The notes under the pieces are model-generated. The model was not told the DNA's origin. It made no database searches and saw only the letters and a list, made by a program, of their open reading frames with translations. From NCBI GenBank assembly GCA_964036045.1, contig OZ038381.1, positions 66,030,242 through 66,094,241 of the forward strand: DNA of 64,000 bases, in the 5' to 3' direction. Origin of the DNA: Eutreptiella sp. 'Long Island Sound 2002'. Taxonomy: Eukaryota > Euglenozoa > Euglenophyceae > Eutreptiales > Eutreptiaceae. The position numbers were made by a program, and so were the translations under genes. Positions 1 through 64,000 of this stretch are shown one piece after another. Position 1 is the first letter of the stretch. Each line of letters begins with the position of its first letter.

Positions 1-160
1 CAGCAACCAGCAGCCAGCAATCAACAGCCAGCGACAAGCAGCAGCAACAGTCAACATCCAGCACCCAGGAGCCAAGAGCAAACAGCCAGCAAACAGCAGC
101 CGCTAACATCCACCAGCACGCAGCCAGCAACCAGCAACCATCTGACACATCAGCCTTCAC
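1..160. repeat. CAGCA-rich low-complexity tract
   Basis: The sequence is a degenerate run of CAGCAACCAGC-like words with no fixed period. No open frame with coding character is seen. It is probably an old simple-sequence expansion. Confidence 0.7.
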
Positions 161-833
161 CCGTCACCCACCTACACTGTAGGACACAACACCGTCACCA
201 CACTGCACCACACTGCACCACTGCATGCACAGCTCTGCGCACCAGGAAACCTTACCGATCCATTGAGTCTTTTTTGTTTGAGCCATCAATTGGAATTTTT
301 CTTTTCTATTTTTTCAGGACCATTAAGGCAAGAGCGCAAGACTTGAGCAGAATGAAAGGGCTATGTACTTTAGTAATTCTCAGATCAGCTACAGGGCCCG
401 GGACTGACTTCAGGCAAGCCAGATTATTCCGGTCTGTTTTTCTTTTTGCCCCTGCACTTGCTCACTTCTCTTCGCTCAATCCACTCGTCCCTTCTTCATT
501 ATATCATCTGTTTGTTATTCCTCATTTTGCCTTGGTATAGGCTATATATCCCTTTGCATCTTTCACCGAAATGGCCTCTACAAGTATTCTAATCTTTTCA
601 GGGCCATGGTGCAGTTCATGCAATGTTTTCACCCTGACTAGGTTTGTAAATACCCGTGGCTGTCCTTTGGAGAACTTCGGCTCACCATGAACGCTCATTT
701 TGCCCATGGTTAGGCCGCTTTGGTGCAATGCTTTGGGCGGGGGACCGCCATGCCTCAAAAAAAGGCAAAGAAAAAAAAAGGGGGGGGCGGGCGGGGGGAG
801 GGGAGGGGGGCAACAAGACGCCAAGGCCCGAGG
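161..833. other. Unassigned, no supported gene
   Basis: No family is recognised here. Pyrimidine-rich tracts ending in CAG occur near 316 and 600 and could be splice acceptors on the plus strand. The minus strand between about 522 and 720 is open and reads like coding sequence (a stretch containing KTLHELHHGPEKIRILVEA), but it has no start, no partner exon and no recognised homologue. The two readings exclude each other and neither is called. Confidence 0.4.
778..812 (+). other. G-run tract with G-quadruplex potential
   Basis: Successive G-runs of 4-8 separated by one to three bases satisfy the G-quadruplex pattern on the plus strand. The tract lies directly upstream of the LINE 3' repeat block. 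Any structural role is inference. Confidence 0.5.
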
Positions 834-994
834 CACCCCGGGCCCCAAAACACGCAAAGCAGGAGACAATGGGGGCGCAACAGGGATGGAAAAAAAAATC
901 CAACAACAATCACAAACAGGGCAACCCCAGCCCGTAGGGGGCCGAATAAGCAAAGAGCGCACCAAGACCGGCCAGAGGAAAGGTGAGGCGCACC
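834..994 (+). repeat. 161-bp direct repeat, first copy
   Basis: This block recurs almost unchanged at 2181-2341, offset 1347. It contains an A9 run, a CAACAACAATCACAAACAGGG word and ends GAGGCGCACC. It marks one edge of a duplicated LINE 3' segment, discussed in the findings. Confidence 0.9.
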
Positions 995-998
995 GGGT

Positions 999-2185
999 TT
1001 GGCGGAGCGCAGCCGAAACCCGAGCCCAGGCACACACACCCACACTGCACACCCGAGGCAGGAGTGGCAGGTAACAAGCTGGGCGCGCCCACAAACACAC
1101 ACACACCCCAAACACCCCAGCCAGGAGTGGCGGGGTGCCGCGGAAACTCGAGCCCAGGCACACACACCCACAGAGCACACCCGAGCCAGGAGTGGCGGGG
1201 TACAAGTGGAGCGCGCACACAAGCACACACACACCCCGACACCTGAGCCAGGAGAGGCGGGGCGCAGGCGCAACCCAAGCCCAAGCACACACATCCACAC
1301 TGCACACCCCAACCAGGAGTGGCGGGGTACAAGCGGAGCGCGCCCACAAACACACAGACAGCCAAACACCCCAGCCAGGAGTGGCGGGGCGCAGCCGAAA
1401 CCCGAGCCCGAGCACACACACCCACGGCGCACACCCCAGCCAGGAGTGGCGAGGTACAAGCGGGGCATGCCCACCAACACACACACACCCCAACACCGAA
1501 GCCAGGACTGGCGGGGCGCAGCCGCAACCCGAGCCCAGGCACAAACACCCACACCGCACACCCCAGCCAGGAGTGGCGGGATACAGGCGGGGCGCACCCA
1601 CAAACACACACAAACCCCAACACCGCAGCTAGCAGTGGCGGAGCGCAGCCAAAACCCGAGCCCAGGCACACACACCCACAGAGCACACCCCAGCCAGGAG
1701 TGGCGGGGTAAAAGCGAGGCGCGCCCACAAACACACACACACCCCAACACCCCAGCCAGGAGTGGCGGGGCGCAGCCGCAACCCGAGCCCAGGCACACAC
1801 ACCCACACCGCACATCCCAGCCAGGAGTGGCAGGGTACAGGCGGGGCGCGCCCACAAACACACACACACCCCAACAGCCCAGCCGGGATTGGCGGGGCGC
1901 AGCCGAAACGCAAGCCCAGGCACACACACCCACACCGCACACCCCAGCCAGGAGTGGCGGGGTACAAGCAGAGCACGCACACAAACACACACACACCCCA
2001 ACGCCCCAGCCGGGAGTGGCGGGGCGCAGCTGAAACCCGAGCCCAAACAGACACGACCACCCGCCACACCCCAGCCAGGAGTGGCGGGGTACAAGCGGAG
2101 CGCGCACACAAACACACACACACCCCAACGCCCCAGCCAGGAGTGGCGGGGCGCCGCCGAAACCCGAGCCCAGGCACACACACCC
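999..2185 (+). repeat. 63-bp minisatellite block, duplicate copy 1
   Basis: This is a tandem array with a period of about 62-65 bp. Each unit begins near CCAGGAGTGGCGGGG and continues through a CACACACA-rich half. Two unit types alternate (GGGGTACAAGCGG and GGGGCGCAGCCG), giving a higher-order unit of about 127 bp. The whole block is nearly identical to 3263-4449 at a constant offset of 2264. The long open frames across it on both strands follow from the stop-poor repeat unit and are not genes. Confidence 0.9.
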
Positions 2186-2341
2186 CGGGCCCCAAAACAC
2201 GAAAAGCAGGAGACAATGGGGGCGCAACAGGGATGGAAAAAAAAATCCAACAACAATCACAAACAGGGCAACCCCAGCCCGTAGGGGGCCGAATAAGCAA
2301 AGAGCGCACCAAGACCGGCCAGAGGAAAGGTGAGGCGCACC
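2181..2341 (+). repeat. 161-bp direct repeat, second copy
   Basis: Second copy of 834-994. It is followed by about 300 bp of sequence (2342-2640) found once in the window, then by more minisatellite. Confidence 0.9.
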
Positions 2342-2640
2342 AGAACGTGCCCGGGAGGCCGGCTCGCCCGACCCGGCCAAGAGGGGCACGCACACGCACA
2401 CACGCGCGGGACCCGGGCGTGGCGTCCTCCGACCCGAAAAGGGCGGTGTCGGCGTCCACACAAAACAGCCTCGGTGCACCGGCCGAGTCCCCCGTCGAAA
2501 GACGGGCGGTACGGGAAACCGGACACGTCAGTGACCAGGTTCACACACGTAAACCACCGCAGCGCACGCAGCCCAAGACCGACGCCGGAGGGACCTGCCA
2601 GGGACAACCCCTAGGGCACAGGAACAGGTGCCAGGCAACA

Positions 2641-5150
2641 CCCAACCCACAAAACACAAAGCCAGGAGACGTGGGGTACAAGCAGACGGAGCAGACCAAC
2701 ACACACACCCCAACACCCCAGCCAGGCGTGGCGGGGCGCAGCCGAAACCCAAGACCAAGCACAAACCCCCACAGAGCACACCCCAGCCAGGAGTGGCGGG
2801 GTACAAGCGGAGCGCGCACACAAACACACGCACACCCCAACACCCAAGCCAGGAGTGGCGGGGCGCAGCCCCAGCCCAAGCCCAAGCACACACACCCACA
2901 TCGCACACCGCAGCGAGGAGAGGCGGGGTACACACGAAGCTCGCCCACAGACACACACACAGCCCAACACCACAGCCAGGCTTGGCGGGGCGCAGCCGAA
3001 ATCCGAGCCCGAGCACCCACAACCACACCGCACACCCCAGCCAGGAGTGGCGGGGTACAGGCGAGGCGGGCCCACAAACACACACACACCTTAACACCCC
3101 AGCCAGGAGTGGCGGGGCGCAGCCGCAACCCGAGCCCAGGCACACACACCCACACCGAACACCCAAGCCAGGAATGGCGGGGTACAAGCAGGGCGGCGGA
3201 GAGGCGGGGTACACACGAAGCTCGCCCACAGACACACACACAGCCCAACGCCCCAGCCGGGATTGGCGGAGCGCAGCCGAAACCCGAGCCCAGGCACACA
3301 CACCCACACTGCACACCCCAGGCAGGAGTGGCAGGTAACAAGCTGGGCGCGCCCACAAACACACACACACCCCAAACACCCCAGCCAGGAGTGGCGGGGT
3401 GCCGCGGAAACTCGAGCCCAGGCACACACACCCACAGAGCACACCCGAGCCAGGAGTGGCGGGGTACAAGTGGAGCGCGCACACAAGCACACACACACCC
3501 CGACACCTGAGCCAGGAGAGGCGGGGCGCAGGCGCAACCCAAGCCCAAGCACAGACACCCACACTGCACACCCCAACCAGGAGTGGCGGGGTACAAGCGG
3601 AGCGCGCCCACAAACACACAGACAGCCAAACACCCCAGCCAGGAGTGGCGGGGCGCAGCCGAAACCCGAGCCCGAGCACACACACCCACGGCGCACACCC
3701 GAGCCAGGAGTGGCGAGGTACAAGCGGGGCATGCCCACAAACACACACACACCCCAACACCGAAGCCAGGACTGGCGGGGCGCAGCCGCAACCCGAGCCC
3801 AGGCACAAACACCCACACCGCACACCCCAGCCAGGAGTGGCGGGATACAGGCGGGGCGCACCCACAAACACACACAAACCCCAACACCGCAGCTAGCAGT
3901 GGCGGAGCGCAGCCAAAACCCGAGCCCAGGCACACACACCCACAGAGCACACCCCAGCCAGGAGTGGCGGGGTAAAAGCGAGGCGCGCCCACAAACACAC
4001 ACACACCCCAACACCCCAGCCAGGAGTGGCGGGGCGCAGCCGCAACCCGAGCCCAGGCACAAACACCCACACCGCACATCCCAGCCAGGAGTGGCAGGGT
4101 ACAAGCGGGGCGCGCCCACAAACACACACACACCCCGACAGCCCAGCCGGGATTGGCGGGGCGCAGCCGAAACGCAAGCCAAGGCACACACACCCACACC
4201 ACACACCCCAGCCAGGAGTGGCGGGGTACAAGCAGAGCACGCACACAAACACACACACACCCCAACGCCCCAGCCGGGAGTGGCGGGGCGCAGCTGAAAC
4301 CCGAGCCCAAACAGACACGACCACCCGCCACACCCCAGCCAGGAGTGGCGGGGTACAAGCGGAGCGCGCACACAAACACACACACACCCCAACGCCCCAG
4401 CCAGGAGTGGCGGGGCGCCGCCGAAACCCGAGCCCAGGCACACACACCCACGCCGCAGACCCGGGCCAGGAGTGGCGGGATACACGCGGAGCGCGCCGAC
4501 AAAGACAAACACACCCAACATGCAAGCCAAGAGAGGCGGGGCGCAGCCAAAACCGGAGCCCGAGCACACACAACCGCACCGCACACCCCAGCCAGGAGTG
4601 GCGGGGTACAAGTGGAGCGCGCACACAAACACACACGCACCCCAAAACCCCAGCCAGGAGTGGCGGGGCGCAGCCGCAACCCGAGCCAAGGCACCCAAGC
4701 CCACACCACACACCCTAGCCAGGACTGGCGGGGTACAAGCGGAGCGCGCCCAAAAAACACACACACACCCCAACACCCGGGCCAGGAGTGGCGGGGCGCA
4801 GCCTAAACCCGAGCCCAAGCACAAAGACCCACGCAGCACGCCTGAGCCAGGAGTGGCGGGGCGCAGCCGCAGCCCGAGCCAAGGCACCCACGCCCACCCC
4901 ACACACCCCAGCCAGGAGTGGCGGGCTACGTGCGGAGCACGCAGACAAGCACACACACACCCAAAAACCCCAGCATAAAGTGGCGGGGCGCAGCCGAAAC
5001 CAGAAGCCAAGCACACACACCCACACTGCACACCCCAGCCAGGAGTGGCAGGGTACAAGCGGAGCGCACACACAAGCGCACATACACCCCAACACCCCAG
5101 CCAGGAGTGGTGGGGCGCAGCGGAAACTCGAACCCAACCACAACCCAGAC
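2641..5150 (+). repeat. 63-bp minisatellite, main array
   Basis: The array has the same alternating 62-65 bp units as 999-2185, with more diverged units towards 5150. It runs directly into the conserved LINE tail at 5155, so I interpret it as part of the 3' untranslated region of a plus-strand LINE rather than as an independent satellite. 3263-4449 is the duplicate of 999-2185. Confidence 0.85.
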
Positions 5151-5154
5151 CCAA

Positions 5155-5670
5155 ACACAAGCGCCACGCAACAGTAGGAAACCCAGTGTCCATAGCCCAG
5201 GCACTGAGGCAGCCCGTGCCATGGAGGTGACCCGGCCAAACAAGATCCGGAGCTCGGTGGTAAGGCTGCATCCTAAGGCCTGCGCTGCTTTGAAACTCGA
5301 GGCAGAGCGTGCGACACCCAAGCACCTCAGAACCCCAGTACCAAGACCATGCATGCATGCCTTGGGAACGGGATACGCCAGGAAGTCTGGTGAACCCCTA
5401 GGGTTCCGCCCAAAGGCGGGGAAGTGCGCAAGCACGGGGGCCCACCCTCCCGGCATGACAAGCAGTCACGCTGGCGGCGATCAGCCCTCCCGGTGTTGCC
5501 CGGGGCCGCTTTGTTGGGGCCCACCAGTCAGGTCTAGCGGGATGTAAGTTGCCTCCCCTCTTCAAACGCGGAGCGTCCTCCTGTTCATCACAGAGGCTAC
5601 GCCAGCAGGAACCATGGGGCGCCTCCCCACGACCGAGTGTACCTACCTACCTGCATTTACCTACCTCGGC
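5155..5670 (+). mobile_element. LINE 3' tail with ACCT repeats, copy T1
   Basis: This block of about 500 bp matches 21350-21845 along its length with scattered substitutions. It contains the word GGGGCCGCTTTGTTGGGG near 5504 and ends with ACCTACCTACCT at 5651-5662, plus a second ACCTACCT. Short tandem tails of this kind are usual at the 3' end of non-LTR retrotransposons. No coding sequence is present. Confidence 0.8.
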
Positions 5671-5696
5671 TCTCATGCCGCGGGAGCAGGACCGCG

Positions 5697-5757
5697 CGGG
5701 GCGCCGCTGTGGGGGTGGGGGGCCGGCTGGTAGGGGGGTCGGGGGGGTCAGGGGGTG
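5697..5757 (+). other. G-rich tract with G-quadruplex potential
   Basis: Repeated runs of 4-7 G lie between the LINE tail on the left and the minus-strand ORF on the right. Confidence 0.4.
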
Positions 5758-5779
5758 AGTAGGTCCCCTGCGTCAGGGG

Positions 5780-7192
5780 TTAATGTTGTAGAGGTGGGCG
5801 TGGTGCTGGTGGTGGATGTGGGCGTGGTGCGCCGGCACCTGCTGGATGCCGGGGGGGATGCACCGCAACGGCAGGACAGTGGGCTGCGGGGGCGCCCCGC
5901 TCCCCGTTCCTCGCCCTACGCCCTGCCCGTCCCCCTTTGCCCCAACGCCCCGCCCTGCCTGTCCCTGGGGGCCTACGTCGCCCCTCCCCCCCTTGCCCCT
6001 GGGTCCCCTCCCGGCCCCTAGCACCTGCCTGGGGCGCGCGCACTCCCTCCCCTTTGCCCTCTGACCCGTGCCGCGGGTCCCGACATCTGTCACCCGCGCC
6101 CTTGCTGGTTCCACTGACGCCCGCGTCTTTCCGGCGTCCTTGCCCATGTCCTTGGCTGTGTCCTTGTCCGCTGACCGCGCCCTGGTCCACCCCGTGCGCC
6201 CTGACGCCGCCGGCCTTGACGCCCTGCTCATGTCCTTGCGCCCGTCCCCTGGCGCTGCTGTTCGGGCCCGCGTCCTTTCCGTGCCCTTGCCCTTTTACCG
6301 CGCTGTGTTCTGCGCCCCGTCCTCCTGTGCTCGCGCTCTGGCCTGCCTCGTGTGCCTGTCCTCCTCCGCTGCCGCTGGCCTTGGTGCCTTGTCCGTGCCC
6401 TTGCCCTCTCTCCTTGCAGTGTGCGCCCTGGCCTGTCCCCTGCCTCCGTCCCTGGGCGCTCCCCCTGTCGCCTCCCGCCCCTCGCTCTGCGCTCCCTTGG
6501 TCCGTACCCTGCCCCGCCCGTGCGCTGTCCCCCCCCTCCTGGATCACGCGCCGGGCGTCCCACTGCCGCTGCAGCTGCAGCAGCGTGACGCCCGGCGTCG
6601 TACGCGTGGGCGCCGGGGCGCGGACGGGCCGCGCCTCCCCTTGGGGAAGGTGGCCTTGGGCGGGTACGGCTTTCCGGGGGGCTGGGGCGGGTGTTGCTGG
6701 GCTTGGTCTGGGCGCGGTACTTGGCGCCCTCCCTGCCCTCCGCTGCGGCTCGGTGGCTCCCGGCGGGCCGCTCGGGGCCGGCGCGGGGCCCGTCCCCCGC
6801 GCCGGCGGCGTGCCGGGGGCCGCGGTGTGGCCGGCCGGGGCCGCGGCACGGCTCGTCGGGGCCCCAGTCTCAGCTCCTTGTGCACCCGGGGCCTCCTCCT
6901 GGGGCGGGGCGGCAGGGGCTGTTGCCTGAGCGGCGGGGGCGGCCTCCTCGGCCAGCACGGGCTCCTGGGCTGGCGGCCCGGGGTAGGCGGGGGCCGCCCG
7001 AAGTCGGCGGGGGCCGCCCGGGGCTGCCCGGCCGGCGGACCAACCGGCACAGCAGCCTCCTCCAGCCCCCGCTCCTCGCGCCCCTGTGTATCCCGGGGAG
7101 ACGGCGGAGCGGGAGCGGGACTGGCGGTGGTGGCAGTCGTCCCGCGGGGGGGAGCCATAGGATTCTGACATCACTGTTTTCCTGGTAGGCAT
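5780..7192 (-). CDS. Low-complexity Ala/Pro/Gly/Gln-rich ORF, function unknown
   Basis: This is an uninterrupted minus-strand frame of 470 codons starting MPTRKTVMSESYGSPP. The N-terminal half is Ala/Pro-rich. The C-terminal half repeats Gly-Gln-Gly-His and Gly-Gln-Gly-Thr motifs with many Arg and Lys, so the product would be disordered and basic. No folded domain is visible. It lies downstream of LINE-A on the same strand and may be the last part of that element, comparable to the Pro/Thr-rich stretches of LINE-B. In sequence this rich in GC, open frames arise by chance, so coding status is uncertain. Confidence 0.35.
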   Translation of the reverse strand: MPTRKTVMSESYGSPPRDDCHHRQSRSRSAVSPGYTGARGAGAGGGCCAGWSAGRAAPGGPRRLRAAPAYPGPPAQEPVLAEEAAPAAQATAPAAPPQEEAPGAQGAETGAPTSRAAAPAGHTAAPGTPPARGTGPAPAPSGPPGATEPQRRAGRAPSTAPRPSPATPAPAPRKAVPAQGHLPQGEARPVRAPAPTRTTPGVTLLQLQRQWDARRVIQEGGDSARAGQGTDQGSAERGAGGDRGSAQGRRQGTGQGAHCKERGQGHGQGTKASGSGGGQAHEAGQSASTGGRGAEHSAVKGQGHGKDAGPNSSARGRAQGHEQGVKAGGVRAHGVDQGAVSGQGHSQGHGQGRRKDAGVSGTSKGAGDRCRDPRHGSEGKGEGVRAPQAGARGREGTQGQGGEGRRRPPGTGRAGRWGKGGRAGRRARNGERGAPAAHCPAVAVHPPRHPAGAGAPRPHPPPAPRPPLQH

Positions 7193-7225
7193 GCGTGGTC
7201 GCAGGCGTGTCCGTTCTACTACCTC

Positions 7226-8390
7226 CTAGTGCATCAGTGGCGTGCCGTGGGCGGTGCCGTGTAGTGCTGCGCGGGGGGGAGGGGGGGATGGGGCGGGGGG
7301 CCTGGCGGTAGTGTTGGTTCCGTCTGGGCAGGGGTCGATGGTCATCCACCGGCACTGGGGCGGGAGGCGGGCGAGCCACGCGGCCCACACGTCGCACAAC
7401 AGCTCCCAGTCTGGGGTGGGGCTCAGGGCCCTGGGCCCCCGGGGGTCGTCCGGCGATTCCAGGGGGAGCCGCAGAAGGTGGACCCCCGTAACGGCGGTGA
7501 CCTCCTGTGTTTGCAGGGAGGCGTGCATCCCGTCCCGCGCCTCGGGCGCCAGGAATGGGGGGGCGGGGCACGGGCGCTGCCCCGTAGAGGCGGGTGGGGG
7601 TGACCCCCAGGACCCGCTCCGGGTCCCCGCGGTTCGTGACGACGAGGAGGAGCAGGGGGGTGCCCGGGCCCTCTTGCCAGAGGACCTGCCCTCTGTGGTG
7701 GGCACGGGTGGTTCTGGAGAGGGGGGAGGACAGGCGCCGGCTGGCCCAGCCGCGGGGCGCTTGTGTGGTCGGCCGGAGGGTGGGACACCAGGTGGGATCT
7801 GTGGGGAACACCTCGCACACGACGGCGTGGGGGGGGGGGCGGCCTGGTGCCGTTGACACCGGGTTGGTTTGGCGGGGGCGGGTGGGCGTCTCGTCCGCGC
7901 CTTCCACGAATATCGTGACTTCGCCCACTTTCACGTCCTCGTCTGGTGGATGTAGAAGGTGGAGTGCCGCATTCAGTTCGGACACTCCTCCCGGGTATGT
8001 GGCCCGCGCCTGGGTCAGGTACGGGGCCGCGCCCCTGGGGCAGCGCGTCCCAAGGGCCTGCAGCAGGGCTGGGGCGCTGCTGTGGAGGAACGTGGCCGAC
8101 CCTGCGCCCGTCAGCCGCAGGGTGTCCCCAATGGACAGGGGCCAGCCCGACCGGTTGGACGTTCGCGACTCCATCCAGTACCCGTAGAGGGCTGCCACAG
8201 GGCCTATAAGCCCCGGCCAGACGGTGTTCACCATCCGGTGCATCGCCGAGAGTACCGTAGGGACCCCTGCCCCGTTCATGGCGCGGACGGCCGGGAGGGC
8301 GGCCTTGCCGAGGAAAGTTCTCCCGCTGCCCGCCGGGTTGTGCTGGGCGGCAAGGTGCGCCTCGTGCGCCTCGGTCACCGCCTCCGCCAC
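7226..8390 (-). pseudogene. LINE-A accessory protein region, broken
   Basis: The minus-strand reading has globular character in its first 180 residues (starting MAEAVTEAHEAHLAAQHNPA) and switches frame near 7520, where a segment containing DWELLCDVWAAWLARLPPQ continues it. Two short segments resemble the LINE-D protein at 26305-27365: LNAALHLLHPPDEDVKVGE against EVMHLLTPDRVQLPQDVHL, and LLLLVVTNRGDPERV against YILVHATRNGNRV. The order of the two is reversed. These appear to be modules of the same LINE protein family with unknown function. No catalytic motif was recognised. Confidence 0.4.
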
Positions 8391-8507
8391 CAGGCTCCAG
8401 ACGGTCGCCTCCTGCGCTCAGCGGCGGACTCTGGCGTGCTCCGGCCCGTTCCCCCTTCAGCGAGGCATGGTGCTGTGCGCTTCGCAAGGCGCGGCGTTGG
8501 GCAGGGG

Positions 8508-8942
8508 TCAGGGCACAAACACGTGCGACAGGTGCGCGACGGACGTCGGGTCCCGCAGGTGCACACGGATCCACAGGAGGGCGGGACCCGCGGGGCCCGG
8601 GTGGCCATGCGAGGAGATTTGCGCGTCCCCGATGCGCCGGTGCAACGCCTCCTCTTCCGTGCGCCTGCGCAGGCCCGCGGGTTGTTCGGGCCAGGGGCAC
8701 GCGGCCACCTGGGAGCACTGTGCGCACCTGTTGGCGCCCATCGGCGCAGCAGAGGACATCGCGTCACATTCCCCGCAGAGGTGGCAGGTGTGTGGGAGGT
8801 GAAAGGCTGGCGACCAGGGGCCGAGACGGTAGAGCCAGAGGTCGTCCCACCGTTGGCAAAGGCGGTTCCGGAGCTCTAGCAGGCGGGCGCGAACACTCCG
8901 TCGGTAGTCCGTGCCAAGCGTTTTCTGCCGACCTCCTGCCAC
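8508..8942 (-). pseudogene. LINE-A Cys-rich segment
   Basis: This minus-strand frame of 144 codons contains a Cys/His cluster: CHLCGEC, then about ten residues on CAQCSQVAACPW. The spacing suggests a zinc-binding module of RING or treble-clef type. It follows the zf-RVT region of LINE-A in the 5' to 3' direction. LINE-B has a different Cys-rich finger in the corresponding position (49789-49992). A zinc-binding role is inferred only from cysteine spacing. Confidence 0.4.
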
Positions 8943-9845
8943 GTGTCGGCAGGGAGGATCCCGTGGTCGTGGAAGGCCGCGATGAGTTCATCCCACCCCG
9001 GGCAGGGGTGCCCCCGGGGGGAGGTCGTCATATACGTGTGGCGCCCGGTGAGGTCGGGCACAAGAGCGCCCCACTGGCACCTGTCCGCGACGTCCGGGTG
9101 GAGGAGGGCCATAGGGTGCCGTCCGCGATCGCCTCCCACCCTACCCTCCGCCCGTCGCAGCTGCCCAGCTCCCGGCGTAGCCCGGCTGCAAGGTCGGTGG
9201 GGAGCATGAGGAGCAGGGTCCCCGGAATGTCGCCCAACCAGGACAGAACGTCGTTGTACGTAGGTCCCCTGTCTTTGTCCTTTCAGGGGGGAGCCACCGC
9301 ATGGTGGCTGCGTCGCACCCCCATGTGTGTATCTCTGTGGCTTGGAGCACGTTGGCGGCGTGGAGTACGAGGCAGGGGGGGAGGGGCGCCCCGATGAGCG
9401 AGGACCCATTCCCACTCCACCCCACGTTCAGCGCCGGGGCCGTTCGCAGCCATCCCTCGGCCGCCGCGTACCACGGGTAGTCAGGGCCCGCCCCACGAAT
9501 CATGGTGGGCCGTGGCCGGGTGTGCGGCCCCCACCCCTCGAGCGGGACGGCGGTGTACTGCTGCGCGGGGGTCCCTGGTGCGCGCGTGGCGGCGCACCAC
9601 CGGCCCCATTTGCGCGCCCACTCTGCGTCCACTATGCGGGCCTCCCGCGCGGTCATGGAGCCGCACCCGATGATCCAGGGCGGGAAGATGGCGTCCTGCA
9701 GGTGCTTCGAGAAACCCCCCGGCAGGTCCCAGTATGGGTGGGGGTCCTCTTGCGGTGGACATTCGGAGGTGCCGTTCACGATGCGGAGGGAGGCCACGAA
9801 GCCCTCGACAGGGCGCGGGGGGGGGGGGCAGTTGCCCTCCGCCAC
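8876..9845 (-). pseudogene. LINE-A segment downstream of zf-RVT, unknown domain
   Basis: Two overlapping minus-strand frames (9141-9845 and 8876-9260) join into one protein-like stretch, with a frame change near 9240. Readable parts include the HPYWDLPGGFSKHLQDAIF region and GTLLLMLPTDLAAGLRRELG. I do not recognise the domain. It lies between the zf-RVT finger and the Cys-rich segment. Confidence 0.35.
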
Positions 9846-9851
9846 GGTGAG

Positions 9852-10298
9852 TCATCGGTGCACCCAGGCCGCTGCGCTTAGGGGCTCGCCGAGGAGTTGC
9901 TCCAGTCGGTGATTGCGGAGCTCCCCCACGAAGTCTCCCAGCCGGAGCATGTGTTGGAGGAAATTTTCCACGGAGGTCCCTCCCGACGGGTCGTAGCAGG
10001 CGATTGCGTGGAGCTGCGCTTCTGCCGCCTCAGGCACCAGCCCAGAGCAGAAGACTTTTGTCCATTCGGCGTCCGCGGAGCGCCATGAAGCCACCCATAG
10101 AGCCTTGTCCTCGAGCGGGAGGTGGCGGGCCGCCTCCTGCACCGCCTGGCGGTAGTGGGGCCAGAGGAGCCGTGAGTGGGCGCAACCTACGTGCATGTGT
10201 ACCGGGGTCTCTTCCGGGCCACCGCAGAGGAGGCATGACTGCGGGAGGACGGCGACGTGAAAGAGCCGCTCCTTCCGGATGCGGAGACTGCGCTGCAC
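9852..10298 (-). pseudogene. LINE-A zf-RVT zinc finger region
   Basis: The minus-strand frame of 148 codons carries CLLCGGPEETPVHMHVGC, a C-x2-C...H-x4-C arrangement typical of the finger that follows RT and RNase H in plant-type and algal LINEs (the zf-RVT family). A helical region follows that aligns in character with 49200-49600 of LINE-B, which has CPCHLEQPETWEHFIQC in the same place. Its role in the element is presumed nucleic-acid binding at the C-terminus of the polyprotein. Confidence 0.65.
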
Positions 10299-10499
10299 CG
10301 GCGTGTTGCCGTCTCTGGCCCGCAGCGCCGGTGGTTGGTGGCCGCCGCGCTGAGGTCCCAGGCTTCAACGTAGGCCGCGGCGTGGGCTGCGCCCAGGGGT
10401 GTGTGCCCTCGGTGCACCAGCGCATGGTCCAGCTGTGCCTGCTGCGCAACCGTGCTGAGCGGCTGCATTGTGGGGGGCCACAGGTCGAGGTGCCTGTCT

Positions 10500-11472
10500 C
10501 GACCGGCGGTTGTGAGTTGGGTGTGGCTGGGACCCGGGGGCGCGTTCTGCAAGACGGTCTCCTGGGACGCCGCCCAGTCCGCCTTGTGCAGCAAAGTGTC
10601 GCTGTGGCAGAAGGTGGCTCGGGCAAACCAAAAAGGGTGCTCGATGTGTTGTCCGGGCACGCGCAGACTGTCCTGAAGCCATCGCAGGGGCATCTGGTTG
10701 ACCACCTTCGCCGCGCCCGCGGGACTCCTGTGGCCCGCTCCCGATCCGCGTGTCGCAGAAGCTGGAGGATGACCTCGGCATCCACTGTATGGATCCACTG
10801 CCTCTGGATGCCGTACTGCAGGGGGAGGGAGGTGGCCACCCCCTCCCTGTCGGGCACCGTGCCCGAGATGGCCACTGCCCACGTGCGGGTGAGGTCGGCG
10901 GCGAGGGCGACACTGGTTGCGTGCCTGCAGGGTCCGCCCCACGACGCGTCGGAGGAGGTGTGGCCCCAGGCCTCCAGGATCCAGTAGTACCCGGTGGGGC
11001 TGAGGCACCCCGCGTTGAGGTCGGCGGAGTGCCATCGGACGTCGGGGTGGCCGGGGGCCAGCTGGTCCACCTTCAGTGCCCTGGTGTCGTCAGGGCGCAT
11101 TGCCGGGTGGTCGTGGAGTCGGACCTCAGCCCCGGCGATCGTGCTCGCCCAGGACCGGAGCGCCGTTAGGTGCTCCCGGAGCCACGCCAGGCCTCTGCGC
11201 TGGTGCACCACCAGGTGTCCCGTGTCTTCCGGCTGGTCCTCCAGCGTGTGCACCACCATGTCTGGGTCGTGTGGCACCTCCGTAGCTACCAGCGGGGTGG
11301 TGCCGCCGGGGAGTCCACGGGGCTTGGGCTGGCCTGCCCCCACCTGCACTATCACCCACTCGGCCCGGAGCTGCGCTTGTTCTGTCGCTCGGGCACATTG
11401 GTCGTCCGTGATCACCAACCACACTGACATCGGCGCGTTAGGCCCTGGGCGTAGAGGCTGGGGCCAAGCCAC
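10500..11472 (-). pseudogene. LINE-A RNase H domain, frameshifted
   Basis: Between about 10960 and 10560 the minus strand reads SDASWGG (first catalytic Asp), VPDREGVATSLPLQYG (Glu position), HTVDAEVILQLLR (third Asp position, like the tDS..vl motif) and, after a frame change near 10740, FCHSDTLLHKADWAASQ, which fits the final H...D region. This is the order expected for LINE-type RNase HI, which degrades the RNA strand of the cDNA hybrid. The preceding 160 residues have no recognised fold. Confidence 0.6.
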
Positions 11473-11509
11473 ATCCGCGTTACGTTTATGGTGCTCACTG
11501 TCCGCGAAA

Positions 11510-13800
11510 AGGTCGCGGAGGATGTACAGGAGGGCCGCTGGCGGGTGGTATGCCGCCCCCTGAGTGGGGGGTGACGGGCTGCCCTGACGGCGGTAGCCCC
11601 CGACGTGGAGTTGCAGGGTCCGAGCTCACCTGCGGGCCAGTGTGGGCGTCCTGCTTAGCCCTCGCCGGCCAGACGAGCTTCTGGCGGGGCCGCTGCGTGC
11701 CGGTGGTGTGGAAAAGGTGGACCAGGGCTTCGCGCCACCCGGGTTCATCCGTGGGCCCCGGCGGCAGTAGTGGAGGTGCTCATCGGCGCACTGGTTGAGG
11801 CACTCCCGCACCGCTGCTGGCCACGGGTCGTCGTTGTGGGGGAAGGGGTGGTGCGGCCCGTGGTGCCCGTGCCATGGCGTCGTGTGTGGCACTGTCAGGC
11901 GGCACGTGTTGCGGTGCCGCAGCTTGGCAGTGCGCAGCGTGACGACGTTGCCTGGGGGGGACTGTAGCTGGACGTGGGCTCCCCTGGGGCACGCGATGGG
12001 GTTGTACAGCGCGACACCCAGAGCGGCCATGGCCCGCGGTACGCGGTGGACCCAGTCGCCCCCCGCCAGGTTGCGAACTCCAGGACGGGGTAGTGTACCT
12101 CTCGGCCCTCGCCCTTTTTCGAGAACATCCTGGTGACCTCGGCGCGCACAGAGGCCAAGCAGTGGTGGACAAGTGTGCCCACGAGGGCCACCGCCGCCTG
12201 CTGGCATCGCGTTGGCACGCGTGCAAGCCCCAGGGTCCGGTCGTCCTGCGGGCTGTCCCGCGAGGCGTCAAAAGCGTACCGCGCCCTGTCCTTCGCGACC
12301 TGGACCGTGATGTGGTCCAGGTGGCGCGCGGTGTCGGAGTCGTCGGCTATTAAGGGGGCAACGTATCGTGTCACTCCCCCTAGGATCGCTAGGATGATGT
12401 CCTGCACCACTTTTGGTGGCGCGAGTGTGTTGGGGCACCAGTGGTCCACGGCCGCCAGGCGCAGTCGGTGTTTGCGCTGCAGAAAGAACTCTCCATCCGG
12501 CTGCAGCTGGAGTCCCAGGTAGGGGACGGAGTCCACTGCCGGTACCGAGTGCCATGGGGTTTCCAGGTGGGGGCAGAGGCGTAGCTGTAGGCCCGGGACC
12601 CCCTCTGTAGTGGCCATGGCGCACTTGCGGGGGTTGAGCTCCATGCCAATCATCCCGAGGTACGCGGCCACTGCCTCCACCCCCTCGACGAGGTGCTGCA
12701 GCCTGTGGGCCACTACCAGCAGGTCGTCTATATGTGCCTGGATGAGGCCCCGTTCGGCATCTCCGGGCGGGCGCAGGCGGTGCCCCTGGGCCCGGAGTAG
12801 GGGCTCCAGGAGGAGCGCGTACAGCAGGGGGATTTCGGGGTTGCCCTGCGGGACGCGACGCAGCATGTGGACGGGCTGTGTCAGCCCTTGCGCGGTGACG
12901 ATGCGCAGCCTGGTGCATGAGTGGAGAAAGAGCAGGAGGTCAATGACCTCCGGCGGCACAGAGAGGTGGCGCAGCATGAGGTGGAGTGCGCCGTGCGGGG
13001 CCGTGTCAACGGCCTTATGGGCGTCGACCGAGAAGACGTATTTGGGCCTTCCCCGCTGCAGCTGCCGCTGCGCCATGAACAGGGGGGGGGCGGTATTGGA
13101 GCTGGGGAGGGCCCCTTGCTGCCAGTCGCTGACCACGCCGTGTCGCGTGAGCAACTCCGTGATGCGCTGGGTGACGGGGCCCCTGAGCAGCTTCATGTCC
13201 AGTTGGTCGAGGGCTATGGGCCGGTAGTCGTCCAGTCTGGCGGAGCCCGGCACCTTGCGGCTGAGCCAGATGTGCGCATCCCTCCAGTGCATCGGCGGCG
13301 GGGCGCCGCGGAGGATGGCCCGGTAGGAGTGGGCAAGGAGCCACTGGACGGGCGCCGGTAGGGCCTTGAGGAAGCAGGCTTCCACGTGGTTGGGGCCCGG
13401 GGCCTTGCCATTGGCCTTGTCCAGCGCGGACCGCAGGTCCTGCATGGAGTACTGCTGGACCCGGGCCCAAGCCCCCTCAGGGACCCGGGGCACGTGGCGG
13501 CAGAGAACCGCCTGGAAGCCGGGAAGGTCCACCATGCGCTTGTCGTACAGTTCACGCCAGAAGACGCGAACCGCGAACATCACGTTGTGGGCCTCTGTGA
13601 GGAGCCTTTGGGTGTTGGGGACCCGCATGTTCCAGAGGCCCGACAAGCCCGGGGTCTCAAACTCTATGGCCTCTCGCAGGGCCTTCGACCGCTGGGTGAT
13701 GTCCTTGGCGTGGCGGCGCCAGAAGTCTTTGATAGCGCGCTTGCGGTCGGCCGCCAGGAGTGCGCGCAAGTGGCCAATGTCCTCCTCGAGGTCGGCTGCT
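11510..13800 (-). pseudogene. LINE-A reverse transcriptase
   Basis: A long minus-strand frame (13769-11895) carries the ordered RT blocks: ALDKANGKAPGPNHVEACFL, LDDYRPIALDQLDMKLL, FSVDAHKAVDTAPHGAL (block A Asp), RRVPQGNPEIPLLYALLLEP (block B), QAHIDDLLVVAH (block C, with HIDD where YADD is usual, at 12723-12734), MELNPRKCAM and VPYLGLQL. After 11895 the protein continues in another frame (WVHRVPRAMAALGVALYNPI). Upstream of the first Met is a helical EELERLAADLEEDIGHLRA stretch. His in place of Tyr in the catalytic block, together with the frame changes, suggests a decayed or diverged copy. Confidence 0.85.
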
Positions 13801-13928
13801 AGCCTTTCCAGCTCCTCCTGCAGCTGGCTCTGTGTGGCTGGGCCGAATCTGGGCGATGCACCCCGCAGCTCTCCCGTGAGTCGAAGGGCTGCCTCGGAGT
13901 GGATGCCTTGCCGGGCCGCGTTCGGGTG

Positions 13929-15090
13929 CTACGCCGCTGGCGCGCACGCTGCCAGGGCGTTGTAGCGAATGATCGCCGCCTGTAGCCGTTTCTTGCTCTC
14001 AGGGAGGTCTCCTCCGGCCCGGTCCAACCCCATCAGGGACGGTTGCTGGGGCCCAAGCGTGCGCACCAGGGCGTCATGCGCCGCGTGGAGGTGTTCGAAC
14101 ACCTTGTCCACAGCGGCTGTGGGCACGGACCCGTAGGCGTGCTGCTCAGCGGGGTCCAGCCAGGGCGCCAGGGAGGGCTCGTCCTGCGCGGCGGTGACCG
14201 CCGCCAACAGGCAGCGTTGGACGGGCGCGGCCTCGGCGTCGTATGAGAGGAGGCGGCCCTCCGTGTGGCTATAGGGGGTGGGCATCGCCCCGTGCCCTGC
14301 CGCGTTGAGGAGGCCTGGCAGGGCCGAGTGGACCGGGAGGTTGTCCGACCTGATCCCCTGGGGGTGCGCCATGCCGCGGGCCCAGAAGCTCTCCCGCAGG
14401 GACCACGGCAGGAGGGGCTCGTTGACCACAAAGGTATCCACCCTGTGCTGCGACGGGTTGAGCGTGGGGGTCATGTCCTCCACACCGCCTGCCGGGGCCC
14501 TCTGGAAACCGCAGGCCTCCCAGGCCGCGCGGAAGTGCTGCGTCGCCGGATTGGTGGTGGCATCCATGTAGACGTTGGTGTCGCCGGCGATGACCACCGG
14601 CTGCCTCCCACCGAGGCTGCGCGCCGTGGCATACATTTGTATGTCGGCCCAGAAAGCCGCCCGCCCCGCCCATGGGGAGTAGCCTGCCCGCAGTCCGTGG
14701 ACGCTGATGAGGGTGAGGCCACCCCTGTCGGTGCGGATCTCAAGGGCCGCAACCTTCCCGGAAATGATTTCCGTGAAACTGAGCACCTCGTGCTCGGCCA
14801 CGGACTTGCTGCTGACGGTGGTGAGGAGGCCTCCCCCTCTCGAGCTGCTGAAGAAGGGGATGTTCCCCTTGTCCCGAAGCGCCGTGGCCACGTGCATCTC
14901 CTGCAGCGGGTGGCGATCCCTGTCTCCTGTGGCATGATGACGAAGCCCCCCTCCCGGGGCAGCATGCCGGTGATGAGGTGCTCCTTATCGGTACAGGACG
15001 CCGGCCCCCGGCGTCGTCCGAGTGTGTCCCGGAGGGACCGGTCCGGTGGGCCGAGGCCGTTGCGCAGGTTCCAGGAGAGGAGCCAGAGGG
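13929..15090 (-). pseudogene. LINE-A APE-type endonuclease
   Basis: The minus strand reads LWLLSWNLRNGLG and, about 40 residues later, GGFVIMPQET (N-terminal strand and Glu motif). After a frame change near 14930 come LTLISVHGLRAG, VVIAGDTNVYMD (GDxN motif), HRVDTFVVNEP and SDNLPVHSAL (SDH-like motif). These are the ordered motifs of the apurinic/apyrimidinic-type endonuclease that nicks the target during LINE integration. Asn replaces His in the SDH motif position, which would be expected to weaken catalysis. The RT follows after about 160 bp. Confidence 0.8.
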
Positions 15091-16500
15091 CGTCACCCGC
15101 CGGGTCCTCCTGGAGTCAGCTGTCCTGTGCCCGCATCGCCGCGGGGTCCGCTGGGGCAGCAAGGTCCCCGGGGTGTGCCGGGGCCATGGGGTTTGGGGAG
15201 CCTGCTCCCAGGGGGGCCTACAGGGGGGCCGGGGGGGCCAGTCTCGCCGGGATGGACCCCTAATGGGCTGCACTGCCGGCTCCCGGTGCTGCTTCGGATG
15301 CCTCCTCTTCCTCCCCTGGGGCCGCCGCGTACAGGGGCGTGCCACGGGGATCTCCGTGCCCGCCCCTGGAGGATGTTGGAGGCCGCCTCCTTGTCTTCCA
15401 CTGGGGTGTCAGCGCGCACCGCGGGCCATGCCAGGTATTCAAGCATCGCCCCGCTTGTGTAGTATTCCTCCGCACATAGGGGGCATTTCGTTGGTTCCGT
15501 GCCCCCCCTTGCCGGAGGCAGCGGCACCGACTTACGGATGGCACCCTCCGGCACCGGGTCGAAGGGTAGGTTGGCCAGCGGAACCGTGTGCGGCGCTAGC
15601 GCGCGGCCCGGGGCCGACGCATCAAGGGCTCGTGTTGCGGGCGCGGGTCCAAGACCCCGGACGGCGTCGCGCTGCGCGTCCGCCTGCAGCCACTCTTGCC
15701 AGTGTGTGGCGCCGATTTGGCGGTCAGGCTTGCCTCTCCATCACAGGTCCTGGAAGGCCTGGAGCCACTGGTATACCGTGGTCGGGACGACCAGCTGGAG
15801 CACCAGGTCGCCGCCGGCCACACCCCCGGCTTCGCCGCCTTGGCGTTGTCCTTAAGGCGGACTTGGAGCAGGAGAGTGTGATATTCGCCCTCCCGAAGCG
15901 CCTTGACCATCACACGGGCGCAGTCCGCCACGCGGATGACGGACTCGGGCCCCGGCAGGCGCTCGGGGTCGCAGACAGCGATATGTGCGTCCGCCCGGCT
16001 GAACATGCAGACCACCCACTGTGGGTTCTACTGTCCTCGTTGCGCCACCGCGAGGGTGGCTGCCAGGCGGGCGTGCGTGATGGGCCCCGCATGGAGGTCA
16101 GGGACATCCGTGGTCCTGATGGCGTCATCTTGCCATGCGGCCCGTAGATGCTCCTCCTGGTCGGGGCTCCAGACCAGTGTGGGCAGGTTGGCCCCCGCGG
16201 GCTCCTGCCGTTTGTTGGGGGCGCTGATGGTGTGTAGCAGGACGGCTAGCGGCCAGGGGTCCGCCGTCACATAGTGGGCCTGGGTGGGCTCCCGCCGCCA
16301 GTTGACATGGGGCGGGAAGGCCCCTTGCCTGGCGGTGCCGTGCCAGACGATCCAACGGCCCCCGGCCAGGATGTGCGACCGGTAGCCCCCGGCGTGGCCG
16401 TGCAGGATGGCCTGGTAGCCCGCCGCCTGTAGCACCAGTGCCCGCATGCAGGGCAGAGCAGGGGGGGAAGTACAGAGGAGATCCTGGCATGGCAAAAAAA
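15091..16500 (-). pseudogene. LINE-A region upstream of endonuclease
   Basis: Three frames in succession look coding. One (about 16490-16028) contains ILHGHAGGYRSHILAGGRW. A second (16015-15740) has a beta-rich stretch ending EGEYHTLLLQVRLKDNAK. A third (about 15554-15300) has KCPLCAEEYYTSG, a possible zinc knuckle. The first two resemble segments of LINE-B (32100-33500) and LINE-D (27320-27600). The coding signal stops near 16500, which I take as the approximate 5' limit of the element. Confidence 0.4.
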
Positions 16501-17741
16501 CCGGATTCCAAGAAAAAGGCGGAGAGAGATATCCCGCGACACATACCCAAAGGTCAGGCACAGCACAGCAGTGGACGGGGACAAGTCGCAGAGGGCGGGG
16601 ACACAGAAAGGAGGCTATGGAGAGACGCAAGAAAGCATTTCAGGCCAGAAAGATGAGTTGATACTAGACACAAGGAAGGAGAATTGGGCAAGGTGTGCGC
16701 AAAAAAATAGCAAACAACAAAGAAGGCAGGGCGGCAACAACGGTGGGCGACTTTCAAGTTTTTTCATTTTTTCCAAAGAGCCAATACGGCACACCATGGA
16801 CAACCACCAACGAACAAGCCCGTGACAGGCGCGGACGCAGAAACACGCCGAACGCAAACGTGGGGCAAAGCAGGAAAGCGAACAAGCAAGGAGCATTGTG
16901 CGGACAGTGCGCGGGCGGAAACTGTGCAGCACCAGGAAGGTCAGAGCCCGTGCCCGAGGGTTGCAGGTTGCCTGTACGGTACACACACACAGAGAGGGAT
17001 TGAAAACAGGGTGCAGGAATTCGCATGGACAGGTAGGGGAGACGAATGAAAAGAACCCGAAGGGCGGGGGAAGGACCAAGGACACACAGAGGGCAATAGA
17101 AGCTACTCGTGCGTCAGCATGCAGCGGTCCTTCGGGCCCGCGCCACAGGGTTGCTGGCAGCCCAGTGGGTTAGGAACACAGTCAAAAGACCAAACGCCAA
17201 CCAAGAGAGTACGTGCCAAAAGCAAAAGGGTAGAATCAGGGCAACCAGTGCAATGGGCACAAAACGGTCCTTCAGGCCCGCGCCAAAGGGTTCCTGGCGG
17301 CCCAGTGGGGTATAAACAGGCTAAGTAGGTCGAAGAACGCGATGAGGGGATTGGACCAGGGACTGGGTGTGGCAAAGGGGAACATTGCATCGCGGGGTTG
17401 CGAACTGAACAGTGCAGGGTAACATGGGCGACAGAAAGCACCAAGCAACAGCCTGTTGGGATTGGGAAAGCTGTTCCCATGGACAGGTGAACCATGGGCG
17501 AAGCATGGGGAGCCTGACCACAGGGAGTCCGGAAAATATCCTGGACTCCGAGACGGCCCTGAGGCGTCCAGAGGGGTGAGGGTTGACCCCCGGGCCCCCG
17601 TGTCAATGGCCTGAGTACACATTGGTTCACGTGTGAACGGAGCCCAAGGAAGGTGGAACCGGCCGCCCACTGGTATCCAGCCGGGGATGGACAACAACCA
17701 AGTGCATCCGGGAGCCAAGTGGATACTACAACCTGTGCGGG
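16501..17741. other. No gene seen; short direct repeat inside
   Basis: The stretch is purine-rich and without convincing coding frames. A block of about 48 bp beginning CGGTCCTTCGGGCCCGCGCC occurs at 17125-17174 and again at 17265-17311. It may be the 5' untranslated part of the element that carries the ORF starting at 17742. Confidence 0.45.
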
Positions 17742-18959
17742 ATGGGGAGTGGTGGAATGTGGTTGAAAGAAATGGGGGACCTCCCCCCCCAACCAGCACC
17801 GCGTGACGCCCCGTACCCCCCCGGCCACCATCCGATGGCCGAAGGGGCCCCAAGGACGACGGGGGACCTCCCTTCCCAAGCGGCGCCGCGCGAGCCCCCC
17901 CAGAGGCCGCCGACGCTTCCGGACTGGCCCGACTCGAGCGACGAGGGCCGGTCCCGCAAGCGGCGGCGCTCCCGCTCCCCCCCCGCACGGCACACTCGCC
18001 CACGGCGCCCACACTCCCAACGCGCCTCAACCACCCACTCGCGCCGCTCCCGCTCCCCCAGGTACCACCACGACCCCCAGGGACCCCGCTCCCGTCGCTC
18101 CCGCTACCCCGGGCACCACCACGAGCGCCACCGCCGCCCCATGTCCCCCTCCCCCTCCCCCCACCGGCCACCCAGCCCCCGCCACCACCACTCCCGCTCC
18201 CCCCGACGCAGCCAGGCACGCCACTGCCGCCCCACGTCCACCTCCCCCTCCCCCCACACGCCCCGCCGGGCTCCCCGTTCCCCCCGCCACCCGTACCCAT
18301 CCACCACCCCCAGCCCCCGCCACCACCACTCCCGCTCCCCCGGACCCCACCGAGCGCGCCACCGCCGCCCCATGTCCACCTCCCCCTCCCGCTCCCCCCT
18401 CCGCCCGTACCCGTCCTCCACCCCCAGCCCCCGCCGCCGCCGCTCCCGCTCCCCCAGGCACCGCCACCCCCGCCACCACCGCAGGTCCACGTCTTCCCCC
18501 CGCCGCTCCAGGACCCCAGGCACGGACCCCTCCCCCCCCCGGGCCCCCGCCTACCTCGCCTGGTGGTCTCCCTCCGCTCTGCAGGAGCTCCGCCGCTGGG
18601 TGAAATGGGCCGGAGGAGCGGGAAGGCACGAAGGGGTGCACATGGTGCATACCTTCGAGGAGGTGCGCACCCGCACCCCCGCAAACCCCAACGAGACCGC
18701 CCCGGAGGCCATCATGCCGCAAGCGGCATGGGAGGCCCTCCTCCGCGATGCGGTCCAGGGCCTCCGCCCCCCCTACACCCCCCAAGCCCTCCGCCGGTGG
18801 CTCCAGGCCACCCACCCCCAAGCCTGGACCACCGGCGCCCCCTCCCCACCCCGCCCCTCCCACCACCACCACACCAGGAAGGGGCAGGACAAGGGCAAGG
18901 GAAGGGCAAGGGGCACCAAGGACCACACAGGCAAGAGAGCACGGAAGCGCCCCAAGTGA
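17742..18959 (+). CDS. Arg/Ser/His/Pro-rich ORF with short folded C-terminus
   Basis: This plus-strand frame of 405 codons begins MGSGGMWLKEMGDLP. Residues 60-265 are dominated by RSRSP, RRSRSPR and HHHSRSP repeats, an SR-like, strongly basic, disordered segment. Residues 285-380 look folded: APAYLAWWSPSALQELRRWV and later APEAIMPQAAWEALLRDAVQ. A Lys/Arg-rich end follows. Its position in a cluster of LINE pieces and its basic character would fit an ORF1-type RNA-binding protein of a LINE, but similarity to any known ORF1 could not be shown. Start choice is the first Met of the open frame; no Kozak evidence was used. Confidence 0.45.
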   Translation: MGSGGMWLKEMGDLPPQPAPRDAPYPPGHHPMAEGAPRTTGDLPSQAAPREPPQRPPTLPDWPDSSDEGRSRKRRRSRSPPARHTRPRRPHSQRASTTHSRRSRSPRYHHDPQGPRSRRSRYPGHHHERHRRPMSPSPSPHRPPSPRHHHSRSPRRSQARHCRPTSTSPSPHTPRRAPRSPRHPYPSTTPSPRHHHSRSPGPHRARHRRPMSTSPSRSPLRPYPSSTPSPRRRRSRSPRHRHPRHHRRSTSSPRRSRTPGTDPSPPRAPAYLAWWSPSALQELRRWVKWAGGAGRHEGVHMVHTFEEVRTRTPANPNETAPEAIMPQAAWEALLRDAVQGLRPPYTPQALRRWLQATHPQAWTTGAPSPPRPSHHHHTRKGQDKGKGRARGTKDHTGKRARKRPK

Positions 18960-19477
18960 GGGCAGGCACACGCAGGGACAGGGCGCCGGAAGCGACACCA
19001 CATGGGGTCAGGACACCACCCAAGAACCAGGAAGGAGCGGGAACGGGGACCAAGACACGGAGGAAAAGGGCACCACGACAGGTGCCACGACCCACACCGA
19101 CGGGGAGACCAGCGCCGCCCCACCCCCACCAAACACCCCAACACACACCAACGAAGCAAACATCGGACGCCATGCGGATCACACCAGCGCACGCCCACCG
19201 GCCACCGGAAACCACACGGAGAACGGAGGGCACACCTACACGGGGAGAACGGGCCACACCCACAGAGGAGGCCGCAGGGAACACCGCCGCACGGCACACC
19301 ACCATGCCCTCACCGCCAGCCGACGACCCCGACCACCACGAAGGCCAACTCACAGGCACCGGAAGAGGACGAAAGCACGGCCGCGGCACCCACGACTACG
19401 GACCGACACCCCCAGAGGACACGGGACCAAGGCACAGGCCCCCAGGGAGGGCAACCCCACGGACCGTCACGCGACCA
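18960..19477. other. Pro/Thr-rich stop-poor sequence, no supported gene
   Basis: All three plus-strand frames stay open for long distances because the sequence is rich in ACC and CAC words. No frame has folded-protein character. Confidence 0.4.
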
Positions 19478-19870
19478 CACCATGGGCTATAAGGGCCGGG
19501 CTGCGCTACCGTCGCGGTTTGACGCAGAGTATTGCTACGGGGGCTTGATCTCGGCTGGTCTCACGTCCGTGAGGGCGTCCGTCACCAACCTGTTGCGTCC
19601 AGTGGAGGAATGGCACTGCGGCGGCACACCGATCCCGTCCATGATGAATATCGAGCACCGCAAGGGGAAGCGAAACGCTGTGATCGATCGCGAAGGCTTT
19701 GGTGCTGCTGGACGGTGCCCCCCTTCAAGGCCATCTCCGAGCGCCGTGAAGACTGGAAGTGCCAAGAATACTACCGATGCCCCGGACCCCAGCAGTCCAG
19801 CACCGGAGATATGGACATCCCCCTGACCCTACAGTGTGAGCTCATCCCTGCCGGCGGCACCGACCCGGAC
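19478..19870 (+). pseudogene. PPi-dependent phosphofructokinase C-terminal fragment
   Basis: The plus strand reads GYKGRAALPSRFDAEYCY, then PVEEWHCGGTPIPSMMNIEH with RKGK after it, then in the next frame KALVLLDGAP and in a third FKAISERREDWK and YYRCPGPQQ. From knowledge of the family these match, in order, the C-terminal end of pyrophosphate-fructose-6-phosphate 1-phosphotransferase (GYEGR..PSNFD..YCY, PVEEW..GGT, the ERRxGK region, KALV.LDGAPFK, PGP.Q). Two single-base frame changes (near 19690 and 19728) and a short loss after YCY show that it is broken. The rest of the enzyme is absent. No intron interrupts it, so it may be a reverse-transcribed piece of a host mRNA captured beside LINE sequence, or a relic of a host exon. 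Confidence 0.75.
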
Positions 19871-20680
19871 CCTGCCAGCGCAGCCGAGCTGCAGTGACAG
19901 CCATTCGCCACTCAAACAGCGTTCGGAAGCCACCTCCACCGTCCGACTCCTGATGTCTGTTTGTCTGCCTTGGAGAAGGAACGCCTTTCCTACACCCCGA
20001 GTACACCTGCCTGTCTGCGAGGCCCGGTGAAGGTTGAGTCCATGGGTGAGAGTCAGTGTGCACGCCCCAAGGACACCGTGATCATTCAGCAGAATTTGCC
20101 GAAGACCTAACCGACCCACACAGGCCAGGCTGACCTCCACTGACCCACCGCGGCACCACGCGAGACCACGGCACACCGCACCACAGCGCGCAACAGAGCA
20201 ACGCACCACAGCACGACGCGACGCGACGCGGCACAGAGCGGCACAACACGACACAACTGACCCTAACCTGAGGGACTAACCGAAGCCAGCCACCGCACAC
20301 CCGGGAAGGCGCCGCGCCACCACGCCACACACCAGCACCACAGGCCACACACGGGACCACAGCGCGCCAGGCGACAACGGTGACGGACCACCCAGAAGAT
20401 TACAGCCGGCACCGCAGAGGGGTAAGGACACGAGCAACCCCAGCCCCCTAACCCAAAACCACAAGCAGCCGCCTGGCGCAGCCGCCCAGCCGGCAGAGCC
20501 AGGACCTAACCCAGCAAGAAGGGGCGCCGAGCCCACCGTGTACAGAGCCCACCCGACCCATGGGGCCGGAACATGGCCACACAGAACGCAACTGAAGACA
20601 GCAACCCGGAAGACAACACTGAATACAGGCCAGTGCGTGCGCCAGCCCAGGGAAGGCAGAGGGAGGAACAGGCAAGCCCC
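19871..20680. other. No gene seen; GACGC and CACAAC simple repeats
   Basis: At 20205-20262 a run of GACGC words grades into CACAACACGACACAAC. The remainder is C/A-rich with no coding signal. It merges with degenerate LINE minisatellite sequence to its right. Confidence 0.5.
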
Positions 20681-20684
20681 CCCC

Positions 20685-20795
20685 CCCAAAAAAAAAAAAA
20701 AAGGAGGGGGGAAGGGGAAAAGGCACGAAAACAGCCCACAGCCGCCCAACCACCCGCCAACACCACCACAGGCGGCCAGGCCCCCCCCCCAGAAG

Positions 20796-20830
<35 letters not shown>

Positions 20831-21055
20831 GGGACTCCCGCAGAGGCACAGGGGAACCACCCACCCAAAACCGGCAACACCAAGCCAGTAACAGCGGACC
20901 ACGGGGAAAAGGGACACGGAAAAAAAAAAAAAAAAAAAAAAAGAGAGCCACCAGCCCAGCCCGCAAGAAAGGGGATGGAGGGACAGGGACCACAAAGCCC
21001 AGAAAAAAAAAAAAAAAGAAAAGAAAAAACCAAAGCGCAAAAAAAAAAAAAAACA
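20685..21055 (+). repeat. Clustered poly-A tracts
   Basis: At least five A-runs of about 13 to 31 bases occur within 370 bp, separated by C/G-rich sequence; the longest is at about 20797-20827. They lie inside a degenerate copy of the LINE 3' region. No open frame of note is present. Confidence 0.9.
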
Positions 21056-21349
21056 CACCCCGACAACCCAACCAAGACGGACTGGGCACAGGCGAGACCC
21101 GGGCCCAGCACACACGCCCACACCGCGCGCCGGAACCGGAAACGGCGGGGGGCAAGCGGGGCGCCCACGAAACCACACACGTCCCAAAAGCAGGCCGAAA
21201 CCGAAGCCCAACCACGAACACCACAAATAGCCGACACTAGAGGGACAACACCACAAATCGAGCCCAAAAACACCCACCCTAAACCCCAGCCAGGACTGAC
21301 GGGGTTAACAAAACCCGCACCCAACCGCCAACCGGACCCAAACACATAC

Positions 21350-21845
21350 ACCACACAACAGTAGGAAACCCAGTGCCCACAGCCCGGGCACTGAGGCAGC
21401 CCGTGCCATGCAGGTGACCCGGCCAAACGAGATCCGGAGCCCGGGGGTCAGGCTGCATCCTAAGGCCTGCGCTGCTTTGGGACTCGAGGCGGATCGTGCG
21501 ACACCCAAGCGCCTCGGAACCCTAGTACCAGGAACGTGCATGCACGCCTTGGGAACGGGATACGCCAGGAAGTCCGGTGAACCCCTAGGGTTCCGCCCAA
21601 AGGAGGGGACGTGCGCAAGCACGGGGGCACACCCTCCCGGCGAGACAAGCATGTCACGCTGGCGGCCATCAGCCCTCCCGGCGTAGCCCGGGGCCGCTTT
21701 GTTGGGGGCCAACAGTCAGGTCTAGCGGGAAGTAAGCCGCCTCCCCTCTTCACGCGTGAAGCCTCTTCCTGTTCGTCACAGGGGCGACGCCAGGGGGAAC
21801 CATGGGGCGCCTCTCCACGACCGAGTGCACCTACCTACCTACCTG
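21350..21845 (+). mobile_element. LINE 3' tail with ACCT repeats, copy T2
   Basis: This block matches T1 (5155-5670) with substitutions throughout, including the shared word GCAACAGTAGGAAACCCAG-like start, the GGGGCCGCTTTGTTGGGGG box near 21688 and the terminal ACCTACCTACCTACCT. A degenerate C/A-rich repeat region precedes it, as it does T1 and T3. Confidence 0.8.
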
Positions 21846-22183
21846 AAGGAAATGCTGCGTTGTCGGCGACGGCTTTCGGGAGGAGACCCGTCTGCAGTGC
21901 ACCCAAAAGGCTGCGCTTGGGGGGGGGGTAGGCCGGAGGAACCTTAGAAAGGGAACTGGAAGGGTCAACTGTGAGGGAAGGGCCTGAAGGAAACCTACCG
22001 CCGGTACATCCCCAAGGGAACTGGTTGAAGCTCTCGGCCGTGAGGTGAGACGCCAGGAGAACTGATGGTGGAGAGCTCCCCTTCCAACGAAAAGACGGCC
22101 ACAATGTAAAAAAAACAAGGAGATGTTAGACAAGTCTGTGTTCGTGGCCGCCCTTAATTACCTACTTACTTATAATCATCGCG
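21846..22183. other. Spacer between LINE tail and gypsy remnant
   Basis: No gene or repeat family is recognised in these bases. Confidence 0.4.
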
Positions 22184-22960
22184 ATGGAAGGGCAGGGACT
22201 GACTGACGAGGAGCTGCTGGCACTACATGAAAAACAGCTGCACCAGGTAATGCACATTCTCGACGCCAATCAGCTGATTCGTGCGAAGAAGAAGGCAAAA
22301 TTGAAACCTGTCCAATATCCTGGTTCTGCTTTGAGAGTTGCACTTACCGACCCGCTCTGGGGAAGCTCAGCCCTATTCGGAAGTGCAATTGCCCTGAGAC
22401 TATTAGGGAATTGAGAGGTTTCCTGGGTTGTTGTAATTTTTACCACACATTTGTGCCGAATTATGCCAACTTTGCCGCCCCCCCTCACCGAATCACTGAA
22501 GGTAGCGAGCTTTGCCGGCAAGGCAGGTTCAAAGGTGTGTGTTAGGTGGGAGGGTGAATACAAAGAAGCCTTCGATCACTTCAAGGGTGCCCTCTGCGAA
22601 GTTACCACCTCGCATGTTCCGAACTGAGACCACCCCTTCTATATCAGAGCTGAGGCATCCAGCTACGCGATCGGAGCCGTCCTTGAACAGGTCGCTGAAG
22701 ACACCGCCGATAATTACCCTCTTGCATTTTGGCTTAGGAAGCTAGCCCCGCGCCAGATGCAATGGCTGCCGCTAGAGCAAGAAAACTATGCCATAATATG
22801 CGCCCTGAAAAAATATCCATCGTTGGTTGGCACCAACTGGGTCAAGGTGCTGACGGATCACCAATCTCTTGAGTATTCGGCCACCGAACACATTGATACG
22901 GTACCGGGCCCAGCTTGTCAACGAGGCAGACGGCACAAGTTTCTCGATTAGTTCAACCTT
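22184..22960 (+). pseudogene. Ty3/gypsy RT C-terminus and RNase H
   Basis: The plus strand opens inside an RT thumb-like segment (HQVMHILDANQLIRAKKKAK), continues in another frame as PETIRELRGFLGCCNFYHTF and NYANFAAP (the connection motif of Ty3/gypsy pol), then RNase H: PFYIRAEASSYAIGAVLEQ with the catalytic Asp replaced in a DAS-like motif, WLPLEQENYAIICALKKYP and KVLTDHQSLEYS. Stops and frameshifts are frequent. The catalytic RT palm upstream is missing, so the copy is 5'-truncated. Confidence 0.8.
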
Positions 22961-23800
22961 CATGTGTCGAATTTACCTGGCAAACACGACATGGTAGAAG
23001 GTGCTCAGTGCTGCTGGGCTTACCCTGCTTCAAAGGGGCTGGAGAATAGCAACATCCATTGTACAGGGCATCCCCGCCATGTTGTGATCGAATGGGAGGA
23101 AGATAAAAAAAAGCTGGTCCGGCGTGAGTGTATGCAGTGTTCAGTTGAACTGCATGCAATGCGGCGTCATGACATCACAGCCTTCTCCGATCCGGAGCAT
23201 GCACATCACATTATCACCAAATCACTGAAATGTTCGGAAAAAATCACCGATCCACCCTCTGGAATTGTGAAATCGAATCAGTATACTCTAGGTGTAAGTC
23301 AATTTCAGTTGCTTCAGGGCATGAAATGCCGAGATCTGGCCAAATCTTCACCCCTGCCAAAGGATTCCCTCAAGATTTGTCACTGGACGAACAAGTATAT
23401 GAGGAATTCCATGTTGAAAGAAGTTTTCGGAAACATAAAATCCAAGAGTTCTCATAACCATGGAATTTTTGGAGAATATATGTTAGGTGGTGGGCAGCTG
23501 CTGATGGTGGGTAAATTGTGCGTACCAGACGCCCTGGTGCCCTGAGTGTTAAACTGGTGGCACAATTGGCAGTGCCCCCACGCACATGGCTGTAGATTAT
23601 GGTCGATGATTAAGTATAGGTTATTTGCCTCAAGGCTCTACACTCATTGCATGAAAGTAGCTGCCGGATGTGCCCAAGGTGCTGTCTCAACGCCCCCCAG
23701 CAGAGAGAAGCACGGCCATCCGAAGCTTCATCCTATATCAGAGTGCCTCTTTAACAGAGTCACCAATGATTTCTTCCATCTAAATGAACTCGACAACAAA
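22961..23800 (+). pseudogene. Gypsy pol linker, heavily decayed
   Basis: This stretch lies between RNase H and integrase of the same remnant. Only scattered coding-like words remain, and the usual HHCC finger was not found. A short ORF (22964-23545) starting MSNLPGKHDMVEG continues the RNase H end (the SNLPGKHDMVEGA phrase is typical after gypsy RNase H). Confidence 0.5.
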
Positions 23801-24350
23801 GGTTGACATTGGACCTACAGAAAGGTCAATGGAGTGCTCCTTATTCAGTGCAGTCATTCCAGCTACATTAAGGTGTTCTCTTGTACCATCGTGTTGATGA
23901 CTGGCAAAGCTGCCGCCAAATGGTGCGCGCAGACATGAATTGGAGGTTCGGGCGTCCCATCCGAGGCGATTACGGACTCAGGCAAGGAGTACACCTCGGA
24001 ACGGTGGAGAAAACCATGTACCTGGTTTCCATTCCATCACCTCAAATGTGGAATCCACTACCATCGAGCGTTGCCAGGCGAAAGAGCTATCCACTCATTA
24101 ATAAATATGCTCCTTAAGGCACTGGACAGTGCCGTGGATTTCTGTTGGCTTGAGATCCTATTTGCTCTGCTTCGCCGTTACCACAACACGCCTTTATATA
24201 ATGGCCTTTCCTCAAATGAAATTGTCTATGGGGGAAAGAAGTGTTGGTGGAACATGCCGCTGAATAGTTCTCACCCCTGGAAAGATGCTTCACTTATCAT
24301 CTATGAAATTGAAAGGGCACAAAAAACTGTCTCTTAATGGATTGATAAAC
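23801..24350 (+). pseudogene. Ty3/gypsy integrase core
   Basis: The reading VLLIQCSHSSYIKVFSC, then ITDSGKEYTSE (the DSGxEF-like catalytic motif), then YHRALPGERAIHSLINMLL (the YHP...ER.n..L region with the Glu) follows the order of a retroviral-type DDE integrase core. The end reads RRYHNTPLYNGLSSNEIVYG, matching the typical region after the core. An in-frame stop near 23938 and several frame changes are present. Confidence 0.7.
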
Positions 24351-24399
24351 ATCAGGCTGAGTGCCTCGGGGTCCACAATCAGGGCGGAAAGAGACCAAA

Positions 24400-24550
24400 T
24401 AGTTTTGAAGGGGACCATCGAGTTTGGCTTCGAAAATCCAAAATCACTCTGGACGGAGATGATAAGCCTTTTTCCTGGTGGGATGGGCCATTTGCATTCG
24501 AAGCCCGTCTAGGGGCAAAAAAGTGGAAGATTTGTGCGAATGTCAACAGG
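24400..24550 (+). pseudogene. Gypsy GPF/GPY module
   Basis: The frame reading HRVWLRKSKITLDGDDKPFS and then WWDGPFAFEARLG matches the D.VWL...GP(F/Y) module that follows the integrase core in Ty3/gypsy elements. Confidence 0.6.
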
Positions 24551-24639
24551 TAAGTTGAAATTTCCGGCGACCGCCTCAAGAGAGAAATTCCTTCCCCCAA
24601 GGGAAGAGTTGAACCCCTTTATTGCAGTTCGAAAATTTT

Positions 24640-24893
24640 GTCGGATCGGGTCATTGAAGGCAGGAATAATGAAGTCAAGAAGGGTCTCGAGGCAAGACGC
24701 GACGAAAAAGAGGAATGGGAGTTTTTATGTGGGTGGAGGGGCTTTGGTGGCAGTCACAAGAACTCAGAACCAGCCCATTCTTTCTTTCACGGATACACGA
24801 AGAGGTTCATTGACTTCCTCAAGCAGCACCCCGGAAGTGGCGTACTCCTGACGGATTTTCTGTCCAAATCAGAGAGGCAACAGGGAGAATGAC
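24640..24893 (+). pseudogene. Chromodomain of gypsy chromovirus
   Basis: The frame starting MSDRVIEGRNNEVKKGLEAR reads on as EWEFLCGWRGFGGSHKNSEP, then AHSFFHGYTKRFIDFLKQHP. The pattern (R..., xFLVxWxGF, sEPahSF, long helix) is that of C-terminal chromodomains of Ty3/gypsy chromoviruses, which direct integration to particular chromatin. The frame is open to its stop at 24891. Trp in WEP is replaced by Ser. This end is less damaged than the rest of the element. Confidence 0.6.
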
Positions 24894-25166
24894 GGAAGAA
24901 GACCTGGGGTGAATCGAGATCGAGCCCATTATGGCCCTCATCTGCCACACTCCCGGGTTGATCAGCCACTCGCCTCTCCTGAAGTAAGGCGAACGCAGGA
25001 GCCCAAGGAGGAACGAGCTTTGAGTTCTGCCGCCAATTTACACCGTCCAAGTCCTACGCGTGCCCGCCAAGACGGATCAGGGGTCACATGCGTTTGTGCT
25101 TGGCCAAAAAAATGGAAGAATGTGGAGACCTGAGGCGCCTGCGCCCTAAAACCACTAATAGTCATC

Positions 25167-25222
25167 TGGTCAAGGGCGTCATGGTACTCGTCGCTAGGGC
25201 TCAAGGTTGTAGGTTCAATACC
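25167..25222 (+). repeat. tRNA-like promoter boxes, possible SINE relic
   Basis: TGGTCAAGGGC at 25167-25177 resembles an A box and GGTTCAATACC at 25212-25222 resembles a B box, with about 35 bases between, as in RNA polymerase III tRNA promoters. No cloverleaf could be folded by eye, so a tRNA-derived SINE remnant is more likely than a tRNA gene. Confidence 0.3.
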
Positions 25223-25269
25223 CTTGCATGTCCAACTGGCTCCAAAGCTCCAGCCTTGCCACCTCGAAC

Positions 25270-26028
25270 AATTATTACAATTCAAGTGTTCTAACAGTTC
25301 TGCACTCGGACAGTACTGCCATCAGGCTTATTGTAAATCGGGACTGATTTCTACCTTGTCCTGTAATATACAGTGACACTGAGAGCGTGTGTCGCACATA
25401 AGGATGGCCTGCGCATATTACATGTGAGCGCATACTGCAGAACTAAGGAGATGTTTCTCGTGTATTTTGCGAATGATTTTTTTGTATACTTCATCATTGA
25501 ATTGTCGTTCTTCAGCTGAACAGGAATCACTGTTTTCAACATGTTGTTGATGATTTGACTCTTGCAGCGTCGTGAGGGTGCCGCAGGAGTATGGAGAACT
25601 GCAGTGAATTCGGAAGGATTTTGCTAAGAAGAAATTTCAAATGAGAGGAGCGGTGGAATATGGAAGAGGTTTGAGTCTTTTGGTGTCAAGGTGTGACGAG
25701 TCACAGTCAAGCAAAGGAGCTTGAAATTCAGTGAAAGTGACAAATGAGTTTGCAAAACATATTTCAGACAAGAGGACCAGAACTCAGAAAGTTGAAAAAA
25801 AGATTACAAAAATCTTACAAAACAGTGATTGGGAGTGGTCATCGTGTCCGACCGACTCCGTGAGCGTTGTGAGAGGTACAGACGAGACCAAAACGGAGGC
25901 TGGACGAAGACACGTCTCCAGTATGTTGTGAAGATCCCTGGTTGCTGGGCGTTTTGTGTGTCTCGGAGGGTTAGGGGAAGTGCGTCCTTGATTTGGGTCA
26001 CTGCCTCTCGTTATATGGTGGTAGGGTA
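25270..26028. other. AT-richer sequence, nothing recognised
   Basis: No open frame longer than about 70 codons and no repeat was noted. Confidence 0.5.
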
Positions 26029-27365
26029 GTGCCGGAGGGTCTGCTTGGTGGCGGCCCGGTGTGTACAGGCTTCGCTGCCCGCGGGCTCCTATGTCTGCGG
26101 CGTGAGGGTGTCGTCGAGGGTGATGTCGTCGAGGCGGTCAACTTATGCGGTCCACGGTCTCTGCCAGTCTGTCAGCGTGGGGTCGTTTTCGAAGCGGTCC
26201 AGGGTATAGTGGGCAGCTGTCCACTGAGGGTCGGGGTCAACGGCAATGTCGGTGTTCGCTGTCGCGTTTACCCAGACAGCTTGTGGGGGTCGTGCCCGGG
26301 CTGTTTAATCGTCGTCTCCCAGGGTTGTGCCCTCAATGGTGGCCGTGCCCTGGGTGTTTATGAAAAGGTGCACGTCCTGTGGTAGTTGTACCCGGTCCGG
26401 CGTGAGGAGGTGCATGACTTCCATCGTTGTTACTCCCGGGAGGATTTTCTTCCAGTCGATGTTGCCTCTCGGCAATCGCCATGTTGTTGTCGTGCTCCGG
26501 GTATGAATCTCCTCTCGGGGCAGTTGATTTTTACCGGGGATGTGGCGTGTGGTGAGGGGCTTGGCGAGATGTTGGATGGTCGGGTAGGCGCCCGGAGGTT
26601 CAGTTCCTTTGTGGGCCAGTGGGCTCTGTCCTGTTTGTGGGGAGTTGTTCTGCGGGGGCGTGTGGGGTTTTGTTGGGCTGGGGGGTATGTGTGGTTCCGG
26701 TATCGGTTGCGGTGCCGTCGGCCAATGGCTGGTGATGCTGTGTGCCCTGGTGGTTGCGCTTTCGAGCAGGTAGACCTCAAGCTTTCGTGGCCCAACAGGG
26801 TGCCACTGCCGAACAGGGTCGTTGTGCGGGGTGTGGAGGTGGATGCTCTGCTTGGTGGACCAGCTGTGGTGGGCGTTTGCATGGCGTTTGTGATGGCGGG
26901 GTCGTAGTCGTCCAAGAAAGGGTGATCGTGCATCGAACTGTCTTTGAACGGGGTTCGAACGGTCGTAGCCAGCGCCCCGATGTCTCTCTCTGGCACTACC
27001 CTGTCCCATGTTGTACGGGGCGTGGTATGCGGTGGCCCCGTGTGTCCCTCTGGGATCTCCGTTTCGTACTTGGTCCAGTCTTGTAGCATGCGTTCCTCGT
27101 ACGCAGCGTCTGTGTACGGTTGGATACTGTGCTTCGCTAAGGTGCGGGCATGGGCTAGTTGTTTGTATGGGGTCCAGTGTTGGGGACCTGGTCTTTTTGG
27201 GGGGCTGGTGGTCGGTTCCAGTGTGGGTTCTTTTCTATCAGCCACCCTGTTACCGTTGCGGGTGGCGTGCACCAGGATGTATTCGTTCTTCTCGTTCGGG
27301 TGTCCATTCCAGGTGGGATTCACCCGCTGACGCGTTGGTGGGTCGGCATGTTGCGGTGCGTGCAT
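26029..27365 (-). pseudogene. LINE-D protein region, 3' part
   Basis: On the minus strand one frame (27365 to about 26760) begins with NEYILVHATRNGNRV and includes YTDAAYEERMLQDWTKYETE. The protein then changes frame and ends with WKKILPGVTTMEVMHLLTPD and DVHLFINTQG, stopping at 26305. A further coding-like stretch (QWTAAHYTLDRFENDPTLTD) lies at about 26290-26140. The MHLL.PD and LV.TRNG segments resemble LINE-A 7226-8390. No enzyme motif was found; it is probably an ORF1-type or accessory LINE protein. Confidence 0.4.
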
Positions 27366-28366
27366 ATGGGGGCCCCTGTCTTGTCATGTAGGACAATGGT
27401 GTGGCCCCAAGTCCAGCTGTGCAGGGTTAGGAGGAGAGCCGCCGCTGTATCTTTGTGGGTTGCTGGCGGTGGGGCGTCGGTTTCTTGGATGAAGATCAGG
27501 GCTTCCTGCGCGTGTGGGGATGCAGCGAGGTTCGTCCAGGCTCCAGTTTTGGATACCCGTCCCTGCACTACCACTCCTTCCGTTGACTGTTGACGGGCGT
27601 TTTGTATACCCCTTCGCAGTTTCCGGATGTATGCTCCTGAGTCCCGGTTCCCTTCTGTTCCCGTCATCCGTTGGTCCGTTTCGTTCAGTGCTCGGTACAA
27701 GGTCCCTGTGGGTTGTTGGTGCGCGGCAGTCGCCAGCTGCAGTACGCCTTGGATGCTGTCCTGCAGTGGATCGTTGTCAAGGCCCATGGGTTCGTGGGTC
27801 ACGAGGATGTCAAGGCCACTGGGTAGTGATTCTGGGGGCGGGTTAGTGGCATTGGCAGGGATGGATACTTGGGAGTGGGTCTCCACCGCGGTGCGGGATG
27901 TTCCGCGGGACACGGATAGTGATGCTTCGTGTGTGTGGTCCTCTGGTGTGCCTGGCTGCGTTGTCTCCATGGTCAACGGCGCCATTTGTGGTTCCAGCCC
28001 CGGGACATTGTCTCCGTCGTTGTGGTGTTGTGTCTTGCGTTGAGGTGTGTGGCTGTAGTCCGTGTTTTGGGCGCTATACTCCGTGCGGTCCAGGATCGGG
28101 ATACGCCGGCGCAGTGTGGTGCTTGTGGTTCGGTTTGTGGCTCGGCCGCTGTAGTCGGTGCGTTGTGATGGGGTGTGGTCCGGTTCTGGGTCCACCAGTC
28201 GTCGCTGTGCTTTTCGCCCTCCGGTTGCCCTCCCCCCGTGGGGCCCCGTTGTGTCGGCCGTCCTTGGGGCAGTCGTCGGTGTGCCATTGGGTCGTTGCAT
28301 GGGTTGGTCGGGGTTCTTTCTGTTGTGCCTTGTACATCGTGTGGGTGGGGCTTGGGGTGTGTGCAC
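27320..28366 (-). pseudogene. LINE-D protein region, 5' part
   Basis: An open minus-strand frame of 348 codons has a disordered N-terminal half (DPEPDHTPSQRTDYSGRATN and similar) and a folded-looking C-terminal half containing GVLQLATAAHQQPTGTLYRA and QEALIFIQETDAPPPATHKD. The last segment resembles LINE-A around 15740-16015 in length and hydrophobic pattern. The N-terminal half overlaps the 395-bp tandem repeat described separately. Confidence 0.45.
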
Positions 28367-28770
28367 CTGGTGCTCGTCCTCGGCTCCTATCGCTCGGGCT
28401 GTCGAGGAAGTTGGTGTCGCGCCGCGGTATGTGATTGTAGTCCGTGTTTTGCGTGCTATACTCCGTGCCGTCCAGCCTCGGGGTATGTTGGGGTGATGTG
28501 GTGCTTGCAGTTCGGTCTGTGGCGCGGGCGCTGTAGTCGGTACGTTGTGATGGGTCGTGGTCTGGTTCCGGGTCCACCAGGTGTCGTTGTGCTGTTCGCA
28601 CCCCTGTCGCCCTCCCCCCTTGAAGTCTAGTTGTGTCGGTTGGGTAATGGCCCGTGTGTCATTGGGTCGTTGCTCCCTGGTGTGCGCTGTACACCGTGTG
28701 GGTGGGGCTTGGGTTGTGTACGGCTGGTGCTTGGCCGCGGCTCCTGTCGCTGGGGCTGCCGAGGTCGTTG
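28035..28770 (-). repeat. Tandem repeat of about 395 bp, two copies
   Basis: The block starting near 28035 (GTAGTCCGTGTTTTG..) recurs from 28436, with the same landmarks in order: the CTATACTCCGTGC word, GGTCCACCAG, GTCATTGGGTCGTTGC and GTGTGGGTGGGGCTTGG. On the minus strand it repeats protein words such as VDPEPDH and TEYS.QNTDY. The second copy is shorter and more diverged. A third partial copy may reach 28920. Confidence 0.75.
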
Positions 28771-29219
28771 GGGTTGGCCAGGTGTTGTCCCCCCTCTCGG
28801 GTCGTAGTCGTTGTTGGCGTGCTCGGCGTACGCGGTGTGGGTTCCCTCTGGGCGTCGTCCTTGCACTCCCGCTCCATCATGTCCTATGTTTGTGTTGCTT
28901 GCGTGGTCTTTCTTCTGCGCCATGTACTTTGGCGCTGAGGTGCTGCATGTGCGTGTACCTCATGCTGCTTGTTGTTACATGTGCGTGTGTACCACATACG
29001 GGGCAGGCAGGGTGCATACTTCTTGCCCTTGGCCTCAGCCTTGGCTTCCGTGTCGCTTGGGTATTGCCCTTCCCCTGTAGTGGAGCTTTTTGGTCTAGGC
29101 GCTGTTCTTCATTTGCGCTGAGCCCCTTATTCCAGGCATTCGGGTCGGTCTGCCATGCGGGAGAGCCGCGGCACACAGGGTAGACGTAGATAGAGCGCTG
29201 CTTCCTGTCATGTCGTTGC

Positions 29220-30990
29220 GGGTTGTGCCACGTTGTGCTGGAGAACGTTGCGGTTGGTCGTGTGGCGCCGTGTTTTGTCGCGTGTCGTTGTGTCGTGTTG
29301 CGTAGTATTGTGTTTGGTCGTGTGGTGTCGTATGGTTGTGTCGTTGTGTTGTGTTGTGGCGTGTTTCGTGTTTTGCTGTGTGGCGTTGGGTGGTGCCGTG
29401 TTGTGTCGGGTGGTGTCGTGTTCTTACGCGTTGTGTGTTGTCACCTGGCGGTTCGTTGTGTAGTGTATTATTTTGTATTGTTGTGTGGTGTTGTATGGTT
29501 GTTCGTTGGGTTGTGCTGTTCTTTGTTTTGTAACGTTCTCTTGCATCGTATGTTGTTGTCTTGTGTCGCCTTGCGGCGTGTTCTGTAGTTGTTATGTTCT
29601 GCTGTGTGTTATGGCGTGTTGTGTCGTGTCCGGTTGTGTTGTGGTCGTGGTATGTGGTTGCGTCGGGCGTTGGGTTGTGGTACGTGGTGGTGTTCAAGTT
29701 GCGTGTTGTGGTGTGGCCATGTATTGTGTACTGGTGTGTCGCGTTGTGTTTTGGTGCCTGGCGGGCTCCACGGGTTACATCAAGTGTTACGTTGTTGTGT
29801 TGCGTGACATTATGTCATGTCGTGTGGTGCGGTGCTTTGGTGTGTGGTGTTGTGTTGTGTGGCATCATGTTGCGTGGTGTTGTAAGGTTTTTTCTCTTTG
29901 TGGTTTTGTAACATTGCGCGTTTTGTGGTGTTGTGTTGTGTTGTGATGCGTGGTATTGTGTTTTGTCGCGCGGCGTTGGGCTGTGCCATGTTGTGTCGTG
30001 TGGTGTCGTGTCGTGTCGTGTGGTATGGTGATGTGTCGTGTGGCGGTTCATTCTGGTGTGTTGCTTTGTAGTTCGTTGTCCAGTGTTGTATGGTTGCTCG
30101 TTGGGTTTCGGTGTTTCTTGTTCTGACGCGTTGTTTTGTGTCATGTCTCGTTGTCGTGTGTTGCCTAGCGGCGTGTTGTGTAGTTAGCACGTTGTTTGTG
30201 CGTCATTGTTGTGTCGTGTGGTGTTGTGTTATGTCGTGTGGTGTTGTGTTTTGTCGTGTGGTGTTGCGTAGTATTGTGGTAGGTTGTGTGGTGTTGTATG
30301 GCTCTTCCGTTGTGTTGCGGCGTTGCGTGTGTTTTGGTGTTGTGTTGCGTCGTGTTGCGTTGCTTTGTGTGTTGTTCTATGGCGTTGGGTTGTGCTGTGT
30401 TGTGTCATGTGGTGTCGTGTCATGTCACGCGGTGTTGCGTGTTGTTGTGTTGCGGTTGGTTGCGTGTTGTAGTATTTTGCGTTGTTGTGTGGCGTTGTAT
30501 GGTTGTTTGTTGTGTTTTGGTGTTTCGTGTTAGTGGGGTTGTTTTGTGTCGTGTCTCGTTGTCTTTTGTTGCCTTGCGGTGTGTTGTGTAGATGGCATCT
30601 TGGATGTGCGTCGTTGTTGTGTCGTGTGGTGTCGTGTGATGTGGTGTGGTGTTGTGTTTTGTCGTGTGGCGTTGTGTGGTGTTGCGTAGTATTGTGGTTT
30701 GTTGTGTGGTGTTGTATGGCTCTTCCGTTGTGTTGTGGCATTGCGTGTGTTGTGGTGTTGTGTTGCGTCGTGTGGCGTTGCTTTGTGTGTTGTTGCGTGG
30801 CGTTGGGTTGTGCCGCATTGTCTCATGTGGTGTCGTATCATGTCACGCGGTGTTGCGTGTTGTTGTGTGGCGGTTAGTTGCGTGGTGTAGTATTTTGCGT
30901 TGTTGTGTGGCGTTGTATGGTTGTTCGTTGTGTCCTGTTGTTTCGTGTTCGTGGGGCTTTTTTGTGTCATGTCTCGCTGTCGTGTGTTCC
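29220..30990. repeat. GTTGTGTGG-type simple-sequence tract, 1.8 kb
   Basis: The plus strand is almost entirely G and T with interspersed C: words such as GTGTCGTGTGG, GTTGTGTTG and TTGCGTTG recur without a fixed register. Within it, segments of about 330-440 bp repeat, for instance the TATGGTTGTTCGTTG word at about 29498, 30918 and close variants. A is scarce on the plus strand. Open frames here are compositional artefacts. Confidence 0.85.
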
Positions 30991-31783
30991 CTAGCGGTGT
31001 GTTGTACAGTTGGCATGTTGGCATGGCGCGTCGCTATGTCTTCGCCGGTTTCCGCTTCGCCTGGTGGTGCCGTTCACCTTGGTTTGCTCCCCGAGCAAGG
31101 TATCATGTGGTACAAGAAAACAAGGGCATGGGGACAAGGTTTTGTCGGTATTTAGCGTGGGACGTTCTAGCTTTATGCCCCCACTCGTTGGTTCTGGCGG
31201 TGCCCGAGAGTAGGCACTTTTACGTGTGGTTGTTTGGTGTTTGTTTGTCTTGTATTTAGTTGCCTTGTCCGTAGTGCACTCCTGACTCCTCCATTTGTCT
31301 TCGCCCGTGTTGGTCTCGTGCTCCTTTGGCGTCGTGCTCGTTGGGGCGTGGTCGTCTCTTGGCGGCAACATACCTCCCCGCGTCCCAACATAGTTTTGTT
31401 TTCTTCATCGATGTTCCTTTTGCTCACGCTTTGTTGGCCTAGTCGTACAACATGCATTTTGCTAGTTGTTTTTCGGGCATCCACGGGATACACTGTCTTG
31501 TCTGGTTTTCCTCCCTGTTCTCGCTGAGGTCTGGATGTGTGGATTTTGCCGCTGACCTCGCCAAACAGCGGCGTGAAGATTCCTGCGGGGGATTTGAGGT
31601 CAGTAGAAACGATTTCTGCCTTTATTTTTCTTTTGGTGCGTCTTTTTGTTCGTTCTAATTTATTCTTTCCACGTCTCCTTTTCTAGTATCCAACAGTGTC
31701 CAACAGACACCGGCATGGTGCCCTAGGTCGCCGAACCCACACTGTCGCCCACCGTCACGGCGCTCGCCAAGGCAGCCCAAGCC
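30991..31783. other. No gene seen
   Basis: T-rich sequence between the GT tract and LINE-B. Nothing was recognised apart from pyrimidine tracts. Confidence 0.4.
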
Positions 31784-32626
31784 ATGGCGCACAGGGAGGG
31801 TGCCCCACAGGACTGGACGCCGAATGTCCCTGTCGAGGAACGCGCCCACCACAACGCCAACAAAGCACAGCAGACAGGGCGCCAGATACACCCACCAATA
31901 CGAGACAAAGGCGACAACCTTCAGCCCCACAGCCCGTGGATGGTACACTTCGTCCTAGAGGACCACGGGGACATTCGGAAAGGCACGGAGGTACAAATCA
32001 CACACGCCCCGGCGCACACACACCTCCGCTACACCGTCCCCACCTCAAACATAATCGTCACCTACGGTGAAGCACAGACGTCCACATACAGATTGCTGGC
32101 CGACACCGAAGGCGCAGCATACACGGTATACACCTGGGCACGATACGGGGACCTTCCAGCCCCCATTTGGCACTCTGACCCATCCTGGCACCAACCCCTC
32201 AATGGGAGGCGTGTGCCCCGTCAAGGCACAAAGCCCATGGACAGCAATGCTACCGGTGTCAACGGCATTCCGCACCCCAACATCATTAACTCCGCCCTCA
32301 CAAACGCCAAGATACCCCTCATCTATACGGGGTGCCCCACCCTGGATGACACAACCCACCGCAGGACGTGTGGTACCATCAGAAGCGCCCTGCACCACGA
32401 CATCGACCGACACCAAGCCACCTGGCTCGACAAGGGCTCCGTCACCATCAGGGCGGGTGCATGGTTGAGCAACCTCAACCCCCGAGAACTGCGCATGGTG
32501 GCGGGACCCTACATACTATACCCTGTACCCGACGGCATGGATGACCACTGCCCAGGGCTCCGGCCCGGGGACCCCCCATTGCGGGCACCCCTGCCCCGCA
32601 CCCTGTTCCAACCATTACCCCCATAG
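31784..32626 (+). pseudogene. LINE-B N-terminal protein segment
   Basis: This plus-strand frame of 280 codons begins MAHREGAPQDWTPNVP. It contains a beta-rich region (SNIIVTYGEAQTSTYRLLAD, AAYTVYTWARYGDLPAPIWH) and ALHHDIDRHQATWLDKGSVT. The hydrophobic pattern resembles LINE-A 16028-16490. No catalytic motif was found. It is the first coding block of LINE-B and probably corresponds to an ORF1-type or N-terminal polyprotein segment. Confidence 0.45.
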
Positions 32627-32639
32627 GCCGCCCCACTCC

Positions 32640-34169
32640 CAGTTATATACCTCAACGCGGGAGCCAAGGGCCTGTACCTCACGGCAGGAGACACCGCGGG
32701 CCAAGTCATCCCCCTCGGTCAGGTGCACCACATGGCCATGGGACCACGACTGTCCAACACCGACAAACCACGTCACCCGTTGGCGAGGCGCACGCGACCC
32801 CAGGCCCGCGGAGCCGAACGCCCCGGGCCCCAACAGAGCGCTGCTACACCTCAGCATGAAACACACGCCCCAACTTCCGGCCACCCTGGCGGGAGAAAAG
32901 CACTTCATTGTGGAAGGCCTAATGGACGATGTCATCACCCTAGCGGCCAACACCCTGATGTCCGCCACGGACGCTTGGGACGACGCCGTGGGACACCCCA
33001 CGGCACATGAGGACACGGTGCAGGAAAGGGAAGACATCCTGACGCCGGACCTTGTGGACCACCTGGTGCAGCTAACAGGCCCACCAGAGCAACACAACCG
33101 CAAGACCGAAGTTCTGAAGGTCAGTGACTGGACGATCTTCGACAGGTCCCCAAACGCCCCGACAGTGACACTAACCTGCCACCAACACACCTGGTGGGTC
33201 GGACAATGGAATGCCACAGGCAAAACGTACAGAGTCCACACATTCACACCAGAAGCGAGGACAGCAACCCCACTGGCAGTGGGCGACCGTTTTAGCCACT
33301 CCATCCACCACACCGACCACCCCCTGGCACACTGGCTGGCCCTCAAGACGGCTATGCACTGGACGGTAGATGCGCCAACCACAGACACCACACTACCCAG
33401 GACATGGCTCAATCTGACTTGCAACCTGGCAGCCTACATACGCAAACACCGGAAATCACAGGCAGAACGCTGGATGTCCTGGCCCACGGACACAGAACAA
33501 ACTCTCAAACATCGCACCACCAACTTGCAAGACCATGGGAACAAACTTCTAGGTATGCATCGACCCCGTGAGTGCCAAGGACCGGCATACAGCATCTTCC
33601 ACAACTCCCACAACCGCAATGCGCCGAAGCAAGCCCCCAAGCCGGCGCCAAAGCAAGCCCGGCCCGAGCCACGGCCTCGTCCTGTTGGGGCGGGCATCCC
33701 AGCCTGCCTGGACAAAGGACCAAAGCCAGCGCCGAAAGCGGCCCCAGTGCCGCCGCCGCCCGAACCACAGCCAAAGCCAAAGCCCGGGGCATGCCCAATC
33801 TTCACGGTCGCGGAACGTAACGCCATGCACCCCGAATGGCCAGACAGTGCAGAAGTACAAGGGGTATTCGGAGCCACGCTCAAAGGACGACCAAAACAGT
33901 TTGTATGGTTCCGGGGCAAGATAAGGGGCAGACTCGCCACGCCAGGCCAACATGCCAAGCTGCAGCTGAAGATCGCATGGCAAGCGCTTCCGGAGTTGGG
34001 CGAGAAAGCAGAAACCCAGAACCCCGAACTCTGGGATGACAGGCCGTTCCCGGAGTGCCCGGTACAGCTCTGCACGCCCACCAAAAGGTACCACCGGGTA
34101 CAGTCTGGACAGGTGACGTGCCACAGGCATGGGTGGAGGAGCCAAATATCCCCGGGGAGCAACAGGTGA
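32640..34169 (+). pseudogene. LINE-B ORF1-like segment
   Basis: The frame changes once near 32840; from there to 34169 it is open. The first part (about 32640) reads YLNAGAKGLYLTAGDTAGQV. The main part has an acidic helical region (HFIVEGLMDDVITLAANTLM), a beta-rich region (TLTCHQHTWWVGQWNATGK), a Pro/Lys/Ala-rich linker (residues with KPAPKAAPVPPPPEPQPKPK) and a folded C-terminal part (EVQGVFGATLKGRPKQFVWF). No enzymatic signature was found. Its position just before the endonuclease agrees with an ORF1 or the N-terminal portion of a LINE polyprotein. Confidence 0.45.
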
Positions 34170-34269
34170 CGACAGCGATCAACCTCAAACTACGCCAGGG
34201 ACAATGACTATTACCCCGCCGTGCAAGGGGCGCCCCAGGGACCGCCAGGGCGCACACCCACGAAGTCAT

Positions 34270-35142
34270 CAATGCGCTCATCACCCTCATGTCCCTCAAC
34301 GAACCAGGCGCCCTGTACGACGCAGCCAAAGCTCCGTACCTGCAAGACGTACCTGTAACCGCGGGATGTGACCCAGACGCCATGTTGTGGCAGGAACAGG
34401 CCCTCAAAACCCAATTGACCCACCCCAGCCTTACCCCCATCCTCGCTAGGACAGGACACCAATACCACACCACAAGGGTCAGGGGGGTGCCCATATCCCA
34501 CAAAGGTGAGGTCCAAGTTCATGTCCACCACCACCAGGGCGTAGACGGCCGCCTGAAAGCATACAAACTGGTCGGCCCGACGTGGCATTTGAACGTCATA
34601 AACGTTCATGCCCCCTTTGGAGACGCCACAGAGACATTCCTCAAACACCTCATGGAGGCTACCAGCAACTCGCCATGATGGGGCCGACTGTCATCATAGG
34701 AGACTTCGACGCGGCCCCAAAAATGGATGATCGCGGGGGGCGACACACTCCCGAGGAGACAGCAGTGCAAATGGCCATGCAACACATGGGCCTACAGGAC
34801 CTCACAGCCTCCCTACGAGGCCAGCCCTCACACCGACCACCGCAACCGGGCTCAACAGATTCCCGCACCGACCTCAGCTACGCAGACCCGGCACACGTCG
34901 CGGTAACGCGGGCGCAATACCACGACCCGCCATCAAAGATTACTGGACATCGTCCCCTGGAGGCACAAATCAGGGTGCTTCAAGTGCCCCCGGCCTCCAA
35001 CGAAGACATGGACCATGACAAACATCCACCTATCAGGCCACGGGAGGAACACAAGACACACAGGTGGACGGCGTACTACTGCACGGTGGAGCGCATCCTG
35101 GGCCAACAAGACGCGACGGACCTAAACCTTGCCATGCGATAA
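34270..35142 (+). pseudogene. LINE-B APE-type endonuclease
   Basis: Ordered motifs on the plus strand are DAMLWQEQAL (QE motif), HLNVINVHAPFGDATETF, TVIIGDFDAAP (GDFN-like, with Asp for Asn), DSRTDLSYADP (R-D-y motif) and ITGHRPLEAQI (terminal His motif). One frame change lies near 34640. The product would nick target DNA for priming reverse transcription. Asp in place of the conserved Asn may reduce activity. Confidence 0.75.
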
Positions 35143-35604
35143 GCGGCCACGGCATGCGAACTCCACAGGGGACACCGGTACACACAGGACAATGCCACCC
35201 CGCATTACGACCTGCGATCCATGGTCACCGCCAAATGGCGCCCCAAACGGGCACTACATACAACGATACACTCCCATGACCCACAGGCCCAGCACAACTC
35301 CCAGAACATTGCCGCACGACTGGACACCACACGCTGGCAGCTCAGAGAGTTGCACGTCCGCCGAGCGAAGGAGCTGGCACAAGAACAGCAACGCTACTTT
35401 CAGAAGCCCAAGCCCTACAAGTCCTTAAAGCACATGGACGAAGTCCCTGTGGGAAACTGGCCACCGGGGCATCAAGCCGGTGCGCCTGCAAAGCCGCACA
35501 GTGACCAACGGGCCCAAGTTGGTCCCAGACGAAGTCCACAACAGCTTCCAACGCCAACACAACACCGAGGACGAGGAGTTATCCGCGTACACGGAGGAAT
35601 TGAT
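35143..35604 (+). pseudogene. LINE-B endonuclease-RT linker
   Basis: Coding-like words in shifting frames include DTTRWQLRELHVRRAKELAQ and RTVTNGPKLVPDEVHNSFQR. Such a linker is expected between endonuclease and RT. The coding signal stops at about 35604, where foreign sequence begins. Confidence 0.45.
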
Positions 35605-35812
35605 ATTGCATTTGGATTTCTTTGCGATGTGTTCGATCTGCACTTGCTGCAGAGTTGAGGCGCAGTGTAGCTAATTCTTGCCACTCGGCCTCCGCTTCTT
35701 GCTTGCGCACCAACATCACATGGCAAAAATTGCCACAACAATCAGCAATGTACAAGCTGCACTACAAGCAAGCCAATTGTTAATTGTGTGAATCTTATAA
35801 CATGCAAAGCAA
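35605..35812. other. AT-richer insert replacing RT fingers and palm
   Basis: About 200 bp of sequence unlike the surrounding LINE joins the linker to RT block C. RT blocks 0 to B, normally 500-700 bp, are missing at this point. No terminal repeats were found. Confidence 0.5.
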
Positions 35813-37272
35813 TGCTCTTCACCCTTCCGCTGGCCTTTTACATCCGACGCACCTACCTGGACGTGGCACCATACCCCCTACGGACCACCCTCCTAGCCTT
35901 CGCGGAGGACATGGCGGTGGTAACAGCTACCGCCCGCCAGCCCCTGCCAACCACCCCGGACACCGACAGGGCCACCAAATTACTCCATGATGTAACTAAC
36001 TATCTGGAGGGCAACCAGCTACTGGTGCACAACGTCAAATCTGCCAGAATGGTGCACAACGCACCAACGCCGCCGCTCTGCCCCGGAGACCCACCCATGA
36101 ACCCAGTAAGCACAGCCAACTACCTGGGAGTCCAACAAGGGGCCACCACGAACAAGGGCACCCTACCACCCAACCTGATACGTCAGTTGACACGGACACT
36201 GGTCATAGCACGCATCGTGGCGCCCTCCACCCAGGCCCGTGCATACTTCCTCAAAGCCGTACTCAACGCAGCCATAGGGTTCCAAGCCCTGCACCTTACG
36301 CACCCCCAACAAATGCTGCAGGAGGCTGCTGCCACAGTACGGCGGGCGTGGGCCATCCACCGCCACTGACCCATATATATATATATATATGTCACTACCC
36401 GCCGTTGTGCGCGCGGCCTCACCACCATACTATACCGATCACTTCGCCCGCAACGAGTACACGGCTCACACCGCGACCCCCCTGCACCACCCCATGCACA
36501 ACTATGAACCGGAGGTGAGGGAGGTATTCACACTGACACTGCGAGAGGCCCAATACCATCGCAACACCTGTCCCCAGTACATACTTCATCAACAAGTCCT
36601 CCCAACCAAGGTAGAAACCCGCATATGGAACCACCTAGAACTCCTGCTACGCAACCGCCAACATGTCATCCAAACAAACCATCCGTGCAGGGAGACCGGT
36701 CCTGTGGCGATCCTACACACCGATGTGGGTGGCGGACCAACGGGGAGCACCACCACTCTGGACCTGGTGGGCACCACCCTACACCTTGTACGAGTCACAC
36801 CGAACCAGATACGGGCCCTCCAACGAGTAGGCACACACCATGTCCCCGTTCTGCAACACCCGCAGTGGCCCAACAAATCAGTCCTGGAAAATCACATGCG
36901 AAACACGGCCACACAAACCAGACACCCACAGCCGACCGATGGGGAAGTACGTGAGGCATACGGTCTGTTTTGGAGCACGCACAAACAGCCACTACCGCGG
37001 TCCCCACCACGCGTGAACCAGGCCCACCACCGACCGCCGAAACAGGTGGAGTATGTACTGGGCACCAGGGTCCCAGCGGTACTCCTCCTGGCACCCAACG
37101 GACGCAAAACCACATTGCGACCTGGCAGGGCGCACGGCAACTTGTGGATGCTTCCACCGCCCACGGCATGCAAATTCTGTCCGCCACCACTGCCAAGGGA
37201 TGCGCTGACGGGCACCCCCCTCACTTGCTGGAGATGTTGGCCCCAAGCGCTGGCCACCCCAGTGCCCCTCCT
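35813..37272 (+). pseudogene. LINE-B RT palm end, thumb and following region
   Basis: The sequence resumes as AMLFTLPLAFYIRRTYLDVA, then LLAFAEDMAVVTA (block C, with AEDM where YADD is usual), NQLLVHNVKSARMV and ANYLGVQQG (the YLG motif). After a stop at 36369 and a short AT repeat at 36371-36390 the protein continues (MSLPAVVRAASPPYYTDHFA) to CKFCPPP and TCWRCWPQALATP, a possible zinc-binding pair. The Penelope-like element interrupts it after 37272. Glu-Asp in place of Asp-Asp, if not an error, would inactivate the RT. Confidence 0.65.
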
Positions 37273-37530
37273 CTGTGTTTTTTGATTGTACTTTCTTGAA
37301 ACAAGACGGCACCAGCCCTCGCCTTTTGAAATTCAAAAGCAGTTTTGCTCTCGAAGATCCCAATTGTGGCACACACGGAGCTACGATCACAAAACCCTTG
37401 AAGTGTCAATCATGGAAGAGAGTACCAGGTTTCGGCAAAACATTTTGCCCTCATCAGCTCTGAAGAAACATAATTACAGCAAGTTTGCATTACTATAAAA
37501 ATTACAATTCAAATGCCAAAATCCACAGCA
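37273..37530 (-). repeat. Inverted partial pLTR
   Basis: The reverse complement matches 37655-37920 with few differences, from TTTGCTGT-like bases to the end ACAATCAAAAAACACAG. A single inverted, truncated repeat in front of the first pLTR is a known feature of Penelope-type insertions. Confidence 0.85.
37410..37465 (-). ncRNA. Hammerhead ribozyme core in inverted repeat
   Basis: On the minus strand CTGATGAG (37450-37457), a stem II formed by GGCAAAA and TTTTGCC, GAAA (37430-37433) and GTA (37423-37425) are all present. Stem I bases AGAG and CTCT are also kept. As judged by pairing, this is the best preserved copy of the three. Confidence 0.6.
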
Positions 37531-37547
37531 AACAACCGAATTAAATT

Positions 37548-37920
37548 ACACTACACTAGCAAGCTTGCTATTGAATGTACAGGGAGCAGCACCATTGCCG
37601 CTCCTTCAGCGCGCGCGTGCACAGCATTCTGATTTCATGAGTAAGTAATTTCCATTGTTTGCTGTCGATTTTTGCATTTGAATTGTCATTTTTATACTAA
37701 TGCAAAATTGCTGTAATTATGTTTCTTCAGAGCTGATGAGGGTGAAATGTTTTGCCGAAACCTGGTACTCTCTTCCATGATTGACACTTTGAGGGTTTCG
37801 TGACCGTAGCTCCCTGTGTTCCGCAATCGGGACCTTGGAGAGCAAAACTGCCTTTGGATTTCAAAAAGCGAGGGCCGGTGCCGTCTTGTTTCAAGAATGT
37901 ACAATCAAAAAACACAAAGG
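37548..37920 (+). repeat. 5' pLTR
   Basis: Starts CTACACTAGCAAGCTTGC and shares its length with 42834-43121, including the GCGCGCGTGCACAGCATTCTG word and the ribozyme core. It has about 35 bp (near 37640-37675) that the 3' copy lacks. Confidence 0.8.
37722..37780 (+). ncRNA. Hammerhead ribozyme core in 5' pLTR
   Basis: CTGATGAG at 37733-37740, an imperfect stem II, GAAA at 37757-37760, a very short stem III (CC/GG) and GTA at 37765-37767 reproduce the conserved hammerhead core. AGAG before CTGATGA pairs with CTCT after the predicted cleavage site. Minimal hammerheads with a very short stem III are known in the pLTRs of Penelope-like elements, where they are thought to process the transcript. 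Confidence 0.6.
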
Positions 37921-37941
37921 TCGAAAGTTCTGTATGTGGTC

Positions 37942-38880
37942 ATGCCTAAATCGAAGCAACAAGGGCCTACCGGCCGCCATCATTGGCAACTTGACAAAGT
38001 GCCGACCGCCAATTGTCGCCCCGTGATGGAATATTTACAAGCGTATGACAAGCATGAAAAGGAAAAAGTGGCGCTTCAAAATTTAGAGTGGTCTTCCGCC
38101 AATGAATTCGGTGCAAAGGGAACTACATTTCACAACGGTGCTTCAAAAGTTCGCAAGGTCATGAATGAACAAGCACAAAAAGATTTGTTCAATTCTACGA
38201 ATGCCCACAAGCAAGAATCGGTGAAGAAGCAAATTGCCAAATTGGGCCCTCAAGTGCTACAGAAAATTCTTGATGCAAAGAAGGAGCTCGATGCCACGGT
38301 CCTAACCATGGACAACCAAAGCGTTGAATGTTATGCAAACATGATTGCGGATGGTCAAAAAAGGAGTCCATGCTCGGAGGTGAAAGGTGCCGCAATTCGG
38401 CAAATTGTTGAAGCTACATCAACTATTGTGTGCAAGTGCAAACAAGACCTTGGGAAATGAACCGCTCATCGTGCCAAGAAAGTGGCTTTGCACGCTACCA
38501 AGATCGCAAATCAAAAAGGTTTTTGAGGAAGCGCTCAACCAGGAGGTGCAAGCACTACAAGACCCACGCGAACAATTGGCCGCGTTGCGCTTGTACATAC
38601 CACTGAACCTCGCCAATTCCAAGTCAAAAACGGCATACCGAGCGGGACTTCCAATCAGAGCTCTCATTGGAGTTTTGGTACAAAAGGCGGAGATTCCTCA
38701 AGTAGCTCAAGATCACGGACATCCATGCGTACAAGCGCTACACGGAGTTCCGGCACCTCAAGCTTCAAGAGCGCAAAACCAAGGGAACAAGCTCGAACCG
38801 GATCACGCAAGTCGGTGAAAATTTACAACATGGAGAACAAGGCGCAACGCAAAGCGTCGAAAGCAAAGCGGGCACACGCA
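37942..38880 (+). pseudogene. PLE N-terminal protein region
   Basis: Two plus-strand frames follow each other (to 38460, then another to 38818). They encode a Lys-rich helical protein with segments such as EKEKVALQNLEWSSANEF and AKKELDATVLTMDNQSVECY. A Lys/Arg-rich, nuclear-signal-like end lies near 38840-38890. No domain is recognised. Its place between pLTR and RT suggests the N-terminal part of the PLE protein. Confidence 0.45.
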
Positions 38881-38899
38881 AAGAGGAGAGGACTGGCCA

Positions 38900-40980
38900 A
38901 TGGCAGACGCTAAAAAAAGCCAAAGGGAAATGCAATTTGCATCAAATTTTCGCGCGCCCATTCAAGGTTTGCAAGGGGATTGTGTGCAGTCCCCGAGTCC
39001 ATACCTCAACATGTTGCTGCAACTTGGTGGAAAATTCACGCCCTTTGTCCATCCTAAGCATGATATCAAACAATGCGTGCAACACTTTGGCCATGAATTC
39101 AACGAATTGGATCGTGTCCTCACGTGGTCCACCTATTTCACTTTGCATCCACCGGACAATGAACCCGATTATTACCGTGAGTTGCCTTACAGAGCCTTGC
39201 ACCCGAAGCGCTACAACCTTCCATTTTCCGACGTGTACAACAAAATTCTCTATCTGACCATAGAGCAGGCTATCCAGCGTGCGAAGCATGATTGTTTTCA
39301 AGCCCTGGGTGTGTTTCAACCGGAAGACTACACCACGCGTGGGGTTCAGTGGCATCGCTTTTTCCTTGATGAACGGCATGAAACACGTGTGGTGGTGCCG
39401 TCCGACAAAGACAAATCATATGTCCCCATGACGGTGGATGCCTACCTCTCGGAGCAAGAAGCCCACCTTCTTGACAAGTCACGGAAAGCAGATAAGATCT
39501 ACCACAAGCTCGGTGACACTTCAAAAACCTCTATTGATTTTTGGGTGAAAGAAGGACGCCAATGGCATCGTCATGCAAACATGCCCTACCGTGCTGTCTA
39601 AGCCATTCAGGCCTTCGTTGACTCTGCCCCCTGTCCCACGTTGCCGAAGTTTAGACTGTTGGTCAAGAGCCTTAAACGTATGAGTATCGTTAATGGACGT
39701 TGGCCAAGCCGCCCGATTACTGCGTTGGTGAACTAGGCAATTACACCAATTTTCATTCTTGCAGCGGTGGTGGGTAAGATGTGTTTACGGATCGACCGAG
39801 CCGCTAACACACACCCTTTCCTCTCATCCCCGCTAATTGCCACTAGTGATTTTACAGAGCGCCTACAGCACATATCAGGGATGTGGTCTGCATTGTCCAA
39901 TGAACCACTTTGTGCAACTTTGTGGGATTTCTCGGCGTATTACACTAATGTACCGGGAAGATGTGGCCCATGCAACAGAACACTGGGCGGCGGTAATCCA
40001 TTTATCACCCGCGACCGATACGTGCCTCTCCCCCCTAGAGAAAGAATTCACTCTGTGGCTTTTCACCCCCCTCACCAGGGGACAGTTTGTTGCCTGGAGT
40101 TCGTACTTTCCCTGGCTTGAAGTGCCATATACCAGTGAGCTATACCTAGTTTCGGTTTTCTTGGCAGTCATTCTCAGCCACAACGTCTTTCTTGCCCCAG
40201 GGGGTCGCCGCGGAGGCGTCTTCTGCCAGCTTGTGAAGTTCTCAATGGGAACAAATGCCGCCCCCGCATGCAGCAACCTAATTGCCCGCGCCTACAAAAG
40301 AGCAACACCTCTGCCGCCCACGGCGGCAGTGTACCGTTTCTTGGATGATGGCTGTATTTGCTACTGCCTGTCCTTGTGGTTGGGTGCATGCATGGATTAC
40401 GGGCACATACCCCCCCCATTTGCCTTGGGATCTGATGTGTACGAATTCTACTGGCCGGTTCAGTTTCCTCGACCTGTATGTTATATCACTTTCCCCGCTG
40501 CATCATGGCACATATTTCAAAGAAACCCACAGCTGTGCCTATGTGCCCTGGAACAGTAATGTCCCCCGAAGCACGAAAACCAGATGGATCACCGGAGAGT
40601 GCATCCTCCATCTCAGGAGATGTTCACACCAGCTGTACTACCAGGCAGTGCTTTGCCGTCTGCAACTGTCTCTTGTGCGCCTGAGGTACCCTAAACACCT
40701 GTGGGAGAGGGTCGCAATCACTTAGGACCCACGACATCGCTATGTAGGAAAACGGCCTAGGCAAGAGGGTTCTATGACGCATGTCCTGCGCGCCCCATAC
40801 AGTTCTGTCATCAATGCCTCCTGGACTTCTGTGATCACGCGCCTGGAGCACTCACTGAAGTGTCTTGTCCCCAATCTGCAGATGTTTGTCACTCATAAAG
40901 CTGCTGCCCCCCTAAGGGCAAAATGGGCCTCCCATTTGTGGTCTACCTTGAGTGGTAAGAATGATGAAGTGTGTCCGAAT
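38900..40980 (+). pseudogene. PLE reverse transcriptase
   Basis: Ordered plus-strand motifs are VVVPSDKDKSYVPMTVDAYL (the ADKG...Y region), PKFRLLVKSLKR with PSRPITALV (K.HK...RPI), LWDFSAYYTNVP (block A, the LYTNIP signature), CQLVKFSMGTNAAPACSNLI (block B, MGT..AP..ANL), YRFLDDG (block C, Asp pair at 40344-40349), FSFLDLYVI-like FLDL, and CAYVPWNSNVPRSTKTRW (thumb region, S.HP...K). These are features of PLE RTs, not LINE or LTR RTs. At least two stops (39599, 39734) and two frame changes make it a pseudogene. Confidence 0.75.
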
Positions 40981-41005
40981 GAGGAACCAGGTTCTACACT
41001 AGCAA

Positions 41006-42833
41006 CACTGCACAAGCAAAGCAAAAGAAGGAACCCGGACACCGGTGACCAGGAGCCAAGTGGCCCAGGATACTGTACACACAACACAACACACCGAGCG
41101 GGCGCACCGGTGAACAGGGGCCAAGCGGCCCAGGACACTGTACACGCAACACAACAAACCACGCGGGCACACCGGTGAACAGGAGTAAAGTGGCCCTGGA
41201 CACCACACACGCAAAGCAACGCACCGAACAGGCACACCAGTGAACGGAGGCAAAGTGGCGCAGGACACCCCACAGGTAGCACAACCCACAGAGCCGGAAC
41301 ACCGGTCAACAGGAGCCAACTGGCCCAGGTCAGCGCAGACACAACACAAAAGACCGAGCGGAAACACCGGTGAACAGCGGCGAAGTGCCCCAGGACACCG
41401 CACACGCAACACAACATACCGAGCGGGCACGGCGGTGAACAGGAGCCAAGTGGCCAAGGACACCGCACCAGCAAAGCAATCTACTGAGCGCGCGCACCGG
41501 GGAACAGGAGTCAAGTGGCCCAGGACACCGCAGACGCAACACAACACACCAAGCGGGCACACCGGTGAACAGGAGCCGAGTGACCGAGGACACCACACAC
41601 GAGAATCAACGCACTGAGCGGGCACACCGTGAACAGGAGCCAAGTGGCCCAGGACACCGCACACGCAACACAACACCTAGAGCGGGCACGGTGGTGGACA
41701 GGAGCCTAGTGGCCAAGGACACCGCACCAGCAAAGCAACCTACCGAGCAGGCGCACCGGGGAACAGGAGTCAGGTGGCCCAGGACACCGCAGACGCAACA
41801 CAACACACCGAGCGGGCACACTGGTGAACGGGAGCCAAGTGGCCCAGGACACCACACACGCGAATCAACGCACTGAGCGGGCACACCGGTGAACAGGAGC
41901 CAAGTGGCCCAGGACACCGCACCAGCAAAGCAACGCACCGAGTTGGCGCACCGGTGAACAGGAGCCAAGTGGCCAAAGACGGTGTACAGGCACACAACAA
42001 ACCACGCCGGCACACCAGTGAACAGGAGCCAAGTGGCCCAGGTCACCGCACACGCAAAGCAACGCACCGAGGGGGCCCGGCGCCGAAAAGGACCCAAGTG
42101 GCCCAGCCCAACCGCACACACAACACAACATACCGAGCGGGCACACCGGTGAACAGGAGCCAAGTGGCCCAGGACACCACACACGCAACACAGCGCACGG
42201 AGCAGGCACACCGGTGATGAGCAGCCAAGTGGCCCAGGACACCGCACACACGTGCACACAAAGGGCGGCCGAGGGACAGGAAAGAACCAACACCCCATGG
42301 GTCGGACGCACTGGGGTGACCCAGCGGACCTAACGGGCCAGCAGCAGGGGCGGTACCCCAAGGCCGCTGGTCCCAGCCCGGGCAGGCCGAATCGGGGACT
42401 ATGGCAAACGTCACCCGGAGCCATGATATCAACCGGTGACAGGCAAGCTGGTACACAGTCCAGGAGGGGGTCGCCTGCCAAGCAGAGAGGCCCCGCAACT
42501 CAAGCCACAAGGGTGGGGCGGTCGTACCGTAGACTAGCGGGAGCAATACCCCTTGTGGTGAGAGATACTCCACGCGGCTGGGCTGCACCCAGAGCTGCCG
42601 CCCAAATGAGGGGGATGTGGGCCTTGCCATGGACACATGTGGGGACACCCTCCCACCTGGGATACCTGGACCGGTTGGCCGCGAGACTGCCTTCCCAAGC
42701 ACATGCGGGAGCCGCTTAAGAGGCCCCGGACATAGGGCAGTGGGAGCGACAGGACGTCCCCTTGGTAAGACCTTCTTCCTGCATTGTCAAATGAGGCATC
42801 CCAAGCTCCGGACAATACCTACCTACCCTACCA
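41006..42833 (+). mobile_element. 5'-truncated LINE 3' fragment, copy T3, with TSD
   Basis: It is flanked by a perfect 12-bp direct repeat CTACACTAGCAA (40994-41005 and 42834-42845), a target-site duplication. It consists of a tandem array (41040-42250, unit about 63-65 bp, beginning CACCGGTGAACAGGAGCC) followed by a 3' tail (42251-42833) with a GGGAGCCGCTT box near 42709, CCCCTTGGTAAGACC near 42760 and a terminal ACCTACCTACC. Only the 3' end of the element was inserted, as is usual for LINEs. Confidence 0.85.
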
Positions 42834-43121
42834 CTACACTAGCAAGCTTGCTATTGAATGTACAGCGAGCACCACCATCGCCGCTGTTTCAGCGCGCGCG
42901 TGCACAGCATTCTGATTCCATGATTGCATTTGAATTGTCATTTTTCCACCAATGCAGACTTGTTGTAGTTAAGTTTCTTCAGATCTGATGAGGGCAAAAT
43001 ATTTTGCCGAAACCTGGTACTCTCTCCCATTATTGACACTTTGAGGGCTTTGTGACCGTAGCCCCGTGTGTGCCGCAATTGGGATCTTGGAGAGCAAAAC
43101 TGCCTTTGGATTTCAAAAAAA
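42834..43121 (+). repeat. 3' pLTR
   Basis: Direct repeat of the 5' pLTR. It ends in a run of seven A before LINE sequence resumes. Its first 12 bases also form the right-hand target duplication of the LINE fragment inserted at 41006. Confidence 0.8.
42974..43030 (+). ncRNA. Hammerhead ribozyme core in 3' pLTR, weakened
   Basis: CTGATGAG (42985-42992), stem II GGCAAAAT/ATTTTGCC, GAAA (43009-43012) and GTA (43017-43019) are present. The base pair next to the cleavage site is lost (T at 42984 opposite C at 43020), so cleavage would be impaired. Confidence 0.5.
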
Positions 43122-43187
43122 GACGGGCACCCCCACAACTTGCTGGAGATATGGGCCCCAAGCGCTGGCCACCCAATGGCCCCTCCT

Positions 43188-43226
43188 CCAACTGCTGGCA
43201 TGCTATCACCACCCACCAACGGCCCA
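43188..43226 (+). mobile_element. LINE-B sequence between PLE and DNA transposon
   Basis: Together with the 66-bp repeat 43122-43187, this short stretch is the only LINE-B sequence left between the two insertions. The same frame as at 37200 reads CWRYGPQALATQ and runs on to a stop just inside the transposon terminus. Confidence 0.5.
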
Positions 43227-43266
43227 CCCATGAGACCCACTGGGGGGGGTATTTTCTTCGAACGAA
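43227..43266 (+). repeat. Left 40-bp terminal inverted repeat
   Basis: It matches the reverse complement of 47857-47896 at 36 of 40 positions. The outer part reads CCCATGAGACCCAC and the inner part GGGGTATTTTCTTCGAACGAA. Two more TTCGAACGAAG palindromes follow at 43274 and 43294. No convincing target-site duplication flanks it. Confidence 0.85.
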
Positions 43267-44176
43267 CTTCAGTCTTCGAACGAAGATTCGAATCTTCGAA
43301 CGAAGATTCGAATTCGAAGATTGTATTTGCTTTAATCGCAATTCAAGTAAATCCAATCGAATCCAAGCTGCTGGGGAGAATTGCCGCAAAAGCGCAGCAA
43401 CAGCAGCGCGCGCACCAGATTGACAGGCGATTGACGCAGATCTGTGCCAGAAGGACACAGATTTGTGCCAGAAAGGCGCAGATTTGTGCCACAAAGAAGG
43501 GTCTTTGGTTGTTTCAATTGATTTGTTGTGTTTTTTAAGGGTGTTTTAAGGGTGCGATTTTTTTTCCTCCTCCGGCCTGGGACGCCAGCTTTCACATTCA
43601 ATGTACACACGAGTCAACCCAGGCGCTGACAAGCAGAGATTGAATCAACTTCTGCGTTTGCACAGCAATGCTCAATGCTCACCTGAAGAAGCAGTCGCTT
43701 TGCTTCTCGATTTGGGAATCCCTAGACGCCGCCTTTGGGTTCTATCGCGCTTTATTTCCAAGCGTGCGGACGTATGGTAAAAACAGACTGGCCTAAGGTT
43801 TGGGAAATCAATGCCAGGCAGCTGGGGAGTCAACCTGGCTTGGAAAGGGATGAAGGAGCCCCTGCACCTTGTTGGCCACATCGACAAGAAAAATGGCATC
43901 CCAAATGTCTTCTGGCCGTTTGATCACTGGACCAACTACGTTTTCACGCAGCCTTGCCTCTATGAAACTCTACAGCCCCGCAAAGATGGGTTGGTTTTCA
44001 TTGTGAGTGGCGATGGTTATCCTGTAGCAGGTGTAAGCTGGACTCAGCTTACCATTCGCATCCAAAATCTTGAGCATCCAGCCCGCAATGCAGCACACAT
44101 TTTGGTTTTGGAGCTGGCATACTGTGCTGACTCCAATCTGAAGGATTTGCGCCGGGTCTGGAAAAAGAATCTGAGG

Positions 44177-44294
44177 GTGTGTTTTGTCTTCGAATATTGC
44201 CTTCCTTCTAACCTTCGACCGTTCGAACGAAGCTTTTCCTTCGAACGAACGTGTTTTTCGAACAAAATTTTGATTCTTCTTTGCACGCTAGTAG
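44177..44294 (+). other. Intron 1 of transposase gene
   Basis: Donor GTGTGT after an AGG codon and acceptor GCTAGTAG before GTC join two open frames in phase 0. The 118-bp intron holds two TTCGAACGAA copies (44222 and 44240) and several TTCGAA half-sites. Confidence 0.7.
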
Positions 44295-45320
44295 GTCCTG
44301 CAGCGGATCATAACTACGCGATCCGTCGTCGTGAAGGCCGCACGCTGTGCCGCAAGTGTTATTCTGGACGGAGATTTACCGTTTTTGAAGAAGTTTTTGG
44401 GACTTACTGAGCATTGGTATATACCGTCAGTTCACAACTCGGGCCTTTGGAACCCTCTCAAGAGGCGGTACCTGGGCTGTCACCGGCGCAGAACGCGCAC
44501 CGGTGATGCGTCCCGACTTGGCAAGACCCCTGTCTGCAAGGGAGCTTGTCGCTGCGCTTCAAAACCTTTGCTTCAAGTACCACGACACCATGCCATTATT
44601 TGTGTTCTTCGTATGCTTATGGGAATTGGTGCTTTGCTTGGGGAATACTTGGAAAGGCTATGCTTGTCCGCCAGCAGGGAAGCACGCAACGCTATCAATA
44701 ACATGCTGAAGATTGCTCTGTGTGGTTGGCAGCCAGGTGGACCTTGTAGACCTGATGGACCAGAAATGAAGCGTTTTTTTTTATATGGGATGGTATTGCT
44801 CATGTTTTGGGGTTGGCCGACGGGCACTTGGGTAACTAGGCTGTAATGAGGTTGCGGGACGTGATGCAACGGCTTTATCGCACCTATCAGCGCATCGACA
44901 TTGACCTCCCAGCGGACTGTCGGCAGGCAGCCTGGGAATTTCACGCACACTGTTTGCCCAATACCCGTTCTCATTATCTGATAATCTTGGAGTTCGATGT
45001 CCCCAGAATCCTAGAGGTGATAGCACCTTACGGGCTTGGGATGTGCTGCCAGGACTTGGCTGAAACCACGAATGCCAAGCTAAAGGATTTCTACTTGCGG
45101 TTCACAAACAGAGGGGGCAGCACCACAGATGACTACCAGCTCTCTGCTCTACTACAAACCATGGAGCATGCCTTCATGTACACGCCTCCCATATTGTAGC
45201 TCACGGTACAACGCGCCCAATCTCTTGCCCAAACGCTACATTGTTCGAATCTTTAATAGACGATGCCGCTCAATGGTGCTGACAAGGGAAGACAAGGCCG
45301 ATGTCGCAAGACTCGTGGCG

Positions 45321-45488
45321 GTATGTGTTATCCTCCAGGCCCTGCAGGCATGCATTGTAGTCCTTCGAGTTTAGTCTTCGTTCGAATCTTCGAATCCTCG
45401 AACGAACTCTCGTTCGAAGACTTTTCTTCGTTTGAATATTCGAATCTTCGTTCGAAGATATTTTTCGAATCTTTTGTGCTGTGCTCAG
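45321..45488 (+). other. Intron 2 of transposase gene
   Basis: Donor GTATGT and acceptor GTGCTCAG join ADVARLVA to ELLQAHPTSAP in phase 0. The 168-bp intron contains about four full or near-full TTCGTTCGAA palindromes plus half-sites. Confidence 0.75.
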
Positions 45489-46367
45489 GAGTTGCTTCAG
45501 GCGCACCCAACTTCTGCCCCAGCGTCACGATCATCACCAGGAACACCTTCTCAGAGTAGTACACAAGTGGCTCAGCACCCAGCGCCACAGCGTTCACCGG
45601 AGTTGGAGCCGTCACCATCCCCTTCTCGCCGTTTGGATGACCCGCTAGATTTTGGATCCCAGGATTCAGAAGAATATCATCCGGATTACGTTGTGGTGAA
45701 CGAAGTGTTTGATGTCAGCGCCGAGTTCCACACTTGCCGCCAGGTCATCGTAGAATCTGGAGTCACCCGCCCCTACGTTGACCTCATTCTAGTGAAATCG
45801 GTACCCAATCCGCATACGCCCATTTTCGGGGACCCGAAATACGCTTGGCTTACGCCACTGTCAACCTATGAGCGCTGTTTCCGAAAGTGTTTATCAGCCG
45901 ATTGCAAAGATATGGCTGTGGAGAGGGACTTGCTTTGTGCACTGGTTGCCCGCGCCTTTCCATTTCGCAGTCCCGATTAAAAAAGGCACCCCAACCCCGA
46001 TTATACGTCTGCTTGCGCTTGTTTGGCACGCCTACGGCGTAGTGGAGAGCTGGCGTGAAGACTGTACCGTGATGCTCAGATTCTCATCCTCAGAGCCCCC
46101 AGAGTGGGGCAAATGTACATCAACGGGCCGCTTGAAAGGCGTCAAGGTCACCGCTCAGGCTCGGGGTGGTGGTGAGGCAGCCCAGTCGGCCGAAGGAGCG
46201 CAGGAAGCCGGGGGAGTACAACAAGTGCAAAGCACAACACCGTCGAAGTGGCGGACGGTGCTCCAGGCAGCAGTTGCAGCAGGAGTGCAGCATGGCTACA
46301 TGGGAGGGGACATTCCTGAATGGGAGGTACCGCATTTACCTTGTAGCTGAGCGCTTTTGACCATGCA

Positions 46368-47523
46368 TGCGTCCTGTACGTTATTCTTCGAAAACCATTC
46401 TTCGTTTGAAGAAAAAAAGTTCGTTCGAACATTCGAATCTTCGAACGAAGATTGTATTCGAAGTCTTTTACCGCTCCACTGCCCACAGGTTGCAGCAACG
46501 CAAACTAGCGCTGTTGGCGTCAGGCGGAAGTCTCAGCTACCAGGTCGTGGATTCGAGACGACCGTGATTGCGGGCAGCCTGCTGAACGACCTCCTAACGA
46601 AGCCTGCGAGAGCACTGACGGTACTCAGAGCACTCCAAAACCATGAAGAAGGTCGCAGAAAGGTGAAGTCGATGCCAACGTGGGTCAACCTGAGCCAGGG
46701 TGGTTCCACGTTGCATTCCCCTGAGGCAACCGAACAAAAAGCGTCGACAACCAGCGCTGGTGTGCGGGGGAAAGATCCACAACCTGTTGTGTCCGGACGA
46801 CGGGCAAAGAACCTTGCCGAGATTCTCTCGTCTTACAAGAAGACAAGAAAGCCGAAGAAGAGACCGCGAGCGAAGCCAGCGGCTAAGCAACCTCCAACGA
46901 AAAAGGCAAAGCTGCTGCCGGGTGAGAGTTCGGAGACTGAGGAGTTCGAAGAGACTGAAGAAGATGAGGAGGAGGAGCCGCCTTCCGGAGATGAGGAGGA
47001 GGAGCCACCTTTCGGAGATGATGACGATGAAGACAAAACTCAGAAGACACAGATTCCAGACCGAGGGGCACTGCCGTGGGCATGGCTTCCCCTCCAACAA
47101 GAGGACCAGTGGGGAGCGTGGAGAGGAGTGCCCATTTCGAAGTGGCGCCCCTGGCGAACGGAGATACCCAGAGACATCCTGCAGCAGAAGACCAGACTGG
47201 GCCGTGCCGGTACAATCTATTGGGTCCCTGCAGACTACAAGTCTGCCGTGTGGCATTCCGTGGGAGAGTATTGTGTTGCGGCCCGAAGCTACACAACGGA
47301 GGAGGAGTGCAAAAGCACGGCGGCAGTGGCGTCGGCAACTGGTGGCGTGCGGGCTCCAAGTGCCAGGAAGAAGAAAGTGAAGGAGAAGAGGCCAAAGAAG
47401 AAGAGGAAGACGCCAACGAAGAGTGGTGGCAAGCCGGAAGAAGAAGATGCCGGAGAGGGAGACAAAGAGGATACAGAAAAGAAAGATGAGGTTGCAGTAC
47501 AAGTGTCAGGCAGTGAGTCGTGA
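46368..47523 (+). CDS. Second transposon gene, acidic/basic protein
   Basis: The proposed start is ATG at 46368: MRP, then an intron (46376-46488), then VAATQTSAVGVRRKSQLPGR onwards to the TGA at 47521. This gives about 348 codons without interruption. Features in order are a Lys/Arg-rich nuclear-localisation-like stretch (SYKKTRKPKKRPRAKP), a strongly acidic stretch of Glu and Asp with SGDEEEEPPFGDDDD, a Trp-rich folded patch (GAWRGVPISKWRPWRTEIPR, WVPADYKSAVWHSVGEY), a second basic patch (KKKVKEKRPKKKRKTP) and an acidic end. No domain is recognised. As the only intact reading frame of the element it may be a DNA-binding accessory protein; this is inference. Confidence 0.6.
46376..46488 (+). 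other. Intron 1 of second transposon gene
   Basis: Donor GTACGT three codons after the ATG and acceptor GCCCACAG lead in phase 0 to GTTGCAGCA. Two full TTCGAACGAA-type palindromes and flanking half-sites fill the 113 bp. Confidence 0.65.
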
Positions 47524-47586
47524 GCCAGGACTGAGAAAGTAGCATTGGACAGGGACACTGGTGGTTGTGCGGTTCTGTTGTTGCCT

Positions 47587-47690
47587 GTATGTGCATTTGT
47601 AAACGCCGCTTCGTTTTCTTCGAAAAATATCTTCGTTCGAACATTCGAAGGTTCGTTCGAAGAAAAGTCCACCTCATTTCGAAAACACAG
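47587..47690 (+). other. Probable 3'-UTR intron with terminal palindromes
   Basis: GTATGTG and AAAACACAG bound 104 bp that contain TTCGTTCGAA at about 47631 and 47651. The donor is the same seven bases as in the 45321 intron. No reading frame confirms the junction. Confidence 0.4.
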
Positions 47691-47856
47691 TTTCAGGGCA
47701 TTTGGGCGGTTGCAGGCTGAATCCAAAGAACCAAAACCTCAATAATACCTGTGTTGAGCATCTAATCACAATGTTTGCAGCCAAACAGCCACCCCAAAGG
47801 CGTTCGAACAGTGCCAGAATTTTCTTCGTTTGAAGAAATAATCTTCGTTCGAAGGT

Positions 47857-47896
47857 TTCGTTCGAAGAAAATACCCCCAGCGGTGGGTCTCTTGGG
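47857..47896 (-). repeat. Right 40-bp terminal inverted repeat
   Basis: Partner of 43227-43266. A further TTCGTTCGAAG lies just inside at about 47843, and a shorter form at about 47800. Confidence 0.85.
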
Positions 47897-48840
47897 CACG
47901 CTACCCTGGAACAACAACGGTGGCTACGTACACACTTCGAGCAGGCTTCGGCGGAGGACACGGCCACAGTTACGTGGGGACGGAACACCACAGCGGAATG
48001 GAGATTCCATCGGGGAGCGTGGGACAGCAAACACCCAGCCATTACCTTCCCGGTGCTGGACAAACACCGCAGTACCACAGCGGAGGCCCCGGCCTAACAG
48101 GTTGAACACCACTGCTCCCAAGTCCAGGACTCGCAGACAATCGAATGGACCACATTCCACCCACAGAAGGTGTAACTGCTCCAATATGTGTACGGCTATC
48201 TCACGCAAGGCCGCGAAGGGAACAACGACTATGTACCCATGAACCCAGCAGCGACCGAGATCATCCACCATGGAATAGGCGTCTAGGCTACCCGAAGGCT
48301 CCAACCGGCCACCACCAGGCCATATGCCACCTCAGAGCAGGGGGCGCAAGTCCACGCCTACCAGCTGACAACACCGTGCCGTCTGCCATGCCCAGACGAC
48401 CGCAACACTGTCATCTTTGCGGATGCCTCCAGCACCAGGAACGTCACCCCAGCGGCCGGGGCGGCAGCCTTGGAGCTACGGACGGACAGGGCGGGCCGAC
48501 TACACCAACACCACCTCACCGGGGCCATCATCTTCGGCCCCTCCTCTCACAGAGAACTAGAAAAGCTGGCGATCATCATGGACACCATCAACGACACCCA
48601 CCAACAACCGCGAGACCACACGCACCATGTGTGAGTCGTAGTAGACGCAGCAGTTGACTTCCAGATCGTCCGCAAACTGGCCTGACAGCCCCTACACAAG
48701 GCAACCGACTCCAGCCTGGGCACCCAAGCCCTACTCCTCTGGGTGGCTTCACAGCGCATCCCCAAGCACGTCGTCTTACACCTCGTCAAGCAAGAGTCCC
48801 ATCGTTACAGCCTGGGCAACGGACACATAGACTTACACGC
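47897..48840 (+). pseudogene. LINE-B RNase H domain
   Basis: After the transposon the LINE continues with HATLEQQRWLRTHFEQASAE-like coding. The RNase H domain starts near 48400 in one frame: NTVIFADASSTRN (first Asp, codon 48422), SHRELEKLAIIMD (Glu), VVVDAAVDF (second Asp) and HLVKQESHRYSLGNGHIDLH (final H and D). Two in-frame TGA codons (near 48636 and 48684) break it. It corresponds to the RNase H of LINE-A but keeps the motifs in a clearer form. Confidence 0.75.
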
Positions 48841-48858
48841 CCACAACCAGCAGAGCAT

Positions 48859-49659
48859 ATGCCGGACGGCGAACACCCGCCGCTACAAGACCACATGCAC
48901 ACACACCTCCAACACCTACCACCGATCGCGCACCCCGGGGAACCACCACCCTGGGTACCCGACGACCAGATCTACAACGACACGGGACAGGCGTACCACT
49001 ACCCACAACCCATCCGCACCATGGCGCACATCCGAGGCAGCCAAGCCGACAACACCCTTATGAATCGCCTCCAACATGACCTGCAGACCGCGGTATACTT
49101 CTCAGCTCTTGACCCGTCCCTGCTGCCGGTACACCTACAAACACGACGTGCCCAACTCCTAGTTGAGCAACTTCCATTCCTGGACAGGGTGGCACGCCGG
49201 TATGATCCGCGAGGTATAGACATACCCCCGGAATACACCATATGCCCCTGCCACCTCGAACAGCCAGAGACATGGGAACACTTCATACAGTGCCCGCTGG
49301 CTCAGGGAGACAACCACCAGGCCACTTGGAAACCGAAGGACACCATTGCAAAACACGCCGGATGGGGCCCGACCGCGCCGCCGGCAAATGAAGTCAGGCG
49401 CCTGATGCGGCAGCCAAAAATCAAGGCGGCGGTGCTCAGGGGAGTGGTACCACTCCAGCTCTACAGGGTCATCGCCGACCACGCCCCGGAACCCAAAACC
49501 GCAGTACGTCACATGCAACTCACCGCTGTCAGGAGGGCAGATGCACAGCTGCAACACCGCATCCAGCTGTACACACCGGAAGCGCAACAGACCTCCCACG
49601 CCAACCGTATGTATTACAACCTCCTCATCCATTACCAGCCAGCGAAACCCAGCAAATAG
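48859..49659 (+). CDS. LINE-B zf-RVT region
   Basis: This plus-strand frame of 266 codons has CPCHLEQPETWEHFIQC (C-x-C...H-x4-C), the finger that follows RNase H in LINEs with zf-RVT. Upstream, SQADNTLMNRLQHDLQTAVY and downstream, IKAAVLRGVVPLQLYRVIAD are helical. The C-terminal part ends NRMYYNLLIHYQPAKPSK. LINE-A 9852-10298 is the counterpart. It is the longest undamaged frame of LINE-B's 3' half. Confidence 0.6.
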   Translation: MPDGEHPPLQDHMHTHLQHLPPIAHPGEPPPWVPDDQIYNDTGQAYHYPQPIRTMAHIRGSQADNTLMNRLQHDLQTAVYFSALDPSLLPVHLQTRRAQLLVEQLPFLDRVARRYDPRGIDIPPEYTICPCHLEQPETWEHFIQCPLAQGDNHQATWKPKDTIAKHAGWGPTAPPANEVRRLMRQPKIKAAVLRGVVPLQLYRVIADHAPEPKTAVRHMQLTAVRRADAQLQHRIQLYTPEAQQTSHANRMYYNLLIHYQPAKPSK

Positions 49660-49788
49660 CCAGACAACCTCACCAAACCACAGCCCCCGGGAGATGCAAC
49701 AGCTCCACCCACCACACCGCACTGCACGAAGATGCGCGCACTCCCATAAGGTAACCCGGTTGTCCCACGACCCGTACCTCTCCTCAGG

Positions 49789-49992
49789 ATGCCCGCCGCT
49801 GAAGCCCCACATCCAGGGGGACCTGGAAACCCGTGCAACGTCTGCTGGAAAATAGTCAGGCACGACAACACCCCGCTCCTTGGGCATGACCTCGGCTGCG
49901 GCAGCGACGAAACACTGCACTGGTTCTGCAGCCCGTGCATCGCCCACCTGCATGCCTGCCGACTTTGCAGACGGGCGCACCCCCTCTGCTGA
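49789..49992 (+). CDS. LINE-B RING/PHD-like zinc finger
   Basis: A short frame starting MPAAEAPHPGGPGNPCNVCW contains, in order, C-x2-C, a Gly-Cys-Gly turn, HWFCSPC, HLHACRLC and a final HPLC. The cross-brace-like spacing (C2, C/H, C2, C2) resembles RING or PHD fingers. It follows the zf-RVT region by 130 bp. An E3-ligase or chromatin-reader role is possible but not shown. Confidence 0.5.
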   Translation: MPAAEAPHPGGPGNPCNVCWKIVRHDNTPLLGHDLGCGSDETLHWFCSPCIAHLHACRLCRRAHPLC

Positions 49993-50112
49993 GCCCCGCC
50001 GCCACGCGAAACCAACACCCTCATGGTCCACACGCTGGCTGGCCTGAACGCCCAGAGCATCTGTGCACCCCCCGACGCCGACTGAGGGGACAGCCCCACG
50101 TTACGTGGCTGG

Positions 50113-50600
50113 ATGTCCTTGGCGAGGAGGACCCAGCGGCACCGCCACCCAGCTGGCGCGCACCAAAGTGGACCCTGCCAGACGGGGAGGAAGACCCCAC
50201 AATCTGGGTTCCAGACCACGAACCTTATGGCGGCGTGCCACGGGGCAGCCTACCCCCAGTCAGCAAACTGCCGGACACTTGGGGCCCCATTGGCCCCATG
50301 CACCACTGTCCTCACCCTTACCACCCGCCTCTTGTTCACCTTCGGCTGGCTGGTGGGGGACGCGGAGTGGGCCATGGGGATCGCTTGCGGCGCCCATGGC
50401 CACGAGTGGGGGGGTTTTTTCTGCCGCAGCAGGGACATGACCGAGGGGGCGCCCGAGAGGCTGATGGCAGCCTATCTAACGTGTAGGGGGATACCCTGCC
50501 CCGCAGACTCGTGCCAGTGGCGTGTGGCGCCTGCCAACCACTCCTCCCACCGCCACAGCCGGGCACGTACGGCAATGCTGCAGTGGCCCGGATGACGGTC
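50113..50600 (+). CDS. LINE-B Cys/His segment, unknown
   Basis: The frame ending near 50595 has a folded-looking section, FGWLVGDAEWAMGIACGAHG, followed by EWGGFFCRSRDMTEGAPERL and LTCRGIPCPADSCQWRVAP. Cys and His are spaced irregularly. I do not recognise the domain. Confidence 0.35.
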
Positions 50601-51916
50601 GGGGCCGCTCGACACCACAGCTCCTCCACCTCCACCCGGAGAGTCGCGACCATCACCACCCAGCCCCAGCCGCGCACCACCGCCGCAACCAGGGCTACAA
50701 GCGTACATGCTCCAGCACCAGCGGGCCGAGAAGCCCAACGACCTCCACGTCCTCCAGCCTATCGACCTCAATCCCCCACACGACCACCCACTCACCACAC
50801 CGACCACAGACCACCGAAGCCACAAGGACTACGGGCGCTCCGGCACCATCGGGGGCCGGCACGCCACAAAGCCCCCGGCAAGAACGTGCAGCCCAACTGG
50901 CAGCACAGCGACACCCGCCGCAGCACCACGCGGCCACAGCATTCCGGAAACGCCAGGCTCCACCTGCCGGAAGGAGAAACATGCCAACCCACACGAATAA
51001 GGCAACCACAGGCACCCGGCCTGAGCAACCGCTCGGGATAATGCGCCCACAAATGCACCCAGGCGCGGGCCCCGCCAGCGACCCATATCCACCACCCAAA
51101 ACGCCACCCGACGCGTCCACACGGGGCCACCGGCCAGCGGCCCCTGACGCAGGCCGACACGGAGCCCCACCCGCACCACAACTCCCCAGTCCAACAGACG
51201 GCAAGCCCCACACACACACACCGTCCGAGGGCCCTCCCACAACGACACGTACCCCGACCGACGCCACCAGCGCCCCGCCCGAGCGACCCCTCGGCACCAT
51301 GCGCCCCCACGTGCACATCCCCACCGGGAGCCCCAGTCTCAAGGCTCCAGCGGCACCCTGCACGTTGACGCCAGGGTACCATTCACGAGCCCCGGCACAG
51401 GCCGAATTGGCACCCCGTGAACGCCAAGGCGCACCAGCTGGACAGGCAGTACGGCCCACTGAAGCGCCATCTGGCAGCCCCCCGGCCCCCTGCCCGGGCC
51501 CGGACCCGGACTCGGCGCACGCCACCGTCCCGACCGACGCCCCGCGGGCGAACGCGCCAGGCCACCGGCTCCCAACGGGGGTCCCGCATCCCGAGGGCGG
51601 GTCAACGGCAGCACAGCCCGCCGCAGTGGAGGGGTCTGGCAGCACGCGAGCACTGGCAGGCCACATGGGAACCTGTGCGGCGACACCACTAAAATACGAC
51701 GCAGCCGCGCCACCCGCACCGCCCGCCCAGCCACAATGCAAAGAGCCCACAATGTACGAGGGTGCTGAGGTCACGGAGGATGCGGAGGGACGCCCTCAGC
51801 GGAAAGAAACACCGATGCCAACGGCGGACCTAAACGCCCGGGGACCAACCAGAGCGGAGATACCTGGCGGGGTGACGGGCCTACCGGGCAACCAGCACGC
51901 TAGCACGCCAGCATAG
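50522..51916 (+). CDS. LINE-B Pro/Thr-rich linker ORF
   Basis: This frame of 464 codons is rich in Pro, Thr, Ala and His with no folded segment. It overlaps the previous frame at its start. Such linkers separate the zinc-finger and protease parts of this element. Because stop codons are rare in this composition, coding status is uncertain. Confidence 0.3.
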   Translation: MWRLPTTPPTATAGHVRQCCSGPDDGRGRSTPQLLHLHPESRDHHHPAPAAHHRRNQGYKRTCSSTSGPRSPTTSTSSSLSTSIPHTTTHSPHRPQTTEATRTTGAPAPSGAGTPQSPRQERAAQLAAQRHPPQHHAATAFRKRQAPPAGRRNMPTHTNKATTGTRPEQPLGIMRPQMHPGAGPASDPYPPPKTPPDASTRGHRPAAPDAGRHGAPPAPQLPSPTDGKPHTHTPSEGPPTTTRTPTDATSAPPERPLGTMRPHVHIPTGSPSLKAPAAPCTLTPGYHSRAPAQAELAPRERQGAPAGQAVRPTEAPSGSPPAPCPGPDPDSAHATVPTDAPRANAPGHRLPTGVPHPEGGSTAAQPAAVEGSGSTRALAGHMGTCAATPLKYDAAAPPAPPAQPQCKEPTMYEGAEVTEDAEGRPQRKETPMPTADLNARGPTRAEIPGGVTGLPGNQHASTPA

Positions 51917-51926
51917 CCTGCCGGAC

Positions 51927-52688
51927 ATGGCGGCACGCGGAGACAGCAAGGCACCGGACACTGGCCCACCCAGTACGCGACCTGGGGGACCGTCACCGGG
52001 CACCGGGCATGCCGCCGACCCCCCCCCCTCGCCCGCCCACGAGGCACAGACCGCGGGTCCCGCAGACACCGCTCCATCCACGGCCCGAGCACACCGCAGC
52101 GACACGGAAACACCGGGGGATGCAACGTCCGGGGAGGCACAGACGCAGGGTCCACCTCAAGCCCAGGCGGAGCCTGACGCCAGGGCAACAACCCCCGACA
52201 CACCGCAGCCCGCAACGGACCGGGGGCTGTCGCCCGGCGGACACACCCGCAACGAAGACTCTTTCGACGCCTTCATGAATTCCTGCAGGAGCGCCTCCCT
52301 GACGGACCCAGCGGCGACTGTGCCGCGCAGCCACCAAGAGCCACGAGGCGACCATACAGAGCCTGCACGGGGGCCCCCGAGGGAACCCCTCGCGCTGTCC
52401 CACCAGGCACACCGCCACCGCGATTACGCCGCCTTGGGGGCGAGGACTGAAAACACCGCAGGCGACCCGGGAGCGGACAAAGAAATGACAGAGGCCTCCG
52501 GCCCTCAGGAATCCGGTGGCCCCCCGCCCACCAGTGCGTCCCATCCGATGACCCTGCAACAGGAGCCCTCCGCGGAGACTGTACCTGAGGGACACCCCGA
52601 CACCGCCCCAGGGCACACCTCCCCGACTGGCACCACACCGGACCAGGACCAGGAGACCATGCCCCCCCCACCCCCGAGACCACCATAA
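51927..52688 (+). CDS. LINE-B linker before protease
   Basis: This frame of 253 codons starts MAARGDSKAPDTGPPSTRPG and contains the segment HRHRDYAALGARTENTAGDP, which recurs at 55360-55420. It is mostly disordered and ends in a poly-Pro stretch just before the protease coding begins. Confidence 0.35.
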   Translation: MAARGDSKAPDTGPPSTRPGGPSPGTGHAADPPPSPAHEAQTAGPADTAPSTARAHRSDTETPGDATSGEAQTQGPPQAQAEPDARATTPDTPQPATDRGLSPGGHTRNEDSFDAFMNSCRSASLTDPAATVPRSHQEPRGDHTEPARGPPREPLALSHQAHRHRDYAALGARTENTAGDPGADKEMTEASGPQESGGPPPTSASHPMTLQQEPSAETVPEGHPDTAPGHTSPTGTTPDQDQETMPPPPPRPP

Positions 52689-52689
52689 T

Positions 52690-53775
52690 GGAGGAACACG
52701 GTCCCCTTTGACGGAGAGGAACTGAGGGCAATCTACGACATCCACGCCAACACACCCCCGTGCGGGCTTCTGGCAGCCCCCCGGAGACACCTCCAGGACG
52801 TCAACCAAAACAGGCTCTTCGTGTGGTCCCCCTGCCGCACGCCGCGTCCACCTACATCTCCGTGCGGCAGCTCCAGGCACTCGTCAGCCCCAAGATGCAG
52901 ACTGCGAACGACTCCGTCGACACGTGGATCTGGTGGTTCAACTTCAACCAGCCGGACCAGGGAGGCGCGTGGGTCCCGTACCTGGGCTGGGCGCACACAC
53001 TCATTGCGCCGCTGACAGAGCCCAGGCCCGCGCAAAGCACCGGGGGCCGAGTACGGGCCGCCCCCCAGCCGAGGGCTAACGCCCCCAACATCCAACCGTA
53101 CAATGGCCTGGCAGACTGGGAAAGCAAGACAGCTGCCGACAGGGGACGCAACCTCAGGAACATGGAGGAGCGATACCCAACAGGGGCGGACGCGGCACAC
53201 GCAGGAACCCCACGACGGGAAGATGACCCCAGCAACATCTCGGTGATCATGTTGGAAAGTGGCCACTACTACCACGTGCGGATCATGCCGCACCCGCAGG
53301 ACTGCCACTGGAACCTGGAGGCGGTCAACTCCATGCTCCCGGCGAGGGCAGCCCTGCCGGACGGCCCCAATGCTCTGCCCCAGAACGAGCCCCAGACCCC
53401 CTGACGGCCGTCGTGTCGGTTGAAGCCGGCAGCTGGCACCCGGGGCAGGCCCTCCACTGCCTCTGGCGGTAGGCTCAGCGCCGCTGGCCGCACACCAAGG
53501 ACTGGACGGCGACGTTGAGGTTCCACGTGGACGGCCGACAGCAACTGGAGGCCATCTCCCAACACGAGCGAACAACGGAGACCCCCAATACGGGAAACCT
53601 GTGCCCCGTTTTTGCCATCCACCAGATCCGGGCGCTGGCGCTGGGCGGACAACTGCTGCCCACCATCCGCACTGAGACGGAAGCCCAAGCAGCGCACGGA
53701 GCCCTTGTGCAAGAGAACTTCGATGCCCTCCGCAGCGCCCTCGTGCGACGTCTGGGGAAGCCCCCAGGGCCTTGA
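52690..53775 (+). pseudogene. Ulp1-like cysteine protease, copy 1
   Basis: Segments in order are FDGEELRAIYDIHANTPP; SVRQLQALVSPKMQTANDSV with DTWIWWFNF (the WLnD..I..y region); LESGHYYHVRIMP (candidate catalytic His); HWNLEAVNSM (Asp/Asn position before a turn); DWTATLRFHVDG; and GNLCPVFAIHQIRALALGGQ (the DCGVF..., candidate catalytic Cys). This is the order of C48 (Ulp1/SENP-type) peptidases, which cut SUMO or polyproteins. Frame changes occur near 52815 and 53404. In LINEs a cysteine protease is known from Dualen of Chlamydomonas. Asn and Leu in place of Asp near the catalytic positions leave activity doubtful. Confidence 0.55.
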
Positions 53776-54690
53776 CCCACCGCGAGCCGAAACCGGGAAC
53801 AGGCCCCCACAAATGCGCGAAGTGGCACCATCGGGACCGCTGCGCCCCACCAGACACAGCACACGCATGCCCTGCCCGCTGCGACCGGTTAACGGCAGTG
53901 TAAGGGCACCATGCCGGCGGCTTTCTGCACCTCCTAGGTGGCGGCGACCGGCCGGAGGACCCTCCAAGAACCGGGGGGGCGCTGCGGCCGATATGAGACG
54001 ACACACCGCCGCGCACACGTGGCACGGGCCCCAAGGCGGCGACCCGCTGATGGGGAGACTAAGCGGCACCCATGGGACCGCCTCACTTCACCAGAGGCCC
54101 CGACGATGGGCGTCCAACCAGCGACTGAGGGACCACCCATAAGCCGTGACAACCCCGGGCACGTGCTGGGCGGACAACTGCTGCCCACCATCCGCACTCA
54201 GACGGAAGCCCAAGCAGCGCACGCAGCCCTTGTGCACCAGATCTTCAGTGCCCTCCGCAGCGCCCTTGTTCCACGTCTGGGGAACCCCGGCAGGGCTCTG
54301 ACCCACCGCCAGGCAAAACCGGGAACACGCCCCCACGAACACGCGAGGCGGCACCATCGCGACCGCCGCACCCCGCCCATCACGGCACACGCATGCCCTG
54401 CCGGCTGCGACCGGTCACCGGCAGTGAAAGGGCACCACACTGGCGGCTATCCGCACCCCCTAAGCTTTGGCGACTGGCCCGAGGACCAGCCTAGAACCGA
54501 GGGGGCACTGCGGCCGATATGAGACGACACACCGCCGCGCACACGTGGCACGGGCCCCACGGCGGCCACCTGCTGATGGGGAGAGAACGCGGCACTCCCA
54601 GGACCACCTCACCCGACCAGAGGCCTCAACGATGGACGTCAAACCAGCGACTGTGGGACCAGCCTTAAGCCGCGACGACCTCGGGCAGGC
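53637..54690 (+). repeat. Two direct repeats of about 530 bp
   Basis: The block starting at the protease end (GGGCGGACAACTGCTGCCCA, 53643) recurs from about 54172 with the same continuation: the 3' protease codons, the ACGCGAGGCGGCACCATC word and the GATATGAGACGACACACCGC word. The copies differ by scattered substitutions. The same pair is present in the second LINE copy (57957 and 58482). Confidence 0.8.
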
Positions 54691-55302
54691 CAACCTTGCC
54701 CGGAGGGCCCCCCGCAAACGCGACGCACAACCGCGCAGCGCACCCCACGGACGCCTATCGATCGGGCGCACCGGCGAGAGTTGCACTGGGATACCCATCC
54801 TCTACAGCGGACGCCCATGAACACGGGCCAGCCATGGCAGCCCTACAACCCGTGCTATAGAGCCCAGACACTAACCCGATGGCCCCACCCAACCCATTCC
54901 TCCCGCGAATCCCGGACAGGTGCCACGCTCCCCACGCCCCCACAATCCATCAGCGTCAAGTAACGGGGGGGGAACCCCGACACAGACCTATCTTTCCCCC
55001 TCACCTCCCTTTCCCACAAGCCGGACGCGAGGTGGAGGAAGGGGTGCAGCCCAACACACGAGACCCACGGGCCCGCCGGCGAACACAGGAATATTTCGCC
55101 GAGCCGAGCCTGCCGCGCCATGCGGGATCCCCCAACGTCAGAGCACATAATCCTCGAGAATGTTACTTCCAAGGGCAGGAGATCAAGGGAAGAATGTGCC
55201 ACCAGACCCGACACGCATGACCTCGGAGAAAGTTGTACACCAAAGCAGCAGGTCACAGGGCGCCCAAAGCGACACCACTGGGGCGACTTCAGCGCACGTT
55301 AC
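54691..55302 (+). other. LINE-B 3' untranslated region, copy 1
   Basis: Non-coding sequence matching 59010-59615. It includes the AGAGCACATAATCCTCG word and the AATGTTACTTCCAAGGGCAG word of a unit of about 150 bp. At 55302 it joins abruptly to coding sequence of the second copy. Confidence 0.6.
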
Positions 55303-56790
55303 CATACAGAGCCTGCACGGCAGCCCCCGAGGAAACCCCTGACGCTGTCCCACCAAGCACAGCTCCAGCGCGATTACGCCGCCTTGGGGGCGAGAACTGA
55401 AAACACCGCCCCCACGGATGACTGGCATGCTACCGCAAGCGGGGCAGCAGACCAGACCCTGGGCGAACCGCCCCGGCACAGCGCCCAAGGGAGCGGAGCC
55501 CGTGTGGTGACGGGCACCAACACCCTTAGCGAGCCTGCGGAACAGCCACCGTGGGCCACTCCAGCCCGTGGGCGGGGGCATCTGGACTACGCGCGCTCAG
55601 AAGCGACGCCCGCCGCCCCAACACCCACGCGAAACAGGCGGCGGCCCAAGACCTGGACCTGTGGATCACCAAGATCACCACAGGGGAGCGGCTTGCCCTG
55701 GGAGTCAGCATCCGATGGCTGCTTACTTCGCATTCACGCCACCTCGAGGATGGAATTCCCACAAGGGCGGACGTCGCCTTCGGCCATCAGGCAGCACTGC
55801 ACGCACCCTCCACCACCATGAACCACCTCAGCCAGTGGCACTACGTGGCCACCTGGCTCATTGGGCATATGGGGACCTATAGCGCGTATGAAATGAACGG
55901 GCTACACTGGTTGTGGCACAAACGCGCGGCCCGCCGCATCCGTGCAACCATGCAAAGGCACAACATCTGGGCCATTCCTGCCTCCCCGGGCTCCCAGGGA
56001 CACGCCTCAGGACACTGGCGACCGCGGTGCCAAGAGGTCCTGGAGCCTTCAAGGCAAACGGCAGGCCATGACTCCCCGAGACGCCACCAGGGGCCACCAC
56101 CCGGTGTGTGTTCCCCCTCCGCCACACACGGATGCCCCCTCCGACCATTCACGCTGCGGTGGGACCGAGGCAGCCCTCATGCCGCGCGGATGAAAGGCGG
56201 GACGCCAGACCAGCACCAGGAAGCGAGAAACCCTGACCGATCCCGGCGCCGCAGCCACACGCCACCCCCCGCAGCACGGTGAGTCGTCTTCCACGAGGGT
56301 GCAGACAGAGACCGTGGGGGCCCCAGCGAGCCCCCGGCCCGACTGGCATTGTCTGCCGCCAATCCCGGGCGCCGGTCCCAGAAGCCTTGCACCGAGCGGG
56401 CCCACATCCCCACCATTCCCACGCCAGCCGAGCGAGCGCCACAGGCAGCGCTCCACATGGGCCCCCACCAGGCAACAGACGGTGCATCCAGGTCGTCCAA
56501 TGCCTCACTCCCGGATTCACCGGCCAGTCCGCTGCCGGGGGGAAGGAACGCCGCAGAAGCGCGGCCAAGGGGACCCGCAGCAGACCAGCAACCTGAACAG
56601 GGGGTGGGGACACGAATTCCTCAAAGCCCCCCACTGCACGCCGGGCGTGACAGCACCAGCCCCGGACATGGGCATGGGCCACCCGACCAACCGGGCCAAT
56701 GCGCCACGGAGCTCCCCACCCTGGCTGTGACGCAGCCAAACCAACCGGACGCGGAGGACGCACCACAACAGCGGGGGCACCACGCAGGCA
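55303..56790 (+). CDS. LINE-B second copy, extra domain
   Basis: The copy starts within the linker (the ALGARTENTA segment) and contains a folded region absent from copy 1: AQDLDLWITKITTGERLALG, then HLEDGIPTRADVAFGHQAAL, WHYVATWLIGHMGTYSAYEM and LHWLWHKRAARRIRATMQRH. This region ends near 56000, and Pro/Arg-rich linker continues to 56790. I do not recognise the domain. The corresponding DNA is missing between 52460 and 52470 of copy 1. Confidence 0.45.
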
Positions 56791-56999
56791 ACCCGAGAGC
56801 GGACAAAGAAATGACAGAGGCCTCCGGCCCTCAGAAGTCCGGTGGCCCCCCGCCCACCACTGCGTCCCATCCGATGTCCCCGCAACAGGAGCCCTCCACG
56901 GAGACCGTACCTGAGATACACCCCAACACCGCCCCAGGGCACACCTTCCCGACTGGCACCACACCGGACCAGGACCGGGAGACCATGCCCCCCCCACCC

Positions 57000-58100
57000 C
57001 CGAGACCAGCACAACGGAGGCACACGGACCCCTTTGACGGAGAGGAACTGAGGGCAATCTACGACATCCACGCCAACACACCCCCGTGCGGGCTGGTGGC
57101 AGCCGCCCGGAGACACCTCCAGGACGTCAACCCAAACAGGCTCTTCGCGTGGTCCCCCTGCCGCACGCTGCGTCCACCTACATCTCCGTGCGGCAGCTCC
57201 AGGCACTCGTCACCCCCAAGATGCAGACTGCGAACGACCTCGTCGACGCGTGGATCTGGTGGTTCAACTTCAACCAGCCGGACCAGGGAGGCGCCTGGGT
57301 CCCGCACCTGGGCTGCGCGCACACACTCATTGCGCCGCTGACGGAGCCCAGGCCCGCACCAAGCACCGGGGGCCGGGAACGGGCCGCCCCACAGCCGAGG
57401 GCTAACACCGTACAATGGCCTGGCGGACTGGGAAAGCAAGACAGCCGCCGACAGGGGACGCAACCTCAGGAACATGGAGGAGCGATACCCACCAGGGGTG
57501 GAGGCGGCACGCGCAGGAACCCCACGACGGGAAGATGACCCCAGCAACATCTCCATGATCGTGTTGGAAAGTGGCCACTACTACCAGGTGCGGATCAGGC
57601 CGCACCCGCAGGAGTGCCACTGGAACCTGGGTGCCGTCGACGCCATGCTCCCGGCGAGCGCAGCCCTGCCGGACGGCCCCAGCCCCCTGCCCCAAAACCA
57701 GCCCCAGACCCCCTGACGGCCGTCGTGTCGGGTGCAGCCGGCAGCTGGCACCCGGGGCAGGCCCTCCACTGCCTCTGGCTGTGGGCTCAGTGCCACTGGC
57801 CGCACACCAAGGACTGGACGGCGACGTTGAGGTTCCACGTGGACGGCTGACAGCAACTAGAGGCCATCTCCCAACACGAGCGAACGACGGAGACCCCCGC
57901 TACGGGAAACCTGTGCCCCGTTTTTGCGATCCACCAGATCCGGGCGCTGGCGCTGGGCGGACAACTGCTGCCCACCATCCGCACTGAGACGGAAGCCCAA
58001 GCAGCGCACGGAGCTCTTGTGGACAAGATCTTCAGTGCCCTCCGCAGCGCCCTCGTGCGACGTCTGGGGAAGCCCCCAGGCCCTGACCCACCGCGAGCCA
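57000..58100 (+). pseudogene. Ulp1-like cysteine protease, copy 2
   Basis: Offset 4326 from copy 1, with the same motifs: DLVDAWIWWFNFNQPDQGG, LESGHYYQVRIRP, HWNLGAVDAM (Asp where copy 1 has Asn), HPGQALHCLWLWAQCHWPHT and NLCPVFAIHQIRALALG. Frame changes are near 57140, 57405 and 57716, and a TGA lies at 57848. The Asp after the His makes this copy look closer to an active C48 triad. Confidence 0.55.
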
Positions 58101-58940
58101 AAACCGGGAACAGGCGCCAACAAACACGCGAGGCGGCACCATCTGGAACGCTGCGCCCCACAAGACACGGCACACGCATGCCCTGCCTGCTGCGACCGGT
58201 TAGCAGCTGTGTAAGGGCACCACATCGGCAGCTATCTGCACCCCCTAAGTGGCGGCGACCGGCCGGAGGACCCTCCAAGAACCGGGGGGGCACTGTGGCC
58301 GACATGAGACGACACACCGCCGCGCACACGTGGCACGGGCCCCACGGCGGTGACCCGCTGATGGGGAGACAACGCGGCACCCTTGGGACCGCCTCATCCC
58401 ACCAGAGGCCCTGACGATGGGCGTCCAACCAGCGACTGAGGGACCAGCCATAAGCCGTGACAACCCCGAGCACGCGCTGGGCCGACAGCTGCTGCCCACC
58501 ATCCGCACTCAGACGAAAGCCCAAGCAGCGCACGCAGCCCTTGTGCACCAGATTATCAGTGCCCTCCGCAGCGCCCTTGTGCGACGTCTGGGGAACCAGG
58601 GCTCTGACCAACCGCGAGGCAAAAGCGGGAACACGCCCCCACGAACGCGCGAGGCGGCACCATCGGGACCGTCGCACCCCACCCAACACGGCACACGCAT
58701 GCCCTGTCCTCTGCGACCGGTCAGTGGCAGTGGAAGGGCACCACACCGGCGGCTATCCGCACCCCCTAAGTTGTGGCGACTGGCCAGAGGACCCTCCAAG
58801 AACCGAGGGGCAACTGCGGCCGATATGAGACGGGACACCGCCGCGCACACGTGGCACGGGCCCCACGGCGGCCACCAGCTGATGGGGAGACAACGCGGCA
58901 CCCTTGGCACCACCTCATTCCACCAGAGACCCTGACGATG
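57957..58940 (+). repeat. Two direct repeats of about 525 bp, second copy
   Basis: Same pair as 53637-54690, at an offset of about 4320. Confidence 0.8.
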
Positions 58941-60135
58941 GGCGTCAAACCAGCAACTGAGGGACCAGCCATAAGCTGCGACGACCTCGGGCAGGCCAAC
59001 CTTGCCCGAAAGGGCCCCCCGCAAAACCCGACGACGCACGAACCGCGCAAGGCACCCCGCCGACGCCTGTCGATCGGGCGCACCAGCGAGAGCTGCACGG
59101 GGATACCCATCTTCTACAGCGGACGCCGGCAAAAACGGGCCAGCCTTTGCAGCCCTACAACCGGTGCTATAGAGCACGGACACTAACCCGATGGCCCCAC
59201 CGAACCCATTCCTCCCGCGAATCCTGGACAGGTGCCACGCTCCCCACGCCCCCGCAATCCATCAGCGTCAAGGAACGGGGAGGGGACCCCGACACAGACC
59301 TGTCTTATCGCCTGACCTCCCTTTCCCACAAGCCGGACGCGAGGTGGAGCAAGAGGTGCAGCCCAACACACGAGACCCACGGCCCCTCGGGCGAACACGG
59401 GAATATTTCGCCGAGCCCAGCCCGCCGCGCCATGCAGGATCCCCCAACGTCAGAGCACATAATCCTCGGGAATGTTACTTCCAAGGGCAGGAGATCAAGG
59501 GAAGAATGTGCCACCAGACCCGACACGCATGACCTCCGAGGAAGTTATACACCAAGGCACCAGGTCACAGGGCGCCCACAGCGGCACCACTGGGGCAACT
59601 TCAGCGCACGTAACCTGCGAGAATGTTGCAATGGGCACGTTCTCCGCAGCACCGAATACTATCAGCGTCAAGGAGCGAGAGGGGTGCCCCGACACTGACC
59701 TATTCTTCCTGGTGACCCTTTCCCCTTCCCTCCCTTTCCCACAACCCAGACAAGAGGTCGGCCAGGGGTGCAACACAGGGGACCCCCGAGCCCGCCAGCT
59801 CCCGCTGGTTAACACGGGAGTGTTACGCTGAGCCCAGCCCGCCGCGCCATACGGAGCTCCCCGACACCGGAGCACATTAGCCTACAGAATGTTAACTCCC
59901 AGGGCGGGGGCCCAGGGACATATGTACTGCCGGCACGCATGACCTCCGAGAAAATCGTACACCAGGTCACCAGATCACGGGGCGCCCATGGCAGCGCACA
60001 TGGGGTCACGACGTCAGGGCACACAATCTGCGGGCATGTTATATGCAAGGGCAGGGGGTTGAGGGACGAATGTGACACCGGCACCAATGCACGTGACCTC
60101 CGAGGAAGTTAAACACCAGGGCACCGGATCAAAGA
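58941..60135 (+). repeat. LINE-B 3' UTR with degenerate 150-bp units
   Basis: Units begin CAGCCCGCCGCGCCAT and contain the GACCTCCGAGGAAGTTA word. Copies start near 59425, 59836 and 59990 (the last without the first bases), and one at 55105 in the first LINE copy. No coding sequence. Confidence 0.65.
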
Positions 60136-61440
60136 ACACTTGTGGCGGCGACGACGGCGGGGCGGCCAGAGAACCTCCGGGCCACACTCAAGGCCGGCGT
60201 GCCACCAAGCCAAACCACCCTGACCTCCGGCAACCGCCCTGAGACACCGACGCACACACCACCGGAGCCGCGAAGCAGGGCACGGCACGGAACACAGCGA
60301 GCCCGGCACCCCGCGAGCCGAGCCAAGGCAACTGGCCAGCGGGCGGGAGCACGAACACCGCACGACCACGCAGGCACAGCACCCCGCGGCTCCCATGGGG
60401 AACACGGGGATGCACTGAAGAGGATAGTAAACCGAAGGGGGTTTGCCACTGACGGGGGTGTACATACGATCGGCACAGGCGAGACTGAGAGGAAAGCCGG
60501 AGGGCACCGCAATGTACAAGATGACCGGTTGTGCATGTAACGCTGGCTCCAGGGCGGGACAGGGTATGTCGTACAAATTTTCAAAACTTTTCTCAGAAGG
60601 GGTCACGGAGGGGTCAAGATCAGCAGCCAGGCAGTACGTAACAACCTATGCGGCCGGCGTGTCAAACTCCTGCAAGCGCAACGCAACCAGAACAACCGCA
60701 ACCGACCATAAACGGCCACCACGGCCCAACACATCGAGCAGCAGGACAAGCCGACCATTAGGTGGCGAAGGCGACGGCCAACCAACAAAACTAGCCAAGC
60801 GTAGTGCTGCCAGCAACGCAACAACCTCACACGCTGACACGGCAAAAGCGGATGAGCCACGACAAAACACACCAGACGCGAAACCAACAGCGTAGGGGAC
60901 GGCCTACAGCGACCAAACGCGGCCGGCCAGGCCCGTACGGGCCGGCGCACAACCCCAGTCAAGCCGTCCACTGGCAGCTAGGACGAAGGCGAACAAACAC
61001 AGCGCGCCTAGCATGTCCCGGTCGCAACAAACAGACCGCCACATCGGACAGGCTGGCCGCGACAAACCTCAGAACTAACCGAGAGGACATCAAGGACAAC
61101 ATCCGGCTGCGCCGGTGCGGGCTGCAGCGCGATAAACCCCGCGACAAACAAGCCGACCGTAAGGCGGCTAACACAACCATGTACCAACCAAACTGCTGCA
61201 GAGAAAACAACCCGACACCAAACAGACCACAGACAAGCCGGCCAATACCAGAACAGCTGGGCATGCAAGGGTACAAACGGGAACGGGGTCCAAAAGGTTG
61301 GCGACACCATGGTGCGCCACGCCCGCTGACGACCACACCCAGGGACAAAACACAACGCCGCAACTCTACCATTATACAACCGACCAACCAACCGCAATGA
61401 AATACTTCGAAACCCCAGCCCACCGGGAGAGCGCAAGCTC
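60136..61440. other. A/C-rich LINE 3' region, no gene
   Basis: Open frames are short or compositional. Words such as CAAGCCGACC and ACCGACCATAA recur without a fixed period. Confidence 0.45.
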
Positions 61441-61863
61441 GACCGAGTAAGGAGGCGTGAATACGCGTCACGGCATGCGAGTCCTGTAGCACGTGCTTCT
61501 TCAAGTCGTCTCACGCCTACCGAAAACCAACCCAGGTTGGGGTGCCTGCAGGACAGGGCCTTTGGCCTGGCTCCGGGCCCCTGGGCCCCAGAGTCTGGAG
61601 GTTGATGATGATGTGCGATGGGACCCTCCCCCACGTGTCCTCCGCCCGAAGGAGAGGAATGTGAGACTTCGCTCCAACATGGGTTACCTCTCTGGGCAGA
61701 ACCCGCAGTAGGTTACTGCTCCCGGCGACCGCGCCTTTCCCTCATGTGGGGGAGCCGCTTTGTGGGGGCACGTGAAGGAGGGCTGTGGGTGGGTGAGCAA
61801 TAGCCCCTTGGTAAGACCCCCCTGGGGGGCAACCCCAGTCCTGAGATGACCTACCCACCTACC
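61441..61863 (+). mobile_element. LINE 3' tail with ACCT repeats, copy T4
   Basis: Contains GGGGAGCCGCTTTGTGGGGG (near 61749) and CCCCTTGGTAAGACC (near 61803), both shared with other tails, and ends ACCTACCCACCTACCT at 61848-61863. It closes the plus-strand LINE-B series. Confidence 0.75.
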
Positions 61864-62279
61864 TGGACGAAGTGGAAGACTTGCGGAACGACATCCAGGA
61901 GTACAAAGGTCGCAATCTGCCACTTGAACAGCGCTACAAGCGCGTTGATCGCCAGCTGCGCTACGCGAAGTTGGCGCCAAAAGGCCGATGCAGCGCGGTT
62001 CAGCAAGCGCGCCAGAGGTCCGCTGCCATTGACAGGCAGCGATCACTAGTGCCTGCGGCGACCGCGTGTGCATTGCTGAAGGTGAGGGACGCCATGGTTG
62101 CTGTGACAGCAGCAGCCAGCTGCACCGCTGTGGAGGCTGCCAACGCTGCTGTTGAGCAGCAGTCAAGCGCTAGCGCTGGTCAGAAGGCTTTAGAAGGATG
62201 CCCCTTCTCAGAAAATGGGCCAGCGAGCGCCCAGAATTCGACTTTTGTTGCTGGAGCTCCTAGTCTTCATGAAGAATAG
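61864..62279 (+). CDS. Unrecognised coding-like exon after LINE tail
   Basis: In the frame with Met at 61872 the sequence reads MEDLRNDIQEYKGRNLPLEQ, then an Arg/Lys helical stretch and an Ala-rich helical region, ending at TAG 62277-62279. The helical, charged character suggests a coiled coil. The reading starts directly at the end of the LINE tail and continues upstream of the Met as LDEV, so the LINE may have inserted in an exon. No homologue is recognised. Confidence 0.35.
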
Positions 62280-62463
62280 ACACTGTGAACTTCCAGTGTG
62301 AGGCGTCTGCGATCAGCGACGCCCAAGTCAATGAGGCGAGGTCGGCAGCAAGCTCACACATACAGAGGCTGAAGCGCTGTTTGAACTGCAGTAGGCCCGT
62401 GCTGGGTTCGTTTTAAACTTTGTCTTTTTAGAATTTTGCGCTGATTATATTATTAAATCTGAA

Positions 62464-62534
62464 ATACATTCATCCATCCATCCATTCCTCATTCATCCAT
62501 CGATTCATCCATCAGTTCATCCATTCATCTCCAT
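62464..62534. repeat. CATC/CATT microsatellite
   Basis: Imperfect tetranucleotide run of CATC, ATTC and GATT words. Confidence 0.9.
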
Positions 62535-62756
62535 TGCACTAGTGGTGTGTGCGCTGTTTTGGCGCGTGCCCTTTGTATGTTAGCGCTATGCACCTGATGA
62601 ATGCCCTCCCGTTGTGGGCAATAAGCATTTATTTGGCTGAAGTAGTGCTCCGTGCATTATCTGTTTTTATGTCATTTTTCCTTGCCAATTTGGCGCGTTG
62701 CCAAGCCCTGGGCAGCGGCGTTGATGGCTTCTGACGCCACAACTTTCATTCCGCAG

Positions 62757-63045
62757 CATGATTGTTTCTTCAGATGTCCTGGTCAGAGAGGTGGCAAAAC
62801 GTTTGATTTGTATCCCCCGCATGTGAGTGGTATGTACGGGTACAGGGTATGACTTCACAGCGTGCATACTGATGCTTCCCTCCCTATCCCCAACAGTGGT
62901 GCATGTGTAAGCACAAACATTGCATTAGTGGTGAGTAGTCGCTGACTGGAGTGCGCAGTAAGTTGATTCTTCTCAGCTAATGGCAACTGGTGTGTCTGTC
63001 TGTCGTTCAGCGGTGTTGGGTGCTGCAAGTGACCGTGGGACAATG
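62757..63045 (+). other. Candidate three-exon coding segment with Cys/His cluster
   Basis: An acceptor TTCCGCAG (62750-62757), a segment reading CPGQRGGKTFDLYPPHVSGM, a donor GTATGA near 62846, an acceptor CCCAACAG at 62898, a second segment WCMCKHKHCIS, a donor GTGAGT near 62932, an acceptor CGTTCAG near 63009 and a third segment LGAASDRGTMCA keep phase across both joins. The Cys/His-rich middle exon hints at zinc binding. No family is recognised. Confidence 0.3.
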
Positions 63046-64000
63046 TGTGCGCGGACGGGTGATCATGTACATTTGTTTTCTAAATATTTTCTGAGGTAAA
63101 CGCCGGATAGTTGTGGGATCAGGAATGATATTGGCTTGAATTTGCCGAGTTTCCCTGGTGTTTTTTTCGCGAAATGTTTTGTTTACTTCCCTGAGATACA
63201 GAAATTCTTTTGCTATTTCTATTCCTTCCTGATGCACCATACGGCGGGTTCTAGCCTCGGCCTGTTGCCCCTGGCTGTGGTCCTGAGGCTTCGGCATTAT
63301 GCCCTGGCAGGGCAGTGTGGTACTGATTGCAGCGGCACTTTTTGAGTGACTCATGCAGGTCTGATGGCCTTCCGTGCTCATATTAATTTTTGTCAGCCCA
63401 ATCAAGTCAGATTGTGCACCGCCCTCAACAACAGCAAAGTAATGGGCTCATAAAATTGTAGTCTTCCAGCTCAGGCCATATCAAGAGGGGACTATGAAAC
63501 ACACTCATATTTGCACTCATGTTCACTCCTTATCTCTCTTCCACTCTCACTCTACAACTGGCCCTTGAGTAGTCAAAATAAACCATGTTAGGAATCACCT
63601 AGAAAGCAGCAGGTGCTCCCTGGTGTTGCCGCCAGGCGCCTCTCCTCTATCTATCTTCCTTCTCTCCTCTCGTGTTTGGGGCTTGCCTGAGGCCTAAGTA
63701 TATTCTTAGGATCCCAATGTACATGAACCATGCTTGAGACCCACCAAATAGGGATTAAAATACATGAAGAAGTGGGGACAACCTTGAGAAAGGGTTCTAG
63801 TGTAAATAAAAGTCCCTTGCGGGTCATAGACACCTTCAAAGGTAGGTTGTCTGGTATCACTCACACATAGGGTCGATCATGCATGACATGCATGAAAACT
63901 ATGCATCCCAAAAATGAGATCATCCAAGTCAAAGGATTTGTGAAAAATGAATAGTATAACCTTCTTAGGAACCCATTAGAGTGGGGTTGTGGTTGAGTTA
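63046..64000. other. No supported gene
   Basis: AT-richer sequence with short open frames on both strands and no recognised motif. Confidence 0.5.

Follow-up and report, generated by a model that had tools for sequence, protein, structure and literature searches.

A decayed copy of a high-copy transposon occupies positions 43227–47896 of the 64-kb stretch of Eutreptiella DNA analysed here (the window). The element is a transposon with terminal inverted repeats, apparently of the cut-and-paste type, and its predicted introns carry paralogous copies of its own subterminal palindrome array (Table 1). In the 2.28-Gb genome of the same organism, 190 DNA matches to the transposon were counted; 23 copies were aligned, and a consensus was built from nine near-identical young copies. 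The full length in other copies is about 4.76 kb (~4,756 bp); the window copy (L001) is missing ~90 bp near 43544–43552 and has stops or frameshifts in both ORF1 and ORF2. Both ends were read out in 23 copies, with terminal inverted repeats present, and the end starts with CCCATGAGAC in 21 of 22 copies and with CCTATGAGAC in L019. The target-site duplication is 2 bp long in 21 of 22 copies, with no clear base preference; no 2-bp duplication was seen at the two deletion-derivative sites checked.

Table 1. Features of the transposon copy in the window.
Feature	Position	Strand	Details
Decayed transposon copy	43227..47896	+	190 own-genome DNA matches, 23-copy alignment
Left target-site duplication (CA)	43225..43226		2 bp
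Right target-site duplication (CA)	47897..47898		2 bp
5' terminal inverted repeat	43227..43266	+	40 nt, 90% complementary to 47857-47896
5' subterminal motif array	43257..43322		Three exact motifs, core at 43275-43304
ORF1 exon 1	43552..44176	+	5' part missing in window copy
Intron 1	44177..44294	+	GT-AG, phase 0, motif array; removal restores frame
ORF1 exon 2	44295..45282	+	Frameshift near 44775 in window copy
ORF2 first exon	45273..45320	+	ATG overlaps ORF1 stop
Intron 2	45321..45488	+	GT-AG, phase 0, two inverted array cores
ORF2 second exon	45489..46326	+	Decayed in window copy
Intron 3	46327..46488	+	GT-AG, phase 0, motif array oriented opposite to intron 1
ORF2 third exon	46489..47523	+	Tail basic and acidic
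Putative intron 4	47587..47696	+	3' untranslated region, motif array
3' subterminal motif array	47825..47866		
3' terminal inverted repeat	47857..47896	-	

A preliminary description of this DNA had reported two near-palindromic partners, TTCGAACGAA and TTCGTTCGAA; these are reverse complements of each other and thus a single motif. All 17 exact TTCGAACGAA sites of the nine-copy consensus lie in the ends (three in each) or in the introns (11 sites, distributed 3, 3, 3 and 2 over introns 1 to 4) and none lies in an exon, in agreement with the arrays originally noticed at the ends and inside introns. In the window, the exact motif occurs 13 times, always within 43257–47866, where shuffles expect 0.04 copies; when one mismatch is allowed, 20 copies are found inside the element and three elsewhere. 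The earlier count of at least 14 copies therefore holds for one-mismatch sites and not for exact ones, and the confinement of the motif to the element holds for exact sites and not for one-mismatch ones. The motif had also been said to make up the 40-bp termini. The inverted repeats are indeed 40 nt long and each end has three motifs, but no exact copy falls in the terminal 30 bp on either side, the arrays being located just inside the tips.

Frame analysis of the copies shows that ORF1 and ORF2 are open only after removal of introns 1–3, and both spliced ORFs are intact in 7 of the 23 aligned copies. Introns 1 and 2 coincide with those proposed initially (44177–44294 and 45321–45488), and their removal restores the frame. 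The third had been placed from 46376, but the frame has a stop before this position, so that the intron starts at 46327, and a GAG/GT..CAG/GT junction at 46327/46488 restores the frame. For the probable fourth intron the start at 47587 is retained and the end moves from 47690 to 47696; since it lies downstream of the ORF2 stop, its GT-AG ends constitute its entire support as an intron. GT..AG borders are present at introns 1, 2, 3 and 4 in 21, 22, 22 and 21 of 23 copies, respectively. Silent changes are in excess among shared ones in both ORF1 (p=7e-4) and ORF2 (p=2e-12), which supports the gene model. Open frames by themselves also allow an unspliced reading, with separate ORFs and the arrays between them, as the frames continue into the introns. 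This reading is disfavoured by the slightly negative codon scores of introns 1–3 (-0.03 to -0.18) and by the intact spliced ORFs; exon edges tested in frame score positive. The protein matches searched included no spliced-junction peptide. ORF1 has no Pfam family and no sequence match in the PDB, the element has no Pfam transposase match and no recognised DNA-binding domain, and the AlphaFold model of exon 2 has a mean pLDDT of 36, too low to be of use.

The intron arrays share more with the ends than the motif. A core, M-NN-TTCGAA-NN-M, in which M is TTCGWWCGAA, is common to the 5' end and five of the arrays in introns. Over the six arrays compared, 325 of 330 motif bases of the core are identical (98.5%), a value inflated by the choice of the cores by motif, as against 21 of 60 spacer bases (35%) and 34 of 60 bases in the WW centres. 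An outer TTCGAA, not part of the core definition, is found at the same offset in five of the six arrays. The 3' end of the consensus has only three M and lacks this core. From the 5' end through intron 4 the cores are spaced about 1.0–1.2 kb apart, and the arrays of introns 1 and 3 are in opposite orientation, as a DNA site permits. Likeness beyond the motif was scored for array pairs against 400 motif-fixed shuffles. The score was reached by none of the 400 for the 5' end and intron 3, intron 3 and the 3' end, and introns 1 and 3, and by few for intron 4 and the 3' end (3/400), the 5' end and intron 2 (5/400) and intron 2 and the 3' end (6/400). Counts were higher for introns 2 and 3 (19/400), intron 1 and the 3' end (32/400), introns 2 and 4 (37/400), the 5' end and intron 4 (73/400), introns 1 and 2 (134/400) and the 5' end and intron 1 (381/400). 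Because some pairs beat the motif-fixed shuffles, descent from terminal sequence is supported, and the array at the ends is the probable source from which those in the introns were copied.

Substitutions were divided, by site class, into those shared between copies, which reflect the active lineage, and private ones. At the stricter cut, shared-to-private counts are 15:232 for introns, 6:91 for ends, 67:968 for nonsynonymous and 95:362 for synonymous sites. Changes in the active lineage thus accumulated in introns at a rate like that of nonsynonymous sites and ends and far below that of synonymous sites (p=6.6e-8 for introns against synonymous sites; p=1.1e-5 with CpG removed), and selection therefore seems to act on the introns, as if the element needed them. 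With shared defined as at least two copies, the intron deficit is smaller (64:232 versus 146:362 at synonymous sites, p=0.03; p=0.82 against the UTR). Inside the introns, motif bases (5:94) are not clearly more constrained than the remainder (10:138). This test with a synonymous yardstick was run after a simpler site count, which at three copies gave p=0.025 for intron versus UTR and p=0.054 for intron versus exon, and at two copies gave nothing.

The sequence comparisons point, with about even probability, to introns that house putative internal binding sites for an end-binding protein of the element, in arrays that would have begun as terminal copies. A protein encoded by ORF1 or ORF2 would bind the end array and assemble the transposition complex; the same protein would bind the internal arrays and thereby regulate its own expression, or bridge or compact the element. 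The arrays would sit in introns because splicing strips the palindromes from the mRNA. Internal binding sites were among the roles suggested in the preliminary description, and they gain indirect support from the slow evolution of the introns at the stricter cut and from the core common to introns and 5' end. A more demanding version, in which the introns are cis-acting DNA parts of the transposition machinery, copies of the end array having been moved into the genes, become introns and been kept for full activity, appears somewhat unlikely; a need for several internal arrays would explain the absence of short end-only derivatives in the sample. In favour of internal binding sites, a deletion derivative present at two unrelated sites has lost 551 bp of exon; intron 4 is kept and the cores of introns 1–3 are present, one copy having a single changed base in the intron-4 core. 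Against them, another copy, of ~2.15 kb (L042), lacks introns 2 and 3, although a single copy does not show that the element moved in this form.

The arrays could instead act in the pre-mRNA, intron hairpins helping or regulating splicing and the ends carrying the sequence separately or because they are transcribed. The constraint does span whole introns, beyond the motifs, and folding is stronger than the shuffle mean in intron 1 (z -2.2), intron 4 (-2.9), the two ends (-4.1 and -1.9) and the array-bearing portions of introns 2 and 3 (-5.4 and -5.1). Such folding is, however, expected of any palindrome, and 110-nt segments taken from the element have a mean of -28.0 kcal/mol, a stability that introns 1 and 4 do not exceed (-27.3 and -25.2 kcal/mol). 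An action in RNA is unlikely, the unit moreover having opposite orientations in introns 1 and 3 and the motif being present at either end of the DNA. Binding by a host transcription factor or chromatin protein, with the arrays as enhancers or boundaries for the element genes, we regard as quite unlikely. Purifying selection on the intron arrays is silent on which protein binds, but in a 36-Mb sample of the genome the 68 motif matches that have another one no more than 60 bp away all belong to seven clusters, which are element copies, and the 22 single motifs are fewer than the 38–69 given by a random-letter model, a pattern with no sign of host genes using such arrays.

The introns might also be fossils, terminal fragments that inserted into genes and were tolerated through splicing, with no present role. 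Some intron arrays do match the ends in letters beyond the motif, and an origin of introns from elements with terminal inverted repeats is known in other protists, as the available text of PMC9860276 reports. Fossils would drift, whereas at the stricter cut these introns change no faster than amino-acid-changing sites and their motif bases stay at 98.5% identity with spacers fallen to 35%; nor were free short elements or host-intron copies found in the samples, and this explanation is highly improbable. Those samples also bear on the introner-like behaviour proposed at the outset, of which the descent from terminal sequence is retained for some pairs in the shuffles; the short mobile elements, expected in host introns as non-autonomous copies, did not appear among the sampled ends, modules or single motifs. 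Of 443 exact ends, the first 100 yielded 28 pairs shorter than 6 kb; none of these is a short element (MITE), the shortest spanning 2,846 bp. All ten solitary or odd-looking modules retrieved (eight of the 12 single-module clusters and two others) lie inside element copies, and eight of the 22 single motifs, also retrieved, comprise one element-end stump and seven unrelated sequences; neither set includes a host intron with an array. The samples therefore argue against introner-like spread. A protein search for sister families, in which intron and end motifs might be seen to change together, returned only close relatives of the element (65–100% identity), and a genome search with exon 2, with 122 of 6,087 candidates scored, gave copies at 95–99%.

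The plant CACTA (En/Spm) transposons have a short target duplication, two proteins, subterminal regions crowded with a short motif repeated in either orientation and ends that start with CACTA or CACTG. The present element resembles them in its short target duplication, its two proteins and its subterminal motif repeats, three exact ones per consensus end, and differs in its tips (CCCATGAGACC), in the lack of a Pfam transposase match and in the recurrence of the arrays in introns. In phage Mu the transposase binds an internal enhancer in addition to the ends, but this is one phage site as opposed to several intron arrays here. The Drosophila P element has its internal sites near the ends and an 8-bp target duplication, and the excerpts available do not describe its third intron as bearing end sequence. 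Introners of DNA-transposon origin, related to elements with terminal inverted repeats in the portions available of PMC9860276 and PMC7789003, are short, non-autonomous and spread over many host genes, whereas the arrays described here are, in our samples, only inside the element. Nonconventional introns of euglenids have inverted repeats and a proposed MITE-like origin (PMC4770533, in the part available) but no GT-AG borders, which the introns of the element possess. Among the open-licence PMC papers listed by literature searches, no title or abstract opening described an autonomous DNA transposon with end arrays inside its introns.

The role of an intron is commonly sought in RNA; the introns described here seem to be retained for what they do as DNA in a mobile element. 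They also seem to be descended from the ends of that element, which would tie intron gain to transposon ends in a concrete case where the autonomous element itself is available.

Every one of the 13 exact occurrences in the 64-kb window of the motif formed by TTCGAACGAA and TTCGTTCGAA, which are a single motif read on its two strands, lies within the element under study (0.04 expected), bearing out the preliminary description, which had noticed the palindrome nowhere else in the window. The element is one copy of a repeat: a DNA-level search of its own genome (assembly of 2.28 Gb in 2205 contigs; window on contig 4) gave 190 matches, including 24 near-full-length places; loci were cut out for 30 places, and the 23 copies having both ends were aligned. 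It measures about 4756 bp, starts with CCCATGAGAC in 21 of the 22 copies checked and in 21 of these 22 has a 2-bp duplication at its borders, without clear base preference. The window copy is decayed (identity to other copies 90–96%) and its inverted ends span 40 nt with 90% complementarity. Nine copies (loci L004–L011 and L013) share mutual identities of 99.2–99.7% and are, as this near-identity indicates, a recent burst. Two close-lying pairs of copies are perhaps segmental duplications (see table).

Locations of the features discussed (L numbers, loci fetched from the same genome; C1 and C5, contigs 1 and 5)
Feature	Location	Description
Element under study	window 43227–47896	
Tandem array	window 41039–42249	65-bp unit, 18.6 copies
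Long stretches, one strand T-poor	window 1001–5000 and 20001–21000	AT skew +0.74 to +0.80; 61–68% GC
Array cores of 5′ end, intron 1, intron 2 (two), intron 3, intron 4	consensus 49, 1060, 2237/2287, 3280, 4492	
Expanded 5′ end	L033 200–310 (C1:122931890–122932010)	20-bp array unit tandemly expanded
Close-lying pair L002/L003	C5:21432912 and C5:21477627	near-identical sequence, 45 kb apart
Second close-lying pair	C1:198968813 and C1:198989516	equal end spacing, 21 kb apart
4206-bp derivative L056	C1:93075550	
4206-bp derivative L057	C1:137021590	
10-mer cluster	C1:8490702	element copy by core spacers and spacing
Different short cluster L050	C1:34762590–34762940	GAATTCG/CGAATT repeats around one TTCGAACGAA, dissimilar to element

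When introns 1–3 are excised from the consensus built on the nine young copies, two reading frames result: ORF1, interrupted by one intron, has 563 aa, and ORF2, interrupted by two, has 639 aa and starts at an ATG overlapping the stop of ORF1. In 7 of the 23 copies neither frame is broken. The spliced gene model is supported by changes shared among copies, which for the most part arose in the active lineage and are mainly silent, whereas private ones, mostly dating from after insertion, are not: silent:changing ratios for changes in at least three copies versus private changes are 21:17 versus 165:427 in ORF1 (p=7e-4) and 74:50 versus 197:541 in ORF2 (p=2e-12). Introns 1–3 have slightly negative codon scores and exon edges scored in frame (exon 1 end left out) positive ones, and the unspliced run-on of ORF1 beyond intron 1 scores 0.005 versus 0.09 for exon 2 there. 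GT..AG borders introns 1, 2, 3 and 4 in 21, 22, 22 and 21 of 23 copies, and of the 122 places in the genome that were scored with exon 2, 106 contain no stop in that exon. Intron 4, which follows the ORF2 stop, is putative and proposed from its splice signals. ORF1 has no match in Pfam or among PDB sequences and the relatives retrieved by protein searches are all close and unnamed; ORF2 gave just two weak low-complexity Pfam matches, below family cut-offs. Among predicted proteins, P0071 combines the ORF2 tail with a segment annotated as reverse transcriptase (PF00078), perhaps reflecting insertion of a copy into or next to a retroelement. In P0067 and P0060, internal deletions fuse the ORF2 tail in frame to ORF1 exon 1 and to exon 2, respectively; fusions of this type might act as repressors.

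Of the 17 exact motif sites in the young consensus, six lie at the ends (three each), nine in introns 1–3 (three each), two in intron 4 and none in exons. Array sites keep fixed spacing, and six arrays (5′ end, intron 1, two in intron 2, intron 3 and intron 4) could be aligned on a 30-bp core, M-NN-TTCGAA-NN-M, where M is TTCGWWCGAA; the 3′ end has three M at a spacing different from the core. Motif identity across the six cores reaches 325 of 330 comparisons, a figure inflated by selection of the cores on the motif, versus 21 of 60 for core spacers. Five of six arrays also have, 7 bases beyond the core, an extra TTCGAA that was not used for selection. When motifs were fixed and the remaining letters shuffled 400 times, 9 of 15 array pairs had scores reached by at most 12 shuffles, including 5′ end–intron 3, intron 3–3′ end and intron 1–intron 3 (0/400 each) and 5′ end–3′ end (2/400). 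The worst failing pairs were 5′ end–intron 1 (381/400), intron 1–intron 2 (134/400) and 5′ end–intron 4 (73/400). Part of the similarity may come from the motif being longer than defined, with a C preceding TTCG and a G following CGAA. The arrays are read here as copies of one terminal unit, oriented in intron 1 opposite to intron 3. Two extra tandem units in L033 indicate that arrays can grow by duplicating units.

Selection was assessed on 31 sequences, comprising the young consensus, 20 other loci and L032–L041, with L003 (near-duplicate of L002) and L031 (part of L041) left out; L032–L040 were chosen for an exact core, which biases these loci toward intact motifs. With private changes as the mutation yardstick, shared (at least three copies):private counts are 15:232 in introns, 6:91 in ends, 67:968 at amino-acid-changing sites, 95:362 at silent sites and 22:145 in untranslated parts. 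The intron ratio departs from that of silent sites (p=6.6e-8; 1.1e-5 with CpG removed), is weakly distinct from that of untranslated parts (p=0.021; 0.058 with CpG removed) and is indistinguishable from that of amino-acid-changing sites (p=0.89). A cut of at least four copies gives the same outcome (introns 8:232, silent 77:362, p=1e-8); at least two copies gives a weaker one (64:232 versus 146:362, p=0.03; versus untranslated parts, p=0.82). Intron 2 alone counts 0:80. The introns appear constrained as whole units. Within them motif (5:94) and remaining letters (10:138) show no difference; it is the motif-versus-spacer identity of the array cores that ties the constraint to the motif.

The 24-base core pattern has 1138 genome matches (palindromic ones counted per strand) and its reversed control none. 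The first 100 form 33 clusters on contig 1, built from 80 matches, the other 20 being the same places on the other strand. All ten core places fetched (8 of 12 single-core clusters and two with odd or tandem cores) lie inside element copies; one old copy of ~90% identity (L031/L041), picked for its odd spacers, keeps all motif bases of the intron-3 core and differs at 2 of 4 spacer letters. The bare 10-mer occurs 5308 times versus 9638 for its reversed control and is thus not enriched overall, clustering being the signal. Of its first 100 matches (36.3 Mb), 78 fall in eight clusters and 22 are single, versus 38–69 single ones expected at random. Seven clusters are element copies, six of them by sequence; the eighth (L043) comprises three scattered matches without similarity. 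Among eight single 10-mers fetched, one is the stump of an element end and seven lack DNA similarity.

The preliminary description had envisaged short non-autonomous elements with these termini. The 22-base end occurs 443 times in the genome, and the first 100 ends form 28 pairs less than 6 kb apart, none a short element of ends alone and the shortest spanning 2846 bp. One shorter copy (L042, ~2.15 kb) keeps introns 1 and 4. The 4206-bp derivatives occur at two sites whose flanks differ; they share an identical 551-bp deletion in the last exon of ORF2, retain intron 4 and have equal offsets for the cores of introns 1–3; a clean 2-bp duplication was absent at both sites.

Comparison of the copies demonstrates, at the sequence level, that the 5′ end and the introns carry one conserved array family, whose motif also occurs at the 3′ end. 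A role of the arrays in RNA would agree with their folding: every array stretch outdoes the mean of its shuffles (z −1.9 to −5.4), as is typical of palindromes. Alternatively, a host factor could bind the arrays. CACTA elements carry motif arrays in subterminal regions; the tips of the present element differ from theirs, and no CACTA-type protein was recognised. Excerpts of published accounts place internal transposase sites of the P element near its ends (PMC7776569) and describe introners derived from TIR elements as short copies within host genes (PMC9860276, PMC7789003). Among the papers listed by searches of the open-licence literature, none was a case of end arrays within introns of an autonomous element. 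We favour binding of the array by an element-encoded protein, which at the ends would build a transposition complex; the internal arrays would serve regulation or bring the ends together, and introns would be the location where such palindromes leave the proteins unharmed.
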